A DNA stretch of 64,000 nucleotides from Blastocatellia bacterium (GTDB lineage: Bacteria; Acidobacteriota; Blastocatellia; Chloracidobacteriales; JADJPF01), in contig JANWYG010000021.1 in assembly GCA_025057015.1 (NCBI GenBank), forward strand, positions 1 to 64,000, given 5' to 3'. The translations under genes and the position numbers were made by a program. The notes beneath the pieces are model-generated. The model made no database searches. It had not been told where the DNA came from and was given only the letters and a program-made list of their open reading frames with translations. Position 1 is the first letter of the stretch; each line of letters begins with the position of its first letter. Of this stretch, positions 1 through 64,000 are shown in pieces.

Positions 1-153
1 GCAGTTATGCAACTCACAGCGCCATGCCAACTACTTGAGCTAGATTGAAAATAGCGTACGTCAAGATTTAACTAGCCCTAATCGCCCAGAAATCTCATGA
101 CAGTTTTTGACAGATCCTCACCTAAAAAGTAACAAAAAATGTGACTCCCTACC

Positions 154-1047
154 TCACTTTGAAGACACTGACTCAGTACTAGCTACCATCACTTCGTCAG
201 AAACTTTTCTCTGACGCTTCATTAGGGGATAGAAAAGCTGTTTGAGGTACGAGGTAGGTACCGGATCCTCTATACCAAAACTCGTAGCAGGTGCCGGACC
301 GAGATAAGCAGTCCCAAAGATCAGATCCAAAACTGGTAAGCGTCCGGCAAAGTTTTTGTTGAACGCCTGCCTCTCTGTACTGTGATGCCAATGATGAAAC
401 TCAGGATTGATAAATACCCACTTAAGCGGCCCGAAGCGCAACTTCGTGTTTGCATGTGCAAGAGGATCAGCCGTGCTAGACAACAGTCCCAGTAGTAATG
501 ACTGCGAAGGATCAAGGCCTAGAATACTTATAGCTATAGCATTTAAGCTCTGGGTGATCATCTGTTCTACCGGATGAAATCTGTAAGCAGCAAGCCAATC
601 CAACTCGACAGTACTATGGTGTATCGCATGCAGTTTCCAAAGGTATTTGTTATTATGGGCTGCTCGATGATAAGTGTAGAAGATTAAATCACCGATCACC
701 AAAGCAATAAAAAACTGTACTAAGTAGTGTTGTTTCGACACAAAATTCTGTAGAAAGTGTAGGCTGATCCCTAGATAGGGAAAGCCTATCCCTGCAAGCA
801 GTGAGAGCAGCTTTGCAAACCAATAAGAGCTAGCAACAAGGACAGCTTGAACAATAAAGTATTGAATAACTATGGTATTTACTCCGAAATGAACTATGTC
901 GGTAAGTAACCCGCTGCGAAACACTTTTTGTTCGCGTTTAAGCGGCAAAAATCTTTCCAACGGTATAAAGATTATCGCTCCTCGAAGAAGCCCACCTAAA
1001 AAAATCCCTACAAAATAGCCTAAAGCTCTGTAATCTATCTCGTACAT
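154..1047 (-). CDS. Sterol desaturase / fatty acid hydroxylase family membrane protein
   Basis: A 297-residue integral membrane di-iron hydroxylase of the fatty acid hydroxylase superfamily. Family members hydroxylate or desaturate sterols, fatty acids or carotenoids at the membrane. Several hydrophobic segments (about 10-32, 55-78, 108-126, 165-190) surround the histidine clusters. These are H127 and H131 (YHRAAH), H140, H143 and H144 (HAIHH), and FHHWHH near residue 221, which matches the eight-histidine pattern of the family. The ATG start at 1047 is the first methionine. It is transcribed divergently from lepB with 96 bp between them. The substrate cannot be told from the sequence. Confidence 0.88.
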   Translation of the reverse strand: MYEIDYRALGYFVGIFLGGLLRGAIIFIPLERFLPLKREQKVFRSGLLTDIVHFGVNTIVIQYFIVQAVLVASSYWFAKLLSLLAGIGFPYLGISLHFLQNFVSKQHYLVQFFIALVIGDLIFYTYHRAAHNNKYLWKLHAIHHSTVELDWLAAYRFHPVEQMITQSLNAIAISILGLDPSQSLLLGLLSSTADPLAHANTKLRFGPLKWVFINPEFHHWHHSTERQAFNKNFAGRLPVLDLIFGTAYLGPAPATSFGIEDPVPTSYLKQLFYPLMKRQRKVSDEVMVASTESVSSK

Positions 1048-1104
1048 ACTACCTCCGTCAAACCAGTTACTTCAATTATAGCCAGAATGCAGCCTCTGCT
1101 AAAC

Positions 1105-1135
1105 TTGTAACTGTTCTTGATGACCAGAGTATAAT
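1105..1135 (+). promoter_or_regulatory. Candidate sigma-70 type promoter for lepB
   Basis: A perfect TATAAT lies at 1130-1135. TTGTAA at 1105-1110 is a possible -35 element, with a long 19-base spacing. The box ends only 8 bases before the ATG at 1144, so the transcript would begin at or just before that codon. This is inferred from sequence only. Confidence 0.4.
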
Positions 1136-1143
1136 TAATTCTG

Positions 1144-1845
1144 ATGAAGAGTATGAAAATAGAGCAGATTTCCCAAGAAGATAGCTACAGCGGATCCATT
1201 TCGAAAACTTCTGAGCAGCTTCCCATGCCAGAACTCTACTTGCAGGCACTTACAAACTGCAAGATCTTCGCCGAAGATAAGCTAATAGAAAGATCCTTCT
1301 CCTTTGAGGAATCCAAGGCAAGATTGTGGCTGAGAGAAGCCTTAGCACTACTACGAGATTTCGCCTTCGCCGCAGCCACAGCAGCATTCATAGTCGTCTT
1401 CGTAGTACAACCAGTCAAGGTAGAAGGAACAAGTATGCTTCCAAGACTACATGACGGCGAAAGAATCTTCGTCAACAAGTTCATCTACCAATTTAGCAAG
1501 ATCGAACGCGGCGATATTGTCGTCTTTTGGTATCCAAAAAATCCAAGCCAGTCGTTCATAAAACGAGTAATAGGGCTACCAGGCGACGAAATCCGAATTA
1601 CTAATGGCAAGCTATATATCAACAATCAACTGCAGGTCGAGCCTTACATCTCAGCAGAATATAACTCACACCCTACGCCGAACAAGTATTGGGTAGTAGA
1701 TGAACATCATTACTTCGTCATGGGCGATAACCGCGATGCGTCAAACGACAGCCGCTCTTGGGGACTAGTACCTGAAAAGTACATCTACGGCAAAGCCGTC
1801 TTTCGATACTGGCCACTTTCCGCAATAGGTCCGATCGACGACTAA
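1144..1845 (+). CDS. lepB: Signal peptidase I
   Basis: A 233-residue type I signal peptidase, which cleaves signal peptides from secreted proteins at the outer face of the inner membrane. A 65-residue cytoplasmic N-tail precedes one membrane segment (about 68-90). The catalytic serine is in GTSMLPRL and the general-base lysine in KRVIGLPGD. The MGDNRDASNDSR box completes the S26 family signature. Length is normal for a single-TM LepB. The start is uncertain between ATG 1144 and ATG 1153; AAGAG lies just upstream of the latter. Its stop overlaps the stop of the converging rapZ by 4 bp. Confidence 0.93.
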   Translation: MKSMKIEQISQEDSYSGSISKTSEQLPMPELYLQALTNCKIFAEDKLIERSFSFEESKARLWLREALALLRDFAFAAATAAFIVVFVVQPVKVEGTSMLPRLHDGERIFVNKFIYQFSKIERGDIVVFWYPKNPSQSFIKRVIGLPGDEIRITNGKLYINNQLQVEPYISAEYNSHPTPNKYWVVDEHHYFVMGDNRDASNDSRSWGLVPEKYIYGKAVFRYWPLSAIGPIDD

Positions 1846-2699
1846 TCTCTAGCTATGTCACGATGTCTAAGTCGTACGTCACATCCGCTGCGATTAAGGT
1901 GCTCGGCTAATCTCTCTGCTATATAGACGGAACGATGACGCCCTCCAGTACAGCCTACTGCTACCGTAAGGTAGCTCTTGCCTTCCTGCCGATAGAGCGG
2001 AAGCAGGTAGTCTAACAAAGAACACAGCTTCTCAGTTACTGCCGTCACTTCCTCTCGCTGCCGAAAGTACTCTACCACCGCATCATCTATGCCAGTAAGA
2101 GGTCTCAGCTGCGGGACAAAATGTGGATTAGGTAAGCATCTCAGGTCAAAAACCGTGTCGGCTACAGAAGGTATCCCATACTTGAAACCAAAGCTCATCA
2201 CGGTTATAGCAACCTCCCGTGCTCTAGACGTAGAAAACTGCTCTACAAAGTATCTGCGTAACGTATGCACCGTATGCTCGGAAGTATCAACTATCGTGTC
2301 TGCCAAAGCTTTTATCGGTTCTAGCAACTCTCTTTCAGCTCTTATAGCCTCCAGCAATGTCGAGCGTACTTCCTCCAGCGGATGCGGACGACGAGTTTCA
2401 GAAAAGCGTCGCAGAATGACTTCTTCGCTAGCCTCTAAGAAAATTACCCTAAGCGAGACTTCATCGTTCGTACGTAGCTGATTGAGCACCTGAGGACAGT
2501 CCGTAAGAAAAGACCTCTCGCGGGCATCTATAACCAGTACCGTCTTCTCGTAGCCGGCCTTCTTACAAAGCTCGACGAACTTTGGGATGAGCGTCACCGG
2601 CAGGTTATCCACACAGAAATAACCTCCATCTTCAAAGGCATTTACGGCGGTCTTCTTACCAGAACCGCTCATTCCCGTAATTACTACCAGTTCGAGCAT
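1842..2699 (-). CDS. rapZ: RNase adapter / nucleotide-binding protein RapZ (YvcJ family)
   Basis: A 285-residue RapZ/YvcJ family P-loop protein. In enterobacteria RapZ links cell-envelope precursor sensing to decay of a small RNA. The N-terminal P-loop is followed by FEDGGYFCVDNLPV, and the C-terminal domain carries VGCTGGRHRSVYIAE, both diagnostic. The P-loop reads GMSGSGKK followed by Thr, so the usual Ser/Thr after the invariant Lys is a second Lys. It is the last gene of the rpoN-hpf-rapZ series, 31 bp after hpf. No ptsN or hprK lies between, unlike many proteobacterial versions. Confidence 0.92.
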   Translation of the reverse strand: MLELVVITGMSGSGKKTAVNAFEDGGYFCVDNLPVTLIPKFVELCKKAGYEKTVLVIDARERSFLTDCPQVLNQLRTNDEVSLRVIFLEASEEVILRRFSETRRPHPLEEVRSTLLEAIRAERELLEPIKALADTIVDTSEHTVHTLRRYFVEQFSTSRAREVAITVMSFGFKYGIPSVADTVFDLRCLPNPHFVPQLRPLTGIDDAVVEYFRQREEVTAVTEKLCSLLDYLLPLYRQEGKSYLTVAVGCTGGRHRSVYIAERLAEHLNRSGCDVRLRHRDIARD

Positions 2700-2730
2700 C
2701 AGGCCTCTCGACTACTCGCCCGAACAAGAC

Positions 2731-3273
2731 TCACGGCTCTATTAATCCAAAATTACCATCCTTACGCTTGTAGATTACACCTATACGATCGGTCTCAGCA
2801 TTTCTGAAAACCAAAAACTGGTCCTCAGAAGCACTCACTGCAGCTGCGGCCTCTTCTGGAGTAAGCGGCTTTACTGCGTACCGCCTAGAGCGAACTATCC
2901 TAGGTTCCTTCAAAACAGGGCCTTCCTCACTCATCGGGGACTGTCTTTCAGCCTGCGCTTCTTTCGCAGCAGAATGGCGCTTCTGAATAGTCTTCTTACC
3001 CTTGAGCTTTATAGCCTGGCGCTCAAGTTTGTCTATCGCTTGAGTAATAGCAGTGTACATATCGTCAGTTTGAGCCTTCGCTGCAAAGACATTATCACGC
3101 CAGCTGAAGACTATCTCAGCATTATGCCACTGCCTCTCCACCTCTAGTATAACCTGTACTTTCGCCGTCGAATCGAAGTCGAGCACTTTCTGCAACTTCT
3201 TGAGATGTTCCTCGGTATGTTTCTTAATAGCTGCTGTTACTGTTACATGTCTGCCTGTGAATTCGATCTTCAT
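2731..3273 (-). CDS. hpf: Long-form ribosome hibernation promoting factor
   Basis: A 180-residue long HPF (YfiA/RaiA family) that dimerises ribosomes into inactive 100S particles during slow growth. The N-terminal S30AE domain (about 1-100) includes the EVERQWHNAEIVF and QAIDKLERQ segments. The C-terminal dimerisation domain (about 122-180) contains DQFLVFRNAETDRIGVIYKRKDG in pieces typical of the long form. I chose ATG 3273 over the TTG three bases upstream because GGAGG lies 6 bases before the ATG. It follows rpoN after an 87-bp gap holding a hairpin. Confidence 0.93.
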   Translation of the reverse strand: MKIEFTGRHVTVTAAIKKHTEEHLKKLQKVLDFDSTAKVQVILEVERQWHNAEIVFSWRDNVFAAKAQTDDMYTAITQAIDKLERQAIKLKGKKTIQKRHSAAKEAQAERQSPMSEEGPVLKEPRIVRSRRYAVKPLTPEEAAAAVSASEDQFLVFRNAETDRIGVIYKRKDGNFGLIEP

Positions 3274-3300
3274 CAATGACCTCCGTCTATTTAGAGCAGA

Positions 3301-3332
3301 AGCAGGGCTGAGAAAAACCGGTCAGGCCTGCT
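3301..3332 (-). other. Hairpin in the rpoN-hpf gap
   Basis: Two 11-base arms (3301-3311 and 3322-3332) pair with one mismatch around a 10-base loop. On the minus strand the hairpin lies 27 bases before the hpf start and has no T-run directly after it. It may be an RNA-stability or attenuation element between rpoN and hpf rather than a classic terminator. Confidence 0.45.
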
Positions 3333-3360
3333 AGATTCGCAAGGTTAAAAAAACAGAAAA

Positions 3361-4806
3361 CTAGACGTCGACTACAACACGTCGCTCACGCGAACCAGGT
3401 ATATTCATCTGATCTCTGTATTTCGCAACAGTGCGGCGGGAAACTTTCAAACCATCTTCACCAAGGCGACTAGCTATCTCATCATCGGTCAGAGGATTGC
3501 GTACATCTTCTTCTTCTATCATCCTTTTTATCTGCAACTTTATTACACTCGTGGAAACCCCTTCACCGTCCTCATTAACCATCCCTTCTGTAAAGAACCG
3601 ACGTAACTCTATGATCCCCTGAGGAGTATAAGCATACTTGCCGTTGACCACTCGTGAAACAGTAGATAGGTGCATCTCTATATCCTCAGCTACATCTTTG
3701 AGCATCATCGGCTTAAGATACTCTATCCCCTTGTCCAAAAACTCACGCTGACGTCGCACTATAGACTCACAGACACGATATATAGTTCGCCGACGATGTT
3801 CTATGTTCCTAAGAAGCTCTACAGCCGACTTCATCTTGCCCCTAATATAGTCTTTTGTCTCTTTGCTAGTCTCATTAGATTCCAACAAACGCCTATAGTC
3901 AGAATTTATCCTCAGCTGCGGCATCCCATCATCATTAAAATGAATGTAATACTCACCATCTATCTTCTCAATATACACTTCTGGCTCTATGTACTGAGTA
4001 GCCCGAAAAGCATACTTTCTGCCAGGATAGAGTTCCAGCCGACGTATTTCCTCAAGCCCTTGCTTTATAGCTTCGAGCGATACGCCTAGTTCCTTAGCTA
4101 TCTCAGGAAGCTTGTACTGCTGCAAACGTCCCAAATAGCCCGACACTAGCTTCGCAGCAAGACTGTTGGCCAGTCCCTTCTGCTCAAGTTGCACAAGTAG
4201 ACACTCCCGCTTGTTAAGCGAGGCTACACCTACAGGATCGAACGTCCGCAAAACACGACGAGTCCTCTCGACCAGGTCACAACTCCACGGCCCCATAGCA
4301 GCAATTTCTTCTATCGTAGCATCTAGATAGCCATCTTCATCAAGATTACCAATAATTGCCTCGGCCACTAAACGTCCTTCTCCTTGTAGTTCAGAAAGCT
4401 GTAACTGCCACTGCAAGTGTTCGTGTAGCGTCATAGGACGCGACAATAGGTTCTCAAACGATGGTCTGTCATATTCTTCATATTCGTGAGTCTTATAGCC
4501 TGGCTCAAGGTACTGCGCAAATAAACCTTCGTAGTCTATCTCTTCAAATGGATCAGACGCCGACGCTGATTCCATACCTTGCGAATCAGATTTGCTATCC
4601 TGCTCACTAAACTTTTGCCCAACAAAGTCTGAGGTACCTAAAGAAGTCTCTTCCAGTTCCAAAACCGGATTCTCGGTAACTTCCTGCGAGATTGCCTCTT
4701 GCAACTCAGCCCTGGTCATGCTGAGCAACTCTATACGCTGGCGCATCTGCGGCGTTAGAACAAGATGCTGCTTTAAGGTCGTCGTCAGATTTGTCTTAAT
4801 AGACAT
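3361..4806 (-). CDS. rpoN: RNA polymerase sigma-54 factor
   Basis: A 481-residue sigma-54 factor. Region I (residues 1-50) has the glutamine/leucine-rich activator-interacting helix (LTPQMRQRIELLSM, ENPVLELEE). An acidic linker precedes the core-binding domain. The C-terminus has the DNA-binding HTH (DVAEDIEMHLSTVSRVVNGK) and the RpoN box RRTVAKYRDQMNIP, which reads the -24 promoter element. Length is normal. It lies 4 bp after lptB, inside the LPS-export cluster, an arrangement common in Gram-negatives. No bacterial enhancer-binding AAA+ activator is encoded in this window. Confidence 0.96.
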   Translation of the reverse strand: MSIKTNLTTTLKQHLVLTPQMRQRIELLSMTRAELQEAISQEVTENPVLELEETSLGTSDFVGQKFSEQDSKSDSQGMESASASDPFEEIDYEGLFAQYLEPGYKTHEYEEYDRPSFENLLSRPMTLHEHLQWQLQLSELQGEGRLVAEAIIGNLDEDGYLDATIEEIAAMGPWSCDLVERTRRVLRTFDPVGVASLNKRECLLVQLEQKGLANSLAAKLVSGYLGRLQQYKLPEIAKELGVSLEAIKQGLEEIRRLELYPGRKYAFRATQYIEPEVYIEKIDGEYYIHFNDDGMPQLRINSDYRRLLESNETSKETKDYIRGKMKSAVELLRNIEHRRRTIYRVCESIVRRQREFLDKGIEYLKPMMLKDVAEDIEMHLSTVSRVVNGKYAYTPQGIIELRRFFTEGMVNEDGEGVSTSVIKLQIKRMIEEEDVRNPLTDDEIASRLGEDGLKVSRRTVAKYRDQMNIPGSRERRVVVDV

Positions 4807-4810
4807 ACGC

Positions 4811-5623
4811 TTACATTCTAAAGTTGTCTCCTAGATATATCCTCCTGACCTCTAGATCCGAGGTCAATTCCTGCGGCGTGCCAGCCCTAAATATGCTCCC
4901 GTTACTTATAATATACGCCCTATCAGTTATAGCCAACGTCTCTCTGACATTATGATCAGTTATCAGTATGCCAACGCCCGCGTCTCTAAGCCTGCGTATT
5001 ATCTTCTGGATATCCATCACTACAAGCGGATCTATGTTGGCAAAAGGCTCATCCAGAAGCATAAATTTGGGTTCCAACGTAAGACATCTGGCGATTTCTA
5101 CCCTACGCCGTTCCCCCCCAGACAAAGCATATCCCTTCGTATAACGCACATGCGAAATATCGAGCTCTGTCAATAGCTTCTCTAGCCGCTCTAATCTAGC
5201 CTTTTTAGGCAAGCCCAACGTCTCAAGTATGGCAAGAATATTCTTCTCTACAGTTAACTTACGGAATATCGACGGCTCTTGAGGCAAATACGATATGCCT
5301 AGCCTCGCTCTGAGATAAATAGGTAGTTTGGTTACGTCTAAGTCATCTAGCTTTACACATCCAGCATCAGCCTTTTCTAGACCAACTATCATGTAGAAGA
5401 CAGTGGTCTTTCCCGCGCCATTAGGTCCAAGCAGGCCTACTACCTCACCTCTTCTAACTTCTAGACTGACGCCGTTTACTACACAACGCCCCCTGTAGGC
5501 CTTCTTCAGCTTCTCTACTTTCAACGTCGCAGGGCCTACAGCCTGGCGTTCCAGACTAAGCCGCTCTACTTCGCTAGTAGGTTCTACTAAGATAGCCCCT
5601 TCAGATTCAGTGTACTTAGCCAC
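4811..5623 (-). CDS. lptB: LPS export ABC transporter ATP-binding protein
   Basis: A 270-residue ATPase that drives LPS extraction from the inner membrane with LptFG. Walker A is GPNGAGKTT, the Q-loop is in YLPQEPSIF, the signature is [13 protein letters not shown] and Walker B is [13 protein letters not shown]; the last is very typical of LptB. An N-terminal extension of about 30 residues precedes the ABC fold. The GTG start at 5623 has AGGTGG 8 bases upstream. It lies 22 bp after the LptC/LptA-like gene and 4 bp before rpoN, so it is probably cotranscribed. Confidence 0.94.
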
Positions 5624-5645
5624 TCAAATAACCACCTATCTAGCC

Positions 5646-7784
5646 CTACTGCCGAACTTCATGAGCAGACCTAACACGCTTGATACTACGCTCATCGTCG
5701 GCGAAAATCTTATCACCGCCACCCACCAAAGTCAACCTTCGAGCAGTTATAGCTCCTTCACCATCCACAACAGCGCTTACGCTATTACCTGTAATAATGA
5801 CCGTGTCGGTAGATGCCGAATACTCTGCCCTCTCCCCTCTTACTACGCGTCCAGGCTGACTTACTACAATCTGTCCCTCAGCTTCCATTTTGCTCACCTC
5901 AGCAGCACTAGTCAAAAAAATCTTGACCCTATCCGCCTGCAACGTACTCTCCTGACCTTGCCAGATCTTTACGTTACCCTCATACTCGACCAAACGTTCA
6001 CCATCAATATAGCTCATCTTTTCCGAGGAAGCATAAATAGCACGAGAACCACTAAAAAGTCCTGATAAAACCCGCCCTATAGCTACTACCTTGCCCTGCT
6101 CTCTATGAAGCTCCAACCGGTCAGCAGATATAAAGTCATCTTCCTGCCAAGCTCTCACATCCCCCAAATATATAACTCTGCTATTTTGAAAATAACCCTG
6201 ATTGGCAGTAATAAACACAGGTGATTTTCCATCTCGGAAAGGAGTCTTGCCAGCAGAGCTACTGCCATAGTAAGTCGAACGTACTCGACCACGAGCTACT
6301 GATTCAACAGAAGCAAGTTCTATCTCTTCAGCTTGTGTCCGGACATTATCATCCCAAACAGCTACCTTGCCACCACGCAAAACTATCTTCTCAGGCTCCG
6401 CCGTGTAAATAGCTCTGTCCGCAATAGCACGCCTATTACCGTCATCATACCTAAAAGAGCCTTCCTGTACCGCAAGTTCAATGTTACCAGCACTGTTAAA
6501 CGTAGCCCTTCCACTTTTACTAGTAGATACCTTCAAACCTTCCCTATCGATCAGCTCTATGGTTAAACCATCCTCAGCAACGAGCTCTCGAACAACATTA
6601 CTGTCCTGGTAAAAGGATATCCTTGCGCTGGCAGTTCTGACTATCCTTCGCTGATTAGGCAACTGAGAAGTGGCTACTACCTCACCTCTCGCAGTAGCCG
6701 CAGCTAAAAAACTACCTCCCGGTAGATAAAAAGCATCCAACTGCTCGGCAGTTAGACAACTCTCTGCACCATAAACCAATTTGACAGCACGGCGAGCTTC
6801 AATCCGTTCCAGCTCGCTGCTACCTGCAGCAGGTCGCATAAACAATACCGCCCGTTCGGCAAAAAGTTGCCCTTCAGCCTGTGTTACTTTCACTGCTCCT
6901 CTGGCTTCAACTTTAGTTAAATACCCTTGCGGCGCTAAATAAAAATCCATCTCAGAAGATGTCGCACTTGTCGGCACAGTACTAGTGCTACTCTCAACAA
7001 AACAGCGGCCACGAGCTTCTAGTTTGCGTAACTTGTCGTCTTCCAAATACCCAACAAGCCGGTCTGTAACAAGTGACCGTTGATTGTCAAAAATCCTTGC
7101 ATTACGCAGCGTCACGCGCTTAGCCGAATCTTCATACTGCGCCCAAGAACCAACAATAAAGACAGTCGCCCCACTATCAGTTACGTTTGAGTCAACCTGT
7201 TTCTGCCCTGGCTCTACTTTAAGCCTCACATTACTCATCATTTCAAAGCGCTTGCTAGGAGTATCAACAACCAACCCTTTGCAGCTACCACTTAATCGCC
7301 CTTTAGAAAAATTTACCTCCGCAGCAGTTTGAGCATTCCCAGTCCTCTGGTCATACGAAACCCTTTCAGTCTTTACTGTAACTCCATCCGGCGTAGTAAG
7401 TACTACCTCCCCCTCAAACAATAGCTGTGCTTCCCTTTGGTCATACCGACAGCGCAATGCCTTAACAGTGCTAGACATAGCACCCTCAGCATTAAAGGTA
7501 TCTAGCTGTACATCTTCAAGCTCATGATGTCCATCGCCAAAAACCTTGTCCCTGGAAGCAGTCAGTACATAGCGCTTCCTCCCACCTTCATGATGGGTAT
7601 ACTTGAATGAATCGAAAACCGCCGTAAGCGATCCAGAAAGCTTTACCGGAGTAGTCATCTTACTGGGTCCATCGATATGCACCTTGGAAACAAGATGAAA
7701 GATGAGCTCTAGCACCACACCGAGAAAAAGCAATCCAGCTAACATTTTTGCTATACTAGGAAACCTTGACTCCATATCTACCAT
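5646..7784 (-). CDS. LptC-LptA/OstA fusion, LPS transport periplasmic protein
   Basis: A 712-residue protein with one N-terminal membrane anchor (about 12-34), followed by an LptC-like beta domain and a long series of OstA/LptA beta-jellyroll repeats (for example GRLSGSCKGLVVD, ERVSYDQRTG, RAIYTAEPEKIVLRGG, ADRLELHREQGKVVAIG). In E. coli LptC (about 190 aa) and LptA (about 185 aa) are separate, and LptA forms the periplasmic bridge. Here one chain is long enough for both and more. It sits directly upstream of lptB. ATG 7784 has TAGGTAG upstream; ATG 7775 is an alternative start. The LPS-transport role is inferred from fold and context. Confidence 0.85.
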   Translation of the reverse strand: MVDMESRFPSIAKMLAGLLFLGVVLELIFHLVSKVHIDGPSKMTTPVKLSGSLTAVFDSFKYTHHEGGRKRYVLTASRDKVFGDGHHELEDVQLDTFNAEGAMSSTVKALRCRYDQREAQLLFEGEVVLTTPDGVTVKTERVSYDQRTGNAQTAAEVNFSKGRLSGSCKGLVVDTPSKRFEMMSNVRLKVEPGQKQVDSNVTDSGATVFIVGSWAQYEDSAKRVTLRNARIFDNQRSLVTDRLVGYLEDDKLRKLEARGRCFVESSTSTVPTSATSSEMDFYLAPQGYLTKVEARGAVKVTQAEGQLFAERAVLFMRPAAGSSELERIEARRAVKLVYGAESCLTAEQLDAFYLPGGSFLAAATARGEVVATSQLPNQRRIVRTASARISFYQDSNVVRELVAEDGLTIELIDREGLKVSTSKSGRATFNSAGNIELAVQEGSFRYDDGNRRAIADRAIYTAEPEKIVLRGGKVAVWDDNVRTQAEEIELASVESVARGRVRSTYYGSSSAGKTPFRDGKSPVFITANQGYFQNSRVIYLGDVRAWQEDDFISADRLELHREQGKVVAIGRVLSGLFSGSRAIYASSEKMSYIDGERLVEYEGNVKIWQGQESTLQADRVKIFLTSAAEVSKMEAEGQIVVSQPGRVVRGERAEYSASTDTVIITGNSVSAVVDGEGAITARRLTLVGGGDKIFADDERSIKRVRSAHEVRQ

Positions 7785-8036
7785 TGTAGCTACCTATACT
7801 AAATCGTCTACCCTTACAGGCAGATAGAACACATCAAAAGTCTCTAACCATCCCATGTTTTTCGCCACTATCTATTTTCGTCAGCCAAAAGTTTCTAAAC
7901 ATCCAGCTGGTGTTTCTTCGGCCACATAGAAGAGCCCATGTCAATAAGACTAGTAAAGCAGCAGCGATTAATGATACTCTTTTTAGAAATGTTATCCTTC
8001 AGACATGGCAAGTGCTATTAAATATTTGGAGTAGAC

Positions 8037-9212
8037 ATGAAGTTCAAAGGCGTAGATTTTTACAACATAGACTCGCTGCTTACAGACGAGGAGAAACTAA
8101 CCCGCGATACTGTGCGAGAATTCGTAGAGACTCGCATTGTCCCAATAATAGAAGACTGCTATGAAAAGTGCAGATTCCCAATAGAACTAGTAAAAGAGAT
8201 GGGCGAGCTGGGATTACTAGGTCCTACTTTGCCAGCAGAATATGGCTGTGCAGGTCTCGGACAAGTTGCCTATGGATTAGTTTCTCAAGAGCTCGAAAGA
8301 GGAGACAGCGGTATACGCAGCTTCGCAAGCGTACAAGGTTCTCTGGTAATGTATCCGATATACACCTTCGGCTCGGAGGAGCAACGCCGTAAGTGGCTGC
8401 CGCAGCTAGCAAAAGGGGAAAAAATAGGCTGCTTTGGATTAACTGAGCCAGACTTCGGCTCAAATCCTGCTGGGATGCTTACACGCGCAAAGCGCACCCG
8501 CAACGGTTGGCTGCTTAATGGCAGCAAAGCCTGGATAACCAACGGGACGATAGCTGATGTAGCAGTAGTTTGGGCAAAATGTGAAGACGAAGGCAACCAA
8601 ATTAGAGGCTTCTTAGTAGAAAAGGGGACAAAAGGATTCAGCGCTCCAGAAATTCATCGCAAACATTCGCTGCGAGCATCGGTAACTTCGGAGCTGATTT
8701 TTGAAGACTGCGAGATTCCCGAAGAAAACATATTACCCGGATCAGGAGGATTAAAATCGCCCTTGATGTGCCTATCTCAAGCTAGGTACGGCATAGCTTG
8801 GGGAGCTATCGGTGCTGCTATGGCTTGCTACACTACGGCACTCGAATACGCGCTAGGACGTATTCAGTTTGACCGACCAATAGCAAGCTTTCAGTTACAG
8901 CAAGCCAAGTTCGCAGACATGATTACAGAAATAACTAAGGCACAGCTCTTGGCGTTACAATTAGGACGATTGAAAGAGCAAGGCAAAGCCACTCCAGCAC
9001 AAATATCTATGGCAAAACGCAACAACGTAGCTATGGCACTGGAAGTAGCGCGCACTTCCCGAACTATTCTAGGTGGCAATGGTATCACCGCTGATTATCC
9101 TATTATGAGACATATGAACAACCTAGAATCAGTCTACACGTACGAAGGTACACACGATATTCATACATTGATCATCGGCGCCGAAGTCACTGGCATACAG
9201 GCGTTCCGATAA
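8037..9212 (+). CDS. gcdH: Glutaryl-CoA dehydrogenase (acyl-CoA dehydrogenase family)
   Basis: A 391-residue FAD-dependent acyl-CoA dehydrogenase. The closest remembered match is glutaryl-CoA dehydrogenase, which oxidises and decarboxylates glutaryl-CoA to crotonyl-CoA in lysine, tryptophan or benzoyl-CoA catabolism. Diagnostic segments are ELERGDSGIRSFASVQGSLV, FGLTEPDFGSNPAGM, FDRPIASFQLQQ and TYEGTHDIHTL; the last has the catalytic Glu preceded by Tyr. The Arg-Ser pair associated with glutaryl specificity (GIRSF) is kept. It is not in a recognisable degradation operon; a hairpin follows the stop. Confidence 0.88.
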   Translation: MKFKGVDFYNIDSLLTDEEKLTRDTVREFVETRIVPIIEDCYEKCRFPIELVKEMGELGLLGPTLPAEYGCAGLGQVAYGLVSQELERGDSGIRSFASVQGSLVMYPIYTFGSEEQRRKWLPQLAKGEKIGCFGLTEPDFGSNPAGMLTRAKRTRNGWLLNGSKAWITNGTIADVAVVWAKCEDEGNQIRGFLVEKGTKGFSAPEIHRKHSLRASVTSELIFEDCEIPEENILPGSGGLKSPLMCLSQARYGIAWGAIGAAMACYTTALEYALGRIQFDRPIASFQLQQAKFADMITEITKAQLLALQLGRLKEQGKATPAQISMAKRNNVAMALEVARTSRTILGGNGITADYPIMRHMNNLESVYTYEGTHDIHTLIIGAEVTGIQAFR

Positions 9213-9219
9213 GCCAGAG

Positions 9220-9239
9220 CGGCGAGGCTATACTCGCCG
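9220..9239 (+). terminator. Hairpin after gcdH
   Basis: A perfect 7-bp GC-rich stem (CGGCGAG / CTCGCCG) with a 6-base loop lies 8 bases after the gcdH stop. Only a weak T-rich stretch follows (tatctt), so it could be a terminator or a stabilising hairpin. It comes before the likely ATG of the next gene. Confidence 0.45.
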
Positions 9240-9264
9240 TATCTTGCAAACAATCCATATCGAG

Positions 9265-10947
9265 ATGCGACACAAGTGGCTACTTCCCAGCTTGCTCGCT
9301 GGAATCTGTTTTGTTACCACATTAGACTGCGGCTTTGTCTACGACGATCTCTACCATGTAGTCCATGCCACTCAGGCTCTTGGCGACACAAGCTTAACTA
9401 ACCTCATACGAGCCGTTACTACTGACATTTGGACATTCTCTACAAGCAGCCACAGGGAAGATTTACAACAAAGCTCGGTATATTATCGGCCAGGACAGAG
9501 CCTATTTCTAATGCTTACTTTTGCTTATGCCGGTACGAAAGCCTGGCTATGGCATCTTACCTCGTTACTAATACACGCTATTGCCACTTGCTTAGTCTAT
9601 TTTGTCATTCTCCGAAGCCTGAGACAAAACAACATTGACAACGAAGCCAGTGCTCTAGTTTGTGCATCTGTTTTCGCCGTACATCCCGTGCAGTCAGAGT
9701 CGGTGGCCTGGATAGCTGCTTCAAGTACTCCCCTTGCCGCCGTTTTTATCCTTCTTTCGCTGCTAGCCTACCTCAAAGTAAAAGAACACAAACTATGGCT
9801 AGCAGTAAGCGCAGCATCATATGCAGTAGCGATCTTCACTAAAGAACTCGCAATCACGCTGCCACTACTTCTACTAGGTTACGAGCTCTTTATCCTAGAC
9901 AAAACTCCATCTACCAAAGCATGGTTCAAACGTTGCGTTGTTTATTCTTTACCCTTCATCGCAGTAACTCTCACATACTTACTAATCCGATACAAGATCA
10001 TAGGTATTCTTTTAAGCGTCGATGCGACAAACCCAAACTTTCCTGATTTTCCTCCAATGTCCCGCCAGATGCAGTTATATACTCTACCTAAGGTGTTGTT
10101 TACATACCTAAAAAATCTCGCACTTCCTTTATGGCTCAGCCCTTTCTATCCCGTATACCCGATAAAACAGCCAGATTTGCTAAATTTCTATTTACCTCTA
10201 CTCGTCGTAGTCGCCTGTCTAGCCATACTAACTATAGCATCGCTACGAAGCTTTGAAATCCGGCTCGCAACGATATGGCTGCTTGTGCCACTAGTGCCAG
10301 CTTTAGAGATAAAAGCATTCAAGCTAGAGCATCTGGTATTTGATAGATATCTCTATTTATCAGTAGTAGGCTTCGGGTTGCTCATCAGTTACTTGGCAAG
10401 GCAGCTTGCTAATAAGTTGAACAAATCTGAAGCTTCCAGAACCGCAAGCCTTCTTTCCGGAGTGATAGCTAGTCTGCTTCTAGCAATGGCAATCAATCAA
10501 AACTTTATCTGGGAAAACGAGTGGACTTATTGGAGTGCAGCATACAGAGCTGTTCCACAAAGCTGCGTAGCAAATATAGAGATGGGCCGATTGAGCATCG
10601 ACAGAGGCCTACGTAAGGAAGCCATAACATACCTTGAACAAGCACGGACAGCCTGTCCACTATCTACGGCATTTAATTTTCAGCTAGCTATACTGTACAT
10701 AGAAAATCAAGAGTATGAAAAAGCCAAAGCAGAACTCCTACATCTACTAAAGCATGCTCCAAATAAAGCCACAGCAGCAGTTTATTACGACTTAGCCCTT
10801 ATTTATGAAATAGAAGGAACACTATCCTCAGCAAAAGTTTTCTATGAAAAAGCTATCGAAAAATCACCCGACTCAGAGATTGCTAGTCAAGCAAAGCAAA
10901 GACTAAAGTTATTGCAAGCCACAGCCGATCAGAGGCCTAAGGATTAG
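9265..10947 (+). CDS. GT-C type membrane glycosyltransferase-like protein with C-terminal TPRs
   Basis: A 560-residue polytopic membrane protein with about ten hydrophobic helices, then a C-terminal region of about 120 residues with TPR-like helices (EAITYLEQARTACP, EYEKAKAELLHLL, SAKVFYEKAIEKSPDS). The short loop after TM1 has the acidic pair in CGFVYDDLYHV, and YYRPGQSLF follows; both resemble TMTC/PMT-like GT-C enzymes that use lipid-linked sugars. An activity on lipid-phosphate sugar donors is inferred from fold only. I prefer ATG 9265 to TTG 9244 because it gives a basic MRHKW start directly before TM1. It precedes mreB by 5 bp. Confidence 0.75.
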   Translation: MRHKWLLPSLLAGICFVTTLDCGFVYDDLYHVVHATQALGDTSLTNLIRAVTTDIWTFSTSSHREDLQQSSVYYRPGQSLFLMLTFAYAGTKAWLWHLTSLLIHAIATCLVYFVILRSLRQNNIDNEASALVCASVFAVHPVQSESVAWIAASSTPLAAVFILLSLLAYLKVKEHKLWLAVSAASYAVAIFTKELAITLPLLLLGYELFILDKTPSTKAWFKRCVVYSLPFIAVTLTYLLIRYKIIGILLSVDATNPNFPDFPPMSRQMQLYTLPKVLFTYLKNLALPLWLSPFYPVYPIKQPDLLNFYLPLLVVVACLAILTIASLRSFEIRLATIWLLVPLVPALEIKAFKLEHLVFDRYLYLSVVGFGLLISYLARQLANKLNKSEASRTASLLSGVIASLLLAMAINQNFIWENEWTYWSAAYRAVPQSCVANIEMGRLSIDRGLRKEAITYLEQARTACPLSTAFNFQLAILYIENQEYEKAKAELLHLLKHAPNKATAAVYYDLALIYEIEGTLSSAKVFYEKAIEKSPDSEIASQAKQRLKLLQATADQRPKD

Positions 10948-10952
10948 AACCG

Positions 10953-12062
10953 ATGTTGAGACACAAACTTCTTAGTTTCATCAATAGGCAACTGCAGCGT
11001 CTCATAGTTGAACATGTAGGAATAGATCTCGGCACAGTAAACACCTTGATATACAAGGAAAAACACGGGGTTATATTAAATGAACCCTCTGCAATAGCCA
11101 TAAACAAACTGAGCGGTGAGGTCATAGCCGTAGGTCGGCCAGCCTTGGAAATGCTTGGACGCGAGCCAATAGACACGGTCGTCTATCGACCAATGAAAGA
11201 TGGCAGTATAGCCGACTATGACCTTGCAGAGAAAATGCTAAAAGCCTTTCTAAAACTAGCTGGCATCGGAAGGCGTTGCAAATTCTTACACGTAGTAACA
11301 GGTACACCAAGCCTTTCTACAAGTGTCGAACGCAGAGCACTAAAAGCAGCAGCAAAGTCTATCGGAGCAAGATGGGTCTCGCTAGTCGAAGAAGGACTTG
11401 CCGCAGCCTTAGGTGCCGGCATAATAAACAACGCAACCGGCGCTACAATGGTAGTAGACATAGGCGGCGGTACAAGCGACATTACCATAGCCTCTAACTC
11501 TGGAATCATTTATTCCTCCAGCATTCCTATGGCCGGCAATGCCATGACACAAGCCGTACTAGAAGTAATACAGCGCAAGTATAAGATGCTCATCGGTGAA
11601 CAAGCTGCCGAAGCTGTCAAGATAAAGCTAGGTGCAGCTCTCCTAGATCCGCTACAAGAAAACGATGAACTGATGCCAGTAATAGGAAAAGCCCAGCCTG
11701 ACTTTCGCGTGAGAGAGTTTTTCGTCTCAGCTTCGGACATAATACAAGCCCTTGAAAAACCAGTTAACACAATAGTCGAGGCAGTTCGACAGGCCGTCGA
11801 GCAAACTACTCCGAATGTAGCAGCAGATCTCTACCGAAATGGTATAACCCTTACCGGGGGTGGTAGTTTGTTACGCGGCATAGACAAAAAATTCAACGAA
11901 GAACTACAGCTTCCAGTGACCATAGCACAGCGCCCATTAGAAGCCGTTGTTCTCGGTATCGGAAAGCTACTTGCGTCACCACTACTACTTGAACGCTACC
12001 AGATCAAAGAACATAGTATCGAGTGGGATAACGAAAAGGCTTCAAGTTACAGCACTATTTGA
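10953..12062 (+). CDS. mreB: MreB-family rod-shape actin homologue
   Basis: A 369-residue bacterial actin. It has the phosphate 1 loop IDLGTVNTLIY, phosphate 2 loop VVDIGGGTSDI and adenosine motif TGGGSLLRG, all canonical for ATP-binding MreB/Mbl. An N-terminal extension of about 22 residues (LRHKLLSFINRQLQRLIV) looks like an amphipathic membrane-binding helix. The C-terminal tail of about 20 residues is also extra relative to the usual 335-345 aa. It is not followed by mreC or mreD, so it may be a second paralogue. It is likely cotranscribed with the upstream GT-C/TPR gene (5-bp gap). Confidence 0.9.
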   Translation: MLRHKLLSFINRQLQRLIVEHVGIDLGTVNTLIYKEKHGVILNEPSAIAINKLSGEVIAVGRPALEMLGREPIDTVVYRPMKDGSIADYDLAEKMLKAFLKLAGIGRRCKFLHVVTGTPSLSTSVERRALKAAAKSIGARWVSLVEEGLAAALGAGIINNATGATMVVDIGGGTSDITIASNSGIIYSSSIPMAGNAMTQAVLEVIQRKYKMLIGEQAAEAVKIKLGAALLDPLQENDELMPVIGKAQPDFRVREFFVSASDIIQALEKPVNTIVEAVRQAVEQTTPNVAADLYRNGITLTGGGSLLRGIDKKFNEELQLPVTIAQRPLEAVVLGIGKLLASPLLLERYQIKEHSIEWDNEKASSYSTI

Positions 12063-12177
12063 AAGTTTTTCGTTTTCGTATTTCGTGCTTACTGTGTAAA
12101 ATGTTTGCCGATTTGAACATTTACCTTGCCGTTTTCCGAAACCTAACGGATATCAACCTCGCCAACGGAGGCAAAAG

Positions 12178-14115
12178 ATGAAAAGTATCCTAGCTGTTGC
12201 TATGCTGTTTATCGTCCTGCACCCGGCTACTGCTCAGCCAAGCAAACTAGAAGCTTTGGCAAAAAACAGCCGTGTCATCGTCACAGGACGAGTCGTAGAC
12301 ATAGAAAGCCGATGGGACAGTAAACGCAAAAGCATATTTACATACATTACTATTGATGTCACTGAAGTACTCAAAGGTAGGGTCGACTCCAAGCTCCTCG
12401 TAATAGAGCAGCGCGGAGGCCGCTTCGAAGGTCGCAGTGTATGGACTATTGGCTCGCCAGTATTCAAAATAGGCGAAGAAGTACTACTGCACCTTAATCC
12501 AAACGCAGAAGGGGTGTTACGTACTGCATATCTAGGCCAAGGCAAGATCTCGCTTTCACATTCCGACGAAACGCTCCTAGCACATATTAGCCCTAAACAA
12601 TATATCGAAAGCCTAAAGGCCGTGCTCAAAAACATAGAAGACAGCTCCCCGATAGATTACAAAACTAGACCTGAAGGGTTTGTAGCTGGTCAGGGCGAAC
12701 ATCTCGATGAGTTTAACCTCTCTGGAGCAAGGTTCTTTGAACCAGACGAAGACAGACAAGTCAACTTCTCGGTTAACTCAGATCGCGCTCCCGTACCAGG
12801 AGGAGGGATAGCTCAGGTCAATGCAGCTATGGCTGCTTGGAACGCCGCCGGAAGCCGACTCAAACTAAACAACGCCGGTTCTACTAGAGCTTGTGGGTCA
12901 GTCGAAGACAGAATTTCCACAGTCTCGTTCGGGGACTGCCTCAAAGAAATAGATGATCCGGTAGATGGATTAGGAACCCTCTCCATCGTGACCCTAGTAA
13001 TAGATGACAAGCAGAAAAGAATCTTCAACGGACAAACTTTTGAAAGAATCTTAGAGGCAGACATAGTCTACGCAAACGGCCTAGACGATTTGCTCGGAAG
13101 ATCTAATAACCTAGAAGAGCTAATGGCACGCAACCTAGGACTTGCCTTTGGCCTAAACTTCTCCTCTACAAACGAAGAAGAGCCCGATCCACTGCTAAGG
13201 CAATCAATAATGTACTTTAAGCCGTTCTTTGACGGACGAGGTGCAAAGCTCAACACAGATGATCTGAACGCAGTAAATCGCCTCTACCCACTCTTTACTC
13301 GCCTCAGTATTCCTGAAATCAGGCTGGCAACTCCCGTGCTGGGAGTTCAGTACAATCAAGGATTGCAAGCAGCAGGTGGCTTTCCAGAATACACCTTTGC
13401 TATCACTAGCGGAACTCTCCCTCAAGGCCTAGAGCTAACAAGACAGGGTTTAATAACTGGTACTCCGCAAGCAGTAGAAACTCAAACATTTACCGTGACT
13501 GTGACTGACTCGGCACTTCTCACTGCATCAAGAAGTTTTACTCTTGCCGTAACAACGCTACCGCCTCTTATCTTTTCTGTCACTCCTAGCCGCCTTTGCA
13601 ACAACCAGACAACTAAGCTGACCGTAAATGGCACTGGCTTTAGAGGGGTTAATTCGGTTAGCGTATCCAGCGGCTCAATAACTAGTTTCCGGATAATAGA
13701 CAACAACACTCTTGAAGTTAACGTAAAAGGCCCAGGCCGGCCAGGATCCACGGCCGATTTGACTGTCACTAATCCCGGCGGATCAAACACGCTTAGAAGT
13801 AGCATCCTCTATGCCGGCCCTTTCATCCAGAACGCCACTATTGGGAAAGTGCAGGTAAGAAATGACAAAGGTAATCTCGTCAACAAACGCGGGATTACAG
13901 TCTCTGGCATCGGTATTGGCTTCGACCAGACTTTAATAATCGCTGGCAAGCCAGCTACCGATCTCAAGATCAACCGCTTCAGCAACGAAGATTATGTCTT
14001 TTACGGCACGCTCTCTGGTCTGGTGCCTGAAAAGGGTGATTTCGACATAGAGCTAGTAGAACCAAAACTAAATAATTGCCTCTCAAATACCTTCAGGATC
14101 AAGCGTAAGAAGTAA
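12178..14115 (+). CDS. Secreted matrixin-like pseudo-metalloprotease with Ig and IPT/TIG domains
   Basis: A 645-residue exported protein. A signal peptide (1-19, cut near ATA/Q) is followed by a region to about 190 with an OB-like fold. A matrixin-like domain (about 195-372), a putative Ig domain (about 378-458, TSGTLPQGLELTRQGLITGTP) and an IPT/TIG domain (about 464-548) follow. The matrixin domain keeps ADIVYAN, the Met-turn-like SIMYF (343-347) and the terminal DDLNAVNRLYP. Where HExxHxxGxxH is expected it reads RNLGLAFGLNF (318-328), so all three zinc ligands and the Glu are gone. GGAGG lies 6 bases before the ATG. A binding role is more likely than proteolysis. Confidence 0.75.
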   Translation: MKSILAVAMLFIVLHPATAQPSKLEALAKNSRVIVTGRVVDIESRWDSKRKSIFTYITIDVTEVLKGRVDSKLLVIEQRGGRFEGRSVWTIGSPVFKIGEEVLLHLNPNAEGVLRTAYLGQGKISLSHSDETLLAHISPKQYIESLKAVLKNIEDSSPIDYKTRPEGFVAGQGEHLDEFNLSGARFFEPDEDRQVNFSVNSDRAPVPGGGIAQVNAAMAAWNAAGSRLKLNNAGSTRACGSVEDRISTVSFGDCLKEIDDPVDGLGTLSIVTLVIDDKQKRIFNGQTFERILEADIVYANGLDDLLGRSNNLEELMARNLGLAFGLNFSSTNEEEPDPLLRQSIMYFKPFFDGRGAKLNTDDLNAVNRLYPLFTRLSIPEIRLATPVLGVQYNQGLQAAGGFPEYTFAITSGTLPQGLELTRQGLITGTPQAVETQTFTVTVTDSALLTASRSFTLAVTTLPPLIFSVTPSRLCNNQTTKLTVNGTGFRGVNSVSVSSGSITSFRIIDNNTLEVNVKGPGRPGSTADLTVTNPGGSNTLRSSILYAGPFIQNATIGKVQVRNDKGNLVNKRGITVSGIGIGFDQTLIIAGKPATDLKINRFSNEDYVFYGTLSGLVPEKGDFDIELVEPKLNNCLSNTFRIKRKK

Positions 14116-14123
14116 AAAGCCCT

Positions 14124-14148
14124 CCCGGAGGAATACACTTCCTCCGGG
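14124..14148 (-). terminator. Terminator hairpin between convergent genes
   Basis: A perfect 10-bp stem (CCCGGAGGAA / TTCCTCCGGG) with a 5-base loop lies in the 37-bp gap between two converging genes. On the minus strand a T5 run follows 5 bases after the stem. The plus side has only a weak T-rich stretch, so it may work in both directions but better for the phosphoesterase operon. Confidence 0.75.
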
Positions 14149-14152
14149 CAGT

Positions 14153-14956
14153 CTACTTTAGTCTGACCCAACCAGAACTACCTTTGCGAAAGTGAGCTGT
14201 CATCTGGTCTACAAAACTCGTGCCGTTCCATACGCGCAGCGTTATATAAGTATCGCTACCGTTCACCGTGATGACGTTGTAGCTATTTGACTCACCTCTA
14301 CTTCGTCTAGATATAGCAGTACCTGCCTGTGCAACTATAACGGACCGCTCTATTGCATAGTGATGACTGAGATCCTGCATGTAGCTTCTGTGCAAATGAC
14401 CAGCTAACATCAGATCTACGCGACAGCTCTCTATAGCCCTAGCAGCTCGATAAGCACCTTCTATTATCGCAGTAGCCTTATGTCCAGGCGGAGGAGTAAA
14501 GTGGTGATGAGTGACAAGCACTTTGAAAATAGTCGAATCAAGAGATCCAAAGCTACGTTCTAGTTTTGCAACGTGCTCATCGACAAAACGACCGTTCTTT
14601 ATTGTCAGGCCATGTGCAGTATTGATTCCGAGAACAGCTATCTCCTCGTCGACATAGTAAGGATCAAGCTCATCAGAAATGTAGTATCTATACCTTTTGT
14701 ACGGACTCAACAACCTGTCAAAGAGATTGTAAAGTGGAATATCGTGATTACCAGGAACTGTCAACACGGGAAATGGCAGCTGCTTTAAAAACTCCTTGGC
14801 AGCAAGAAATTCGCGCCGTCGAGCCCGCTGGGTCAAATCGCCACTTATGGCTACCAGCGTCGGTCGAAGTAGCAGCAAATCTAGCAACAGTGCTTCAGCT
14901 ACTTGCCTGTCTTCACTACCAAAGTGTAGGTCAGAAATGTGAGCTATCAACCGCAT
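14153..14956 (-). CDS. Calcineurin-like metallophosphoesterase
   Basis: A 267-residue soluble metallophosphoesterase with a dinuclear metal site. It shows the five usual motifs in order: DLHFG (residues 9-13), GDLTQ, GNHDIP, the TH in LVTHHHF, and AGHLHRS. The arrangement resembles CpdA/Icc-type phosphodiesterases, but the substrate is not determinable. The ATG overlaps the stop of the lipid kinase gene by one base (TAATG), which suggests translational coupling. It is the last gene of the proA operon, followed by a strong hairpin. Confidence 0.88.
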   Translation of the reverse strand: MRLIAHISDLHFGSEDRQVAEALLLDLLLLRPTLVAISGDLTQRARRREFLAAKEFLKQLPFPVLTVPGNHDIPLYNLFDRLLSPYKRYRYYISDELDPYYVDEEIAVLGINTAHGLTIKNGRFVDEHVAKLERSFGSLDSTIFKVLVTHHHFTPPPGHKATAIIEGAYRAARAIESCRVDLMLAGHLHRSYMQDLSHHYAIERSVIVAQAGTAISRRSRGESNSYNVITVNGSDTYITLRVWNGTSFVDQMTAHFRKGSSGWVRLK

Positions 14957-15858
14957 TAGCCATCATCCTTGCCAACCGGCACTATTACATCTAGTGCTGC
15001 AGGCAGTATCCTATACCTCAGTGGTGGCACAAGTCGCGCCACTTCTCCATCAAGCGACACACGCAGCTTCTTCCTTTTAGAAGAAAGCGTGAGCTCCTTA
15101 ACAAGCTTTGAACTGAAGTGAGTGGACTGCTCCAGTTTATTAAAAAACAACCGAAGAGCTAATCGAAGAAGACAAAGCCGCCCCGTACAGTTAGTAGTGT
15201 ACAGGCAAAGCTGGCCTCCGTCCAGACGTTCCCTTGTCCCAAGGTTAAACAGATCCATCGAGTATTCATTGTTGCCTACAAAGACAAAAGGTGTGTCAAA
15301 CTCATACTCTCTATCGTCAACACTAAGCTTTATCTTGAAAACAGGAAACCGCCTGAAAATAGTAGCCGTAGCATACACCATAGCGGTAAACTTATCTATT
15401 TGCAGCTTCTTGCGAAGTCCCTCACGGCGCTTCACTATGTGTGGATACAGCCCTATCGAAGAATTATTAACAAATATGTGGTCATTAACCTGACCAAGAT
15501 CTATTCGATGACGCTTGCCGGTGACTATATTACGCAGCGCCGATTCCAGGTCAAGGGGAATGCCGAGATCCTTAGCAAAATGATTAAACGTACCGAGCGG
15601 TAATACTGCCAGCGCAGCCGAAGTTCCAAACAAACAAGAAGCAACAGTATTTATTGTACCATCTCCACCACCTGCAGCGATTACATCTGCTCCACGCCGT
15701 AGCGCTTCAGCAGCTTCAAAGCGCAAGGCCGACGAGCGAACCATCTTAACTTCAGCTTCTAAGCCGACTGCACCTACGAAACCATAAATATCAGCTGCAG
15801 TTAATTTGGACCTCCTAACAAAACCTGAGCGCTCATTGACTAACACTACTACGCGCAT
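14956..15858 (-). CDS. Diacylglycerol kinase family lipid kinase (YegS/BmrU-like)
   Basis: A 300-residue DAGK catalytic-domain protein, predicted to phosphorylate a lipid such as diacylglycerol at the inner membrane. Motifs are GGGDGTINTVAS (nucleotide binding), LPLGTFNHFAKDLGIP and the C-terminal VSLDGE. The N-terminus (VNERSG) matches the usual NPxSG element in degenerate form. There are no membrane segments. The ATG overlaps the proA stop as TAATG, and its own stop overlaps the next start in the same way. Confidence 0.88.
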   Translation of the reverse strand: MRVVVLVNERSGFVRRSKLTAADIYGFVGAVGLEAEVKMVRSSALRFEAAEALRRGADVIAAGGGDGTINTVASCLFGTSAALAVLPLGTFNHFAKDLGIPLDLESALRNIVTGKRHRIDLGQVNDHIFVNNSSIGLYPHIVKRREGLRKKLQIDKFTAMVYATATIFRRFPVFKIKLSVDDREYEFDTPFVFVGNNEYSMDLFNLGTRERLDGGQLCLYTTNCTGRLCLLRLALRLFFNKLEQSTHFSSKLVKELTLSSKRKKLRVSLDGEVARLVPPLRYRILPAALDVIVPVGKDDG

Positions 15859-17138
15859 TATGTATCTAACTTGATATGCTTAAAAGGCCTAGCTTCAGGG
15901 CCTGAGTATAGCGCTACAGTCTGCCCACTACCATACAGTTTGTACTTGTACGAAACCAAACCCTCTAGCCCCACCGGTCCGCGAGCATGTATCTTGGAAG
16001 TACTGATACCGACTTCTGCGCCAAATCCATACCTATATCCATCTGAAAACCTCGTCGAGGCATTATGAAAGACTCCTGCAGAATCAACATAAGCCATAAA
16101 AAACTCTGCAGCGCTGCGATCCTCAGTAACTATCGTGTCAGTATGATGCGAGCCATAATCGTTAATATGCGCCACAGCATCTTCTATCGAATCCACTATT
16201 TTGATCGATATAACAAGCCCACAATACTCAGTGCGCCAGTCATCCTCAGTAGCTAGCTCCATATCTGACCATACGGCCTTCGAACGTAAACATCCTCGCA
16301 GTTGCACGCCAGCACTCGCTAGCTTACTGCATATGCTCGGCAGAAACGCATCAGCTACATCTTTGTGTACTAAAAGCGTCTCAGCAGCATTGCACGCAGC
16401 CGGGTATTGAGTTTTGGCGTCAAAGACTATCTCTACTGCCATGTTCAAGTCGGCCGCTTTATCAACGTACACATGACAGATACCTTCTGCATGGCCAAGC
16501 ACAGGTATACGCGTATGCGCCTGCACATAGCGCACTAAAGAGTTAGATCCTCTCGGAATGACCAGGTCGATGTATTCGTCCATGGCTAGCAGAGCGTCTA
16601 CGTCCGTACGGTCAGTAACGACAGCTACAGCAGCCGTAGGTATACCAGCTTGCTGCAGAGCCTTATGTATGGAATCGACAAGTGCAGCCGTAGATCTCTG
16701 AGCCTCTCGTCCGCCTTTTAAAATAACTGCATTAGCAGATTTGAGCGCAAGAGAGCTGATCTGAGTAACTGCATCTGGTCGAGATTCAAAGATTACCGCC
16801 AAAACACCTAACGGGCATGAAACACGATGTAGTTCCAGCCCATCGTCCAGTAACATTCTGAATTGCACTTTTCCAACAGGATCAGGTAGCTTTGCAACGG
16901 CTCTTACACTTTGCGCCATCTGAGCGAGTTTGCGTCCGTCTAGCTTCAGCCTATCATAAAGTGCTTGCGACAAACCTGCTTGCTCAGCTGCAACACAGTC
17001 TGCAGCATTTGCCGCAAGAATTGCTTCAGCATCGGCTTCAAGCTGACTGGCCATACGTATCAGCAAGTCATTACGAGTTTCAGTATCAAGCACAGCCAGT
17101 TTTAGTGCTGCTTGCCTTGCATTTTTAGCTATTTCCAT
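15858..17138 (-). CDS. proA: Gamma-glutamyl phosphate reductase
   Basis: A 426-residue NADPH-dependent glutamate-5-semialdehyde dehydrogenase, second step of proline synthesis. The catalytic cysteine lies in YPAACNAAETLLVH, and FESRPDAVTQ, LKGGREAQRS and FGAEVGISTSKIHARGPVGLEGL are diagnostic. Length is normal. The gene usually neighbours proB, which is absent here. Instead proA leads a three-gene unit with a lipid kinase and a phosphoesterase. It is divergent from the ECF sigma gene, with 123 bp between. Confidence 0.96.
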   Translation of the reverse strand: MEIAKNARQAALKLAVLDTETRNDLLIRMASQLEADAEAILAANAADCVAAEQAGLSQALYDRLKLDGRKLAQMAQSVRAVAKLPDPVGKVQFRMLLDDGLELHRVSCPLGVLAVIFESRPDAVTQISSLALKSANAVILKGGREAQRSTAALVDSIHKALQQAGIPTAAVAVVTDRTDVDALLAMDEYIDLVIPRGSNSLVRYVQAHTRIPVLGHAEGICHVYVDKAADLNMAVEIVFDAKTQYPAACNAAETLLVHKDVADAFLPSICSKLASAGVQLRGCLRSKAVWSDMELATEDDWRTEYCGLVISIKIVDSIEDAVAHINDYGSHHTDTIVTEDRSAAEFFMAYVDSAGVFHNASTRFSDGYRYGFGAEVGISTSKIHARGPVGLEGLVSYKYKLYGSGQTVALYSGPEARPFKHIKLDT

Positions 17139-17196
17139 ATCACACTTCCCAAGAAAAGTTTTCGGGTAATATTATCACAACGTCGGTCTAAATTTT

Positions 17197-17224
17197 GGAA
17201 CCTTCCCCACACACCTGCGTGTAA
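17197..17224 (+). promoter_or_regulatory. Candidate ECF sigma autoregulated promoter
   Basis: GGAACC (17197-17202) and GTGTAA (17219-17224) with a 16-base spacer resemble the GGAAC -35 box of ECF-type promoters. They lie about 38 bases before the sigma gene start. Autoregulation is usual for such operons but here is only inferred. Confidence 0.35.
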
Positions 17225-17261
17225 ATCTTTGGTAGTGGTTTAGGAGACGGTCACAACAAAG

Positions 17262-17885
17262 ATGTGTTCGCTAAGTTATAGCATAGAACTTGCTCCAGCT
17301 ACGGCAGAATTGCCAGAACAACTAACAGACCACGAACTGGTAGAAGCAGTAGGTAAAGGCGATGAAACTGCTTTCGAAATACTAGTAAACAGGTACAAAG
17401 GTCAGATAGTTAATTTTATTTATCAAATGTTACAAGACTACGATCGGGCTGCAGAACTAGCTCAAGAAACCTTTCTCAAGGTATACATTTCCGCTCGCAA
17501 GTACCGTGCAGAACATAGCTTTTCGACCTATATCTATCGAATAGCATCCAATCTTGCCATAAGCGAGTTGAGGTACAGGCGCCGTAGACGATGGATCTCG
17601 TTGCTTAATCCTTTTGGAAATAGCGAAGAGGAAAAGCCGCTAGACGTGCCAGATAAAGCTCCTCTACAAGATGAAGAGCTGATAGACGATGAACGTCGAC
17701 GTGCTGTGTCAAGAGCAATAAAATCTTTGCCGGAAAAGTACCGCCTGACACTGGTTCTACGAGATGTAGAAGGATTAAGCTATGATGAAATAGCCCGCAT
17801 AACAGGGCTATCAGAAGGTACCGTCAAGTCGAGAATAAACAGAGCTAGAAACTTGCTTCGCGAAAAGCTGCAGCAATACATTTAG
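17262..17885 (+). CDS. ECF-family RNA polymerase sigma factor
   Basis: A 207-residue group 4 sigma factor. Region 2 (about 22-95) contains AFEILVNRYKGQIVNFIY, DRAAELAQETFLKVY and the -10-binding FSTYIYRIASNLAISELR. A basic and charged linker (about 100-145) precedes region 4 (SLPEKYRLTLVLRDVEGLSYDEIARITGLSEGTVKSR in segments), which binds the -35 element. It is followed 9 bp later by a zinc-finger anti-sigma gene and then a degenerate HtrA-like gene, so it probably answers an envelope signal. GGAG lies 15 bases from the ATG, which is rather far. Confidence 0.94.
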   Translation: MCSLSYSIELAPATAELPEQLTDHELVEAVGKGDETAFEILVNRYKGQIVNFIYQMLQDYDRAAELAQETFLKVYISARKYRAEHSFSTYIYRIASNLAISELRYRRRRRWISLLNPFGNSEEEKPLDVPDKAPLQDEELIDDERRRAVSRAIKSLPEKYRLTLVLRDVEGLSYDEIARITGLSEGTVKSRINRARNLLREKLQQYI

Positions 17886-17894
17886 GTAAAGGCT

Positions 17895-18503
17895 ATGAGA
17901 CAGACCTGTAAACAGATTAGAACTCAAATAGACGAAGGATGCTATAACACGGCAATAGAAACTCACTGCAGTAGCTGCATCGAGTGTGCTAGCTACCTTA
18001 GACAGATCGAAGGTGTTAAGCAGCTAATAGCTTCTTGCCGTGTAGCAGCACCAGCCGACTTCAACGCCAGACTACGTCGACAGATAGCAGCTAGAAAGGC
18101 CGAAAAGCTCCCCCTGACTTGGAACTGGAAACTGGCAATAGCAAGTCTCATAGTCCTGCTGCTCAGCATAAGTTCACACAAATACTGGTTAGAGCAACGT
18201 CAGCCGAGTACAAAAAACCAAACTACCGCTCCCAGCAGCACATGGGCTGCCGAAACTCAAACTAAATATGCTGAAACCAAAACTCAATATGAACTAAAAG
18301 AGATTACAACTCCAATAGTTACAGTTACAACCGGGCTAGAAGATCACCTGAAGCAGCTACCAAGACGTAGCCGCAAGCCGCAACAGGCACTGGATAAAAA
18401 TGCACCTATCATAATACCGGTAGTAATAGGTGCACAGCCTATACTAGACACTTCAACCTTAGGTGAAAGTGAGTTATCCTCTGTAACAGTAGTAATATTT
18501 TAG
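17895..18503 (+). CDS. Membrane anti-sigma factor with zinc-binding ASD
   Basis: A 202-residue single-pass membrane protein. The cytoplasmic N-domain has the zinc anti-sigma pattern Hx3Cx2C (HCSSCIEC, about residues 24-31). One membrane segment (about 77-95) is followed by a Thr/Gln/Lys-rich periplasmic tail of about 105 residues with no recognised domain. It lies between the ECF sigma gene (9-bp gap) and the PDZ gene (2-bp gap). It very probably sequesters the upstream sigma factor; the activating signal is unknown. Confidence 0.85.
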   Translation: MRQTCKQIRTQIDEGCYNTAIETHCSSCIECASYLRQIEGVKQLIASCRVAAPADFNARLRRQIAARKAEKLPLTWNWKLAIASLIVLLLSISSHKYWLEQRQPSTKNQTTAPSSTWAAETQTKYAETKTQYELKEITTPIVTVTTGLEDHLKQLPRRSRKPQQALDKNAPIIIPVVIGAQPILDTSTLGESELSSVTVVIF

Positions 18504-18505
18504 CT

Positions 18506-20044
18506 ATGAGGCACCTAGTCACAATCCTGCTAGCAATCGCAATCATAGTGCAAGCCCAAGCCGAAGAAAGGCCAAAAGCCAGCTCACACAATGACTACGC
18601 TTGGCTTGTTACAGTAGTACACCAGGTTAACATGAGAGCAATCTGCCGCTCGCTTAATGAGGCCGGCGTAAGGTTTAAGACTACTCCAAAAATAAGACCA
18701 ATAAACCTAACTACAGGTATAGTAATAGACCCAAAGCATGTGATTACAAGACTAGTCAACCTGGCACCAGAATCAGGCAGCGAAGGAATCGGACAAATAG
18801 AAATTCGTTCTGTATCAGGAAAGAGACACAACGCAAAGTTCGTCGGAATTGATGGACCTACTGGACTAAGCTTGCTATTTGTAGATGATTTAGCACAGCG
18901 ACCGATAGGTATAAGCGACCTATCAAATCTAAGATCTTCCAGTCCAGCCAAATATATAAACCTCTTGCTCAAAGTGCCTTTAGGCATGACCGCTGACACA
19001 GAAACCGGAGAAGCCGAGGGCAAGGTGTTCGTACAAACTGCTCATGTGTCTAACACACAAGGTGAAACATACATAGAAGTACAGTTAGATAACACCGAGA
19101 AGTTCTTACTTAATTTCAGCACTGGCGTCGTACTTGACTCTGAAGATAGACTGTTAGGCTTGCCTGTAGAGCTCAACGGTACCGTTATTAAGAGCATAAG
19201 TGCATATGAAGTCAGGCATGCTGTCGATAGAATCCTAGCAAAAGGAGGCAATGTTCCTCGAGGATGGCTAGGCATTGTCGGACAAGACACAGGCATGCTT
19301 ACAGCAGCAGAGCAGGATCACTACGCCGTCGATAAAGATGGCATACTAGTTAAACACGTAATTGAAGGTAGCCCCGCACAGACCTTCGGAGTCAAAGAAG
19401 GAGACATAATAACTGCTATCGACGGCAAACCCGTTACTAAGTTAGCAGAACTATCAACATACATAAGCAGCTTGCCCGCAGGTAAACCTGTAGAGCTGCT
19501 CTTGCGCAGAGCGGCCAAAGACGAGTCTATAACGGTAGTGCTTGGCGAACGCGGCTATAACACCATGCTACCAGACAAGATACAATTGCACGCCAAGCGG
19601 TGGTACTTAGAGGAAGAGATACAAAGAATAAACCGGCTTCTAGAATCCTACAGACTAAAGCTCGAGCAGCTGATCACTACGAGTGCCAGTGGTGACGCCA
19701 TTCACAAACTTGAAGAACATATCTCATCCCTGCTCGAGCGTCGAAGCGACCTTCTACGCAAACAACGCTCTCTTAAGTATCCTAGGAAACCATTCATAGT
19801 GCCGCTAGAAAAAGGGATTAGGATTAACGAAACAGGCACGTACTTGGAAGTCTTCAGTCAAGAACTTAGACCAGAAGACGTCTTAATATGGATAGATGAT
19901 CACCGAATAGTCAACCAGCAACAACTTAGACAGATAGTAGAATCCTTGTACAAGCAAGGGCGGCTTACGGCAAAGATTAAGATCCGCCGCAACGGACAAA
20001 TCATTCCCCTAACGGTGAATTTAAAGGAAAAACAAGTTGACTGA
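18506..20044 (+). CDS. Degenerate HtrA-like periplasmic protein with two PDZ-type domains
   Basis: A 512-residue exported protein. A signal peptide (1-19) is followed by a trypsin-like fold (about 62-242), a PDZ domain (about 252-348, EGSPAQTFGVKEGDIITAIDGKPV), a charged coiled coil (about 366-424) and a second PDZ-like unit (about 430-506). In the protease domain the HtrA histidine site reads ITRLVNL (His to Val84), the aspartate site reads GPTGLSLL, and GNSGGP is replaced by NFSTGVV. Ser205 remains but the triad is lost. It is cotranscribed with the sigma and anti-sigma genes, so it may sense or scaffold envelope stress instead of cutting. Confidence 0.75.
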   Translation: MRHLVTILLAIAIIVQAQAEERPKASSHNDYAWLVTVVHQVNMRAICRSLNEAGVRFKTTPKIRPINLTTGIVIDPKHVITRLVNLAPESGSEGIGQIEIRSVSGKRHNAKFVGIDGPTGLSLLFVDDLAQRPIGISDLSNLRSSSPAKYINLLLKVPLGMTADTETGEAEGKVFVQTAHVSNTQGETYIEVQLDNTEKFLLNFSTGVVLDSEDRLLGLPVELNGTVIKSISAYEVRHAVDRILAKGGNVPRGWLGIVGQDTGMLTAAEQDHYAVDKDGILVKHVIEGSPAQTFGVKEGDIITAIDGKPVTKLAELSTYISSLPAGKPVELLLRRAAKDESITVVLGERGYNTMLPDKIQLHAKRWYLEEEIQRINRLLESYRLKLEQLITTSASGDAIHKLEEHISSLLERRSDLLRKQRSLKYPRKPFIVPLEKGIRINETGTYLEVFSQELRPEDVLIWIDDHRIVNQQQLRQIVESLYKQGRLTAKIKIRRNGQIIPLTVNLKEKQVD

Positions 20045-20077
20045 TACGGCGTGGAATCCTTAATATAGTCGTCGCTT

Positions 20078-20151
20078 TGGGAGGTCGTCCAATGGTAGGA
20101 CACCAGACTCTGGATCTGGCTATCGGGGTTCGAGTCCCTGCCTCCCAGCCA
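20078..20151 (+). tRNA. tRNA-Gln (CTG)
   Basis: A 7-bp acceptor stem TGGGAGG / CCTCCCA starts with the U1-A72 pair typical of tRNA-Gln. The anticodon stem CCAGA / TCTGG encloses the loop ctCTGga, giving anticodon CUG. A GGTTCGAGT T-loop is present. The discriminator is G and CCA is encoded (20149-20151). It stands alone, after the PDZ gene. Confidence 0.95.
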
Positions 20152-20208
20152 TTCGCATTACCCAAAAACTAAGGCTACTTGCTCAGAGTAGTTTGCCAAA
20201 ACAGCTTG

Positions 20209-21444
20209 TCAGAGGTAGTTTTCAAGGAAGCTTGCTACCTCAAGTGCGCTCTGTGGCCTATTTTCAGGCGACTTTTCTAGCATGCGCATCACAAACTCAG
20301 AGAGCTGCTCATCAAGATTGCACAAATACTTCAAGTGTACAGGTGTCTTCTGAATATGCTGATTAATTATCTCATAAGCAGTGCCTTCAAACGGTGGTAT
20401 ACCAGTCAACATCTCATACAATACTACGCCTAACGAGTAGATATCTGCTCGACCGTCTATGTCATAACCCATGGCCTGCTCAGGAGAAAGATAAAGTGGA
20501 GTTCCCATCATCGACTGGCTGTCAGTAAGCCTCGTCAGCAGAGGGTCCTGATTAAGCAAAGCAATCCCAAAATCAAGGATTTTTACTTTCCCTTCCTCGC
20601 ATAGAAAGATATTACTTGGCTTTAGATCACGATGGACAATCGAGTGGCGATGCAGCTCGTCTATAGCCAAGCAAACCTCGCGAGATATACTAATAGCTTG
20701 CCGGAAATTGATATGCGACTTCTCAGCTAGCTCCCTGTCAAGAGAATGCCCCTTCAGTAACTCCATAGAGAGATACGCTTGCCCAGTAGCCAGCAGTCCG
20801 TACTCATAAGTTTCTACTATGTTTGGATGCCTTACTTTTATAGCCGCTGCAGCTTCGCGGGCAAAACGTCTGACGGCTACTTCATCAGCCACATACTCGG
20901 CTCGCAACACTTTCAAAGCTACCAACTTTTCAGTCTTGAGATCTTCTGCCGAATAGACTATGCCCATGCCGCCAAAACCGAGCGTCTCGACTATCCTGTA
21001 TCTATCATTTATAATGTCCGAGCCAACTGCTGGATTGCTAGGCGGTGTCTTATGCTTGAATGTTACTGGCTCAAGACGCTCCAGCAGCCGCTGAGCACGA
21101 ATCTTTACCTCTCTGACATTGAAGGGCTTGCTCCAATAATCCTCAACACCACTCTCAAGTAATGCAGCCCGTACTTCTGCATCATCCGTAGCTGTAAGAA
21201 AAACAAAAGGAATATGGCGAGTATGCGGGGATTCTTTCAACTGAAGGAAAAGACCCAGCCCATCAAGTTCAGGCATGTTCCAGTCAGAAATGATAATGCT
21301 AGGCCTTGCATCGACTATGATAGGTAAGGCTTCCTGGCCATTTTGAGCCGTCAAAACTTCACAATCGAGGCTCTTAAATGTAGCTTTCAAAATGGCCAAC
21401 ACTTGAGGGTCGTCATCTATTATCAAAATCGAGCGCTTAGACAA
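20209..21444 (-). CDS. Response regulator receiver fused to Ser/Thr protein kinase
   Basis: A 411-residue cytoplasmic fusion. The receiver domain (1-125) has the acidic pocket IIDDDP, phospho-acceptor Asp54 in SDWNMPELDG, and Lys106 in SKPF. A Hanks-type kinase (about 148-411) has the glycine loop GFGGMG, ATP lysine 178, HRDLKPSN (271-278) and DFG (291-293), followed by an SPEQ substrate site. A two-component signal could therefore control Ser/Thr phosphorylation. The start is TTG 21444, with no in-frame ATG and a distant AGGAG. No cognate histidine kinase is nearby; DUF1232 and an unknown gene lie just upstream. Confidence 0.9.
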   Translation of the reverse strand: MSKRSILIIDDDPQVLAILKATFKSLDCEVLTAQNGQEALPIIVDARPSIIISDWNMPELDGLGLFLQLKESPHTRHIPFVFLTATDDAEVRAALLESGVEDYWSKPFNVREVKIRAQRLLERLEPVTFKHKTPPSNPAVGSDIINDRYRIVETLGFGGMGIVYSAEDLKTEKLVALKVLRAEYVADEVAVRRFAREAAAAIKVRHPNIVETYEYGLLATGQAYLSMELLKGHSLDRELAEKSHINFRQAISISREVCLAIDELHRHSIVHRDLKPSNIFLCEEGKVKILDFGIALLNQDPLLTRLTDSQSMMGTPLYLSPEQAMGYDIDGRADIYSLGVVLYEMLTGIPPFEGTAYEIINQHIQKTPVHLKYLCNLDEQLSEFVMRMLEKSPENRPQSALEVASFLENYL

Positions 21445-21508
21445 CCCTTTCTTAACTCCTTTCCTAGCATGTGAGTATGATACTACGATAGCTCAGAAGT
21501 TAAAATAT

Positions 21509-21937
21509 CTACTGCTTAGATGGCCTGAAATCAGCCACATTACTGCTTGCCCTGCCAGTAAGTACCCTTCTTATGCTCAAGGGAAGGAAAAAATGCGACA
21601 CTTCCACGATAGCAGAAGCTATTCGCTTTATATCCAAAGGATTATCCCAGTGCTCATTTACTATCTCTTTGGAAGTGTTGTTTATGATTCTTAACACAGC
21701 TATCGCAACAGCATACAGATCATCCACCTGACCCAGAAAAGGAAATATATCCGGCATAAAATCGATAGGCGTGAGAACATAAACTATAGTAGCCAACAAC
21801 AGTGCCTTATCAGCATTTGATACCCTGGCATCAGTAACCAGTCTGTAGAGCAGTTTCACAAGATCTGGAATCAGTCGTATGAAGCTACGTAAGAGATTGC
21901 GCGCCTGTCGCCTTTGAAACGGAACCACGTTACCCAT
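21509..21937 (-). CDS. DUF1232 (YkvA-like) membrane-associated protein
   Basis: A 142-residue protein with the DUF1232 signature YVLTPIDFMPDIFPFLGQVDDLYAVAIAVLRI (about residues 51-82). This is a short hydrophobic hairpin found in many small bacterial proteins of unknown role. The N-terminus is strongly basic (PFQRRQARNLLRSFIR). It lies 10 bp after the unknown 214-aa gene and 64 bp before the receiver-kinase, all on one strand, so an operon is likely. No function is assigned. Confidence 0.75.
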   Translation of the reverse strand: MGNVVPFQRRQARNLLRSFIRLIPDLVKLLYRLVTDARVSNADKALLLATIVYVLTPIDFMPDIFPFLGQVDDLYAVAIAVLRIINNTSKEIVNEHWDNPLDIKRIASAIVEVSHFFLPLSIRRVLTGRASSNVADFRPSKQ

Positions 21938-21947
21938 AACTTTTTCA

Positions 21948-22592
21948 CTATGGTATATCAGAAATATCCGTTATTTCATCCGGCTGTATATCTTCAGGGC
22001 TTTCTGACCAATCAGTATCTGTATCCGCTGTCTCTGCCTCCACTACATCCTCAAGCTGATTGAGCTCCATCTCCGTAGGCTCGTCGGAAATAAAGTCAGC
22101 CTTTGCCACTCTATCCCAACGTACAACTGGCTTCGATACTTGCGAGATCTTAGGCAAAAGCTCCTTTTTAGCTAAGAGGTATTTCGAAAAGTCAGCCAGC
22201 ATCTTTATGCTTTTATCGACATCCGAGATCCTCTCTAACAACCGCATGAAGTAAGTCACACAACTCTTTGCAACTTTGTCCTGAGCCTCAGAAAGCAGAT
22301 ACTTCTTAATTATAGCAAAACTGTCGCCAGCCAAAATAGCGTCACGTACTGACGAGATGGAATTAAGTAGCGTGTAGACTTGCGCTAAGCGCAAGTCAGA
22401 CTCCTGCCCTTGCTCGGAAAATATCCCCGCAAATAGCCCCCTAAACATCTCTTGACCATAGTCAGAATCTATTTGCACCAAGTCTATCTCAGCATCCGAT
22501 TCAGGCAGATCCATCTCTAAAACGCAGACCTGCTGTGAACCTAGCACAACCTCTATTTCATAACTTCCAGCTAAGCTCTTCTTATTAGACAA
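21948..22592 (-). CDS. Hypothetical acidic protein
   Basis: A 214-residue soluble protein that I do not recognise. The N-terminal part (1-55) looks like beta strands, the middle (about 60-150) is helical with heptad-like spacing (SCVTYFMRLLERISDVDKS), and the last 55 residues are very acidic and probably disordered. It has no signal peptide or membrane helix. TTG at 22592 is the likely start because AAAGGAG lies 5 bases upstream. It heads a probable operon with a DUF1232 gene and a receiver-kinase gene. Confidence 0.6.
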   Translation of the reverse strand: MSNKKSLAGSYEIEVVLGSQQVCVLEMDLPESDAEIDLVQIDSDYGQEMFRGLFAGIFSEQGQESDLRLAQVYTLLNSISSVRDAILAGDSFAIIKKYLLSEAQDKVAKSCVTYFMRLLERISDVDKSIKMLADFSKYLLAKKELLPKISQVSKPVVRWDRVAKADFISDEPTEMELNQLEDVVEAETADTDTDWSESPEDIQPDEITDISDIP

Positions 22593-23175
22593 GGCATCTC
22601 CTTTCCTAGATTGCTATTGCGAATGAGATATATTACCCAGAGCCAAGATAAATACAAGAAGAAATGTCATAGTACAGAAAAATCTGCCAAAGCTTCTCCC
22701 CACAGCCTGGCCTCCAAATCTGTAACCGTGTGCAAAATAAATTTTAGCAAGACAATCGCTCAGCAAAAAGTAACCCCCCGTTAATCTTGCCATCAAGACT
22801 GAAAAGCTCTCTCACCGAGCCGTAGACAACTACTCCCTGATATCTGAAACAATCAAGCAACGCTCACAACGGCCCGAAAAGCATAGCTGCCTTTGCACAC
22901 AAACTTGCTATTCGAAAGTGTAACTCTGCCTTGCCAAAACAACTACTCCCAAGTTAAAGAAAACAAGCTTTCCCCAAAGCTACTTTTCGACATTCTCTCG
23001 GATGAAGAACGAAGACCTCGAACAGACAATAGATCTGCCCTCTACTCTAAAAGGACGCAGGTAAAGCTTCTTGGAAAGCAAAGCATTTTCAAGACACACT
23101 CGAAGTAAAGACTATTTCGTGGATACTAATATGCAGCAAGCTTTCCAGCTTATGTTTAGTGTCACCCTTGCAGGG
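22593..23175. other. Intergenic region with no supported gene
   Basis: This 583-base stretch lies between wecB and the hypothetical acidic gene. Short open frames exist on both strands (for example a minus-strand 60-codon frame ending in a hydrophobic run), but none has a ribosome site or recognisable product. The 22 bases before 22592 hold the Shine-Dalgarno of the next gene. It probably carries that operon's promoter and leader; no terminator or known RNA could be supported. Confidence 0.5.
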
Positions 23176-24255
23176 CTAGTCAAAATCCAGCAGCGCATCT
23201 ACCACTCTTTCGGCAGTCCTTCCATCCCATTTTTCTATCTTTGCGGGGCGAGGAAGAGCTTCATCTAGTACTTTCCTAGCTGCAGCCACTATACAAGCAG
23301 TGTCTGTTCCTACTAGCTGATTAGTGCCTTCCCAGATAGTGATCGGCCTTTCAGTGTTATCTCTTACAGTCAAGCAAGGTATGCCAAGTACAGAAGTCTC
23401 CTCCTGCAATCCTCCAGAATCAGTTATCACTAACCTAGCTTTACTTACCAAGCATATGAAATCCAAATAGCCAAGAGGCTCGACTACTCTTAATCCAGAA
23501 GTATCTAGACCAAAGTTATCTATACGTGTCCGCGTACGAGGATGAAGCGGAAGAACACAAAGACAGTAAGTACTTATAGTGCGCAGCGCATCCAGAAGCC
23601 GAGCAAGCACATCTCGGTCATCCACGTTAGAGGCCCTGTGTATAGTCGCCACGCAAAAGCGACGTTCTTCAAGTTCAAGATCACGCACCACAGTAGAGTT
23701 TTTAGCTCTCGGTAGCAAGCGATAGAGCGTATCTATCATTATGTTTCCAACAAATCTGATGCGGTCGGGCGCTATACCTTCCTTCAAGAGGTTCTCAGTT
23801 GCATCTCTGCTGGGAGTACATAATAGCTGTGACAAAGCATCAGTCACTACGCGATTTATTTCCTCTGGCATACTTCGGTCATAGCTACGCAACCCTGCCT
23901 CTACGTGACAGACACGCACGTCCAACTTACTTGCTACCAGAGTGCAGGCCAGCGTAGAGTTAACATCACCGACTACTACTAGCCAATCCGGACGGTACTT
24001 CAGCAGCACTGGCTCAAACGCAAGCATTATGCGTGCTGTCTGTTCAGCATGTGTTCCAGAACCTACACCGAGATATTCTTGGGCTTGTAGATCAAAGTCC
24101 TCAAAAAATTTTCCCGACATGTTTTCGTCATAGTGCTGTCCCGTATGCACCAGCACTTGCTCTATACCTCGAAGCCGCATCTCTTGGACGAGCGGAGCTA
24201 CTTTCACGAAATTCGGACGAGCACCTACTACATTTATGACCCTTGGCTTTTTCAC
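23176..24255 (-). CDS. wecB: UDP-N-acetylglucosamine 2-epimerase (non-hydrolysing)
   Basis: A 359-residue epimerase that converts UDP-GlcNAc to UDP-ManNAc for surface polysaccharides. Characteristic segments are VVGARPNFVKVAPLV, VHTGQHYDENMSG, GDVNSTLACTLVA, HVEAGLRSYDRSMPEEINR and ITDSGGLQEETSVLGIPCLTVRDNTERP in parts. Length is normal. The start is GTG 24255, overlapping the stop of the kinase/ATPase gene as GTGA, so translation is probably coupled. No other polysaccharide genes are near. Confidence 0.95.
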   Translation of the reverse strand: MKKPRVINVVGARPNFVKVAPLVQEMRLRGIEQVLVHTGQHYDENMSGKFFEDFDLQAQEYLGVGSGTHAEQTARIMLAFEPVLLKYRPDWLVVVGDVNSTLACTLVASKLDVRVCHVEAGLRSYDRSMPEEINRVVTDALSQLLCTPSRDATENLLKEGIAPDRIRFVGNIMIDTLYRLLPRAKNSTVVRDLELEERRFCVATIHRASNVDDRDVLARLLDALRTISTYCLCVLPLHPRTRTRIDNFGLDTSGLRVVEPLGYLDFICLVSKARLVITDSGGLQEETSVLGIPCLTVRDNTERPITIWEGTNQLVGTDTACIVAAARKVLDEALPRPAKIEKWDGRTAERVVDALLDFD

Positions 24256-27200
24256 TTAAAACCTCGTTTCCCCCTTAGCTGGTTTAGTCCTTCAACAACT
24301 GCTGTTTTGTCTTTTAAGAATGCTCTACGAAGGTTTGCATCATTGATATCTGCAGCTATGCTTCTTAGAACCCGTATCGTACCTTCAAGCTCCCTTTCAG
24401 CTCCCTCGAGATCTCCTTTGTCGCGCAACGCCCTACCAAGCAAGTACTGTACAGCCCATTCCTCACCTCGCAACCCTTTGCTTCTGACCAATCTCAGCAA
24501 TTTCTCACCTACGGCCACAGCTTCGTCTACTTCTCCACGCGAGAGATAAACTTCACCAAGTGCCTTCCCTTCATCAATGCTCAGCACTATGTCGCTGTCT
24601 TTCAGAGCAGAGCTCTGCCTGAGATAGCTAAACGCTTGATCTTTATATCCAAGACCTTTGTACACTAGCCCTAAATGCAATAACGCCATCTTCTGCTCAC
24701 GCATTGCAGCAACAGAACGGGCTATTTCGTAGGCACGAGAGAATAGCTCTATAGCTTCTTGGTACTCGCGCTGTGCAAGATGAACCTTTCCCAGTTCTAT
24801 CATCAGGCTGGCTTCGACGCGAGTAGTTCCTATGTCTCGCGAGGCTTGCAGCGCTTCTTGTAACCACTTACTAGCTTCAACATAGCTACACACGGCAGCA
24901 TAACAAGTTCCAAGCAAACCACTCGACTGACACTCCAGCATTCGATCGCCTGCTTCTTGTGCCACTCTATAGACCTCTCTTGCCCCTTCCATAGCAGCAC
25001 CATAACGTCCCCGTCGATAGTCAGCCAAAGTCGTCACAAGTCTTCCTGCCGCAACTCCAAGCTTGTCATTTATCTGCGACGCAAGGTATACACACTGCTC
25101 TCCTTGAGCAGCAGCACGATCATACTCTGCCATCATGTAGTAGGCCCAGCCCATGCGGTTCATCGCCTGGCATTGTCCTGCTTTATAGCCCACCTGCTGA
25201 TACACTCTCAATGCCGCTTCAAAGCTCTTGAGCCCTTCTTCGTAACGCCCTCGTTCGCAACACAGCTGCCCAATAGCTACCATAGCCCGCCCTCTTATGC
25301 CAGCCTCTGCAACCTTCTCGCTAAGCCTCAAACCGAGACTTAAAGCCTTCTCGGCATCCTGCAAACGTCCTTTGGTAATCAAGAACTCGCCAGACAGAAC
25401 ATAGTACTCTATGAGAGCCATCATCAGCACTGTAGGGAAAGAGTGAAGGTGCTCAGCAGTTTCTATCTCGCGCAGCTTGGGCAGCTTAGTAAAAATTTGT
25501 TCTACGTTTCTGAGATGTTTCTCTGTCTGCTCGACTGCGAAAGACGCCCAAGCACTGCCTGCCGCCTCGACTGAATACCGAAATGCTTGTTCGTATTGCT
25601 CGGCCTTGAGATAGTGATAAGCAAGCAGTGCCGCTGAAGCCTGAGAATTGCTTTCTAATACTTCGGCAACTAACAGATGAAGCTTACGACGCCTTCTGGT
25701 ATTTATTTTCGAATACAAGACCTTGCGTACTATGGCCTGATAAAAGCTATATATCTCTTCGCGGCAAGTCAAAGAGCCTTCAGCATAAGGCGACTCTACA
25801 GGGCCTTCTCGAAAGACATATCCAGCCAGCCCAGCTTCGAGTATGTCTATTAACTTATCTTCGCTCATACCACAAACAAGCCTTAGTAACTCAAACGAAA
25901 ACTGCTCGCCCAGTACTGCTGCCTGCATAAATACTTCCATCTCTTCTTGACTAAACCGTCGAAGGTGCGCATCGACTATGTTTAGTATCGAAGTCGGTAG
26001 TCCAACACTGTCCAGCTGCTCGAAGACCCATCGCTGTCCGTTCCAGAAGATCTTACCTTCTTCAACTAGCAACCTTAAAATCTCTGCCAGATAGTACGGA
26101 TTGCCCTGGGTTTCATTCCAAAGCAACTCCAGAAGCTTTCGTCTGTCGGCTTCATCTCCGGCTATTTCAATATCATCAAATACCAGGGCTATATACTGTT
26201 CTATTTCGTGTATTGCGAGCCCTGAAAGACGTATCTGCTGAATGTTACGAGATTGAGACACGAGGTTTTGCCATTGCTGCACGGGATGATTTTTTTGCGA
26301 GACATCTTGCAGCCTCCCACAAAAAATAAACTGTATTGGCTCTCCAAGAGAACGTCTCAGCAAATATGCCAGGAAATTCAAGCTCAACCCGTCAGCCCAT
26401 TGTATATCATCCATCCAAAAGACCATCGGCACATGCCGAGCCAACCTGATGTAGATCTGCGAAAGGTACTCAAAAATTCTGTACTTCTCACCCTCTAGGC
26501 CTAACCTTAGAGCTCCAGAATCAACTTTTGTAGAATTGCGAAAAGGCCAGTCATGCTCGAGGTCATAGCTAATTTTTTCAGCTATCTCACCAAAAATCGC
26601 CTTGAAGAGCTCTAGGTCTTGCGAGTAGGTTTGAAGTTTAGGTGTCAAACAGTCGAGTATCGTCTTATAAGGCGAAGTACCAAGGTAATCAAAAAACCTG
26701 CCTGAAATTAAAATAGCTGTCCCTGCGGCTATCGCATTTTGCCTGTGCCAAAACTGATTGACTAGCTGAGTCTTCCCTATGCCAGGATCGCCAAGAATGA
26801 TTATAGGTCGAGTTTTACCAGAACGTATGAAAGCAAACTCAGCAGTCAGTTGTGCTATCTCGCGCTCGCGGCCTACGAAATGCTCATAGACCAAATGCTT
26901 TTTGAGAGCAAGACCTGCAACAACGTCGTTATTAGCCTTTGTTTTGACGAAACTTACCTTTGTTTCCGATTGTTTACTAACTGCTAGACGAAGCTCTTCA
27001 ACTAGCTCTCTAGCAGTCGATTGCCTGTCTTCGCGAGCTTTCGCAAGCGCTCTCATAACAACCCGTTCGACACCCTGTGGAACTTCAGGAGCAAGTTCGC
27101 GCAACGGACGAGGATCTTCGTTTATGTGCTTATATATAGTGGCAAGTCGGCTAGCCCCTTCAAAAGGAACCTTACCGGTCAACATCTCATACATCACTAC

Positions 27201-27896
27201 GCCCAGCGAATATATATCTGCTCTTGCATCCACTTCAAAGCCCTGACACTGTTCTGGAGACATATAATCGAAGGTTCCTATGACAAGATTACCCGTAATA
27301 CGACGCTGTTCAGCGCTTTGACGCAGCTTCGCTAGACCAAAATCGACTACCTTCACTACTTCACGTTCACCGCCACAGTTTTCTACCATTATGTTGTCGG
27401 GCTTAAGATCTCTATGCACTATTCCTTTGCTGTGAGCTTCACTAAGAGCACTACAAACGCTTTCAACTATAGCTAAAGTCCTTTCCACTGATAATTTTCC
27501 GTGGCGCTCAATCTCCTCACTAAGTGCTCTGCCTTTTAAATACTCCATCACTATATAGGGGCTACCGTTAGCAGTTACGCCAAAGTCATATATAGTGACG
27601 ATGTTCGGATGCTTCATACTCGCCACAGCCAGGGCTTCACGGCGAAAGCGCTCAAGTACGCCCTGGTTGTTTATCAGCTCTGGATTGAGAACTTTTATGG
27701 CAACTTCCCGTTCGAGCCCCTGTTGCACAGCCTGATATATAGCGCCCATGCCACCTCGCGCTATCAGGCGCTCAAGCTTATATTTTCCACCAAGCAATAT
27801 CGAACCTACTATACCGTAGGTCAGCGCCGCTCCATCTATCGGACAGAAGTTCGACTTATCCTCATAACACCTTCTGCACCTAGGACACTCTTTCAT
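24252..27896 (-). CDS. Ser/Thr kinase - AAA-type ATPase - TPR signalling protein
   Basis: A 1214-residue multidomain regulator. A zinc ribbon (CPRC...CPID, residues 4-19) is followed by a Hanks kinase (about 38-305; Lys68, HRDLKPDN 161-168, DFG 185-187). An AAA/STAND-like ATPase (about 340-630; FVGRERE, Walker A GDPGIGKT 369-376, Walker B VFWMDDIQWAD) and about ten TPRs to residue 1190 follow. The layout resembles PknK-like and LuxR-family STAND sensors without the DNA-binding end. The ATG at 27896 lies 14 bases after GGAGG; an out-of-frame ATG sits at the better 7-base distance. The stop overlaps wecB. Confidence 0.88.
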   Translation of the reverse strand: MKECPRCRRCYEDKSNFCPIDGAALTYGIVGSILLGGKYKLERLIARGGMGAIYQAVQQGLEREVAIKVLNPELINNQGVLERFRREALAVASMKHPNIVTIYDFGVTANGSPYIVMEYLKGRALSEEIERHGKLSVERTLAIVESVCSALSEAHSKGIVHRDLKPDNIMVENCGGEREVVKVVDFGLAKLRQSAEQRRITGNLVIGTFDYMSPEQCQGFEVDARADIYSLGVVMYEMLTGKVPFEGASRLATIYKHINEDPRPLRELAPEVPQGVERVVMRALAKAREDRQSTARELVEELRLAVSKQSETKVSFVKTKANNDVVAGLALKKHLVYEHFVGREREIAQLTAEFAFIRSGKTRPIIILGDPGIGKTQLVNQFWHRQNAIAAGTAILISGRFFDYLGTSPYKTILDCLTPKLQTYSQDLELFKAIFGEIAEKISYDLEHDWPFRNSTKVDSGALRLGLEGEKYRIFEYLSQIYIRLARHVPMVFWMDDIQWADGLSLNFLAYLLRRSLGEPIQFIFCGRLQDVSQKNHPVQQWQNLVSQSRNIQQIRLSGLAIHEIEQYIALVFDDIEIAGDEADRRKLLELLWNETQGNPYYLAEILRLLVEEGKIFWNGQRWVFEQLDSVGLPTSILNIVDAHLRRFSQEEMEVFMQAAVLGEQFSFELLRLVCGMSEDKLIDILEAGLAGYVFREGPVESPYAEGSLTCREEIYSFYQAIVRKVLYSKINTRRRRKLHLLVAEVLESNSQASAALLAYHYLKAEQYEQAFRYSVEAAGSAWASFAVEQTEKHLRNVEQIFTKLPKLREIETAEHLHSFPTVLMMALIEYYVLSGEFLITKGRLQDAEKALSLGLRLSEKVAEAGIRGRAMVAIGQLCCERGRYEEGLKSFEAALRVYQQVGYKAGQCQAMNRMGWAYYMMAEYDRAAAQGEQCVYLASQINDKLGVAAGRLVTTLADYRRGRYGAAMEGAREVYRVAQEAGDRMLECQSSGLLGTCYAAVCSYVEASKWLQEALQASRDIGTTRVEASLMIELGKVHLAQREYQEAIELFSRAYEIARSVAAMREQKMALLHLGLVYKGLGYKDQAFSYLRQSSALKDSDIVLSIDEGKALGEVYLSRGEVDEAVAVGEKLLRLVRSKGLRGEEWAVQYLLGRALRDKGDLEGAERELEGTIRVLRSIAADINDANLRRAFLKDKTAVVEGLNQLRGKRGFK

Positions 27897-27932
27897 ACAG
27901 CATAAAAACTCCTCCTTGCGAGTCGCATTAGA

Positions 27933-29174
27933 CTATTCATACCGCAACGCTTCTATAGGATCGAGATTCGCAGCTTTTCTGGCCGGCCAGACTCCAAAGA
28001 CAAGACCTACAGCTATAGAAACCCCTAATCCAGATACTACTGCCCAAAGCGGTATACTCGAAGGCAGCGTAGGCAATGCAAGTCTTATTATCACGCTCAG
28101 CAGCAGAGCAAATACTATTCCTATAACTCCGCCTATAAAGGTTAACGTCATCGCTTCGAACAAGAACTGTATTACTATGTCGCTACGCCGAGCACCCACA
28201 GCCATCCTCACACCTATTTCACGAGTCCTCTCGGTCACTGACACTAGCATGATATTCATCACGCCAACACCGCCGACGATTAGCCCAATGCTCGAGATTG
28301 CGACAGCAACTAGCCCCAGTACCCTAGTGATAGAATCAAATTGCTCAACTATTTTATCAGCAGTAGAGAGATGAAAATCATTCGGTTGATCGAATCTGAC
28401 ATTACGTTGTCGCCTCAGTATCTGCTCCGATTGGTCCAGCGCTTCGGCCAACATTCCGCTACGAGCACGAATTACATGCATAAGAAACTCGCTCTGCGGC
28501 GACATTTTCATGGCTGTCTTAAGAGGTACAAAAAGAGCATCATCTTCCTCGCTTTCACCAAACAAGGTGTTCTTGCGCTTTTCCAGCACGCCAATTATCT
28601 CATACACTTGCCCACCCATAAGTACCTTACGGCCGGCTATCTGAGCATAATTTGGAAAGACAGCCTCGGCAACATTCACACCTATGACTAGCACGTTGCG
28701 ACGGTGCATGTCGTCTGTTTCGCTTATAAAGCGCCCTTCGCGCAAAGAAATGTTCATTACTCGTGCGTAATTTGCCGTGACCCCCGAAAGGTTGCCTTCT
28801 TTATAAGATTTGCCGTTGTAACTTATTGTTTTATCGATGTCCCAGTTAAGAAACAACTCGCTTGCAACATCCTCGACAGCTGAAGCAGCTTTGAGAGCTT
28901 CGGCATCAGCTAAAGTCAGCCTTTTGCGCGCTAATTCTTCCCTGCTGCGCGGTCCGACTCTTACACCAGTCGTTAAGTGGAATGCATATATGTTGTTCGT
29001 ACCATAGTCCTCGACCATTCTAACAAGATTGTCTCTGAGTCCAGTAAGTATCGACGCTATGGCTACTACCGTCACTACGCCAATTACTATACCAAGAATG
29101 GTCAAGCCGCTGCGAAACTTGTTAGCGCTTATGTTATCAAAAGCCATAACAACTATCTCTTTTAGTAACGTCAC
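27933..29174 (-). CDS. MacB-type ABC transporter permease
   Basis: A 413-residue FtsX/MacB-superfamily permease. It has one N-terminal TM (about 20-42), a large periplasmic domain, then three TMs (about 285-308, 335-365, 375-398). The MSVTERTREIGVRMAVGARRSDI motif (in parts) before TM3 is typical of MacB/YknZ. The start is GTG 29174 behind GAGGATAGG. It lies 10 bp after a second permease of identical length. No ATPase or adaptor gene adjoins, so its partner must be elsewhere. The role may be export of peptides or lipids, or mechanotransmission. Confidence 0.85.
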   Translation of the reverse strand: MTLLKEIVVMAFDNISANKFRSGLTILGIVIGVVTVVAIASILTGLRDNLVRMVEDYGTNNIYAFHLTTGVRVGPRSREELARKRLTLADAEALKAASAVEDVASELFLNWDIDKTISYNGKSYKEGNLSGVTANYARVMNISLREGRFISETDDMHRRNVLVIGVNVAEAVFPNYAQIAGRKVLMGGQVYEIIGVLEKRKNTLFGESEEDDALFVPLKTAMKMSPQSEFLMHVIRARSGMLAEALDQSEQILRRQRNVRFDQPNDFHLSTADKIVEQFDSITRVLGLVAVAISSIGLIVGGVGVMNIMLVSVTERTREIGVRMAVGARRSDIVIQFLFEAMTLTFIGGVIGIVFALLLSVIIRLALPTLPSSIPLWAVVSGLGVSIAVGLVFGVWPARKAANLDPIEALRYE

Positions 29175-29184
29175 AGCCCTATCC

Positions 29185-30426
29185 TCATTTTGTAGACAAT
29201 GCTTGTATTGGACTCAGCTTCGAAGCACGGTAAGCGGGATATATCCCAAAGACTATTCCTACCCCAGAGGATACCGCTAACGACAGCAGCACATACGCTG
29301 GAGTAATCCTCATGGGAATTTCTGTGCCCAACTCTATGAGCCAAGCTAGCGGCACAGCAGCAAGTAAACCAAACAGTCCGCCAAAAGATGCAAGCAATAC
29401 CGATTCTATGAGAAACTGCAGCAATATATGGCTGCGCTTTGCACCCAGAGCTTTTCTAAGTCCTATCTCGAAAGTTCGCTCTGTAACAGATACAAGCATC
29501 ATGTTCATCACTACTATCCCACCAACTAGGAGCGAGATTAGCGTAATAGGAGTAACAACAAGCGCTATAGCAGCGGTAAACTCATCTACTTGATTGTTTA
29601 TCTGCTCAACATCCACTAGCCCGAAATCATCCTCTTCGTTCGGCTTGAGCTTGTGGCGTATGCGCATCAATCCGCGAGCTTCTTCTATAGCCTGCTGCAC
29701 CTGCTCACGACCGGCCGCGCTACCGTGTATTTGCAAACTTTGCCTTCTGCCGTACAATTTCCCATAGGTAGTGATAGGTATGTACACTTGTTCATCAAAT
29801 GACTGACCCAACATCGAGCCTCGCTTTTCCTCAACTCCAACTACTGTCATATTTAGATTGCGTATCTTGAGCGTCCTGCCAATAGGGTCAACTCCGGCAA
29901 AAAGCTTCTGCTTGACGTTGTATCCTATAACGCATACAGCAGCCGAGCGGTCTACTTCAGAAGGGAGAATAAAGCGACCTTCAACGATAGTCTTGTTCTC
30001 TATCTTAGCCATGTTGGCACTTACGCCTGACAGACGTACTCCAAACATTTCCTGCCCGTTCTGCTTTAGATCTATGACAGTGATTGCAGCAACACCGACT
30101 TCACTACACTTCTTACACTGATCTCTTATCCATTCATAGTCCTCTATGTAAATCTGCTTGTTACGTTTGTCCATCCGCTCCCACTCTTCCTGAGTCATTC
30201 GTCCTGCAACCGCTATCCTAGCTATCATAAAATGATTCGCGCCCAGCACCCGCCCTATAGTTTCAACCACGTACCTATTCAAACCGTCAATCGATGCACC
30301 TACTAACACTACCGAAGCTACGCCTATGATGATCCCTATCAGGGTCAAGAAAGTACGCAGCTTGTGTGCAATTATTGACTCAAGAGCCATCTGTGCCGTG
30401 TTAACGTAGAAAGCATACCGACTCAT
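29185..30426 (-). CDS. MacB-type ABC transporter permease (paralogue)
   Basis: A 413-residue permease of the same family as the next gene downstream, with the same layout: N-terminal TM at about 22-44, periplasmic MacB core domain, and three C-terminal TMs. The motif [25 protein letters not shown] (in parts) is present. The periplasmic domain has a CxxC (QCKKCSEV) not seen in its partner. ATG 30426 has AGGTGG 5 bases upstream. The two permeases probably form a heterodimer driven by an ATPase not encoded here. Confidence 0.85.
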
Positions 30427-30471
30427 ATTGCCACCTTCGGTATCCTCTACGTAACTGCAAGGGTATTTGTT

Positions 30472-32007
30472 TTACTCCTTAACCGACTTGTTTAGTACCG
30501 AATGCTTATAGCCGTATAGGAAGAAAACAAGCATGCCAAGCAGCAACCATAGTGCAAACCTGGTCCAGGAAGCAGGCGGCAAGTAATATATTAGGGCAAC
30601 GCAAGTAATCACACCCAAACTAGGAACCAGAAAAGCCCCACCAGGCACTTTGAAAGGACGTGGACGTTCCGGATCCTTGATCCTCAACACCATTACACCT
30701 ACACAAACTAGTATAAAAGCAAAAAGTGTACCTATGTTTGTAAGCTCTACCATCGATTCTAGACTGGAAAATGCAGCCGTTACCGCTACCAGAATACCGG
30801 TAGCAATAGTAGTCACATGAGGAGTCCTGTACTTAGGATGAACGCGAGCAAACACAGGCGGTAGCAATCCGTCGCGACTCATAGCGAAAAATATACGCGG
30901 CTGACCAAGTTGGAACACCAACAATACTGCAGTCAGGGTAATCACCGAGCCAGCAGCAACCAAGCCTGCAGCCACATCTAGCCCATGGTATTTCAGTGCC
31001 GCTGCAAGCGGTTCAGCCGTGTTCGCAGCTAGCTCTTTGTAAGGTATCATCCCGGTAAGAACCGCCGTTACTATCATGTAAAATATAGTGCAGATGATAA
31101 GAGAACCCAGTATTCCTATCGGCATATCCCGCTTGGGATTTTTAGTTTCTTCCGCAACCGTAGAGACTGCGTCAAAACCTATATAAGCAAAAAAGATAAT
31201 AGCAGCCCCAGCAGCTATCCCTCTAAATCCATTAGGTGCAAACGGTTGCCAATTCTCTGGCTTGACATAAAAAGCTCCCACGACGATGAAAAACAACAAG
31301 ACGAGTATCTTTATGCCCACCATTACCGCATTAAACGTAGCACTCTCCCTTATACCTATGACGAGCACAACGGTCACAAGCAGGACTATTGCTGCAGCAG
31401 GCAAGTTGATTATTACAGGAAAGTCAGAAGTAACATTCCATTCTGACGGAAAGAGGCCTGCAAGAGGACCTATGGGAATTCTCGGAGCTTCAGCTAAGAC
31501 CTTCGCCGTAAGCTCCGGATTTACAACGTGAAATACCACTCCATAGTTGGTAGAAAGCCAACTCGGAATATGTATCCCAAAACCTTCTAGCAATACCTTA
31601 AAGTAATCTGCCCAACTTATCGCTACAGCCACATTCCCCACGGCATACTCTATTATTAAGTCCCAGCCTATGATCCAAGCCACCAGCTCACCCAAGGTAG
31701 CATAGGAGTAGGTATACGCACTGCCAGATATAGGCACCATGGCAGCAAACTCTGCATAACACAGTGCTGTAAAAGCGCACGCTATGGCTGTAAGCAAAAA
31801 TGATAGTACCAACGCCGGCCCAGCTCCAGGTCGTGCTCCATCGCCAACAGCGGCAGTCCCTACCGTGGTAAATATCCCAGCACCGATGATTGCTCCTATG
31901 CCAAGCAGTATCAAGTCAGTTGCTCCAAGAACCTTTTTCAAACTCCGCTCGCCTTCGGCATCCCTCATAATCATGTCCAGACTCTTAGTACGAAATAATC
32001 GCTGCAC
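30472..32007 (-). CDS. APC-superfamily amino acid permease (CAT-like)
   Basis: A 511-residue transporter with about 12-14 membrane helices. The first helix has the substrate-binding LLGIGAIIGAGIFTTVG signature of APC transporters. The consensus FFAYIGFDAVSTVAEETKNPKRDMP (in parts) is typical of the cationic amino acid / YfnA subgroup. The start is GTG 32007 with GAGGAGGG about 9 bases upstream. It is transcribed alone, divergently from the SAM hydrolase gene. The exact amino acid cannot be inferred. Confidence 0.9.
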   Translation of the reverse strand: MQRLFRTKSLDMIMRDAEGERSLKKVLGATDLILLGIGAIIGAGIFTTVGTAAVGDGARPGAGPALVLSFLLTAIACAFTALCYAEFAAMVPISGSAYTYSYATLGELVAWIIGWDLIIEYAVGNVAVAISWADYFKVLLEGFGIHIPSWLSTNYGVVFHVVNPELTAKVLAEAPRIPIGPLAGLFPSEWNVTSDFPVIINLPAAAIVLLVTVVLVIGIRESATFNAVMVGIKILVLLFFIVVGAFYVKPENWQPFAPNGFRGIAAGAAIIFFAYIGFDAVSTVAEETKNPKRDMPIGILGSLIICTIFYMIVTAVLTGMIPYKELAANTAEPLAAALKYHGLDVAAGLVAAGSVITLTAVLLVFQLGQPRIFFAMSRDGLLPPVFARVHPKYRTPHVTTIATGILVAVTAAFSSLESMVELTNIGTLFAFILVCVGVMVLRIKDPERPRPFKVPGGAFLVPSLGVITCVALIYYLPPASWTRFALWLLLGMLVFFLYGYKHSVLNKSVKE

Positions 32008-32143
32008 GCTACCAAACCCTCCTCAAGATTGGACTGCTACAGAGCAGTACAGTATACGATAGCCTCGTCGTTTCTATATACAACTAAGCTCTCGATAGAG
32101 TATTATTTTCAATCTTACATACACTACAAACTTCAGGTAGCTT

Positions 32144-32944
32144 ATGGCTGAAAAAAGACACATAATCACTTTACTGACTGACTACGGTACTAAAGATCAT
32201 TTTGCTTCTTCACTCAAAGGCGCCATTCTTTCGGTAAATACCAATGTGGACATAGTAGACATCACACACGACATAGCCCCACAAGATGTGTTTGGTGCCG
32301 CATTAGTATTGCGCAACGCTTACAAGACCTTCCCGCGATTCACTATACATATAGCCATAGTCGATCCTACAGTAGGCTCAGAGCGCCGTCCTATCATCGT
32401 GATGACTGACAACTACAACTTCATAGGCCCTGATAACGGCATCTTTAGCTATATCTATCACGAAGAGGAGGTAAACCGCGTAATTCGCATAGACGCTCCT
32501 CACTACTACAGAATGCCAGTAAGCGCCACCTTTCACGGCAGAGATATTTTCGCTCCAATAGCTGGATGGATAACTAAGGGTGTCGATCCGCGCAAGATGG
32601 GTGAGGAAATTACCGATTACGTACGCTTCGCAATTCCTCAACCACAGGTTACCTCAGGATTAATAAGAGGCCATGTAATACACATAGACCATTTCGGCAA
32701 CTGCGTTACGAACATCTCAACCAACGAACTTACTAACGAGATAGCAGCACGTAACAAAGTACTCCTGGTTAACAACCACCAAATAGCTCGTTTCTGCAGA
32801 TTTTATGCCGAATGTCCTGACGGCGAAGCTTGTGCTCTGTTTGGTAGTGCTGGCTTATTAGAAATAGCTGTGCCTAAAAGCTCTGCTGCCCAACTACTAG
32901 GTATAGTACGTGGTATGGAAGTTGCGTTACACTATGCCGTATGA
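32144..32944 (+). CDS. SAM hydroxide adenosyltransferase (DUF62 family)
   Basis: A 266-residue member of the SAM hydrolase / fluorinase fold family, which splits SAM into adenosine and methionine with hydroxide as nucleophile. Motifs are LTDYGTKDHF near the N-terminus, VDPTVGSERR (usual DPGVG, here Gly to Thr), FIGPDNGIFS, FHGRDIFAP and IDHFGNCVTN. Length is typical. Its ATGA junction with the downstream nuclease gene suggests cotranslation. Confidence 0.9.
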   Translation: MAEKRHIITLLTDYGTKDHFASSLKGAILSVNTNVDIVDITHDIAPQDVFGAALVLRNAYKTFPRFTIHIAIVDPTVGSERRPIIVMTDNYNFIGPDNGIFSYIYHEEEVNRVIRIDAPHYYRMPVSATFHGRDIFAPIAGWITKGVDPRKMGEEITDYVRFAIPQPQVTSGLIRGHVIHIDHFGNCVTNISTNELTNEIAARNKVLLVNNHQIARFCRFYAECPDGEACALFGSAGLLEIAVPKSSAAQLLGIVRGMEVALHYAV

Positions 32945-34206
32945 CAAAGTTTCTACACATATCAGATATACACCTAGGAATACGCAGATACAACTGCGAA
33001 GAGCGCACGCGCGATTTCTTTTATGCCTGGTTCGACTGCCTACAAAAGTACGCGATAGCAGAAAAAGTCGACTTTGTGTTAATAGGCGGCGATCTGTTTG
33101 ATCGTCGCCAGATAGATCCACAAGCTGCAAACCATGCAGTTTCAGGCTTGTCGTTGCTTAAAAACTCTGGCATACCGGTATTTGCAATAGAAGGTAACCA
33201 TGACCAACGTGAAACATACTCACAGTTTAGCTGGCTGCGCAGCCTATCTCAGTGGGGTTTCCTCAAACTGCTAGAGCCTGTCCACGAAGGTTCTACTATC
33301 AAGTATCTGCCCTGGAACGAGAAGCGCTGCGAAGGAGGTTACATAGATTACAAAGATGTGCGTATCTTTGGCTCGAGATGGTACGGCACAACAACATCTG
33401 AAGTCCTACCTAGACTTTGTGATGCAATTAGACCTCAAATACGTGAAAACGGCTACAACATAATGCTGCTTCATACCGAAGTCGAAGGGTACTGCCCTGC
33501 TGAAAGATCGATACTCTCTGTACCACAAGGCAAGCTGCTGCAACTGCGCGACTGTGGAATAAACTACCTAGCTCTAGGACACATACACAAAAACTTCGAT
33601 ATCGCTCAGTGGGCCTTTAATCCTGGCTCACTTGAAGCAACTACGGCTGATGAGTATAAACAAACTCGTGGAGCTTACTTAGTCGAGCTACACAACCAAA
33701 AAATCCACGCCAAGCTAGTAAGCGACTACAAAAAGCGTTCCTTTCTGTTTAAAGAATTCGATCTCTCAAAATATCCAGATCCAGAATCAGCTTCTAAAAC
33801 ATTGACAGAATTTTTAACAAGAGAATGCCAACAAACCATTTCTGAACCTATAGTCGACGTTCGCCTATATGGAAGAGTTCACTTTAGATCTTCGCTGCTA
33901 AAACTTGAACAGATTAAACAACAGGTATGTTCTACGACTCCGGTAATGAATATAATCTTTCATAACGAAGCGGTGCCTGCAGAATATCCAGTGGCAACAG
34001 AGCTGGGGCCTTCTGCTGCGCGCCAAGATAGAGAAAGGCGTGTACTAGAGGACTTAGTCGCTCAGGATAGCCGATTGCGAGCCAACGCAGAGGAAATAGC
34101 AGCATTAATATTAGAGATAAAGCGCTTGGTATTAGCCGACGAACCTTCAGACAAGCTGATCAAGCTACTGGAAAAACAGTTAAACAAGCTCGGTAACCGT
34201 GCATAA
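32941..34206 (+). CDS. SbcD/Mre11-like DNA repair exonuclease
   Basis: A 421-residue nuclease subunit with a metallophosphoesterase core: ISDIHLG (N-terminus), GGDLFDRR, EGNHDQRETY, LLHTEVEG and ALGHIHK, in the order seen in Mre11/SbcD/YhaO. The C-terminal third is the cap and accessory region, ending in a charged helix (about 350-415). An SbcC/Rad50 ATPase would be expected as partner, but none follows; the next gene is a kinase. The start overlaps the SAM hydrolase stop as ATGA. Confidence 0.85.
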   Translation: MTKFLHISDIHLGIRRYNCEERTRDFFYAWFDCLQKYAIAEKVDFVLIGGDLFDRRQIDPQAANHAVSGLSLLKNSGIPVFAIEGNHDQRETYSQFSWLRSLSQWGFLKLLEPVHEGSTIKYLPWNEKRCEGGYIDYKDVRIFGSRWYGTTTSEVLPRLCDAIRPQIRENGYNIMLLHTEVEGYCPAERSILSVPQGKLLQLRDCGINYLALGHIHKNFDIAQWAFNPGSLEATTADEYKQTRGAYLVELHNQKIHAKLVSDYKKRSFLFKEFDLSKYPDPESASKTLTEFLTRECQQTISEPIVDVRLYGRVHFRSSLLKLEQIKQQVCSTTPVMNIIFHNEAVPAEYPVATELGPSAARQDRERRVLEDLVAQDSRLRANAEEIAALILEIKRLVLADEPSDKLIKLLEKQLNKLGNRA

Positions 34207-34231
34207 GTCAGAATTGAATAGCTTGCTAAGT

Positions 34232-34257
34232 CCTCTAAAGATATAATCTTCTAGAGG
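34232..34257 (+). other. Hairpin with embedded TATAAT before the kinase-J-TPR gene
   Basis: CCTCTAAAGAT and ATCTTCTAGAGG pair around a 3-base loop with one bulged C. A perfect TATAAT (34242-34247) sits at the apex. It lies 12 bases before the ATG at 34270. It may be a leader hairpin, a terminator for the upstream pair, or a promoter -10 element; no -35 element at normal spacing is clear. Confidence 0.4.
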
Positions 34258-34269
34258 CAGAAGTAGTAT

Positions 34270-36990
34270 ATGTCTTTACATGACCAAGATTTCACAGTAG
34301 GTGGATGTTCTAACAAGCGCTGCCTACGCCCACAACCGTCTGAGACCGGGCGATGTAAAAGCTGCAATGTCCTGCTTGTAGGCCAGCTCGTGCGCCACCG
34401 ATATGAAGTCAAAAAAACCGTAGGTAAAGGCGGATTTGGAATAACTTATCTCGTAGCCGATCAAGATTGCTTCAACGAGCTCAGAATACTCAAAGAGCTG
34501 ACTCCGTTGCAGATAACCTACAGCGACGAAGAAGACAGCGAAATTGGTAAAACTGCCGAACGACTATTTAGACGCGAGGCTATGGTACTACTTAACCTCA
34601 AACATCCAGGTATACCCAAACTATATGCATACTTTACTGAAAAAGAGTACCAATACCTCGTGCAAGATTTTATTCCCGGCCAAACTCTCTCGGAAGAAGC
34701 TGAAAGACGTAAAACCCCTTACACTGAACAAGAAGCATACGATATCCTCTTTGAAATAGCTGACATCCTAGAATATCTACATTCCGCCCAGCCACCCATA
34801 TTACACCGCGACATCAAACCACAAAACCTAATGCGACGCGAAGATGGTCGGCTACTGCTCATAGACTTCGGCGCTGTTTGCCAAGCTGCTAGCGGTTCCC
34901 ATACCAGCCAGACCTTGATAGGCTCGCCAGGTTATGCTCCAGTAGAACAGTTGTTAGGGACCCCTCTCCCACAAAGTGATCTCTACGCTGCTGGCGCTAC
35001 AATCATACGCCTCCTTACCGGAATGCATCCAAGTCAACTGTTCGATAATGCCAAGCAACGTTTAGTTTGGGAATCTAAAGCACAAGTAAGCCCAGAGTTC
35101 ACCAAACTTCTTAACGAACTGATACAACCAGACCCAAACAAACGTATTCCCAGCGCCACAGAACTAAAGTACCGGCTTAAGGAGTTAAAACCCAAACTAG
35201 CTGCCGAGCCAGTTAAGTTACAACAAGAAATAATTCAATACTCAGAAGCTCAAGTAGCTCCTACGCGCTTTTTTGAGGAACTACAAGCAGAACCCCAGTT
35301 CGAAGAAGAAGTAGTCACACCGGATGAAAATAAGTTTGCTATTCCCGCCACAGCAATCCCTCCCACACCTACTACGCCCCCTGATGAAATAGGAAACCTC
35401 GCCGAACAGCAAATCGCAACCCTCCTCGCTAGTCTCTATCAGCGCTCTTTCAGCGGGCTTCTTACATGTTCTAAAAAAGATGATTTAGTTAACATATACC
35501 TCGAACAAGGCAACCTCATAGCAGTAGAGAGAAATCTTGAAAACGATAAAATAGGCTCCGCTCTACTCAGACACGGTCTAATCGGACAACAAGACTTGCA
35601 CAAAGCTATTGAACAGGCAAGAGCCCGCTCTATAAGCCTGTCCAAAGCTATCTCTGAAATGGGTAAAGTGGCAGCCGACAAACTTGAAGAATTTATAGTC
35701 GATCAAGCCCTCGACTCAGTCTACTGTGTGTTCGAATGGACGAGCGGTCAATACGAGATAAGAAACAATCTCCTACCAAATGAACATGCTACATTGAGAA
35801 TCTCCACGCCTAATCTCATCTTTAACGGCCTACGTAAAATGTCCAATATCGAACATATCAAACGCGCTCTTGGTAACTTCAGCCGTAAAGTTGTAACTAC
35901 CTCAGATCCAAACAAACTATATCAGCCGCTCAACCTCACACCACAAGAAGCGTTCATTTTGTCGCGAATAGACGCTGTTATGTCTATAGACGACGTACTC
36001 TCCCTAGGCGGAAATACAGAGCAAGAAGTCATCAAAACAGTCTACGGCTTGCTTGCAGTCGGTATACTACAATGGGCAGAAAATAAGGAAACGGCTAAAA
36101 GTCCTACCGTACAAAAACAACCCATACCCGATATACAAAGGATACAAGAAGCACAAGCTTTCTGCTACGAAGTAGAAAACATGATGCAGCTTATTACCTC
36201 AACCAATCATTACGCAGTACTTGGTGTAGGCCGGTTCGCTTCAAGCAGCGAAATAGAAAACGCTTATAGACAGCTTTCAGAAAAGTTTCATCCATCGAAA
36301 GACAAATACTACAATGCCGGACTTAGGCCTCAACTGGAAAAAATATATCAACGAGTGCAGACAGCCTATACCGTATTAATAAACCCACAACTTAGAAAAG
36401 ACTATGACCGTGTATTCAGAGCTACAGGCCAAATAGTAGTTCCGTTTCAACTTCAACAAGAAAGTGAAAAGAACCCGCGACCTCCCTTGCGCAATGAGTA
36501 TCCTCCTCCACCACCTCCTCCTACAAAGCCAGTCCCAGTAGCTACTGATCCTCGCGAGACTGCCAAAAAAAGTTCCCCGACACCGTCAATGTTTACAACA
36601 GAACCTCCCCCAGGCAAGTTCGTCGACTTGGCCACTGCAGAAAGCTGGTTTCAACGCGGCCTCAAATACTACGAGACTGGCCAATTCAGCCAAGCTGCCA
36701 AAGCCTTTCAAGCAGCTATCCATTTTGCTCCTAAAAAAGACGCCCGCTATCACTTCTGGCTAGCTCGTAGTCTCTCACCCGTCCGTGAATACCGCCAACA
36801 AGCTGAAGAAGAGTTCTACATCGCCATAGAGCTCGATCCCCGCAATCCAGACTACTTCGCAGAACTAGGACTCTTCTACCAACAACTTAAAATGCATAGA
36901 CAAGCTCAAGAAATGTTTGAAAAAGCACTAACACTCGCCCCAGACCACCCCATAGCCAAACAAGTAAAGAAAACCCACGATCCATCCTAG
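34270..36990 (+). CDS. Ser/Thr kinase - DUF4388 - J-like domain - TPR fusion
   Basis: A 906-residue cytoplasmic fusion. A four-Cys zinc ribbon (CSNKRC...CKSC, 13-32) is followed by a Hanks kinase (about 44-305; GKGGFG loop, Lys75, HRDIKPQN 179-186, DFG 199-201) of the type seen in cyanobacteria. DUF4388-like modules (about 376-605), a J-like domain (about 646-715), a Pro-rich linker (744-757) and three TPRs (about 798-895) follow. The J motif HPD is HPS (674-676), so Hsp70 stimulation is doubtful. It lies between the SbcD-like gene and the MerR regulator. Confidence 0.88.
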   Translation: MSLHDQDFTVGGCSNKRCLRPQPSETGRCKSCNVLLVGQLVRHRYEVKKTVGKGGFGITYLVADQDCFNELRILKELTPLQITYSDEEDSEIGKTAERLFRREAMVLLNLKHPGIPKLYAYFTEKEYQYLVQDFIPGQTLSEEAERRKTPYTEQEAYDILFEIADILEYLHSAQPPILHRDIKPQNLMRREDGRLLLIDFGAVCQAASGSHTSQTLIGSPGYAPVEQLLGTPLPQSDLYAAGATIIRLLTGMHPSQLFDNAKQRLVWESKAQVSPEFTKLLNELIQPDPNKRIPSATELKYRLKELKPKLAAEPVKLQQEIIQYSEAQVAPTRFFEELQAEPQFEEEVVTPDENKFAIPATAIPPTPTTPPDEIGNLAEQQIATLLASLYQRSFSGLLTCSKKDDLVNIYLEQGNLIAVERNLENDKIGSALLRHGLIGQQDLHKAIEQARARSISLSKAISEMGKVAADKLEEFIVDQALDSVYCVFEWTSGQYEIRNNLLPNEHATLRISTPNLIFNGLRKMSNIEHIKRALGNFSRKVVTTSDPNKLYQPLNLTPQEAFILSRIDAVMSIDDVLSLGGNTEQEVIKTVYGLLAVGILQWAENKETAKSPTVQKQPIPDIQRIQEAQAFCYEVENMMQLITSTNHYAVLGVGRFASSSEIENAYRQLSEKFHPSKDKYYNAGLRPQLEKIYQRVQTAYTVLINPQLRKDYDRVFRATGQIVVPFQLQQESEKNPRPPLRNEYPPPPPPPTKPVPVATDPRETAKKSSPTPSMFTTEPPPGKFVDLATAESWFQRGLKYYETGQFSQAAKAFQAAIHFAPKKDARYHFWLARSLSPVREYRQQAEEEFYIAIELDPRNPDYFAELGLFYQQLKMHRQAQEMFEKALTLAPDHPIAKQVKKTHDPS

Positions 36991-37043
36991 CTAGCTTGTC
37001 AACGCTTTGTCGAATACATATACTGCACATGTATTGGACAAGC

Positions 37044-37889
37044 ATGTACCCAATAAGAGTAGCAGCAAGACTAACGGGGCTATCAACAGACACATTACGA
37101 GCTTGGGAGCGAAGATACAAAGCAGTAGTCCCTGCTCGTAACGGAAGAAGAAGACTCTATTCAGAAGCGGACGTAGAGAGGCTCAAACTTATAAACCGGG
37201 CGCTACAAAAGACAGGTCTACCTATTGCCCAGCTCGCTGCTATGAACAACGAACAGCTAAGCGCACTATCTCCACAACCACAGTACCAAATAGACTTGCA
37301 ACCGCTAATGCAAGCTCTGTCAACATTCGATGTAGCCCGTATAGAAAGTGAATTATCGCGGCTACTCGTGCTAATTCCACCTAGAGAAATGGTCTTGCAA
37401 GTCGTTCATCCTATTCTGCAAAAAGTAGGGCAACTATACGAAATAGGGCAACTCTCTATTTCACAAGAGCACATGATATCAGCGATAATAAGAAGTGTTT
37501 TGGGAACTTTGCTAAGACTGCAAATTAAAGTAAGCCCAACACCTCTACTGCTTTTTGCAACGCCGCCCGAAGAACTGCATGAGTTCGGCATACTTTCCGC
37601 CTCCATACTCGCCTCAGCTGCCGGATTTCCCATACTCTACCTCGGAACAAACTTACCTCCTCAAGAGATAGCCAATGCTGCTCAAGTAGCACGAGTGCGA
37701 GCTGTAGTGCTTTCAATCCTGATGCAAGAACGCACTGCAACGCTGAAAACTCTACGTTCATTATTGCCGCAGCAGACACAGCTTTGGATAGGCGCACCAA
37801 AACACCTAGTTATCCCGAAGCTGCCTGCAACTATTCATATCACTGACTTCAATAGCTTCGAACAGCAACTGCTAGACCTCAAGCACTAG
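37044..37889 (+). CDS. MerR-type regulator with cobalamin-binding-like domain (CarH/LitR-like)
   Basis: A 281-residue one-component regulator. A MerR winged HTH (1-70; RVAARLTGLSTDTLRAWERRY) is followed by the helical B12 cap (about 84-165) and a Rossmann-like cobalamin domain (about 168-280). As I recall from T. thermophilus CarH, the cap has Wx9EH and the Rossmann domain supplies a lower-ligand His in ExHxxG. Here Tyr132-x9-Glu142-His143 and ELHEFG (His179) match, with the Trp replaced by Tyr. ATG 37044 fits the HTH; TTG 36996 and ATG 37029 are possible. The stop overlaps the converging gene by 4 bp. Confidence 0.75.
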   Translation: MYPIRVAARLTGLSTDTLRAWERRYKAVVPARNGRRRLYSEADVERLKLINRALQKTGLPIAQLAAMNNEQLSALSPQPQYQIDLQPLMQALSTFDVARIESELSRLLVLIPPREMVLQVVHPILQKVGQLYEIGQLSISQEHMISAIIRSVLGTLLRLQIKVSPTPLLLFATPPEELHEFGILSASILASAAGFPILYLGTNLPPQEIANAAQVARVRAVVLSILMQERTATLKTLRSLLPQQTQLWIGAPKHLVIPKLPATIHITDFNSFEQQLLDLKH

Positions 37890-39562
37890 CGCTTTTCCTG
37901 TACTTCAATATACTTTCCAGTAGGAACGACGTCCAACCTCTCAACCGACCCGCTAGGCCACCTAATCTCCACATACTTAACCTTGCTCTTGCCTATACCT
38001 ATTAGCAACCTAGGATCATGAGCAGACTGATAACTACTACCACCTACCTTTGTCCTAACTATCACCCGATCCTCACACACCAGCTTGACACGTGCACCAA
38101 CAGCATCACGAGCTGAGCGACTACCGCGTAGCTTAAGCCCTATCCAAGAATTAGCATTGCCACCATCGTTACGCAAAAGCACCGGCGGTTGACCATTGTT
38201 GACAAAAAGTAAATCCAGATCACCATCGTTATCGTAGTCACCAACCGCAAGTGCACGGCCAGCATAGCGCCGCATAAGCGGTGCTCCAGCCAGTGAAGAA
38301 ACGTTGCTAAACTTTCCCCGACCATCATTGTCAAACAAAAACGGCTCTTCGTCCCATCTCACTTTGTCGCGAAACAAATGTATGTTGTCAAGCGGATGAC
38401 CGTTTAATACAAACAGATCAAGATCACCATCGTTGTCAAAGTCAGCCATACGCGTTCCAAACCCCGAATATGGCATAGCTACATCGCCTAACCCAACTTG
38501 TACGGTCACATCCGAAAAAGTTTCGTCGCCATTGTTACGCCATACGTTGTTAGGTTCATTGTCTATGTTCGTAACAAACAACTCACCAAGCCCATCACCA
38601 TCCAAATCACCGAAATCTACACCCATGCCAGACTGTGGCTTGCCGTTTAACCCATAAGCACACTCAGCTATTAAAGCTATCTCCTCAAACGTCCCATCAC
38701 CTTTGTTCTTAAACAGAAGGTTTCTTACCGCATCGTTAGCCACATAGATATCGTCCCAACCGTCATCATTAAAGTCTGCAGTAACCACACCCAGCCCCTT
38801 GCCTAACTCTACTGCTATTCCAGCCTTGCGACTTACATCGACGAACGTCCCATCGCCGTTATTGCGATAAAGTGTTTGATATAGCCCCTTGAAAGTATCC
38901 GGATGACAGTACGACCGTAACTTAGGTGCCCCACAGTAGACGTTTTTGTCATAGTCCCACTCAACGTAGTTACATACAAACAAGTCGAGCCACCCATCTC
39001 GATCGTAGTCAAAAAACGCTGCGCTCGTACTCCACAAACTTAGCCCCACACCCGCCTTCTTAGTTACATCGCTAAACGTCCCATTGCCGTTGTTACGATA
39101 AAGCGTATTTTCTCCAAATGCAGTAAGGTAAATGTCTGGCCAGCCATCATTGTCATAGTCGCCTACGGCAACACCGTTATAGACCCTACCTGGCAAACCC
39201 GCTACACCCGCACGGTCGGTTACATCAGTAAAGGTGCCATCACCTTTGTTACGATAAAGCGCGTTCCTTATAGGCTGTAGCGGCTTATATGCAGGTGTCT
39301 CTCCACCATTCACCAAGTAAATGTCCAACCAACCATCTCCGTCATAATCGAACATAGCACCACCACCTGTCATAGTCTCTATCAAGTACTTCTCAGAAGA
39401 CGCAGCATTATCGTGTCGCCACTTTATCCCAGCACTTTCGGTAACATCGACAAACTGTACACGATAGCTAGGCCTATCCTGCATCACTAAAGCTTCCGTC
39501 TTGCTTATTGCCACCAGCACTAATCCACATACAACACATAAGAACAATCTGTAGTACACCAT
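37886..39562 (-). CDS. FG-GAP/VCBS repeat protein with ASPIC/UnbV domain (CRTAC1-like)
   Basis: A 558-residue secreted protein. A signal peptide (about 1-25) is followed by seven or so FG-GAP/VCBS calcium-binding blades (FDYDGDGWLDIYLVNGG, VGDYDNDGWPDIYLTAFG, ADFDNDGDLDLFVLNG) each paired with LYRNxGDGTFxDVT units, forming a beta-propeller. The C-terminal ASPIC/UnbV domain (about 470-558) contains GARVKL and IRWPSG. The open frame continues upstream into the repeat array, giving implausible Cys-rich residues, so the start is placed at ATG 39562; ATG 39598 is an alternative. It is paralogous to the gene at 47028. Confidence 0.85.
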   Translation of the reverse strand: MVYYRLFLCVVCGLVLVAISKTEALVMQDRPSYRVQFVDVTESAGIKWRHDNAASSEKYLIETMTGGGAMFDYDGDGWLDIYLVNGGETPAYKPLQPIRNALYRNKGDGTFTDVTDRAGVAGLPGRVYNGVAVGDYDNDGWPDIYLTAFGENTLYRNNGNGTFSDVTKKAGVGLSLWSTSAAFFDYDRDGWLDLFVCNYVEWDYDKNVYCGAPKLRSYCHPDTFKGLYQTLYRNNGDGTFVDVSRKAGIAVELGKGLGVVTADFNDDGWDDIYVANDAVRNLLFKNKGDGTFEEIALIAECAYGLNGKPQSGMGVDFGDLDGDGLGELFVTNIDNEPNNVWRNNGDETFSDVTVQVGLGDVAMPYSGFGTRMADFDNDGDLDLFVLNGHPLDNIHLFRDKVRWDEEPFLFDNDGRGKFSNVSSLAGAPLMRRYAGRALAVGDYDNDGDLDLLFVNNGQPPVLLRNDGGNANSWIGLKLRGSRSARDAVGARVKLVCEDRVIVRTKVGGSSYQSAHDPRLLIGIGKSKVKYVEIRWPSGSVERLDVVPTGKYIEVQEKR

Positions 39563-39872
39563 GGTTAACTTTTTTAATCTCGAATAAGCAGCTCCCATAC
39601 AACAACAACCGAATAGCTCTACCTCAAAAATTTCCTGCCATAGCCTTCTGGTCATAAGTCTCTCTGTTACTGCAGGTTCGTAGCTAGAAAAGTTAAATTT
39701 AACCACAGAGACACAGAGAACACAGAGATTGCACAAAGGCGCTCTGCTTACTTCTCACAAAAACCCTTCGCGCTCCCCCTCTGTGTTCTTCGTGCTTCCT
39801 CTGTGCTCTTTGTGTCTTTGTGCTCTTTGTGCCCCCTTTGTGCTCTTCGTGTCTTTGTGTTCTTTGTGCTCC

Positions 39873-39941
39873 CTTTGTGCTCTTTGTGTCTCTGTGGTTA
39901 ATTTATTTTATTTTCACCACAGAGACACAGAGAACACAGAG
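39873..39941. repeat. Inverted repeat 1 with invariant 19-base loop
   Basis: Two 25-base arms (39873-39897 and 39917-39941) match in inverted orientation at 22 of 25 positions. They flank the loop ttaatttattttattttca (39898-39916), identical in all four copies in this window. Confidence 0.85.
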
Positions 39942-40103
39942 ATCGCACAGAGGCGCTCTGCTTACTTCTCACAAAAACCCTTCGCGCTCCCCCTCTGTGT
40001 CCTCTGTTCCTCTGTGTTCTCTGTGCTCCCTCTGTGTCCTCTGTGCCTCTGTGTTCTTCGTGCTTCCTCTGTGCTCTTTGTGTCTTTGTGCTCTTTGTGC
40101 CCC

Positions 40104-40172
40104 CTTTGTGCTCTTTGTGTCTCTGTGGTTAATTTATTTTATTTTCACCACAGAGACACAAAGAACACAGAG
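40104..40172. repeat. Inverted repeat 2 with invariant 19-base loop
   Basis: Arms 40104-40128 and 40148-40172 match at 23 of 25 positions. One arm reads acacaaagaac where copy 1 has acacagagaac, which restores pairing with the ctttgtg of the other arm. The loop 40129-40147 is identical to the other copies. Confidence 0.85.
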
Positions 40173-40263
40173 GAGACACAAAGAGTTTAAACCTTAGCTA
40201 AATTGAAACTGCTTGTTATAAATCCGCCGGCAATATCGTTAACAAAGTGACTACCAGAAACTG

Positions 40264-41751
40264 CTACTCACCTTCCCGCTGCAAGCGCTCGCGCTCATCA
40301 CGTTCGCGTTTATCTTCCTCTTCCAGTTTCTTAAAAATAGCCAGTTCACGCTCTGCCTCATCCTTACGGCCGGCTCTCGAATAGGCCAAAAACAGTTGAT
40401 AGCGCGCTTGTGTATAGTCAGGCTTAAGAGTCAATGCTTGGTTTAGGTAATCTATAGCAACTGCAAACTCGCGGCGCTTAAGATACATCCTGCCTAGATC
40501 ATAAAGCACTTCAGGACTGCGTCGAACCTTGAGAGCTTCCTCGAGGTACTTTTGGGCCTGCTCATACTCGCCTAGCTCAACCTTGATATACCCAAGATTG
40601 GCTAGAGATTCAAAGTGCTTACCAGAAAGCTCTAACTGTTTCTCAAAATATCCAATCGACTCAGCCAGTTTACCTTGCGAGCGCAGCGCGTAACCTATCA
40701 AGTAGTTCACTTCGACTTTGGATGGATCGGCCAGCTCTGCCACACGTCGATACGCTTCTTCAGCTCGTGAATACTTAAACAGCTTGAAACAAACATGCCC
40801 TAGTTTCAAATGGTACGCCGCCTTACTAGAATCCAACGCTATAGCCTTCTCGTAGTTTTCTAGCGCAGCCTTTAACGAGTTTCGCTTATAGTACTCATCT
40901 CCTAAGAGAAAGTAATAATCAGCTTTCTGCTCACGCTCCACGGCATGAGTAAACTCTTCTATAGCAGCTTCAGTATCACCTAACGCAGAAAGTACCAGTC
41001 CAAGCCTATAGTGCACCTCAGCAAGCTCAGGTTTCAGTTGAGCGGCAGTCGTAAAGGCGGCTTCGGCCTCTTCCAATTTACCGAGGTTATAAAGCGCTAG
41101 ACCGAGGTTGTAATGTACCTCAAAGACGTCTTTTTGCCGTTCGAGCGTATACTTGAAAGCTTCGACTGCTCTGTCATAGTGTCCTCTGCGAGCCAGTGCC
41201 AGCCCAGCCGTAAAATGCACCTTGCCATCCCGATCATCTAGCCGATATATCCGTTCAAGACTGCTATCGATACCATCACCTGTAGCAAGCGCTATTTCGA
41301 GCCCCAAGAACAACACCTGCAGATCGGCTGCCTCACCTAGCCGTCGGAAGTGTTGCTGCGCCTTACGACGTTGACCTAGCTGTAGATAAAGCAGCGACAG
41401 ATTATAGTTTGCCTCTGGATGGTTTGGTCTCATTCTAACTACAGCTTCAAACTGCCGAAGTGCCTCTTGCACACGACCTTGACGTAGAAGATTATTGCCC
41501 AGGTTGTTACGTGCATTTAGATAAGCAGGTCGAAGCTTGAGAGCCTTTAGGAAAAGCTTTTCTGCCTCTACCAACTTGCCCTGTTGGTCACAGGCTATGC
41601 CAAGCAAGTCATAAACTTCGGCAGAAGGGCGATTTTCAGCAACTGGACGCAGCAACTGCTCAGCCTCTACCGCCCTACCTTCAGACAAAGCCCGGATTGC
41701 CTCTGCTAATTTGTCCGATTGTAAGAAAAATAAGAAGAGCAGTACCAGCAT
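40264..41751 (-). CDS. TPR-repeat protein (about 12 repeats)
   Basis: A 495-residue protein made almost wholly of TPR units (examples EAEKLFLKALKLRPAYLNA, EALRQFEAVVRMRPNHPEA, EAEAAFTTAAQLKPELAEV). A short hydrophobic N-terminus (LVLLFLFFLQS) could be a signal or anchor, and there is a charged C-terminal helix. TPR superhelices mediate protein binding. It is the last gene of a run TonB receptor, beta-helix protein, lipoprotein, TPR, and is followed by the repeat array and a CRTAC-like gene. The second TPR/CRTAC pair at 47-50 kb suggests a functional link. Confidence 0.87.
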   Translation of the reverse strand: MLVLLFLFFLQSDKLAEAIRALSEGRAVEAEQLLRPVAENRPSAEVYDLLGIACDQQGKLVEAEKLFLKALKLRPAYLNARNNLGNNLLRQGRVQEALRQFEAVVRMRPNHPEANYNLSLLYLQLGQRRKAQQHFRRLGEAADLQVLFLGLEIALATGDGIDSSLERIYRLDDRDGKVHFTAGLALARRGHYDRAVEAFKYTLERQKDVFEVHYNLGLALYNLGKLEEAEAAFTTAAQLKPELAEVHYRLGLVLSALGDTEAAIEEFTHAVEREQKADYYFLLGDEYYKRNSLKAALENYEKAIALDSSKAAYHLKLGHVCFKLFKYSRAEEAYRRVAELADPSKVEVNYLIGYALRSQGKLAESIGYFEKQLELSGKHFESLANLGYIKVELGEYEQAQKYLEEALKVRRSPEVLYDLGRMYLKRREFAVAIDYLNQALTLKPDYTQARYQLFLAYSRAGRKDEAERELAIFKKLEEEDKRERDERERLQREGE

Positions 41752-41771
41752 TTAGAGCAATTCTAGCACTG

Positions 41772-42359
41772 CTACTCGCGGGTGTAAAAACTGTAGAGCT
41801 TATAGCTGCCATCTATTTCCAGTATAGGCCCAAACAAAGCCATCTCTTCCAGACTATCACCCCTTCTAAGCAGTAATTTAGGGCCTTTGTATATTCTGAA
41901 AGTCTTATACTCGATCACCTCACCAGCATCAATGGCTACAAGCTCATACTGCTTGCCCGAACGTACTTGCAACAGCTCATTAAGTGCCGCCATGCTCTTA
42001 GCCTCATCCATACTCCACACCCACTCGCAGGTGACGTTTGGGATGTCATTTGCTGGAAATTCTGGCCAGAGATACTTACAAAACTCATCCTCGGTAACGA
42101 GTAATTGCTTCAAACTCTTACGGTCACCTTCTGCAAGAGCCCGTAACACCTTCTCGGCAAGCACCTTAGGATCTGGTTGCAGATTTAGCAAGCTCCTGTT
42201 CAAGTTTGGTAAAGCTGGCAGTTTAGGGAAAACTACTTTCCTAGGTAAAAAAGAGCTTGCCTCAGGCGAAGCAGAATTAGTCTTGTCGCAACCTATGGTT
42301 ACGACAAGACATATTAAGCTAATTACGCCTAAACGACGTCCAACCCTTTGTCCAGTCAT
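41772..42359 (-). CDS. Putative lipoprotein of unknown function
   Basis: A 195-residue lipoprotein. From ATG 42359 the N-terminus is basic (TGQRVGRRLG), then hydrophobic, ending in the lipobox TIGC near residue 24. The mature part has no domain I recognise. It has acidic stretches and a likely mixed alpha/beta fold (KVLRALAEGDRKSLKQLLV, EFCKYLWPEFPAND). A GTG at 42383 would extend it by 8 residues. The chosen start lies inside the 3-prime end of the beta-helix gene (41-bp overlap), and the TPR gene follows after 20 bp. Confidence 0.7.
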   Translation of the reverse strand: MTGQRVGRRLGVISLICLVVTIGCDKTNSASPEASSFLPRKVVFPKLPALPNLNRSLLNLQPDPKVLAEKVLRALAEGDRKSLKQLLVTEDEFCKYLWPEFPANDIPNVTCEWVWSMDEAKSMAALNELLQVRSGKQYELVAIDAGEVIEYKTFRIYKGPKLLLRRGDSLEEMALFGPILEIDGSYKLYSFYTRE

Positions 42360-43653
42360 CGCTGTCTTTTGGCCCCATGCCACCTATGAAATCAGCTTTC
42401 TCAAAGAAACTATCGCCTGATGGAAGTGCAGCTGCTTTGCTCATATCAAGCGCTGGTGAGCCAGTCTTTGGACGAAAGTTTGGTGCTGCTTTGCTGTATG
42501 GATCTGTAAGCTGTGGATCAGTCGTCTGTATTTTCTTAAAGAGGTTGGACATATCGCCTAAATCATTGCCGGCGTTGTTCTGAAACTGCGCCATACCCTT
42601 CTTGTTATCAAAGAAGATAGCTCCTTCTATCGATAGTTTACCGCTCTGGTATTGACTTATCGTAGAATCGTCTTTTATACGTACGCCCACATCCTTGAAG
42701 TTCATCACTATTATGTTCCGCAGCGTTCCAGCTGTACCCACCCGAAGAAGCATACCTATAGACGTAGCCGTCTTCGTAGCCGAGTCACCTATTAGAGTCA
42801 AGTTATAGATAGTAGGTGCAGACCGCGGAGTCAGATCGTTATTTTCAGAATTATTGTCGGCTTCAATACCGTTATTTGCCTCGACCTGCCCATCCTGCTG
42901 GACAATGACAAACTGTGCCTTGCCTATCCAACCACCCGTCCAATCAAAACCATCGTCCATAGCCCCAACAGCCAGTATTCTCTTGACATTCACCGTACCA
43001 CCAAAAAACTCTATGGAATCATCACCTGCCTCGGTAATCTGAATATTTTCAATCACGGTCTTATTACCCACGCCCTGTAGCGCTAGACCGTTTAGCTCGT
43101 TGGTAGGAGTCAGCGGAAATCCTGCAAATTCTACTCGAACATACTTCATAACTCCGCTGTCATCATCTGGTTTATTACCGCCATACTTGCCGGTGTTGCC
43201 CTCGCCGTCAGCCTCACCGTTGGAATCACCATTGTTTATAGGTGCAAAACCGTTTAGTATCACACCACCCCAGTCAGCACGCCTACGATTACCCGGATCT
43301 TGAGCTGAAGTAAATATGATCGGCTTGTCAGGCTTACCTTTAGCAATTATCTTCGCCCCACGATCGATTACAAGGAAGCTACGAGGTGCTCCAAAAATCT
43401 GTGTTCCAGCAGCTATCTTCAGCTTAGCTCCTTTTCTCACAAATACGCCGCCTTCAAGCACATACTTCTTGTCAGCCGTAAGCTTCATGTTCTTGGTTAT
43501 ATCGCCCTTGAGAGTGACAACATTACTCTGCTGTGCTTCTCTCAAGTCAGCTACTATCTCTAAGCCATTCAAATCGTCGCAATCAACCGCTGCAAAGCTT
43601 ACTTGCAGCAGCCCAAAGATTGTAACCAACGAAATCATTATCCCTCTTCGCAT
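42319..43653 (-). CDS. Secreted parallel beta-helix-like protein
   Basis: A 444-residue exported protein. A signal peptide (RRGIMISLVTIFGLLQVSFA) is followed by repeating beta-helix-like turns (KYVLEGGVFVRKGAKLKIAAG, RSFLVIDRGAKIIAKGKPDKPIIF, YNLTLIGD, LRNIIVMNF). Acidic Asn/Asp/Gly-rich loops (GEADGEGNTGK, EANNGIEADNNSENND) could bind calcium. Such proteins often sit next to TonB receptors as surface or periplasmic binding partners. I chose ATG 43653 because TAGGAGGG lies just upstream and it falls 7 bp after the receptor stop. Confidence 0.75.
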   Translation of the reverse strand: MRRGIMISLVTIFGLLQVSFAAVDCDDLNGLEIVADLREAQQSNVVTLKGDITKNMKLTADKKYVLEGGVFVRKGAKLKIAAGTQIFGAPRSFLVIDRGAKIIAKGKPDKPIIFTSAQDPGNRRRADWGGVILNGFAPINNGDSNGEADGEGNTGKYGGNKPDDDSGVMKYVRVEFAGFPLTPTNELNGLALQGVGNKTVIENIQITEAGDDSIEFFGGTVNVKRILAVGAMDDGFDWTGGWIGKAQFVIVQQDGQVEANNGIEADNNSENNDLTPRSAPTIYNLTLIGDSATKTATSIGMLLRVGTAGTLRNIIVMNFKDVGVRIKDDSTISQYQSGKLSIEGAIFFDNKKGMAQFQNNAGNDLGDMSNLFKKIQTTDPQLTDPYSKAAPNFRPKTGSPALDMSKAAALPSGDSFFEKADFIGGMGPKDSDDWTKGWTSFRRN

Positions 43654-43660
43654 AACCCTC

Positions 43661-46441
43661 CTAGAAAAACGAGTAGGAAATACCAAAACTGACATTCCTA
43701 CCTCGTCTATAGACTTGAAATGGCTGTTCAGCTACTTTGAAGCGAACCAGCCGATTTAGAATGTTTTCTGCTGTAAATTTGAATTCCCAGCGACCAGATT
43801 CTTTACCGAATCGTTTTACGAAGAATAAATCTAAAGTCGGATAGCCCTTCTCTATGGTATCTGGCAATCCGAACGTACCCACATCAGAGATACGGGCTCC
43901 GGTATAGTTATATAGCAGCCGTAAGTCAGATCTGATTGCAGGTATATCGTAGTCAAGCACTGCATTCACTACATGCCTCGATTGACCTGCAAGTGGGCGC
44001 TCCCTAGAAGTCAAAACAGAAAGATCCTGATCGCCTATGTCTACGTTTGAATCAACAAACGTGTAGTTAAAATTCACTGACATATTCGCCAGCCTAGACC
44101 AAACGCGATCTAGTTTCTGGCGAGCTTCTATCTCAAAACCTTTGTTCTTTGCACCATTTACGTTACGAAAAGACGTTCTAAGCGCCGTAGTCGACTCGAC
44201 TACTATCTCGATAGGCGAATCGAGATCTTTGTAAAAGAAGCTGAACGCAATCAGTTGTCCATTACTGAAAAACTTCTCCGCACGTACATCGAAGTTTTGT
44301 ATAAGCGCCCGTTTTAGATCGGGATTACCAAGCGTAGCACGTCCGCCAGTAATGTCGCTAAATTCAAATGGCGATAGCTCCCTAAACTGTGGGCGAGAGA
44401 CTGTTCGGCTATAACCCATCCTTAAGTTGAAATTTGGAGTAAGGTTATAGACGATACCTAAGCTAGGTAGCGGATCGGTATTCTCAAGCCCAGCAACTAT
44501 CGGCGTTGGATCAGCAGCAAATTGATCAAACGTCCTTACCTCCTGGCGAGAATGCTCAAAACGTACTCCGCCTATTACCCGCAGCCGCCTATAAGCTATG
44601 TCACCCATCACGTAGCCAGCATAGATATCTTGCAGCGCCACATACCTATCCGTAGGACGAGTATCCTCGAACAATTCAAAACCATCAGGACGTATGTTTT
44701 CCGAAGAAAACAGCTTTTCAGGCCGTAAGCTGTTGTCTATACCGTTAAAACCTCTTAGTCCATAACGTAACCTGCGTGAGACAAACCCGCGATCGCGGTT
44801 ACTCCAGCTAAACCCCAACCTGAAGTTATACGTGCCGTTGGACTTAAAGAAATACTTGGAAAAATCAACTGCAGGCTCGCGGATGTTCTCGCGCATATCG
44901 CTGAACATCCTCAATCCACTTTGAGCTATATCAAAATAGACAAACTTTTGACGCGTAGAGTCAAACTCATACGCTACTTCGCGAAGGTCAGGATCATCAA
45001 AAGTTGACCTGGAGTAGGTAAACCTATAGGTAAGTACAGCATTACCCCAAGAGTTTACGAGCGTCTCCCCTGAAACTTGATTAGTATTAGTAAGCGTCCT
45101 CGTGTAGCGCAACCTTGAAGTAGAAATAGCATTTCCCCGATCGTCAAAAAAGCCATCGGCTCTTCTCGTCTCATCAGCAGCATCTATGCTTAAAAACACC
45201 TTGGCCAAAAACTTGTTGCTTTGATTGAGCTTGTATGCAGCTGAAACTAAACCTCCCAATCGAACATCGTTCGTAGTAGTGAAGTACTTGTAGCGTGTCG
45301 GCGCAAAAATTATCGGATTGCCTTTAGAATCAGCAGCTACTCTAAAAAAGTTACGCACTTCATTCAGAGTCTGGTTACTATTGCCATAAGTCAGATTACC
45401 CACTATACCCAACTTACCTATTTGCTTACTGGCAGATAGACCAAAGCCCCTGTTAAGCGGTACTTCTTGCTCTCGTGGCTCCCATATATTCTCAAAAGCA
45501 CGCCCGAAACGCTGCAGCTCCGCCGGACTGAACCCTTTAACGAGAGAACTACCACGGCGAACCTGCTCCTTAGGGATGATCTCAGGTAACCTACGCCGAC
45601 CTAGACCCGCAGCAAGAAAGTCAAACCTATCGCCCGGATATCGCAGCCCCCGTTGAAAAGTAGTCACAGAATTCGCACTCCACGAATTTGACAACTTGAA
45701 GGTAGTTCTATTCGGAAATTCCAGCGTCTCTATCTTGACAAGGCCACCGGCAAACTCTCCAGGCTGATCAGGCGTGAAAGTCTTCAGAACTTTCATCGTC
45801 TGTACTAGCTCCGTAGGCACTTGATCCAACGGCACAACCCGACGATCTGGCTGCGGCGTGGGCATAATAGCATCATTAAGAACAGTGTTGCTGTAGCGAT
45901 CACCTAGTCCACGTACATAAACGTATTTGTTATCTACCACAGTAAGTCCAGTAACGCGCTGCAATACACCCGCAGCGTCAGAAGCAGTGTCCTTCTTGAT
46001 TTCATCAAGACTAACTATGTCTGAAATGGTCGTCCCAACGCGGCGTTCCTCTATAGCAGCTATCTCAGAGCTGCTGTTTGCCACAACCTCTACTACTTCG
46101 CCACTGCCCTTTTGAGACATAACTATATCGACCGGAATAACATCAGCCACCGGTACCTCAATGCGCTTCCTGCTCTCCAAGAAACCCTCGAAAGTCGCCC
46201 TTAATTCGTAGCTCCCTGGCTCTACCTCAAAGCTGAAGTTACCATCAGCATCTGAATAAACCGTTCGATCCGTGCCAACCAGCTCTACTAAAACCCTCGC
46301 CAGCGGCTCACCCGTAGTCAAATTCACCACCAGCCCCGATATCTTTGCCTTCTTGTCCACTTTCTTTTTGTTCTGCGCCCATACCGGCAACACTAAGACA
46401 AGCAGCAATAAACTTACCTTTATAGCTATACTAATTTTCAT
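43661..46441 (-). CDS. TonB-dependent outer-membrane receptor with N-terminal CarboxypepD_reg domain
   Basis: A 926-residue outer-membrane transporter. A signal peptide (1-22) and a carboxypeptidase-regulatory-like beta sandwich (about 32-110, SGLVVNLTTGEPLARVLVEL) are followed by a plug domain (about 125-250, SDAAGVLQRVTGLTVVDNKYVYVRGLGDRY in parts) and a 22-strand barrel ending in aromatic SFGISYSFF. This layout matches SusC-like or Oar-like receptors of Acidobacteria and Bacteroidota. The substrate is unknown. ATG 46441 has GGAAG 4 bases upstream. It leads the series beta-helix, lipoprotein, TPR. Confidence 0.9.
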   Translation of the reverse strand: MKISIAIKVSLLLLVLVLPVWAQNKKKVDKKAKISGLVVNLTTGEPLARVLVELVGTDRTVYSDADGNFSFEVEPGSYELRATFEGFLESRKRIEVPVADVIPVDIVMSQKGSGEVVEVVANSSSEIAAIEERRVGTTISDIVSLDEIKKDTASDAAGVLQRVTGLTVVDNKYVYVRGLGDRYSNTVLNDAIMPTPQPDRRVVPLDQVPTELVQTMKVLKTFTPDQPGEFAGGLVKIETLEFPNRTTFKLSNSWSANSVTTFQRGLRYPGDRFDFLAAGLGRRRLPEIIPKEQVRRGSSLVKGFSPAELQRFGRAFENIWEPREQEVPLNRGFGLSASKQIGKLGIVGNLTYGNSNQTLNEVRNFFRVAADSKGNPIIFAPTRYKYFTTTNDVRLGGLVSAAYKLNQSNKFLAKVFLSIDAADETRRADGFFDDRGNAISTSRLRYTRTLTNTNQVSGETLVNSWGNAVLTYRFTYSRSTFDDPDLREVAYEFDSTRQKFVYFDIAQSGLRMFSDMRENIREPAVDFSKYFFKSNGTYNFRLGFSWSNRDRGFVSRRLRYGLRGFNGIDNSLRPEKLFSSENIRPDGFELFEDTRPTDRYVALQDIYAGYVMGDIAYRRLRVIGGVRFEHSRQEVRTFDQFAADPTPIVAGLENTDPLPSLGIVYNLTPNFNLRMGYSRTVSRPQFRELSPFEFSDITGGRATLGNPDLKRALIQNFDVRAEKFFSNGQLIAFSFFYKDLDSPIEIVVESTTALRTSFRNVNGAKNKGFEIEARQKLDRVWSRLANMSVNFNYTFVDSNVDIGDQDLSVLTSRERPLAGQSRHVVNAVLDYDIPAIRSDLRLLYNYTGARISDVGTFGLPDTIEKGYPTLDLFFVKRFGKESGRWEFKFTAENILNRLVRFKVAEQPFQVYRRGRNVSFGISYSFF

Positions 46442-46677
46442 AAGACTTCCTGATAATGCTTACTGTATTTGCTGAGATTCGCAAACATTAAGGAGGAAAT
46501 AGTACCCGCAAGATATGAAATGCTTGTTACGGAGGTGTAAAGAAGTTGTAACTCAGGATACTTTTTACCGGAAAAAAGATTGAGGACTTAATTTTTGTGC
46601 TCCCTCTGTGCTCTTTGTGTCTCTGTGTCCTTTGTGCTTCCTTTGTGTCCTTTGTGTCTTTGTGTCCTTTGTGCTTC

Positions 46678-46746
46678 CTTTGTGTCCTTTGTGTCTTTGT
46701 GGTTAATTTATTTTATTTTCACCACAGAGACACAGAGAACACAGAG
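46678..46746. repeat. Inverted repeat 3 with invariant 19-base loop
   Basis: Arms 46678-46702 and 46722-46746 pair at about 21 of 25 positions. The loop 46703-46721 equals that of the other three copies. Confidence 0.82.
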
Positions 46747-46905
46747 ATTGCTCAGAGCGCTCTGCTTGCTTCTCCCCAAAACCCTTCGCGCTCCCTCTGT
46801 GCTCTTTGTGTCTCTGTGTCCTTTGTGCTTCCTTTGTGTCCTTTGTGTCTCTGTGTCCTTTGTGCTTCCTTTGTGTACTCTGTGCCTCTGTGTCCTTTGT
46901 GCTTC

Positions 46906-46974
46906 CTTTGTGTCCTTTGTGTCTTTGTGGTTAATTTATTTTATTTTCACCACAGAGACACAGAGAACACAGAG
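46906..46974. repeat. Inverted repeat 4 with invariant 19-base loop
   Basis: Arms 46906-46930 and 46950-46974 pair at about 21 of 25 positions. The left arm is identical to that of copy 3, and the loop 46931-46949 is invariant. Confidence 0.82.
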
Positions 46975-47027
46975 GAAGCATGAAGAGAGATGTGTATGCA
47001 GAGATTCTAGAAAAATCAAAGGTCAAG

Positions 47028-48674
47028 TTATTCCTTAAGTGTTAGAAACTGATTCACTTTGACGTTATTTAGTCGAGTACGTGCCCCGCTTGGCCAAATC
47101 ACCTCTAACTCATCTACCTTAGTAGCTTGTCCAAGACCAAAATGCAGCCTCAGGTCATTTTGCGAGAGATAGCTCGAACCGCTTGCCACAAACGCCTGCT
47201 GCCAAAGCTCACCCGTACGCACACGTACCCTGGCACCTATAGCACTACGATTAGACTTCGTACCTACTAACTTGACAGACAGAAAGTTTCCCTTAGCAGC
47301 GTCGTTGCGAAGTAGCAGCGGTCGCTCATCCATAGCATTCACTACAATATCCAAATCACCGTCATTATCTATATCAGCAACAGCAGCACCTCGAAACGAA
47401 CGCTTTTGCGTAAGACTCACCCGCAATCCAATTTCAGCGAACTTCCCTTTCTCGTTTGCAAACAGCAAGCAGCGCTGCCGATAACTCGTACCTGCCTCAT
47501 GCTTGTCTACTTCAGGATAGACATGCCCGTTTGCTACAAACAAGTCCAAATCAGCATCATTGTCATAATCAAAAAAGAACGTTCCCCATCCTAGATAAGG
47601 AATAGTTGGCTGCCCGTGTCCAGCCTGAAAAGTTTGGTCGAGAAAGTTGCCATCACCTTCGTTTTGATAAAGCGTGTTCGTATCATCAGAAAAGTTAGTC
47701 AAGTAGAGGTCGAAGTCACCATCGCGGTCATAATCACCCCAGGCAACGCCCATGCATGCTTGTTGACGTCCCTCTTCGTTTACCGCTACTCCTGAAGAAT
47801 ATGACACATCAGTAAATTTGCCGCGGCCGTCGTTTCGATATAGATAGTTTCCTACGGAATCGTTTGATATAAACAGATCAAGATCGCCGTCACTATCGAC
47901 ATCTATCCAAGTTGGCTGGAAACCGTAAAGCAACTTTGAGTCATCAACACCAGCTTGCTTTGAAACATCAGTAAACGTTCCGTCGCCGTTGTTGCGATAG
48001 AGCGTATCAGAAGCACCTTTGAGGCCACGCGGGCCGCACATTACAGGCACTCCTCGATAAGTGCAATAACTGGCAGGAACTTTGCCTCCACCGCCTGGCT
48101 CTGGCAAGTTATCTAGGTCTAACTCAACATAATTTACTACCATAAGATCTAGATCACCATCTGCGTCATAATCGCCAAAAGCTGCGCCGGTAGACCAGCG
48201 AGGATCGTCACATCCAGCACGTTTTGTCACGTCTGTGAATGTTCCATCGCCGTTGTTGCGGTAAAGAATATTTGGGCCAAAGTTAGTCACATAAATATCA
48301 TCCCAACCGTCATTATTATAGTCACCTACGGCAATGCCCTGGCCAAGTAAGCCGTTTCCAGCTACGCCTGCACGCTTTGTCACGTCTGTAAACGTACCGT
48401 TACCGTTATTGCGATAGAGCCTATTACCAGGTGCTGAACCATTTTTCATCATTTCGCGGTCAGCCCCATTTACCAGATAGATATCAACCCATCCATCTCG
48501 GTCATAATCTATGAAACCTACACCACTACCAGTAGTTTCATAGATATATCGCTTCCTCGGCGTACCGCCTATATGCACGAAGTCGCTAAGACCTGCCTCA
48601 TCAGTTACATCAGTAAAGCCAAAGTCGCCAGTGAGTATCAGAAGGCCGACAAGCACAAGCGATAAAATTCTCAT
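47028..48674 (-). CDS. FG-GAP/VCBS repeat protein with ASPIC/UnbV domain (CRTAC1-like)
   Basis: A 548-residue secreted paralogue of the gene at 37886. A short signal peptide (RILSLVLVGLLILTG) is followed by seven FG-GAP-type blades (FIDYDRDGWVDIYLVNGAD, VGDYNNDGWDDIYVTNFG, FDYDNDADLDLFVANGHVYP) with calcium-binding DxDxDG loops, then an ASPIC/UnbV domain (about 455-545, GARVRVRT, VIWPSGARTRL). Its function is probably extracellular or periplasmic binding. The start overlaps the TPR gene stop as ATGA, so the pair is cotranslated. A repeat array follows. Confidence 0.9.
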   Translation of the reverse strand: MRILSLVLVGLLILTGDFGFTDVTDEAGLSDFVHIGGTPRKRYIYETTGSGVGFIDYDRDGWVDIYLVNGADREMMKNGSAPGNRLYRNNGNGTFTDVTKRAGVAGNGLLGQGIAVGDYNNDGWDDIYVTNFGPNILYRNNGDGTFTDVTKRAGCDDPRWSTGAAFGDYDADGDLDLMVVNYVELDLDNLPEPGGGGKVPASYCTYRGVPVMCGPRGLKGASDTLYRNNGDGTFTDVSKQAGVDDSKLLYGFQPTWIDVDSDGDLDLFISNDSVGNYLYRNDGRGKFTDVSYSSGVAVNEEGRQQACMGVAWGDYDRDGDFDLYLTNFSDDTNTLYQNEGDGNFLDQTFQAGHGQPTIPYLGWGTFFFDYDNDADLDLFVANGHVYPEVDKHEAGTSYRQRCLLFANEKGKFAEIGLRVSLTQKRSFRGAAVADIDNDGDLDIVVNAMDERPLLLRNDAAKGNFLSVKLVGTKSNRSAIGARVRVRTGELWQQAFVASGSSYLSQNDLRLHFGLGQATKVDELEVIWPSGARTRLNNVKVNQFLTLKE

Positions 48675-50044
48675 TTTTGTCCCTCTGCAGTTGACATCCC
48701 TGTTCTGAACCGCTTGTTCAGCTCTTCAACTAACTTTAGCTCTTGTTCTGCTTCTTGTTCGCGCTTGAGCCGTTTAAGCACTTGTGCTCGCTGATAACGT
48801 ACGTCCACGCGATTAGAATCAAGTTTTACGGCATCATTTAGACGTTCAAGCGCTAGTTCATACTCGCCACGACGAAATAAAGCTTTGCCTAACAGATAGT
48901 GCACGTCGGCAGTGTTAGCCCCCAGTTCTAAAGCGCGCTTAAGGTAACTTAAGGCAGCGTCTACGTTACCGCGCCGCAGCTCTAACGAACCTAAACCGTG
49001 ATGAGCTTCCGCTCGCTCAGGTGCAGCTTTCAGTACCTGGTTGTAACACTCTTCGGCAAATTCATACTTGCCAGATAACTCAGCAACATAGCCCAGCAGA
49101 TATCGTGCTTCAATGCTTGACGAACGTAGCTCTAACGCCTTTCGTAGCTGCCGCTCGGCAGATTCTATATCGCCTGCGTCTAGATAAAGACTACCTAACT
49201 CCAAACATGCTTCGAAAAATTCAGGCCGCTGCTCTATAGCAGCCTTGTACTGAGCTACCGCTTCTTCCTGCTGGCCAAGTCTACGATAGGCGTATCCTAG
49301 CAAGTAATGCGACTGCGGCGTAGCGTCTGCTGCATGAAACTTCGTTAGCTCATCGACCACTCGCAGCCAATCCTTTTCAGCAGCTGCTGCCAGAGCTATT
49401 TCATACCGCACAGAAACGAGCTTGGGATCAAGCAAAAGGACGTTTTCGAACTCTCGTATCGCATTCCGGTAACTTCCAGTTTCTGCATAATGAAGCGCAC
49501 GCCCATAACGTACTGCCGGATTTTCAGGAGCCATTGCCAACAGCTCATCCAGTTGCAGTTCTGCAGCAGCAAAGTTTTTTTCAGCACGGTAAAGCTTGAC
49601 AAGCTCTAGCCTCGCTTCTATGCTCTGCGGCCTAAGCTCTATAGCCCGCTTCAAGTACAACTCTGCACGTACAGGTTGTCTTCGACGGTAATAAAAGATT
49701 CCTGAGTAATAATTTGCCCAAAAACTGTTCGGATCAACCTGTATAGCTGAACGTAGCAAATCTTCACCCAAAGCGTCCCGGCCAGTCTGAAAATAGTAGT
49801 ACGCTAAGTTAGCCCTTGCGTCACCGTAGTTGCTGTCAAGCTCTATAGCCCGCTTCCAAGAAGCCTCAGCCTGCTGCAGTTTCCCCAGATAGTACTCCAC
49901 TATGCCAAGTTCATTGTGCAACTTTGCGTCATTAGGAGATGACATAATCCGCTTTCTCAGCTCGGCCTCTTCAGAACGCAGTTTTTCCACACGTGCAGGT
50001 TGAACGCTTTGAAATAAAGCCAAAACCAACAGCAACACCATCAT
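48671..50044 (-). CDS. TPR-repeat protein
   Basis: A 457-residue protein with a short hydrophobic start (VLLLVLALFQSVQPA, likely signal peptide) and about eleven TPR units (EASWKRAIELDSNYGDA, RAELYLKRAIELRPQSIEA, AERQLRKALELRSSSIEA). It resembles the TPR protein at 40264 in architecture. It overlaps the downstream CRTAC-like gene by 4 bp. A role as scaffold for the secreted propeller protein is suggested by pairing but not shown. Confidence 0.87.
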   Translation of the reverse strand: MMVLLLVLALFQSVQPARVEKLRSEEAELRKRIMSSPNDAKLHNELGIVEYYLGKLQQAEASWKRAIELDSNYGDARANLAYYYFQTGRDALGEDLLRSAIQVDPNSFWANYYSGIFYYRRRQPVRAELYLKRAIELRPQSIEARLELVKLYRAEKNFAAAELQLDELLAMAPENPAVRYGRALHYAETGSYRNAIREFENVLLLDPKLVSVRYEIALAAAAEKDWLRVVDELTKFHAADATPQSHYLLGYAYRRLGQQEEAVAQYKAAIEQRPEFFEACLELGSLYLDAGDIESAERQLRKALELRSSSIEARYLLGYVAELSGKYEFAEECYNQVLKAAPERAEAHHGLGSLELRRGNVDAALSYLKRALELGANTADVHYLLGKALFRRGEYELALERLNDAVKLDSNRVDVRYQRAQVLKRLKREQEAEQELKLVEELNKRFRTGMSTAEGQK

Positions 50045-50130
50045 CTTAGGCTTTGCGATATCCTTGCTAACTTACAAATCTTTCAGGCATTCCTAACACT
50101 AGAAAAAAACCAACTTGACAATTTATTGAC

Positions 50131-51696
50131 CTAAGGCATCAAAGTACCACTTGCTCGTCGAAGCTCCACCAAAGCCTTGTCATAATCTGTAACTGCCCGC
50201 AAATGCCTACCCTTTGCTTCAGCCAGTTCCTGCTGCCTTGTAAGTATGAGAAAAGTAGTTGACAATCCGGCTTCATAGCGGCGTTGTTCGCTAGCAAGCT
50301 GCTCACTGGCAGCAGTAACAGCTGCTTCACTAGCACGAACCCGCTCATATGCTGTACGTGCAGTCTGCAGCGCATTACGTACCTCAGCTTCTATTATCGA
50401 CTCCGCATAGTGTTTCTGAAGTTCTATCTTGCGGAGCTCGTGTTTTGCTTTGCCTAGCTGACCTTGAGCACTACGGTTGCGATAAGGCAACTCCAATTGC
50501 AATCCCACGCGTAGAGTATTGAATCTGTTCTGGAAAAGATTTGCTAGACTTTGTCCTAATCCACCCTGTAGGAAGTCCGGCACTCTGCCAAGCGAAGACA
50601 CATCGATAGCTAGAAGCGCAGTAGCAAACGGGCTTGGCCTATCTATTAAACGTCCAGCTGCACCTAAGAGCGTATAGGAAGCAACTAGATCGAGCTGTGG
50701 TTTAGTCTGCTCTGCAAAGAAGTTGTGTTCCTGCTTGGCCATTTCGCTACGCAAGCGTATTTGTTGTAGCTCCAAGCGATTGTGCAAAGCCAAATCGAGT
50801 AGCTTTTTTAAATCCCAGTCAATCGGCGTTAACTGAGGGCGATCTATAGGTACTATTTGCTTATACCAACGCTCATCTTCCCGCTTCAAGATCTGCATTT
50901 TTAGACGATTCTCTGCTATAGTGACTGCTTCGAAAGCAGCAAGCAGAGTCTCTTCGCGAGTGCGCAGTTGCGCTTCCACCTGCACCAGTTCTGCAGGCGC
51001 CTGAGCACCAGCTTCCACTAAGCGGCGAGTTCTAGCAAGCTGCTCGCGAGCTAAACGCAACGATTCTTCAGCTATTTCCACGCTCTTATGAGCATAGACC
51101 AGGTCCCAGTAGGCAAGTTGCACACGTGCTATAACTTCGACGATACGGCGCCGAAACTCTAGATCAGAAAGATCAAGTTGTTTGTCGAGCAGCTTGACAC
51201 GCCGTCGTGCCTGATCGCTGCTACGGTTTCTAAGCAGCGGTCGGCGCATCTCTGCGGTAAGCTGCGTCAAAAAAAGCGGATTCAGATTCACAAAGATGTT
51301 ATCTGTATTGACGCGCTGTACAGAAGAAGACAAACCATAGCTCATCCCTGAAGCAAGTAGTCCTCGTAGGCTAAACTCCTGTGTGAAAGTCCCTGTAGAA
51401 ACTTGGCCGTCTCCTCCACCGAACAAGTTAGTTACCGGCGATATCTGTCTAGTAAACCCAGTAGCTACTGACAAGACCGGGTCATAACTACCCTTTGCCG
51501 ATAATAGCTCGTCTTCCAACTGCTTGATATTTACGCGCTCGATCTCGACTTCGGGGTTGTTCTCAAGTGCCATCCTGACGCAGTCATCAATAGATAACCT
51601 CGTTGACTCCTCTTGTACACCGATACGCTGTGGCAGGCTCTGAGCCGAAACGATGATGGTTGGTATAACTATAACTACTAGAAATATTAGAAACAT
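50131..51696 (-). CDS. TolC-family outer membrane efflux protein (RND operon)
   Basis: A 521-residue outer-membrane channel. A signal peptide (1-18) is followed by two OEP repeats with long coiled-coil helices (ARVQLAYWDLVYAHKSVEIAEESL in parts, and ARTAYERVRASEAAVTAASEQL). MALENNPEVEIERVN matches the start of OEP domains. It forms the outer channel of the RND pump encoded directly upstream (6-bp gap) and is the last gene of the tetR-adaptor-RND-TolC unit. Confidence 0.9.
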   Translation of the reverse strand: MFLIFLVVIVIPTIIVSAQSLPQRIGVQEESTRLSIDDCVRMALENNPEVEIERVNIKQLEDELLSAKGSYDPVLSVATGFTRQISPVTNLFGGGDGQVSTGTFTQEFSLRGLLASGMSYGLSSSVQRVNTDNIFVNLNPLFLTQLTAEMRRPLLRNRSSDQARRRVKLLDKQLDLSDLEFRRRIVEVIARVQLAYWDLVYAHKSVEIAEESLRLAREQLARTRRLVEAGAQAPAELVQVEAQLRTREETLLAAFEAVTIAENRLKMQILKREDERWYKQIVPIDRPQLTPIDWDLKKLLDLALHNRLELQQIRLRSEMAKQEHNFFAEQTKPQLDLVASYTLLGAAGRLIDRPSPFATALLAIDVSSLGRVPDFLQGGLGQSLANLFQNRFNTLRVGLQLELPYRNRSAQGQLGKAKHELRKIELQKHYAESIIEAEVRNALQTARTAYERVRASEAAVTAASEQLASEQRRYEAGLSTTFLILTRQQELAEAKGRHLRAVTDYDKALVELRRASGTLMP

Positions 51697-51702
51697 AACA
51701 AC

Positions 51703-54700
51703 TTACTTGTCTTGCACTACAGATTCTACAAGAGTCGGGCTACGGCGACTATAAGCACGACGCTCAGCAAATTCGTGAAAGAGTGAATACGCTACAGGCG
51801 TAATTAACAATGTAAGCAACAAGCAGAGCGACTGCCCGCCTATAACAACCATAGCTATAGAGCGCCTAGCTCCTGAACCAGGTCCTTGACCCAAAGCCAT
51901 AGGCACCATACCAAGTACAAGTGCCAGTGTCGTCATCAATATAGGCCGTAGTCTATCACGTGAAGCTTCCAAGACAGCTTGCAGAGGTGGAAGGCCACGC
52001 CGCCTCAGCTCATTAGCATGGTCTATCTGCAAAATGGAGTTCTTCTTCACTATGCCAAATAGCATCAGTACACCCAGAGCAGAAAATATGTTGAGCGATT
52101 GCTGAAAAGCTATTATCGAAAGCAAAGCAAATGGTACGGAAAGCGGTAAGCTTAAGAGAATCAATATGGGATCAACAAAGCTCTCAAACTGCGCTGCAAG
52201 TATCATGTACATAAAAACGAACGAAAGAACAAAAGCTATTGCGAAATTCCTAGCTGTTCTGGCCAGCTCACGACCCCGGCCCTGAGGAGCGTGATAGTAA
52301 CCCGGCAAGAAGTTTGCTTTAGCAAGCCTTTGCTGCAATCCTTCAAGTACCTGTCCTAACGATGTACTTTCTAGATTAGCTGTAATAGTCACCTGTCGCT
52401 GACGATTGTAACGCTCTATCCTTGCTGGCGATCTGCCTTCATCCACTCGCACTACTTGGCCTAACCGAACATTATTTGAACTGCCAGAAGGCACATACAA
52501 ACGCTCGAGAGCTTGTACTGAACTACGGTCAGCTAATTCAGCCCGCAAGTTGATGTAATATCTCTCTTGGCCTTCCCTGAAGCTAGAAACGCGGTCATTC
52601 CCACCAACCAGGGTACGCAGTGTAGAAGCTATATCAGCAACCCTAACGCCTAGGTCAGCCGCTCGCTCCCTGTCAATATGAAGTCTATACTCAGGTTTAC
52701 CCGCGATGAGCGAAGAGTCTAAATCGACCACACCTGGTATCTCAGCCGCTGCTGCCATTATCTGCTTTGTATACTCTTGAAGTTTATCCAACTCCGGCCC
52801 CGTAAGTGCGTACTGCAAGTCTGTATTGCTGTATCCTCCACCACTTATCACAGCCACGTTCATAACCGATATTCGCAGTCCAAACTGCTTCTGATACTTG
52901 CTAAGAAGCCTACGAGCCTGTTGCATTAACTCTTGTTGTGACAGGTCTTTACGACCTACTCTCTCAGAAAGTGGTTTAAGTTTTACATAAATATTAGCCA
53001 GGTTAACCGTGTTTTGCCTATCAGCACCCACAGAAACTAACAGATTCTCCACTGCAGGCAGCTTCCTCAGCTCATTTTCTATTTGCGAGATTATTTCAGA
53101 AGTAGCTTCAAGAGAATATCCTTCTGGAGCTCTGACCGAGATCTCAAAATCAGAAGTATCTTCCTTCGGCAAGAAATCTTTACCCACGAATAAGAATAAC
53201 GGTATTGTCGCAGCACAGACTGCGATAGAAATCAGAACCGTAGCAGCACGATGACGTAAACTTAGTCGCAGTATGGCCATGTAAATAGCTTCTATGAGCG
53301 AGTAGATGCGAGAAGTCCTAGCTTCATGCTGCTGACGGCGTAGCAAGCGAGCGCACATGGTAGGTGTTAGGGTAAAACTGACAAGGAGGGATACAGCTAT
53401 TGCAAATGCTGCTGTTAGTCCGAAGCTTTTTAGAAAGCGCCCTACTATACCTTCCATAAATGCCACTGGCAGGAACACGACTATAAGCGACAGTGTCGTA
53501 GCCATAACAGCAAGTCCTATCTCACGGGTAGCTTCGCGGGCAGCTTGCAGTGCGGACATGCTTTTTTCTTGTAAGAAGCGATAGATGTTTTCCAAAACTA
53601 CGATCGCATCGTCTATCACTATACCTACAGAGAGCACCAATGCCAGCATAGTTATCTGATTGAGCGTAAAGTCCATGTAATACATCAGCCCAGCGGTCGA
53701 AATGATGGACGTAGGTATGGCCACTGCTGCAATAAATGTCGAGCGCCAGTCTCCCATAAACAGCAGAACGACTAGCGCTGCTAAAATCCCACCAAGTATT
53801 AAATGCTCGCGTATGGCTTCAAAAGAGCCCTTGATAAATACAGACTGATCTCTTACCGTATGTAGCTCAAAATCTTTTGGAAGCGATAGCTTGGCCAGCC
53901 TTTCTTTAACTCGGTCTACTACTGCTACTGTATTTTCTCCGGACTGCTTAAGTATCTCTAGAAGCAGAGTCTCCTTGCCATTAAGACGAGCAAACGAGCG
54001 ACGCTCTTCGCTAGCATCATCTATACGGGCAATATCGGCAAGTTTTACGGTATTCGTAATGGCTATCTTAGCAAGTTCATCCAGTGTCGAAACTCGGCCT
54101 AAGGTGCGTAAAACAGTTTCCCGTTTACCTTCATCAATGCGACCAGCGGGAATTTCGAGGTTTTGCAATGCTATAGCTGCTTCAACTTGAGGCACAGTTA
54201 GTCTATATGCAGCTAGCTTTTCTACATCAAGCGCTACCTGTATCTGCCTTTTACTACCACCTACCAGACGAACATTACCAACACCGTCAATACCTTCAAG
54301 CTGCTGCTTGATCAGTTTTTCCACCAGCTCGGTTAGCTCCTGCCTGTTACGCCTCGCTGATATAGCTAGCGTCAGCACCGGTCGAGCATCTGGATCAAAT
54401 TTCTCTATTACTGGTCGCTCAATATCCTTTGGTAATTCAGCAAGGATGGAGTTAACACGATCACGCACGTCCTGTGTGGCTAGATCTATATCTCGCTCCA
54501 GGACAAAAGTTACAAAAACTTGAGAAACTCCCTCTGTAGACACAGACCGCAGTTCATCAATACCGCTTACCGTATTTACGGCTTCCTCTATGCGCTTTGT
54601 TACTTCGGCCTCGATTTCCTCAGGTGAAGCTCCATTTAGCACCGTAGTTATAGTAACCGTTGGTAGGTCGACTTTCGGAAACTGGTCCACGCCAAGACGA

Positions 54701-54792
54701 AAGTAGGAAAAACCGCCGATGAAAGTAATTGCGGCTATAAGCATCGTAGCAAAGACGGGGCGGTCTATACAAATTTCTGCTAGTTTTTGCAT
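51703..54792 (-). CDS. RND efflux pump inner-membrane transporter (HAE1/AcrB-like)
   Basis: A 1029-residue proton-driven exporter with 12 membrane helices and two large periplasmic loops. IDRPVFATMLIAAITFIGGFSYFRLG starts TM1, and VGIVIDDAIVVLENIYRF holds the proton-relay aspartates in TM4. LTPTMCARLL and GMVPMALGQGPGSGARRS are typical of the multidrug HAE1 class rather than the metal CzcA class. Length is normal. It lies between the adaptor (TGATG junction) and the TolC gene. The substrate range is unknown. Confidence 0.94.
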   Translation of the reverse strand: MQKLAEICIDRPVFATMLIAAITFIGGFSYFRLGVDQFPKVDLPTVTITTVLNGASPEEIEAEVTKRIEEAVNTVSGIDELRSVSTEGVSQVFVTFVLERDIDLATQDVRDRVNSILAELPKDIERPVIEKFDPDARPVLTLAISARRNRQELTELVEKLIKQQLEGIDGVGNVRLVGGSKRQIQVALDVEKLAAYRLTVPQVEAAIALQNLEIPAGRIDEGKRETVLRTLGRVSTLDELAKIAITNTVKLADIARIDDASEERRSFARLNGKETLLLEILKQSGENTVAVVDRVKERLAKLSLPKDFELHTVRDQSVFIKGSFEAIREHLILGGILAALVVLLFMGDWRSTFIAAVAIPTSIISTAGLMYYMDFTLNQITMLALVLSVGIVIDDAIVVLENIYRFLQEKSMSALQAAREATREIGLAVMATTLSLIVVFLPVAFMEGIVGRFLKSFGLTAAFAIAVSLLVSFTLTPTMCARLLRRQQHEARTSRIYSLIEAIYMAILRLSLRHRAATVLISIAVCAATIPLFLFVGKDFLPKEDTSDFEISVRAPEGYSLEATSEIISQIENELRKLPAVENLLVSVGADRQNTVNLANIYVKLKPLSERVGRKDLSQQELMQQARRLLSKYQKQFGLRISVMNVAVISGGGYSNTDLQYALTGPELDKLQEYTKQIMAAAAEIPGVVDLDSSLIAGKPEYRLHIDRERAADLGVRVADIASTLRTLVGGNDRVSSFREGQERYYINLRAELADRSSVQALERLYVPSGSSNNVRLGQVVRVDEGRSPARIERYNRQRQVTITANLESTSLGQVLEGLQQRLAKANFLPGYYHAPQGRGRELARTARNFAIAFVLSFVFMYMILAAQFESFVDPILILLSLPLSVPFALLSIIAFQQSLNIFSALGVLMLFGIVKKNSILQIDHANELRRRGLPPLQAVLEASRDRLRPILMTTLALVLGMVPMALGQGPGSGARRSIAMVVIGGQSLCLLLTLLITPVAYSLFHEFAERRAYSRRSPTLVESVVQDK

Positions 54793-55967
54793 CAGCGCAC
54801 TCTAACCTTCACACCTTCGGTAAGAGACTCTGGACTGCTGGTAACGACATATTCTCCGGCAGAAATTCCTTCTAGCACTTCCACTATTTCATCCTGCCTA
54901 CGGCCAAGTTTCAATATCCGCTCCACTGCTATGCCCTCCTTTACAACAAATGCTTTGCGAACGCCTGAAGAGACTATTACAGCACTTTGGGGTATAACTA
55001 TTGCTTCGCTAGGCGGAAGCTCTTGCACAACTTTTGCAAACTGCCCTGGCTTTAGCTGAAAATTAGGATTCGCAACTGTGGCCTCAGCTATAAAAGTTCT
55101 TGAAGTGTCAGTAACCTGCGGAACAAGTCTTGTTATCGTAGCGTCGAATCGTTTACCGGGAAAGCTTTCAACTTGGAAAGAACATTTCTGGCCAGCTTTT
55201 ACAATACTAAGGTATCGTTCAGGTATTTCTATTTTAAGAATCAACGGATCAAGCTGCTGAAGTCGAACTACAGGCCGCCCTTTGCTTAGATACTCACCTT
55301 TAGCTACCAGCACACTACAAACGGCTGCCTTCTGTGGCGAGCGTATGACGCTATCAGCAAGCTGCTTTCTAGCAAGCTCAACTTGCGCTTTTGCTTGCGC
55401 TATTTGTGCTTGGTAAATTTCAAGCTGTATAAGTTTGTTCTCATAACGTGCTGCAATCTGCTCATAAGCCGAGCGACGCTCTTCAAATGCCTGCCGGGAA
55501 ATGTCCCCAGACTCGACGAGCCTGCGAGCCCTTTCGTAGTCCGCTGCTGCTTGTTCTCTTGCTGCAGCTGCTTCGCGCACTTCTGGATGCAAGTTACTAT
55601 CATAAACCTTGCCGCCAGGTGATAAGCGAGCTTCGGCAGCAGCCAGCGTTGCCTCAGCCTGATCTAACTTCCAGCGCAGCTCAGAGTCATCTAACTTAAC
55701 CAGTGGCTGACCGGCAACAACAGTATCGCCGACATCTACGAGTACTTCCTTAACTCGTCCTTCAACTTCGGCCGAAAGCGTCGGCTCCGTATTAGCAACG
55801 AGCGTTCCGGTAAATTCTGCTGTCTGTTTGAGCTTTCGCTGCTCTGCCACAGCAGTCACTACTTCTAAGACCTCAGACTCACTACTTTGTGCTGACATAG
55901 GTGCACGGCTTTCAACTCTGCAGCCAACTTGCAACAATAGAAGTAAAAACAACAACTTGTACCACAT
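54792..55967 (-). CDS. RND efflux periplasmic adaptor (membrane fusion lipoprotein)
   Basis: A 391-residue adaptor of the AcrA/MdtA type, lipid-anchored. The lipobox LQVGC ends at Cys16. A barrel-sandwich hybrid (about 50-90, VEGRVKEVLVDVGDTVVAGQPLVKLDD), a helical hairpin (about 95-200), a second half-motif and a beta-barrel with a membrane-proximal domain follow. It starts one base after the tetR stop and ends in the RND start (TGATG), so it is cotranscribed. Confidence 0.92.
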   Translation of the reverse strand: MWYKLLFLLLLLQVGCRVESRAPMSAQSSESEVLEVVTAVAEQRKLKQTAEFTGTLVANTEPTLSAEVEGRVKEVLVDVGDTVVAGQPLVKLDDSELRWKLDQAEATLAAAEARLSPGGKVYDSNLHPEVREAAAAREQAAADYERARRLVESGDISRQAFEERRSAYEQIAARYENKLIQLEIYQAQIAQAKAQVELARKQLADSVIRSPQKAAVCSVLVAKGEYLSKGRPVVRLQQLDPLILKIEIPERYLSIVKAGQKCSFQVESFPGKRFDATITRLVPQVTDTSRTFIAEATVANPNFQLKPGQFAKVVQELPPSEAIVIPQSAVIVSSGVRKAFVVKEGIAVERILKLGRRQDEIVEVLEGISAGEYVVTSSPESLTEGVKVRVR

Positions 55968-55968
55968 A

Positions 55969-56628
55969 CTAAGCTTTTAGCCCATGCAGATATACAGACA
56001 CTATTTCTGAAGCAGCCGTTTCTATAGAAGTACTTCTTACATCACTCCAACGAAACAACTCACGCGTCACGGCGCAATGTCCCACAAGTCCTAAGAAAAG
56101 CCGTGCTGCAGTATCCGGATCACAACGCCTGAAATCTCCATCAGCTATTCTTGCAGCAATGTACGAAGCTATGCGTTCTCGTGCTTCTTTTACGGTAGTG
56201 AAATAAAACCTCTCGGCTAGGTCATGTCCTTCGAGGGCACAGTAGTAAAGCAACCTCAGTAGCGTAGCGTCGCGCTGGTGAAAAGCAAGTATCTCCGCTG
56301 CCAATAATTCAAAAAACGCCTCGTCGTCTTTACGCTTCATAGCCTCTAGACTACGGGTCCAGATCTGCCCTACGGCTTCTTGTGCCTTATAATCTAGAGT
56401 CGCTGAATACAAGTCACCTTTCGTGGCAAAATGCTTAAAGATAACTGCTTCGCTTACCCCAGCTTTTTTGGCTATCTCTTTCGTTGTAGTACCATTAAAA
56501 CCTCGCTGAGAAAACAGCTCCGCTGCCACAGCTAGTATCTGCAGCCGCCGATCGCTGGCTGTCATCCTAACCCGCCTGTTGTCAAACGTAGCTGTGCTTG
56601 CAAGTCCACGCAAGCTCACTTCCTTCAT
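55969..56628 (-). CDS. TetR-family transcriptional regulator
   Basis: A 219-residue repressor. The N-terminal HTH (about 25-70: RRLQILAVAAELFSQRGFNGTTTKEIAKKAGVSEAVIFKHF in parts) is canonical TetR. The rest is the variable ligand-binding helical domain, with a C-terminal TetR_C-like region. ATG 56628 is preferred (GGGG 9 bases upstream); ATG 56565 is an alternative and further upstream codons are hydrophobic and unlikely. It is the first gene of the efflux operon, one base before the adaptor gene, so it likely represses that operon and itself through the palindrome at 56645. Confidence 0.9.
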   Translation of the reverse strand: MKEVSLRGLASTATFDNRRVRMTASDRRLQILAVAAELFSQRGFNGTTTKEIAKKAGVSEAVIFKHFATKGDLYSATLDYKAQEAVGQIWTRSLEAMKRKDDEAFFELLAAEILAFHQRDATLLRLLYYCALEGHDLAERFYFTTVKEARERIASYIAARIADGDFRRCDPDTAARLFLGLVGHCAVTRELFRWSDVRSTSIETAASEIVSVYLHGLKA

Positions 56629-56644
56629 AATAATCGCCCCATAA

Positions 56645-56664
56645 GTCAGTAAGTAATCACTAAC
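56645..56664 (-). promoter_or_regulatory. Candidate TetR operator upstream of the tetR-efflux operon
   Basis: The 20-base site GTCAGTAAGTAATCACTAAC is an imperfect palindrome (14 of 20 symmetric) centred 27 bases upstream of the tetR start. Its half AGTAAGTA recurs in the palindrome at 57003, upstream of the neighbouring LuxR-type gene. Operator function is inferred. Confidence 0.5.
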
Positions 56665-56730
56665 ATTAACAAGAAAAAAAAACAAGAATAAAGACATCTA
56701 GCTACCCTAAGCAGGTATTTACAACACACC

Positions 56731-56979
56731 TTAAGTGTTCCTTGGAAACTGTGGTTCTATAAGTCCCATTACTATGGCTGCCTGCACAAGATGAGCAATT
56801 GAGTCAACGCGCAGTTTGCGTTTTATGTTGTTACGATGAGCATCGGCCGTCTTGCGACTAATCCCCAGCTGTTCCCCTATTTCTTTGCTTGTCGCTCCTT
56901 CAGCTATATACTTGAGAACTTCTCGCTCACGCTCTGTCAAGAGGTTCAGCATATCCTGCTTCTTCACTTTTTTACCCAT
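56731..56979 (-). CDS. Orphan LuxR/GerE-type DNA-binding protein
   Basis: An 82-residue protein consisting only of a GerE HTH (about 12-76: LLTEREREVLKYIAEGATSKEIGEQLGISRKTADAHRNNI in parts). It lacks a receiver or ligand domain, so activity may depend on its amount. AGGAGG lies 4 bases before ATG 56979. It is on the same strand as, and upstream of, the tetR-efflux operon, with a 102-base gap holding tetR's own operator. A perfect palindrome lies 24 bases upstream of its start. Confidence 0.88.
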   Translation of the reverse strand: MGKKVKKQDMLNLLTEREREVLKYIAEGATSKEIGEQLGISRKTADAHRNNIKRKLRVDSIAHLVQAAIVMGLIEPQFPRNT

Positions 56980-57002
56980 ACACCCTCCTTTAACAATGTG
57001 AG

Positions 57003-57016
57003 TAAGTATTTACTTA
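57003..57016 (-). promoter_or_regulatory. Candidate TetR-type operator upstream of the LuxR-type gene
   Basis: TAAGTA-TT-TACTTA has perfect 6-base arms. It overlaps a possible core promoter for the minus-strand gene starting at 56979, and shares AGTAAGTA with the site at 56645. The same repressor may bind both. Confidence 0.5.
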
Positions 57017-57107
57017 TGTAAAGGCTTAAAGATACCTTAGATAGGAGAAAGTATGCAAGAGGGAACAACAAAAGTTTGCCGTATACAACAAAAAGAACAT
57101 TTAAGTT

Positions 57108-57123
57108 TGACAATAAGTTGTCA
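57108..57123 (+). promoter_or_regulatory. Inverted repeat upstream of the Fur-family gene
   Basis: TGACAA-TAAG-TTGTCA has perfect 6-base arms and lies 12 bases before TAGAAT (57135-57140), a possible -10 box. It may be an operator for autoregulation. It does not match the classic Fur or PerR box, so the binding protein is unknown. Confidence 0.4.
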
Positions 57124-57166
57124 GGCAGTTACTGTAGAATTACACAGCAAAAGGAAGTAGAGTGTT

Positions 57167-57634
57167 ATGAGGGAAGAAATGGAGATCTTCCATGAGCATC
57201 TCAAGCGCTCGGGTTTAAAGAGGACCGAGCAACGCGACTTGATACTCAGCGTGTTTCTCGAGACCGAGGGGCATGTCTCAGCGGAAGAATTGTACGAACT
57301 GGTCAAAAAGCGCGATCCTTCCGTAGGTTTCACCACCATCTACCGAACATTGAAGCTGATACTCGAAGCAGGGCTAGCTCGTGAGGTGAGATTCAACGAC
57401 GGACGTGCACGATACGAACACGAATACAAACATGAGCACCACGATCACTTAATCTGCATACAATGTAACTGTCTGATAGAGTTCTACAGTGCTGATATAG
57501 AACGCATACAGGAAGAAATTGCTGCTCAGTACCAGTTCAAGATAATCGACCATAGCCACAGGATATTTGGTCTATGTGCTGAATGCCAAAAGAAAATTCA
57601 GCACGGGGTTCTAAGGAATACTTATCATCACTAA
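57167..57634 (+). CDS. fur: Fur-family metal-responsive regulator
   Basis: A 155-residue Fur superfamily repressor. A winged-helix domain (about 1-85, [18 protein letters not shown]) is followed by a dimerisation domain with the regulatory-metal segment [14 protein letters not shown]. Two CxxC pairs (CIQC and CAEC) form the structural zinc site. HHDH with later H residues fits Fur/PerR sensing of iron or peroxide; the subtype cannot be fixed from sequence, so the symbol is for the family. It is followed after 14 bp by a GNAT gene. Confidence 0.88.
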
Positions 57635-57648
57635 TCTATGACTATATT

Positions 57649-58137
57649 ATGACTACTAACAAGCCCCAGCTAATAATTGATAGATTGCAGCTAACCGATC
57701 TAGAAGAATGCTATCAGCTCGACCAGATATGCTTTCGTGAGGCTGAAGCGTACGATCGCGCAACCATAAGCTACATACTTTCAAACCCACGATCAATTTG
57801 CTACAAGATAGTTAGCCAGCAACAAGACCAAACAAGGATGTTAGGCTTCATACTAGCGATGATAGAAGAAGATCTCACTGGGCACATAGTAGCGCTAGGA
57901 GTGTTACCAGAGGCTAGGAGACAAGGCTACGCAAGACTTTTGATGGAGCTTGTAGAGTCAGCCCTTTTGTACCGGAAGATTAATCTCGTTCATCTAGAAG
58001 TACGCATAAGCAACAAACCTGCTCAGCGACTCTACACCAGGCTAGGCTACATAATAGTAAAGCGCCTAGAAAACTACTACACAAATGGCGAAGATGCATA
58101 TCTGATGGTAAAGTCGCTAACTGAGGGAGAAGATTAG
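57649..58137 (+). CDS. GNAT N-acetyltransferase, RimI-like
   Basis: A 162-residue acetyltransferase using acetyl-CoA. Motif A is VLPEARRQGYARLLMELV (CoA pyrophosphate loop RRQGYA), then LEVRISNKPAQRLYTRLGY, typical of RimI-type enzymes that acetylate protein N-termini. ATG 57649 is preferred over an upstream in-frame start inside the Fur gene, although no clear ribosome site precedes it. The stop overlaps the converging TolC-like gene by 4 bp. The substrate is unproven. Confidence 0.85.
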   Translation: MTTNKPQLIIDRLQLTDLEECYQLDQICFREAEAYDRATISYILSNPRSICYKIVSQQQDQTRMLGFILAMIEEDLTGHIVALGVLPEARRQGYARLLMELVESALLYRKINLVHLEVRISNKPAQRLYTRLGYIIVKRLENYYTNGEDAYLMVKSLTEGED

Positions 58138-59540
58138 TAATCATTAGTAGCTGCTTTGTAGGCTGCCATACCTATCTGATACTCGATATAAACATCTATC
58201 AGCTTTATTTCCGCCTCGGCGCGGCTACGCTCGCGTTGGTTAACCAAGAAGATAGTACTATCTCCCAACAGGAACTTTTCCCGTTCGCCTTCTTCCAGTC
58301 TGATAGCTAAATCCAGCTCTCGCAAGGCTACTTTGTAGCGTTCCACACCGGTATTGACAGCAGAAACGGCATCATCTACCTCAAGTGAGATACGCCGACG
58401 AGTCTCAGCATCCTCGAAGTCTAACTTACGCATCTTGTACTCAGCTTGCCCAATACGGCCCTCAGCAGCACGCTGTCTGAAAGTAAAACTGAAATCCAGA
58501 CCAGCTTTCAGGGTATTACCTATTGAACCTAGGCCGGTATCAATTCCAGGACTGAAAGAGAAGTCGACAGCAGGCCGCACCTGGTTGCGCGCCAGGTCTC
58601 TGTCAATCTCTAATACTTTACGATTGAGTGAGATAATCCGAAGTTCTGGCCGACGCATAATAGCTCTGCTTCGTGCCAGCACCTGCTCGTCGAAGGAAAT
58701 GGCTCGCGGAGAATCCATCCTACGAGGAACAGTGTTTTCCGAAGGCAAAGCAGCAGGATTTCCGTTACTATCCCATAAATACTCGCCTAGCTTAAAGGCC
58801 GCCTTTTGCAAATCCCGCTCAGCTTTGATCTGAGCACCGAGCCTGCGTTGTACTTCTTGTTCTGCTTCAACAGAGTCGATTATGGGCAGATCACCAGCCA
58901 GTGCCCTTTCTCTTACCGCTTCAGCCCTTACTCGAGCCAGTTCCAGCATTCTTCGGGCAAGGTCGAGCCTACGTGCAGCGCCTACCCACTCCCAATAAGC
59001 CATAGCGGCCTTCATCAGCAGATTACGGCGCAACTCATAGAACTCAGCTTCGGCTATGTCTTCGCCCAAAAACGCTTGCCTTTCAGCAGCTGCTTTTTCG
59101 TTTATCCCAGCATTTCTAAGCAGCGGTAACTTGACGCCTAAGAAGTATTCACCCGTATCACCTGTAGATGACAGAGGAGATTTGACCGTACCAAGATTGA
59201 GTCTCACTCCGCCATAAAACTTCAGCCCTGAGCGCGTGACAAAATCGAGACTTAGTTCGTTACCAGCTGTCTCGCGCTGCTTACCGCGAGTCGTGGTGCT
59301 GTTATATCGGATAAAATCGCTGCCAAAGTTCAACACAGGATCGAAAGCCCCTGATTTCTCTAACCGCTTTGCAGCAGCTACCGAACGTAGTGCTTCAGCT
59401 CCTTTAAGCTTAGGATGATTTGCATCTACCGCCGCTAGAAAACTCTGCAGTGTCAGTTCTGCTTCCAGTTTGAAATCGTCAACCCCGGGCCCGGCAAGCA
59501 GCTGCAAACCTAACAGTGTCAGAAGGACACTCGGAATCAT
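58134..59540 (-). CDS. TolC-family outer membrane protein (type I secretion set)
   Basis: A 468-residue outer-membrane factor with a signal peptide (1-16) and two OEP domains (LEKSGAFDPVLNFGSDF; AMAYWEWVGAARRLDLARRM; RISLEVDDAVSAVNTGVERY in parts). It differs clearly from the TolC-like protein of the RND operon. Its start overlaps the HlyD gene stop as ATGA, and the ABC gene lies upstream, so the three form a type I export machine spanning both membranes. Confidence 0.88.
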   Translation of the reverse strand: MIPSVLLTLLGLQLLAGPGVDDFKLEAELTLQSFLAAVDANHPKLKGAEALRSVAAAKRLEKSGAFDPVLNFGSDFIRYNSTTTRGKQRETAGNELSLDFVTRSGLKFYGGVRLNLGTVKSPLSSTGDTGEYFLGVKLPLLRNAGINEKAAAERQAFLGEDIAEAEFYELRRNLLMKAAMAYWEWVGAARRLDLARRMLELARVRAEAVRERALAGDLPIIDSVEAEQEVQRRLGAQIKAERDLQKAAFKLGEYLWDSNGNPAALPSENTVPRRMDSPRAISFDEQVLARSRAIMRRPELRIISLNRKVLEIDRDLARNQVRPAVDFSFSPGIDTGLGSIGNTLKAGLDFSFTFRQRAAEGRIGQAEYKMRKLDFEDAETRRRISLEVDDAVSAVNTGVERYKVALRELDLAIRLEEGEREKFLLGDSTIFLVNQRERSRAEAEIKLIDVYIEYQIGMAAYKAATNDY

Positions 59541-60889
59541 TTCTCCAGATTGTCCTCCTTCTTCTCTTTCTCCTTTTTCAGCTCAGGGCGTTGTACTGTC
59601 GGCGGGAAAGCATTGAATTGCCTCCACAGTTCAAAGCCTAGGGAAACAGTGTCAAGCATTATAAAGCCTACTACTTGTGCCCCAGGTCTTAGATACTGCG
59701 ATGACGGCCATGGCTCTTCTTTGCCGGAAGCTATAGCCTCCTTATCAGGAGTTACTATTATCCTAAACCTACTGTTCCCATCATCCACGGCATCTATAAC
59801 CGAGACAACACCAGCAAACGTGCCAACAGCTATCGAAGGCCAGCCAGAAAATTGCAATGCGGGCCAACCGGCAAACTGTAACCGCACCTTACGCCCTACC
59901 GACACAAGTGGGGCATCATTGTCTGAAACTATAAAGTCTACGGCCAAATCTTCCGTCTGCGGTGCAAGCACTGCTAAGACATCTCCAGCTTTCACCGTCT
60001 CTCCAGCACCTACGGCAAGCAAGCGTACTACTTGCCCGTCTATCGGTGCCGTCACTCGGCGTTGAGAAATCCTCTGCTGGAGGTTTCGTATCTCTATTTC
60101 CAGCTTAAAAAGATCGTTGGTAATCGCAGCTATAGTCTCTTGTGTCGAAGCAAGGGAAGAGCGCGCGCTGGAAATGCTAGCAGTAGTGTCAGCGTCTAAT
60201 TTTGCTCTGTCCAGCCTTGCAATTTCGGTATCCTTGCGAGCAAGCTCTAGGGCAGCTTGGGCCCGCTCGACCTCTGTAGCAGTTCTGGTATATTCAAGCT
60301 CGGCTAATTCGCGGTCTCGCCTTGACCGTAGTCCCTTGCTTTCTAGTTCGCGCACACGATTTAAGTTTAACTCAGCCGTCAGCCTAGCTTGCCGAGCAGC
60401 CTCGAGAGCTTGCTCCGCTTGATACAGCCTGTCTTCAGCCTGACGCACTCGCCTATCTGCTGCAGGAAGCGCATTATTGCGCGACTGTTCCAAAGCCGCT
60501 ATTTGCTGTTGCAGGGCTTCAGCACGAGCATGAGCTGCTTCTAAGCGCATCTGTAGCGCTCTCTTTTGTCCCTCTAATCTCTGTAACTGCTCTGGATCCA
60601 AGTATTTAGGGTCAAGTTCCGCAAGCTCTACTATCAGGTCACCTCGCTTCACGCGCACTCCTTCCCGCACATGCCACTTCAAGATCCTTGCCGGAATTTG
60701 GGCTTCTACATTCTGTGGTCGTTCCATCGGCGAGAAGATAATCACTCGACCTGAACCAGAGACAGACTGCTGCCAAGGTATCAAAATCAATCCTAGTACT
60801 ATTGATAGAAGCAAAAGCACTATCACAAGCGCTAGCGGTCTTGCAGAATGAGGGGTCTGCACAAGTTCCAATGATTGTACTTTCTGCAT
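59537..60889 (-). CDS. HlyD-family membrane fusion protein
   Basis: A 450-residue adaptor with one inner-membrane helix (about 17-38), a biotinyl-lipoyl half (about 45-90, ILKWHVREGVRVKRGDLIVEL), a very long coiled-coil hairpin (about 100-275, rich in Ala/Glu/Arg), the second lipoyl half (GQVVRLLAVGAGETVKAGDVLAVLAP in parts) and a beta-barrel. It connects the ABC exporter to the TolC-like channel. It starts 1 base after the ABC stop. Confidence 0.9.
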   Translation of the reverse strand: MQKVQSLELVQTPHSARPLALVIVLLLLSIVLGLILIPWQQSVSGSGRVIIFSPMERPQNVEAQIPARILKWHVREGVRVKRGDLIVELAELDPKYLDPEQLQRLEGQKRALQMRLEAAHARAEALQQQIAALEQSRNNALPAADRRVRQAEDRLYQAEQALEAARQARLTAELNLNRVRELESKGLRSRRDRELAELEYTRTATEVERAQAALELARKDTEIARLDRAKLDADTTASISSARSSLASTQETIAAITNDLFKLEIEIRNLQQRISQRRVTAPIDGQVVRLLAVGAGETVKAGDVLAVLAPQTEDLAVDFIVSDNDAPLVSVGRKVRLQFAGWPALQFSGWPSIAVGTFAGVVSVIDAVDDGNSRFRIIVTPDKEAIASGKEEPWPSSQYLRPGAQVVGFIMLDTVSLGFELWRQFNAFPPTVQRPELKKEKEKKEDNLEK

Positions 60890-60890
60890 A

Positions 60891-62624
60891 TCACTTTAAA
60901 AGTAAGGGGAAGAGTTTTACAAATTCTGTACCTGGTCGGGAAAGTTCCCCCACGCTGCCCTGCTCAACTATTCTGCCTTCAGCCAGCACGTATACTTTAT
61001 CAGCACGCAAGACTACCTCTAGGTCATGCGAGATATCCACTATCGTCCAGCTATGCTCGGGAGCATATAGAGCATCCAAGATCCTCAACTTAGTAGCTTC
61101 ATCTATACCTATAAATGCCTCATCCAATATTAGCAGTCGAGGCCTACCAACTATCGCACGAGCTATCAGCAAGCGCTGCCTTTGTCCACGCGAGAGATTC
61201 CTACCCTCGCTCACCAAAGGCGTCTTTAGTCCATATGGCAACCGAGCCAGATCTTCGGTTAACTGTGTTATTTCAAGCGCCCAGCGTATATCTTCATGCG
61301 AGATACCAGCTCGGCCTACCACTATGTTTTCCTCAATAGTCCCGTCAAAGATCTCGTTTGTATCACCCACGAAGTCTACAGGGCCTCGCAAACTTGTGAG
61401 GTCCAAGTCGCGTACATCCATACCGTCTATACTCACTGCGCCATAAGTCGGCTCGTTTATGCCACAAAACAACGACACAAGCGTAGTCTTACCAGCACCA
61501 CTAGCACCTACGAGGCTTACTCTTTCTCCGGCCAATATCTGTAGATCAACACCAACAAGCACGGGCACTCCAGTAGAGTAGGCAAAGTGTACCCCTTTGC
61601 AAACAACCTCTATGCCACAGCTTGAGCTCGGTAACTTTGCACCGCCAATCCTCTCGAGAGGTAGGTCAGTAACATGGCCAATCTTGTCTAGTCCAGTTAA
61701 TAGGTCGTAAAACGGCTCAAGTAATCTGACAAGTTTATCTAACGCTCCTAGTACTGAGACTATTATTAGTTCGGAAGCTACAAGCTGTCCAAGCGTCAAT
61801 TGCCTGTTAATTACTAGCCAACCACCTATACCCAGGACGCCAGTAAATGCTACCGCGTTAAATAAAAAACTACCTGCAGCTTGCCTATACAGCACTTTGA
61901 AATGTTTTCTGCGAGCCTTAATATATTCAGTAACTAACCTGTCAGTACGCCACATTAGATAATCAGGCGAACTATGCATCTTAAAACCAGTATGACAACG
62001 GCCCATCTCCTCTAGCCAACCAGCTACCCTGTACTTTTGCATTGACTCCTTTATGCTCGTAGACAACCCATTTATCCCTAATACAGTTGCTACGAACACT
62101 ATGAACAGTATCAAAAATATCGCAAAGGCAAGCAGTATGGGACTATAGAAAGCCATCAGCACCAGCCCCACTAAAATCTGCAGTGCTGCCGCAGGCCCAT
62201 CAAGCAGTAGCTTAGAAACTGATTTCTGTATGTTGACAACATCAAAAAATCTGTTAAGCAGCTCCGGCGCGTATTCGTCCTGAAGTGCTGGCTGCTTGAG
62301 CCTAATAACGTGGTAGCTTACTTTGAGAGCTACACGAGCAAAAATTCGTTGCTGCATTATCTCCACAAGGTAGAACTTAAGCAGCCTGACTACGCCAACA
62401 AACAACAGGCCAAAGAACACCAACAGCGTCAACACTACAAGCGGTTGCATAAAAATGCCCGCAGCTATGGTGCTTACTAGTGCCTGCGAGGCCAGTGGTA
62501 TTATAAGTGCTAGCAATCCAGCAAGACCGGTATAAGATACCAAGACTAACAAGTCTTTGGCATCTTCCCGTATCATAACAGCAAGCCTTTGATAAGGTGT
62601 CGGATGTTCTATACTTGCACCCAT
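60891..62624 (-). CDS. ABC exporter with fused membrane and ATPase domains (type I secretion)
   Basis: A 577-residue half-transporter. Six membrane helices (about 26-310) precede the nucleotide-binding domain (about 335-577): Walker A GASGAGKT (373-380), signature LSRGQRQR (477-484), Walker B LLILDEAF, and H-loop His533. The Q-loop glutamine is replaced (FVGDTNEIF, Asp421), and LSGGQ is LSRGQ. It lacks a C39 peptidase or C39-like domain, so the exported cargo is not a double-glycine peptide by this protein alone. It leads the ABC-HlyD-TolC set. Confidence 0.87.
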   Translation of the reverse strand: MGASIEHPTPYQRLAVMIREDAKDLLVLVSYTGLAGLLALIIPLASQALVSTIAAGIFMQPLVVLTLLVFFGLLFVGVVRLLKFYLVEIMQQRIFARVALKVSYHVIRLKQPALQDEYAPELLNRFFDVVNIQKSVSKLLLDGPAAALQILVGLVLMAFYSPILLAFAIFLILFIVFVATVLGINGLSTSIKESMQKYRVAGWLEEMGRCHTGFKMHSSPDYLMWRTDRLVTEYIKARRKHFKVLYRQAAGSFLFNAVAFTGVLGIGGWLVINRQLTLGQLVASELIIVSVLGALDKLVRLLEPFYDLLTGLDKIGHVTDLPLERIGGAKLPSSSCGIEVVCKGVHFAYSTGVPVLVGVDLQILAGERVSLVGASGAGKTTLVSLFCGINEPTYGAVSIDGMDVRDLDLTSLRGPVDFVGDTNEIFDGTIEENIVVGRAGISHEDIRWALEITQLTEDLARLPYGLKTPLVSEGRNLSRGQRQRLLIARAIVGRPRLLILDEAFIGIDEATKLRILDALYAPEHSWTIVDISHDLEVVLRADKVYVLAEGRIVEQGSVGELSRPGTEFVKLFPLLLK

Positions 62625-62733
62625 AACTTTTTAAACATACGTGTTCTGCTACAATCTCTCAAGCAACTTCGGTAGAACTGTAGCAAATCTAAGCGGTAGA
62701 CAAAACCAAATTACTCCATCCTAAGGAGGCATT

Positions 62734-63291
62734 ATGTTATTCCTCTTACTTCTAGCCTTTCTCCTACCAGCTGGAAACAGCTATCATGTAACTTCTGGCA
62801 CGGTACTGACCGCTACCCTTGAACAGACCGTGGACTCTAGGTCATCGCACGAAGGCGATCCCGTTCGTGCTCGCATAAGCGGTGGTAAGTTCGATGGCTC
62901 GATGCTCGAAGGACGGGTCTCGTATGTTAAAAACTCTGGTAAGCTCAAAGGTCAGTCAGTACTAAACATCACCTTCTATAGGATCAATTTCCCAAACGGC
63001 AGATGGCAAAACATCCGCGGGGACATCTCTTTCGTCTATGGCAACAAAACTGCCAAAAACGTAGATGAAGAAGGTAGTATTAGGGGAAGTAGCCGCTCAG
63101 CATCTACCGCAAAACGCACTGGCGGCGGTGCAGCCGTAGGGGCTATCATAGGAGCTATCGCAGGTGGCGGTAAAGGTGCTGCCATAGGTGCAGGCGTAGG
63201 TGCAGCAGCAGGTGCAGGCTCAAACATAATCCGCGGCAAAGACTATATTCGACTGCCAGAAGGTACGAAAATAGAAGTTAAAATAAGATAA
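62734..63291 (+). CDS. Secreted glycine-zipper protein
   Basis: A 185-residue exported protein. A signal peptide (1-16) is followed by a beta-rich part (about 20-100: [33 protein letters not shown]). A Ser-rich linker and a glycine zipper (about 129-165; [16 protein letters not shown] and [15 protein letters not shown]), a membrane-inserting repeat of Gly and small residues, complete the chain. It probably acts at the envelope. TAAGGAGG lies 5 bases before the ATG. Its stop overlaps the next start as TAATG. Confidence 0.8.
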
Positions 63292-63854
63292 TGCGTACCC
63301 TATACTTCGTGACAGCAAACGAAAATAAAGTTAAAGAAGCACGCCAAATTCTTAAGTTACCGGTCGAACACGTACATCTTGATCTGGATGAACCGCAAAC
63401 TCTAGACCTGGAAACGATAGTTAGACAAAAAGCTATACAGGCACACCAAAAAACCGGACTTCCGGTCATAGTAGAAGATACAGCTCTCAGCTTTGTTGCC
63501 TGGAACGGTCTACCAGGAACGTTCATCAAATGGTTTCTGCAAACAGTAGGACCGGTAGGTATCCTCAAGATGCTTTCGAGCTACGAAGATAGACGTGCTA
63601 CAGCAACTACAGCCGTCGCATTCCACGATGGCAAGCAGACATTGGTCGCAACAGGGCAAACTAAAGGTCAAATAGCGCTAGCACCTTGCGGTCAACAAGG
63701 ATTTGGATGGGATGCTATCTTCATTCCAGATCAGGCAAGTACGACTTTTGCAGAAATGTCGATCGACATCAAAAACGCTTTCTCTATGCGCAGAAAGGCG
63801 CTTGAACAGCTACGTAGCTTGCTAGAATCTCACCTCTTGACATTCTCAGCTTAG
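63291..63854 (+). CDS. RdgB/HAM1 non-canonical purine NTP pyrophosphatase
   Basis: A 187-residue nucleotide pyrophosphatase that clears dITP/XTP to protect DNA. Family motifs in order are TANENKVKEAR (N-terminus), VEDTALSF (metal-binding Asp), FGWDAIFIPD and TFAEM. The usual SHRxKAL is SMRRKAL here. Length is typical of the shorter ITPA-like proteins. It is translationally coupled to the glycine-zipper gene by TAATG. Confidence 0.88.
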   Translation: MRTLYFVTANENKVKEARQILKLPVEHVHLDLDEPQTLDLETIVRQKAIQAHQKTGLPVIVEDTALSFVAWNGLPGTFIKWFLQTVGPVGILKMLSSYEDRRATATTAVAFHDGKQTLVATGQTKGQIALAPCGQQGFGWDAIFIPDQASTTFAEMSIDIKNAFSMRRKALEQLRSLLESHLLTFSA

Positions 63855-63991
63855 ACTAAAGCTTTAAGAGAAAGCTTCTGTACATGTCCAGCTGCTACTT
63901 TTTGTCTCGCATGCACTCCTGCGGCAAGCTATAGGTGTCGATACTTTCCTGATATTATTTGCTTGTACCATATCGGTCTTGTGGAGGATTT

Positions 63992-64000
63992 ATGAAAAGC
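63992..64000 (+). CDS. Start of a gene cut by the window end
   Basis: ATG AAA AGC is preceded by GGAGG (63983-63987) 4 bases upstream and ends at the window border. Only three codons are visible (Met-Lys-Ser), so no product can be named; the basic start would suit a signal peptide. Confidence 0.4.

Follow-up and report, generated by a model that had tools for sequence, protein, structure and literature searches.

Our analyses suggest that bacteria of the class Blastocatellia carry a variant of the RpoE-type module in which the HtrA-family protein has lost its catalytic residues and acts as a partner of the anti-sigma factor, its first PDZ domain (PDZ1) docking onto the tail of that factor at its free C-terminus. 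We put the probability of this reading, docking with a regulatory and non-catalytic role, at roughly 0.6. What appears to be new, as far as sequences can tell, is the pairing of a hydrophobic anti-sigma end with PDZ1 of a pseudo-HtrA; the literature that we searched, which takes in neither journals behind a subscription nor the large classification of ECF factors, holds no earlier description of a pseudo-HtrA or PDZ partner of an anti-sigma factor. We place the system with the RpoE-type modules and not with the DegS-type site-1 protease modules because the HtrA partner in the window, the stretch of 64,000 nucleotides from a Blastocatellia contig (JANWYG010000021.1) that we analyzed, has no catalytic triad.

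In the window, the three genes form an operon on the plus strand, consisting of an RpoE/SigW-like ECF sigma factor (17262–17885, 207 aa), a zinc-type (ZAS) membrane anti-sigma factor (17895–18503, 202 aa) and an HtrA-like protein with two PDZ domains (18506–20044, 512 aa), the genes being 9 and 2 bp apart; a check of the open reading frames bore out the positions, strand, order and spacing claimed in an earlier note on this DNA. These three are the only genes of the operon, which thus has none for RseB. Protectors of the RseB/MucB type bind the anti-sigma factor with an RseB-like fold; the third protein has an HtrA fold, and by analogy it may still serve as a protector. The first protein is indeed an ECF sigma factor, as the earlier note had it: it contains sigma-70 regions 2 and 4 only, with matches in Pfam (Sigma70_r2 at 2e-16 and r4_2 at 2e-19) and NCBIfam (TIGR02937 at 115 bits, cut-off 42.9). 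Upstream of its gene lies a putative autoregulatory ECF promoter, GGAAC-N16-CGTGT (17197–17222, plus strand), and 67 of 105 loci have the more general pattern GGAAC-N15-18-CGT ahead of their sigma gene, the mean for shuffled sequences being 2.9. A conserved promoter element at this position points to autoregulation, and the sequences thus suggest that the sigma factor transcribes its own operon. A genome-wide search with the strict pattern GGAAC-Y-N15-CGTGW did not extend the regulon past the promoter of the operon itself: we call none since the pattern has three sites against four for the reversed-pattern controls, and of the other two sites one falls inside a gene, the second in the final part of an lpxK-like gene. 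A simple scan for sigma-70 promoters and terminators gave counts not far above those of shuffled sequence.

The second protein matches the NCBIfam anti-sigma families weakly, and its identification as a zinc-type anti-sigma factor is confirmed by other features. It carries the ZAS zinc motif HCSSCIEC (17964–17987, plus strand), an Hx3Cx2C arrangement whose H24, C28 and C31 are invariant in the family alignment; it has a single predicted transmembrane segment at residues 74–92 (18114–18170, plus strand; hydropathy 1.72 over 19 residues); and its gene adjoins the ECF gene here and in relatives. The predicted extracytoplasmic tail includes a conserved IGAQ motif (18426–18437, plus strand) with G179 invariant in the alignment, followed by a linker variable in both length and sequence. 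The tail ends in VTVVIF, and the last four residues, VVIF (18489–18500, plus strand), are the putative ligand of PDZ1.

The third protein begins with a signal peptide, MRHLVTILLAIAIIVQAQA (18506–18562, plus strand), recognized from the sequence and an N-terminal hydrophobic peak. The rest of it, all on the plus strand, is made up of a degenerate trypsin-like domain (18695–19210), PDZ1 (19259–19540; Pfam PDZ_2, 1.5e-17), a coiled coil (19568–19771) that the structural model renders as two long helices at residues 355–392 and 396–422, and a second domain, PDZ2 (19817–20029), with PDZ-like secondary structure in the model; two PDZ-like domains and a coiled coil had been claimed before, and the claim stands. 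PDZ1 opens with an HtrA-type carboxylate-binding loop, RGWLGI (19259–19276, plus strand), which almost every ortholog has when its gene is complete. Pfam Trypsin_2 does not match the trypsin-like region of the window protein, and we assign the HtrA fold from model matches and from relatives. The AlphaFold2 model (mean pLDDT 74.6; 15 sequences) resembles the structures of DegP, DegQ, DegS and AlgW with Z of about 19–22; 23 of the 26 proteins in the family alignment match Trypsin_2. A phmmer search against solved structures also returned DegP, DegQ, AlgW and DegS, over residues 68–357.

By its fold, then, a trypsin-like domain followed by PDZ, the protein belongs to the HtrA/Deg family; judged by its catalytic residues it is not one of the proteases of that family, since all three residues of the His-Asp-Ser triad are absent. 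The triad was read by alignment with three of the genome's own active HtrAs, and as their H, D and S line up there as they should, the loss is not an artefact of the alignment. A serine that falls into the Ser column in one alignment sits in NFSTG and not in a GxSGG motif. The earlier description of an HtrA-like protein without the catalytic His and Asp is therefore correct by alignment but incomplete, the catalytic Ser being lost too. The triad is gone in all 62 Blastocatellia partners tested, the window included, and the Asp column holds Gly in 61 of them. Just before the trypsin-like domain, the alignment shows an invariant histidine, H39, in the motif W-L-V-T-V-x-H (18602–18622 in the window and in relatives); we know of nothing in the HtrA family that would explain it.

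Relatives were found by scanning public genomes with an alignment of the sigma factor, a search with the PDZ protein alone giving nothing. The sigma relatives belong to the Blastocatellia (Acidobacteriota), among them Pyrinomonas methylaliphatogenes and a Chloracidobacterium; an ortholog is present in 144 of the 162 genomes of the class and in 97 of the 101 good ones, in single copy in all but one. The anti-sigma gene follows wherever the contig extends far enough, and the order of the trio is identical in all Blastocatellia read except those with fused genes, which rules out a chance co-occurrence. The gene order and triad loss that the earlier note had proposed looking for in relatives are thus both found across the class. 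Two architectures can be told apart among 103 scored genomes. In 67, the anti-sigma factor and the pseudo-HtrA are encoded by separate genes (type A); in the other 36 (type B), the anti-sigma factor, a transmembrane segment and a PDZ domain form one open reading frame of about 230–390 aa and there is no separate pseudo-HtrA. Pfam supports the PDZ domain of the clearer fusions (1.4e-9 in L196, 7e-7 in L229), while three of the 36 (L216, L228 and L251) fell below the first profile cut-off and were assigned by a weaker match to the PDZ2 profile. The model of one fusion has N-terminal helices, a transmembrane helix, a disordered linker of ~110 residues and then a PDZ domain, which is modelled with pLDDT of about 90 and matches the PDZ domains of HtrA proteins. 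The sigma tree gives the fusion two origins, one in a clade of 35 genomes and the other in L215, which stands apart. PDZ1 is missing from the 36 fusions and from two type-A genomes, L238 and L239, at least one of them a Pyrinomonas; with separate profiles for PDZ1 and PDZ2, the surviving domain is PDZ2-like in all 38.

The main evidence for docking is that PDZ1 and the hydrophobic C-terminus are kept or lost together, the pattern expected of a docking pair. In all 65 PDZ1-bearing Blastocatellia, the anti-sigma factor has a large hydrophobic residue at its end (F in 27, W in 26, L in 8, Y in 3 and I in 1), and although it has changed at least eight times on the tree among these genomes, it has never changed to a non-hydrophobic residue. 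Six of the 65 are a less than full test, as their contigs stop inside the partner gene, in most cases ahead of PDZ1. Of the 38 genomes without PDZ1, 37 have lost the hydrophobic end: L238 and L239, the two whose pseudo-HtrA lost the domain, are also the two type-A genomes whose anti-sigma factor lacks such an end, and all but one of the fusions end in R, P, K, N, Q, E or D. A carboxylate loop in PDZ1 and a free hydrophobic end on the anti-sigma factor are, by sequence, the two sides of a PDZ–ligand pair, and the PDZ domains of AlgW and DegS are known to bind WVF and YxF C-termini (PMC8545111). A need for overlapping genes cannot account for the conserved last codon, since the spacing from the anti-sigma gene to the next varies. 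From this covariation, we think it quite probable that PDZ1 of the pseudo-HtrA binds the anti-sigma C-terminus.

Several observations count against docking. One fusion, L201, ends in F; the tails do not have the aromatic residue at position −2 that DegS and AlgW favour; and within Blastocatellia the PDZ1 and C-terminus events amount to three independent ones. On a tree of 149 sigma factors, both traits change seven times, three of the pairs falling on well-supported branches, and because there are only three such pairs, a sign test on their co-change is not significant. Wherever a genome on that tree has a partner with PDZ1, its anti-sigma end is hydrophobic. A raw Fisher test disregards the kinship of the genomes, and we do not count its value as evidence.

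The same three-gene order is found outside the class, in Zixibacteria, Aminicenantes and one unplaced bacterium, with anti-sigma factors that end in F or Y. In Zixibacteria and Aminicenantes, all 43 anti-sigma factors beside a profile-verified HtrA-like gene have such an end (12 F and 31 Y), whereas among 43 control transmembrane anti-sigma factors, which belong to related sigmas and have no HtrA gene beside them, none ends in an aromatic residue and one in Leu, the others ending in residues such as R, K, G, E or N. Sixteen partners were read outside the class: two have the full triad, nine have kept the Ser (one of them also the His) and five have none of the three residues, and the anti-sigma factor ends in F or Y beside all 16, whether the triad is intact or not. 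With the arrangement kept across the class and in other phyla, binding, not cutting, seems to be what matters. The earlier note had gone further and proposed that the protein senses misfolded proteins by binding and hands the signal to the anti-sigma factor without cutting. Part of this is upheld: the gene order is conserved, the triad is lost, and the hydrophobic end that accompanies PDZ1, the joint loss of the two, and the anti-sigma–PDZ fusions point to binding as the function that was kept. The more tentative parts are the sensing of misfolded proteins and a signal passed on free of proteolysis, for the genome has other HtrAs and an RseP-like S2P.

The intact His-Asp-Ser partners are both from Zixibacteria (L328:1956-3257 and L329:1984-3279), beside anti-sigma factors that end in F, so the HtrA of this pairing may in the past have been an active protease. 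In Aminicenantes (L297–L316), the anti-sigma factor is about 130 aa long, has no zinc motif and ends in Tyr, and is followed by a pseudo-HtrA. The operon of Zixibacteria continues into AsmA/TamB-like genes, and four of the six genomes checked have an Omp85 gene some 7 kb farther downstream; these neighbours hint at outer-membrane assembly.

We picture the system as an RpoE-RseA-like envelope-stress switch in which the catalytically dead HtrA would partner the anti-sigma factor on the extracytoplasmic side. In the cytoplasm, the ZAS domain would hold the sigma factor, as in other members of its family, and the single transmembrane segment would place a flexible tail in the periplasm, with the IGAQ strand, the variable linker and the free hydrophobic C-terminus. 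Docked through PDZ1, the pseudo-HtrA would cap or scaffold this tail, leaving PDZ2, and PDZ1 once vacated, free to meet the C-termini of outer-membrane proteins (OMPs). Stress ligands may then alter the complex such that the tail becomes exposed to a true site-1 protease and subsequently to an RseP-like S2P, or the sigma factor is released directly; judging from the promoter, the released sigma would transcribe its own operon. The genome encodes an RseP-like S2P and two Omp85 proteins, and 20 of its 21 OMPs end in F like the anti-sigma factor. That misfolded OMPs compete the pseudo-HtrA off the tail is a tentative suggestion, with the odds somewhat against it. A stricter mimicry, in which the tail residue follows that of the OMPs, was unsupported: Omp85 proteins mostly end in F whatever the anti-sigma end, including W, Y and L, and this independence across lineages weakens the idea. 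The fusions speak for a tether: with PDZ2 attached covalently, PDZ1 and the C-terminal residue become dispensable.

The main rival holds that the pseudo-HtrA is a positive cofactor, forming mixed assemblies with an active HtrA in the same cell and delivering the anti-sigma factor to it, much as MamO promotes MamE-dependent proteolysis. There is a precedent, as MamO shows that a pseudo-HtrA can serve as cofactor of an active one, this triad-degenerate protein being needed for MamE-dependent proteolysis (PMC4794232), and the genome could supply the protease, holding eight other Trypsin_2 proteins of which at least three have intact H, D and S. Docking of PDZ1 on the anti-sigma C-terminus fits an adaptor equally well and, were the rival true, the loss of the triad would not mean a loss of proteolysis in the pathway. 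Against this, the Blastocatellia operon holds no active HtrA, and the fusions do without the whole trypsin-like part, so the scaffold is dispensable there. We consider delivery to an active HtrA rather unlikely and favour capping of the tail until OMP ends displace it.

The reader of the hydrophobic end could also be some other protein, for instance RseP through its PDZ domains, an active HtrA or Tsp, or BAM, with the pseudo-HtrA next door only incidentally. For RseP, it has been suggested that the PDZ binds the C-terminus newly exposed when DegS cuts RseA (PMC10202637), and three Zixibacteria (L325, L327 and L332) keep the Tyr end with no HtrA gene adjacent, which counts against docking. Such a reader would not explain why the loss of the end coincides exactly with that of PDZ1, both in Pyrinomonas and at the two origins of the fusion, nor why related anti-sigma factors without an HtrA neighbour have no such end, and we hold the idea to be improbable. 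In these three Zixibacteria, a CMD gene comes directly after the anti-sigma gene, with a TamB-family gene next in L325. Still far less probable is a conventional DegS-like module in which the HtrA partner cleaves the anti-sigma factor: the intact triads of L328 and L329 beside the same aromatic end speak for it, but all three residues are gone in every Blastocatellia partner tested, and 14 of the 16 partners read in other phyla are without at least one of them. Returning to a pseudo-HtrA docked on the tail, a broader proposal would be that in several phyla the pseudoprotease has taken over from DegS the sensing in an RpoE-like response, with PDZ1 gripping an OMP-like end of the anti-sigma factor, misfolded OMP ends competing for PDZ1, the freed tail turning the sigma factor on and, in one lineage, a covalent fusion in place of the tether; we regard this as possible, though not the likelier outcome.

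The pieces of the system have known counterparts. The AlgU-MucA-MucB-MucD operon of Pseudomonas aeruginosa combines a sigma and anti-sigma pair with an HtrA gene, and the SigE-RseA-HtrA genes of Mycobacterium tuberculosis (Rv1221–Rv1223) have the same order as those of the window, with sigma factor, ZAS anti-sigma and HtrA. The M. tuberculosis RseA is, however, cytoplasmic and Rv1223 an active protease, both unlike the window system. A further difference is the large cytoplasmic domain of Rv1223 (PMC3062566). With the RpoE-RseA-RseB/DegS/RseP system of Escherichia coli, the window has in common an ECF sigma factor, a single-pass anti-sigma factor, a PDZ protein of the HtrA family and an S2P in the genome. 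It differs in that the HtrA member is encoded in the same operon, exported by a signal peptide, and has two PDZ domains and no triad, unlike DegS, and in that the hydrophobic C-terminal residue sits on the anti-sigma factor and RseB is absent from the operon. AlgW of P. aeruginosa resembles the window protein in having a PDZ that reads C-termini, WVF-type ones in the case of AlgW (PMC8545111) and, putatively, the anti-sigma end in ours. Unlike our pseudo-HtrA, AlgW and MucD are active proteases and the activating C-termini are on OMPs or MucE, not on the anti-sigma factor. MamO of magnetotactic bacteria likewise has an HtrA fold, a degenerate triad and a non-catalytic role (PMC4794232), but it binds metals in magnetosomes and has no link to sigma control. 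If our reading is true, the PDZ reading of C-termini in a sigma-E-type pathway needs no attached protease, and a similar sensor logic can run by docking and displacement. The one terminal residue of the anti-sigma factor provides a simple, testable handle, and the active (L328 and L329 of Zixibacteria), pseudo and fused relatives form a natural series for comparing the forms of one system. To our knowledge, envelope-stress control has scarcely been studied in the Acidobacteriota.

Directly 3′ of the operon lies a gene for tRNA-Gln (CTG; 20078–20151, plus strand). Farther on, at 21948–22592 on the minus strand, a 214-aa protein without any Pfam family above the cut-off adjoins a DUF1232 protein and a receiver-kinase gene; the latter (20209–21444, minus strand) encodes a response-regulator receiver domain and a Ser/Thr protein kinase domain fused in one protein.
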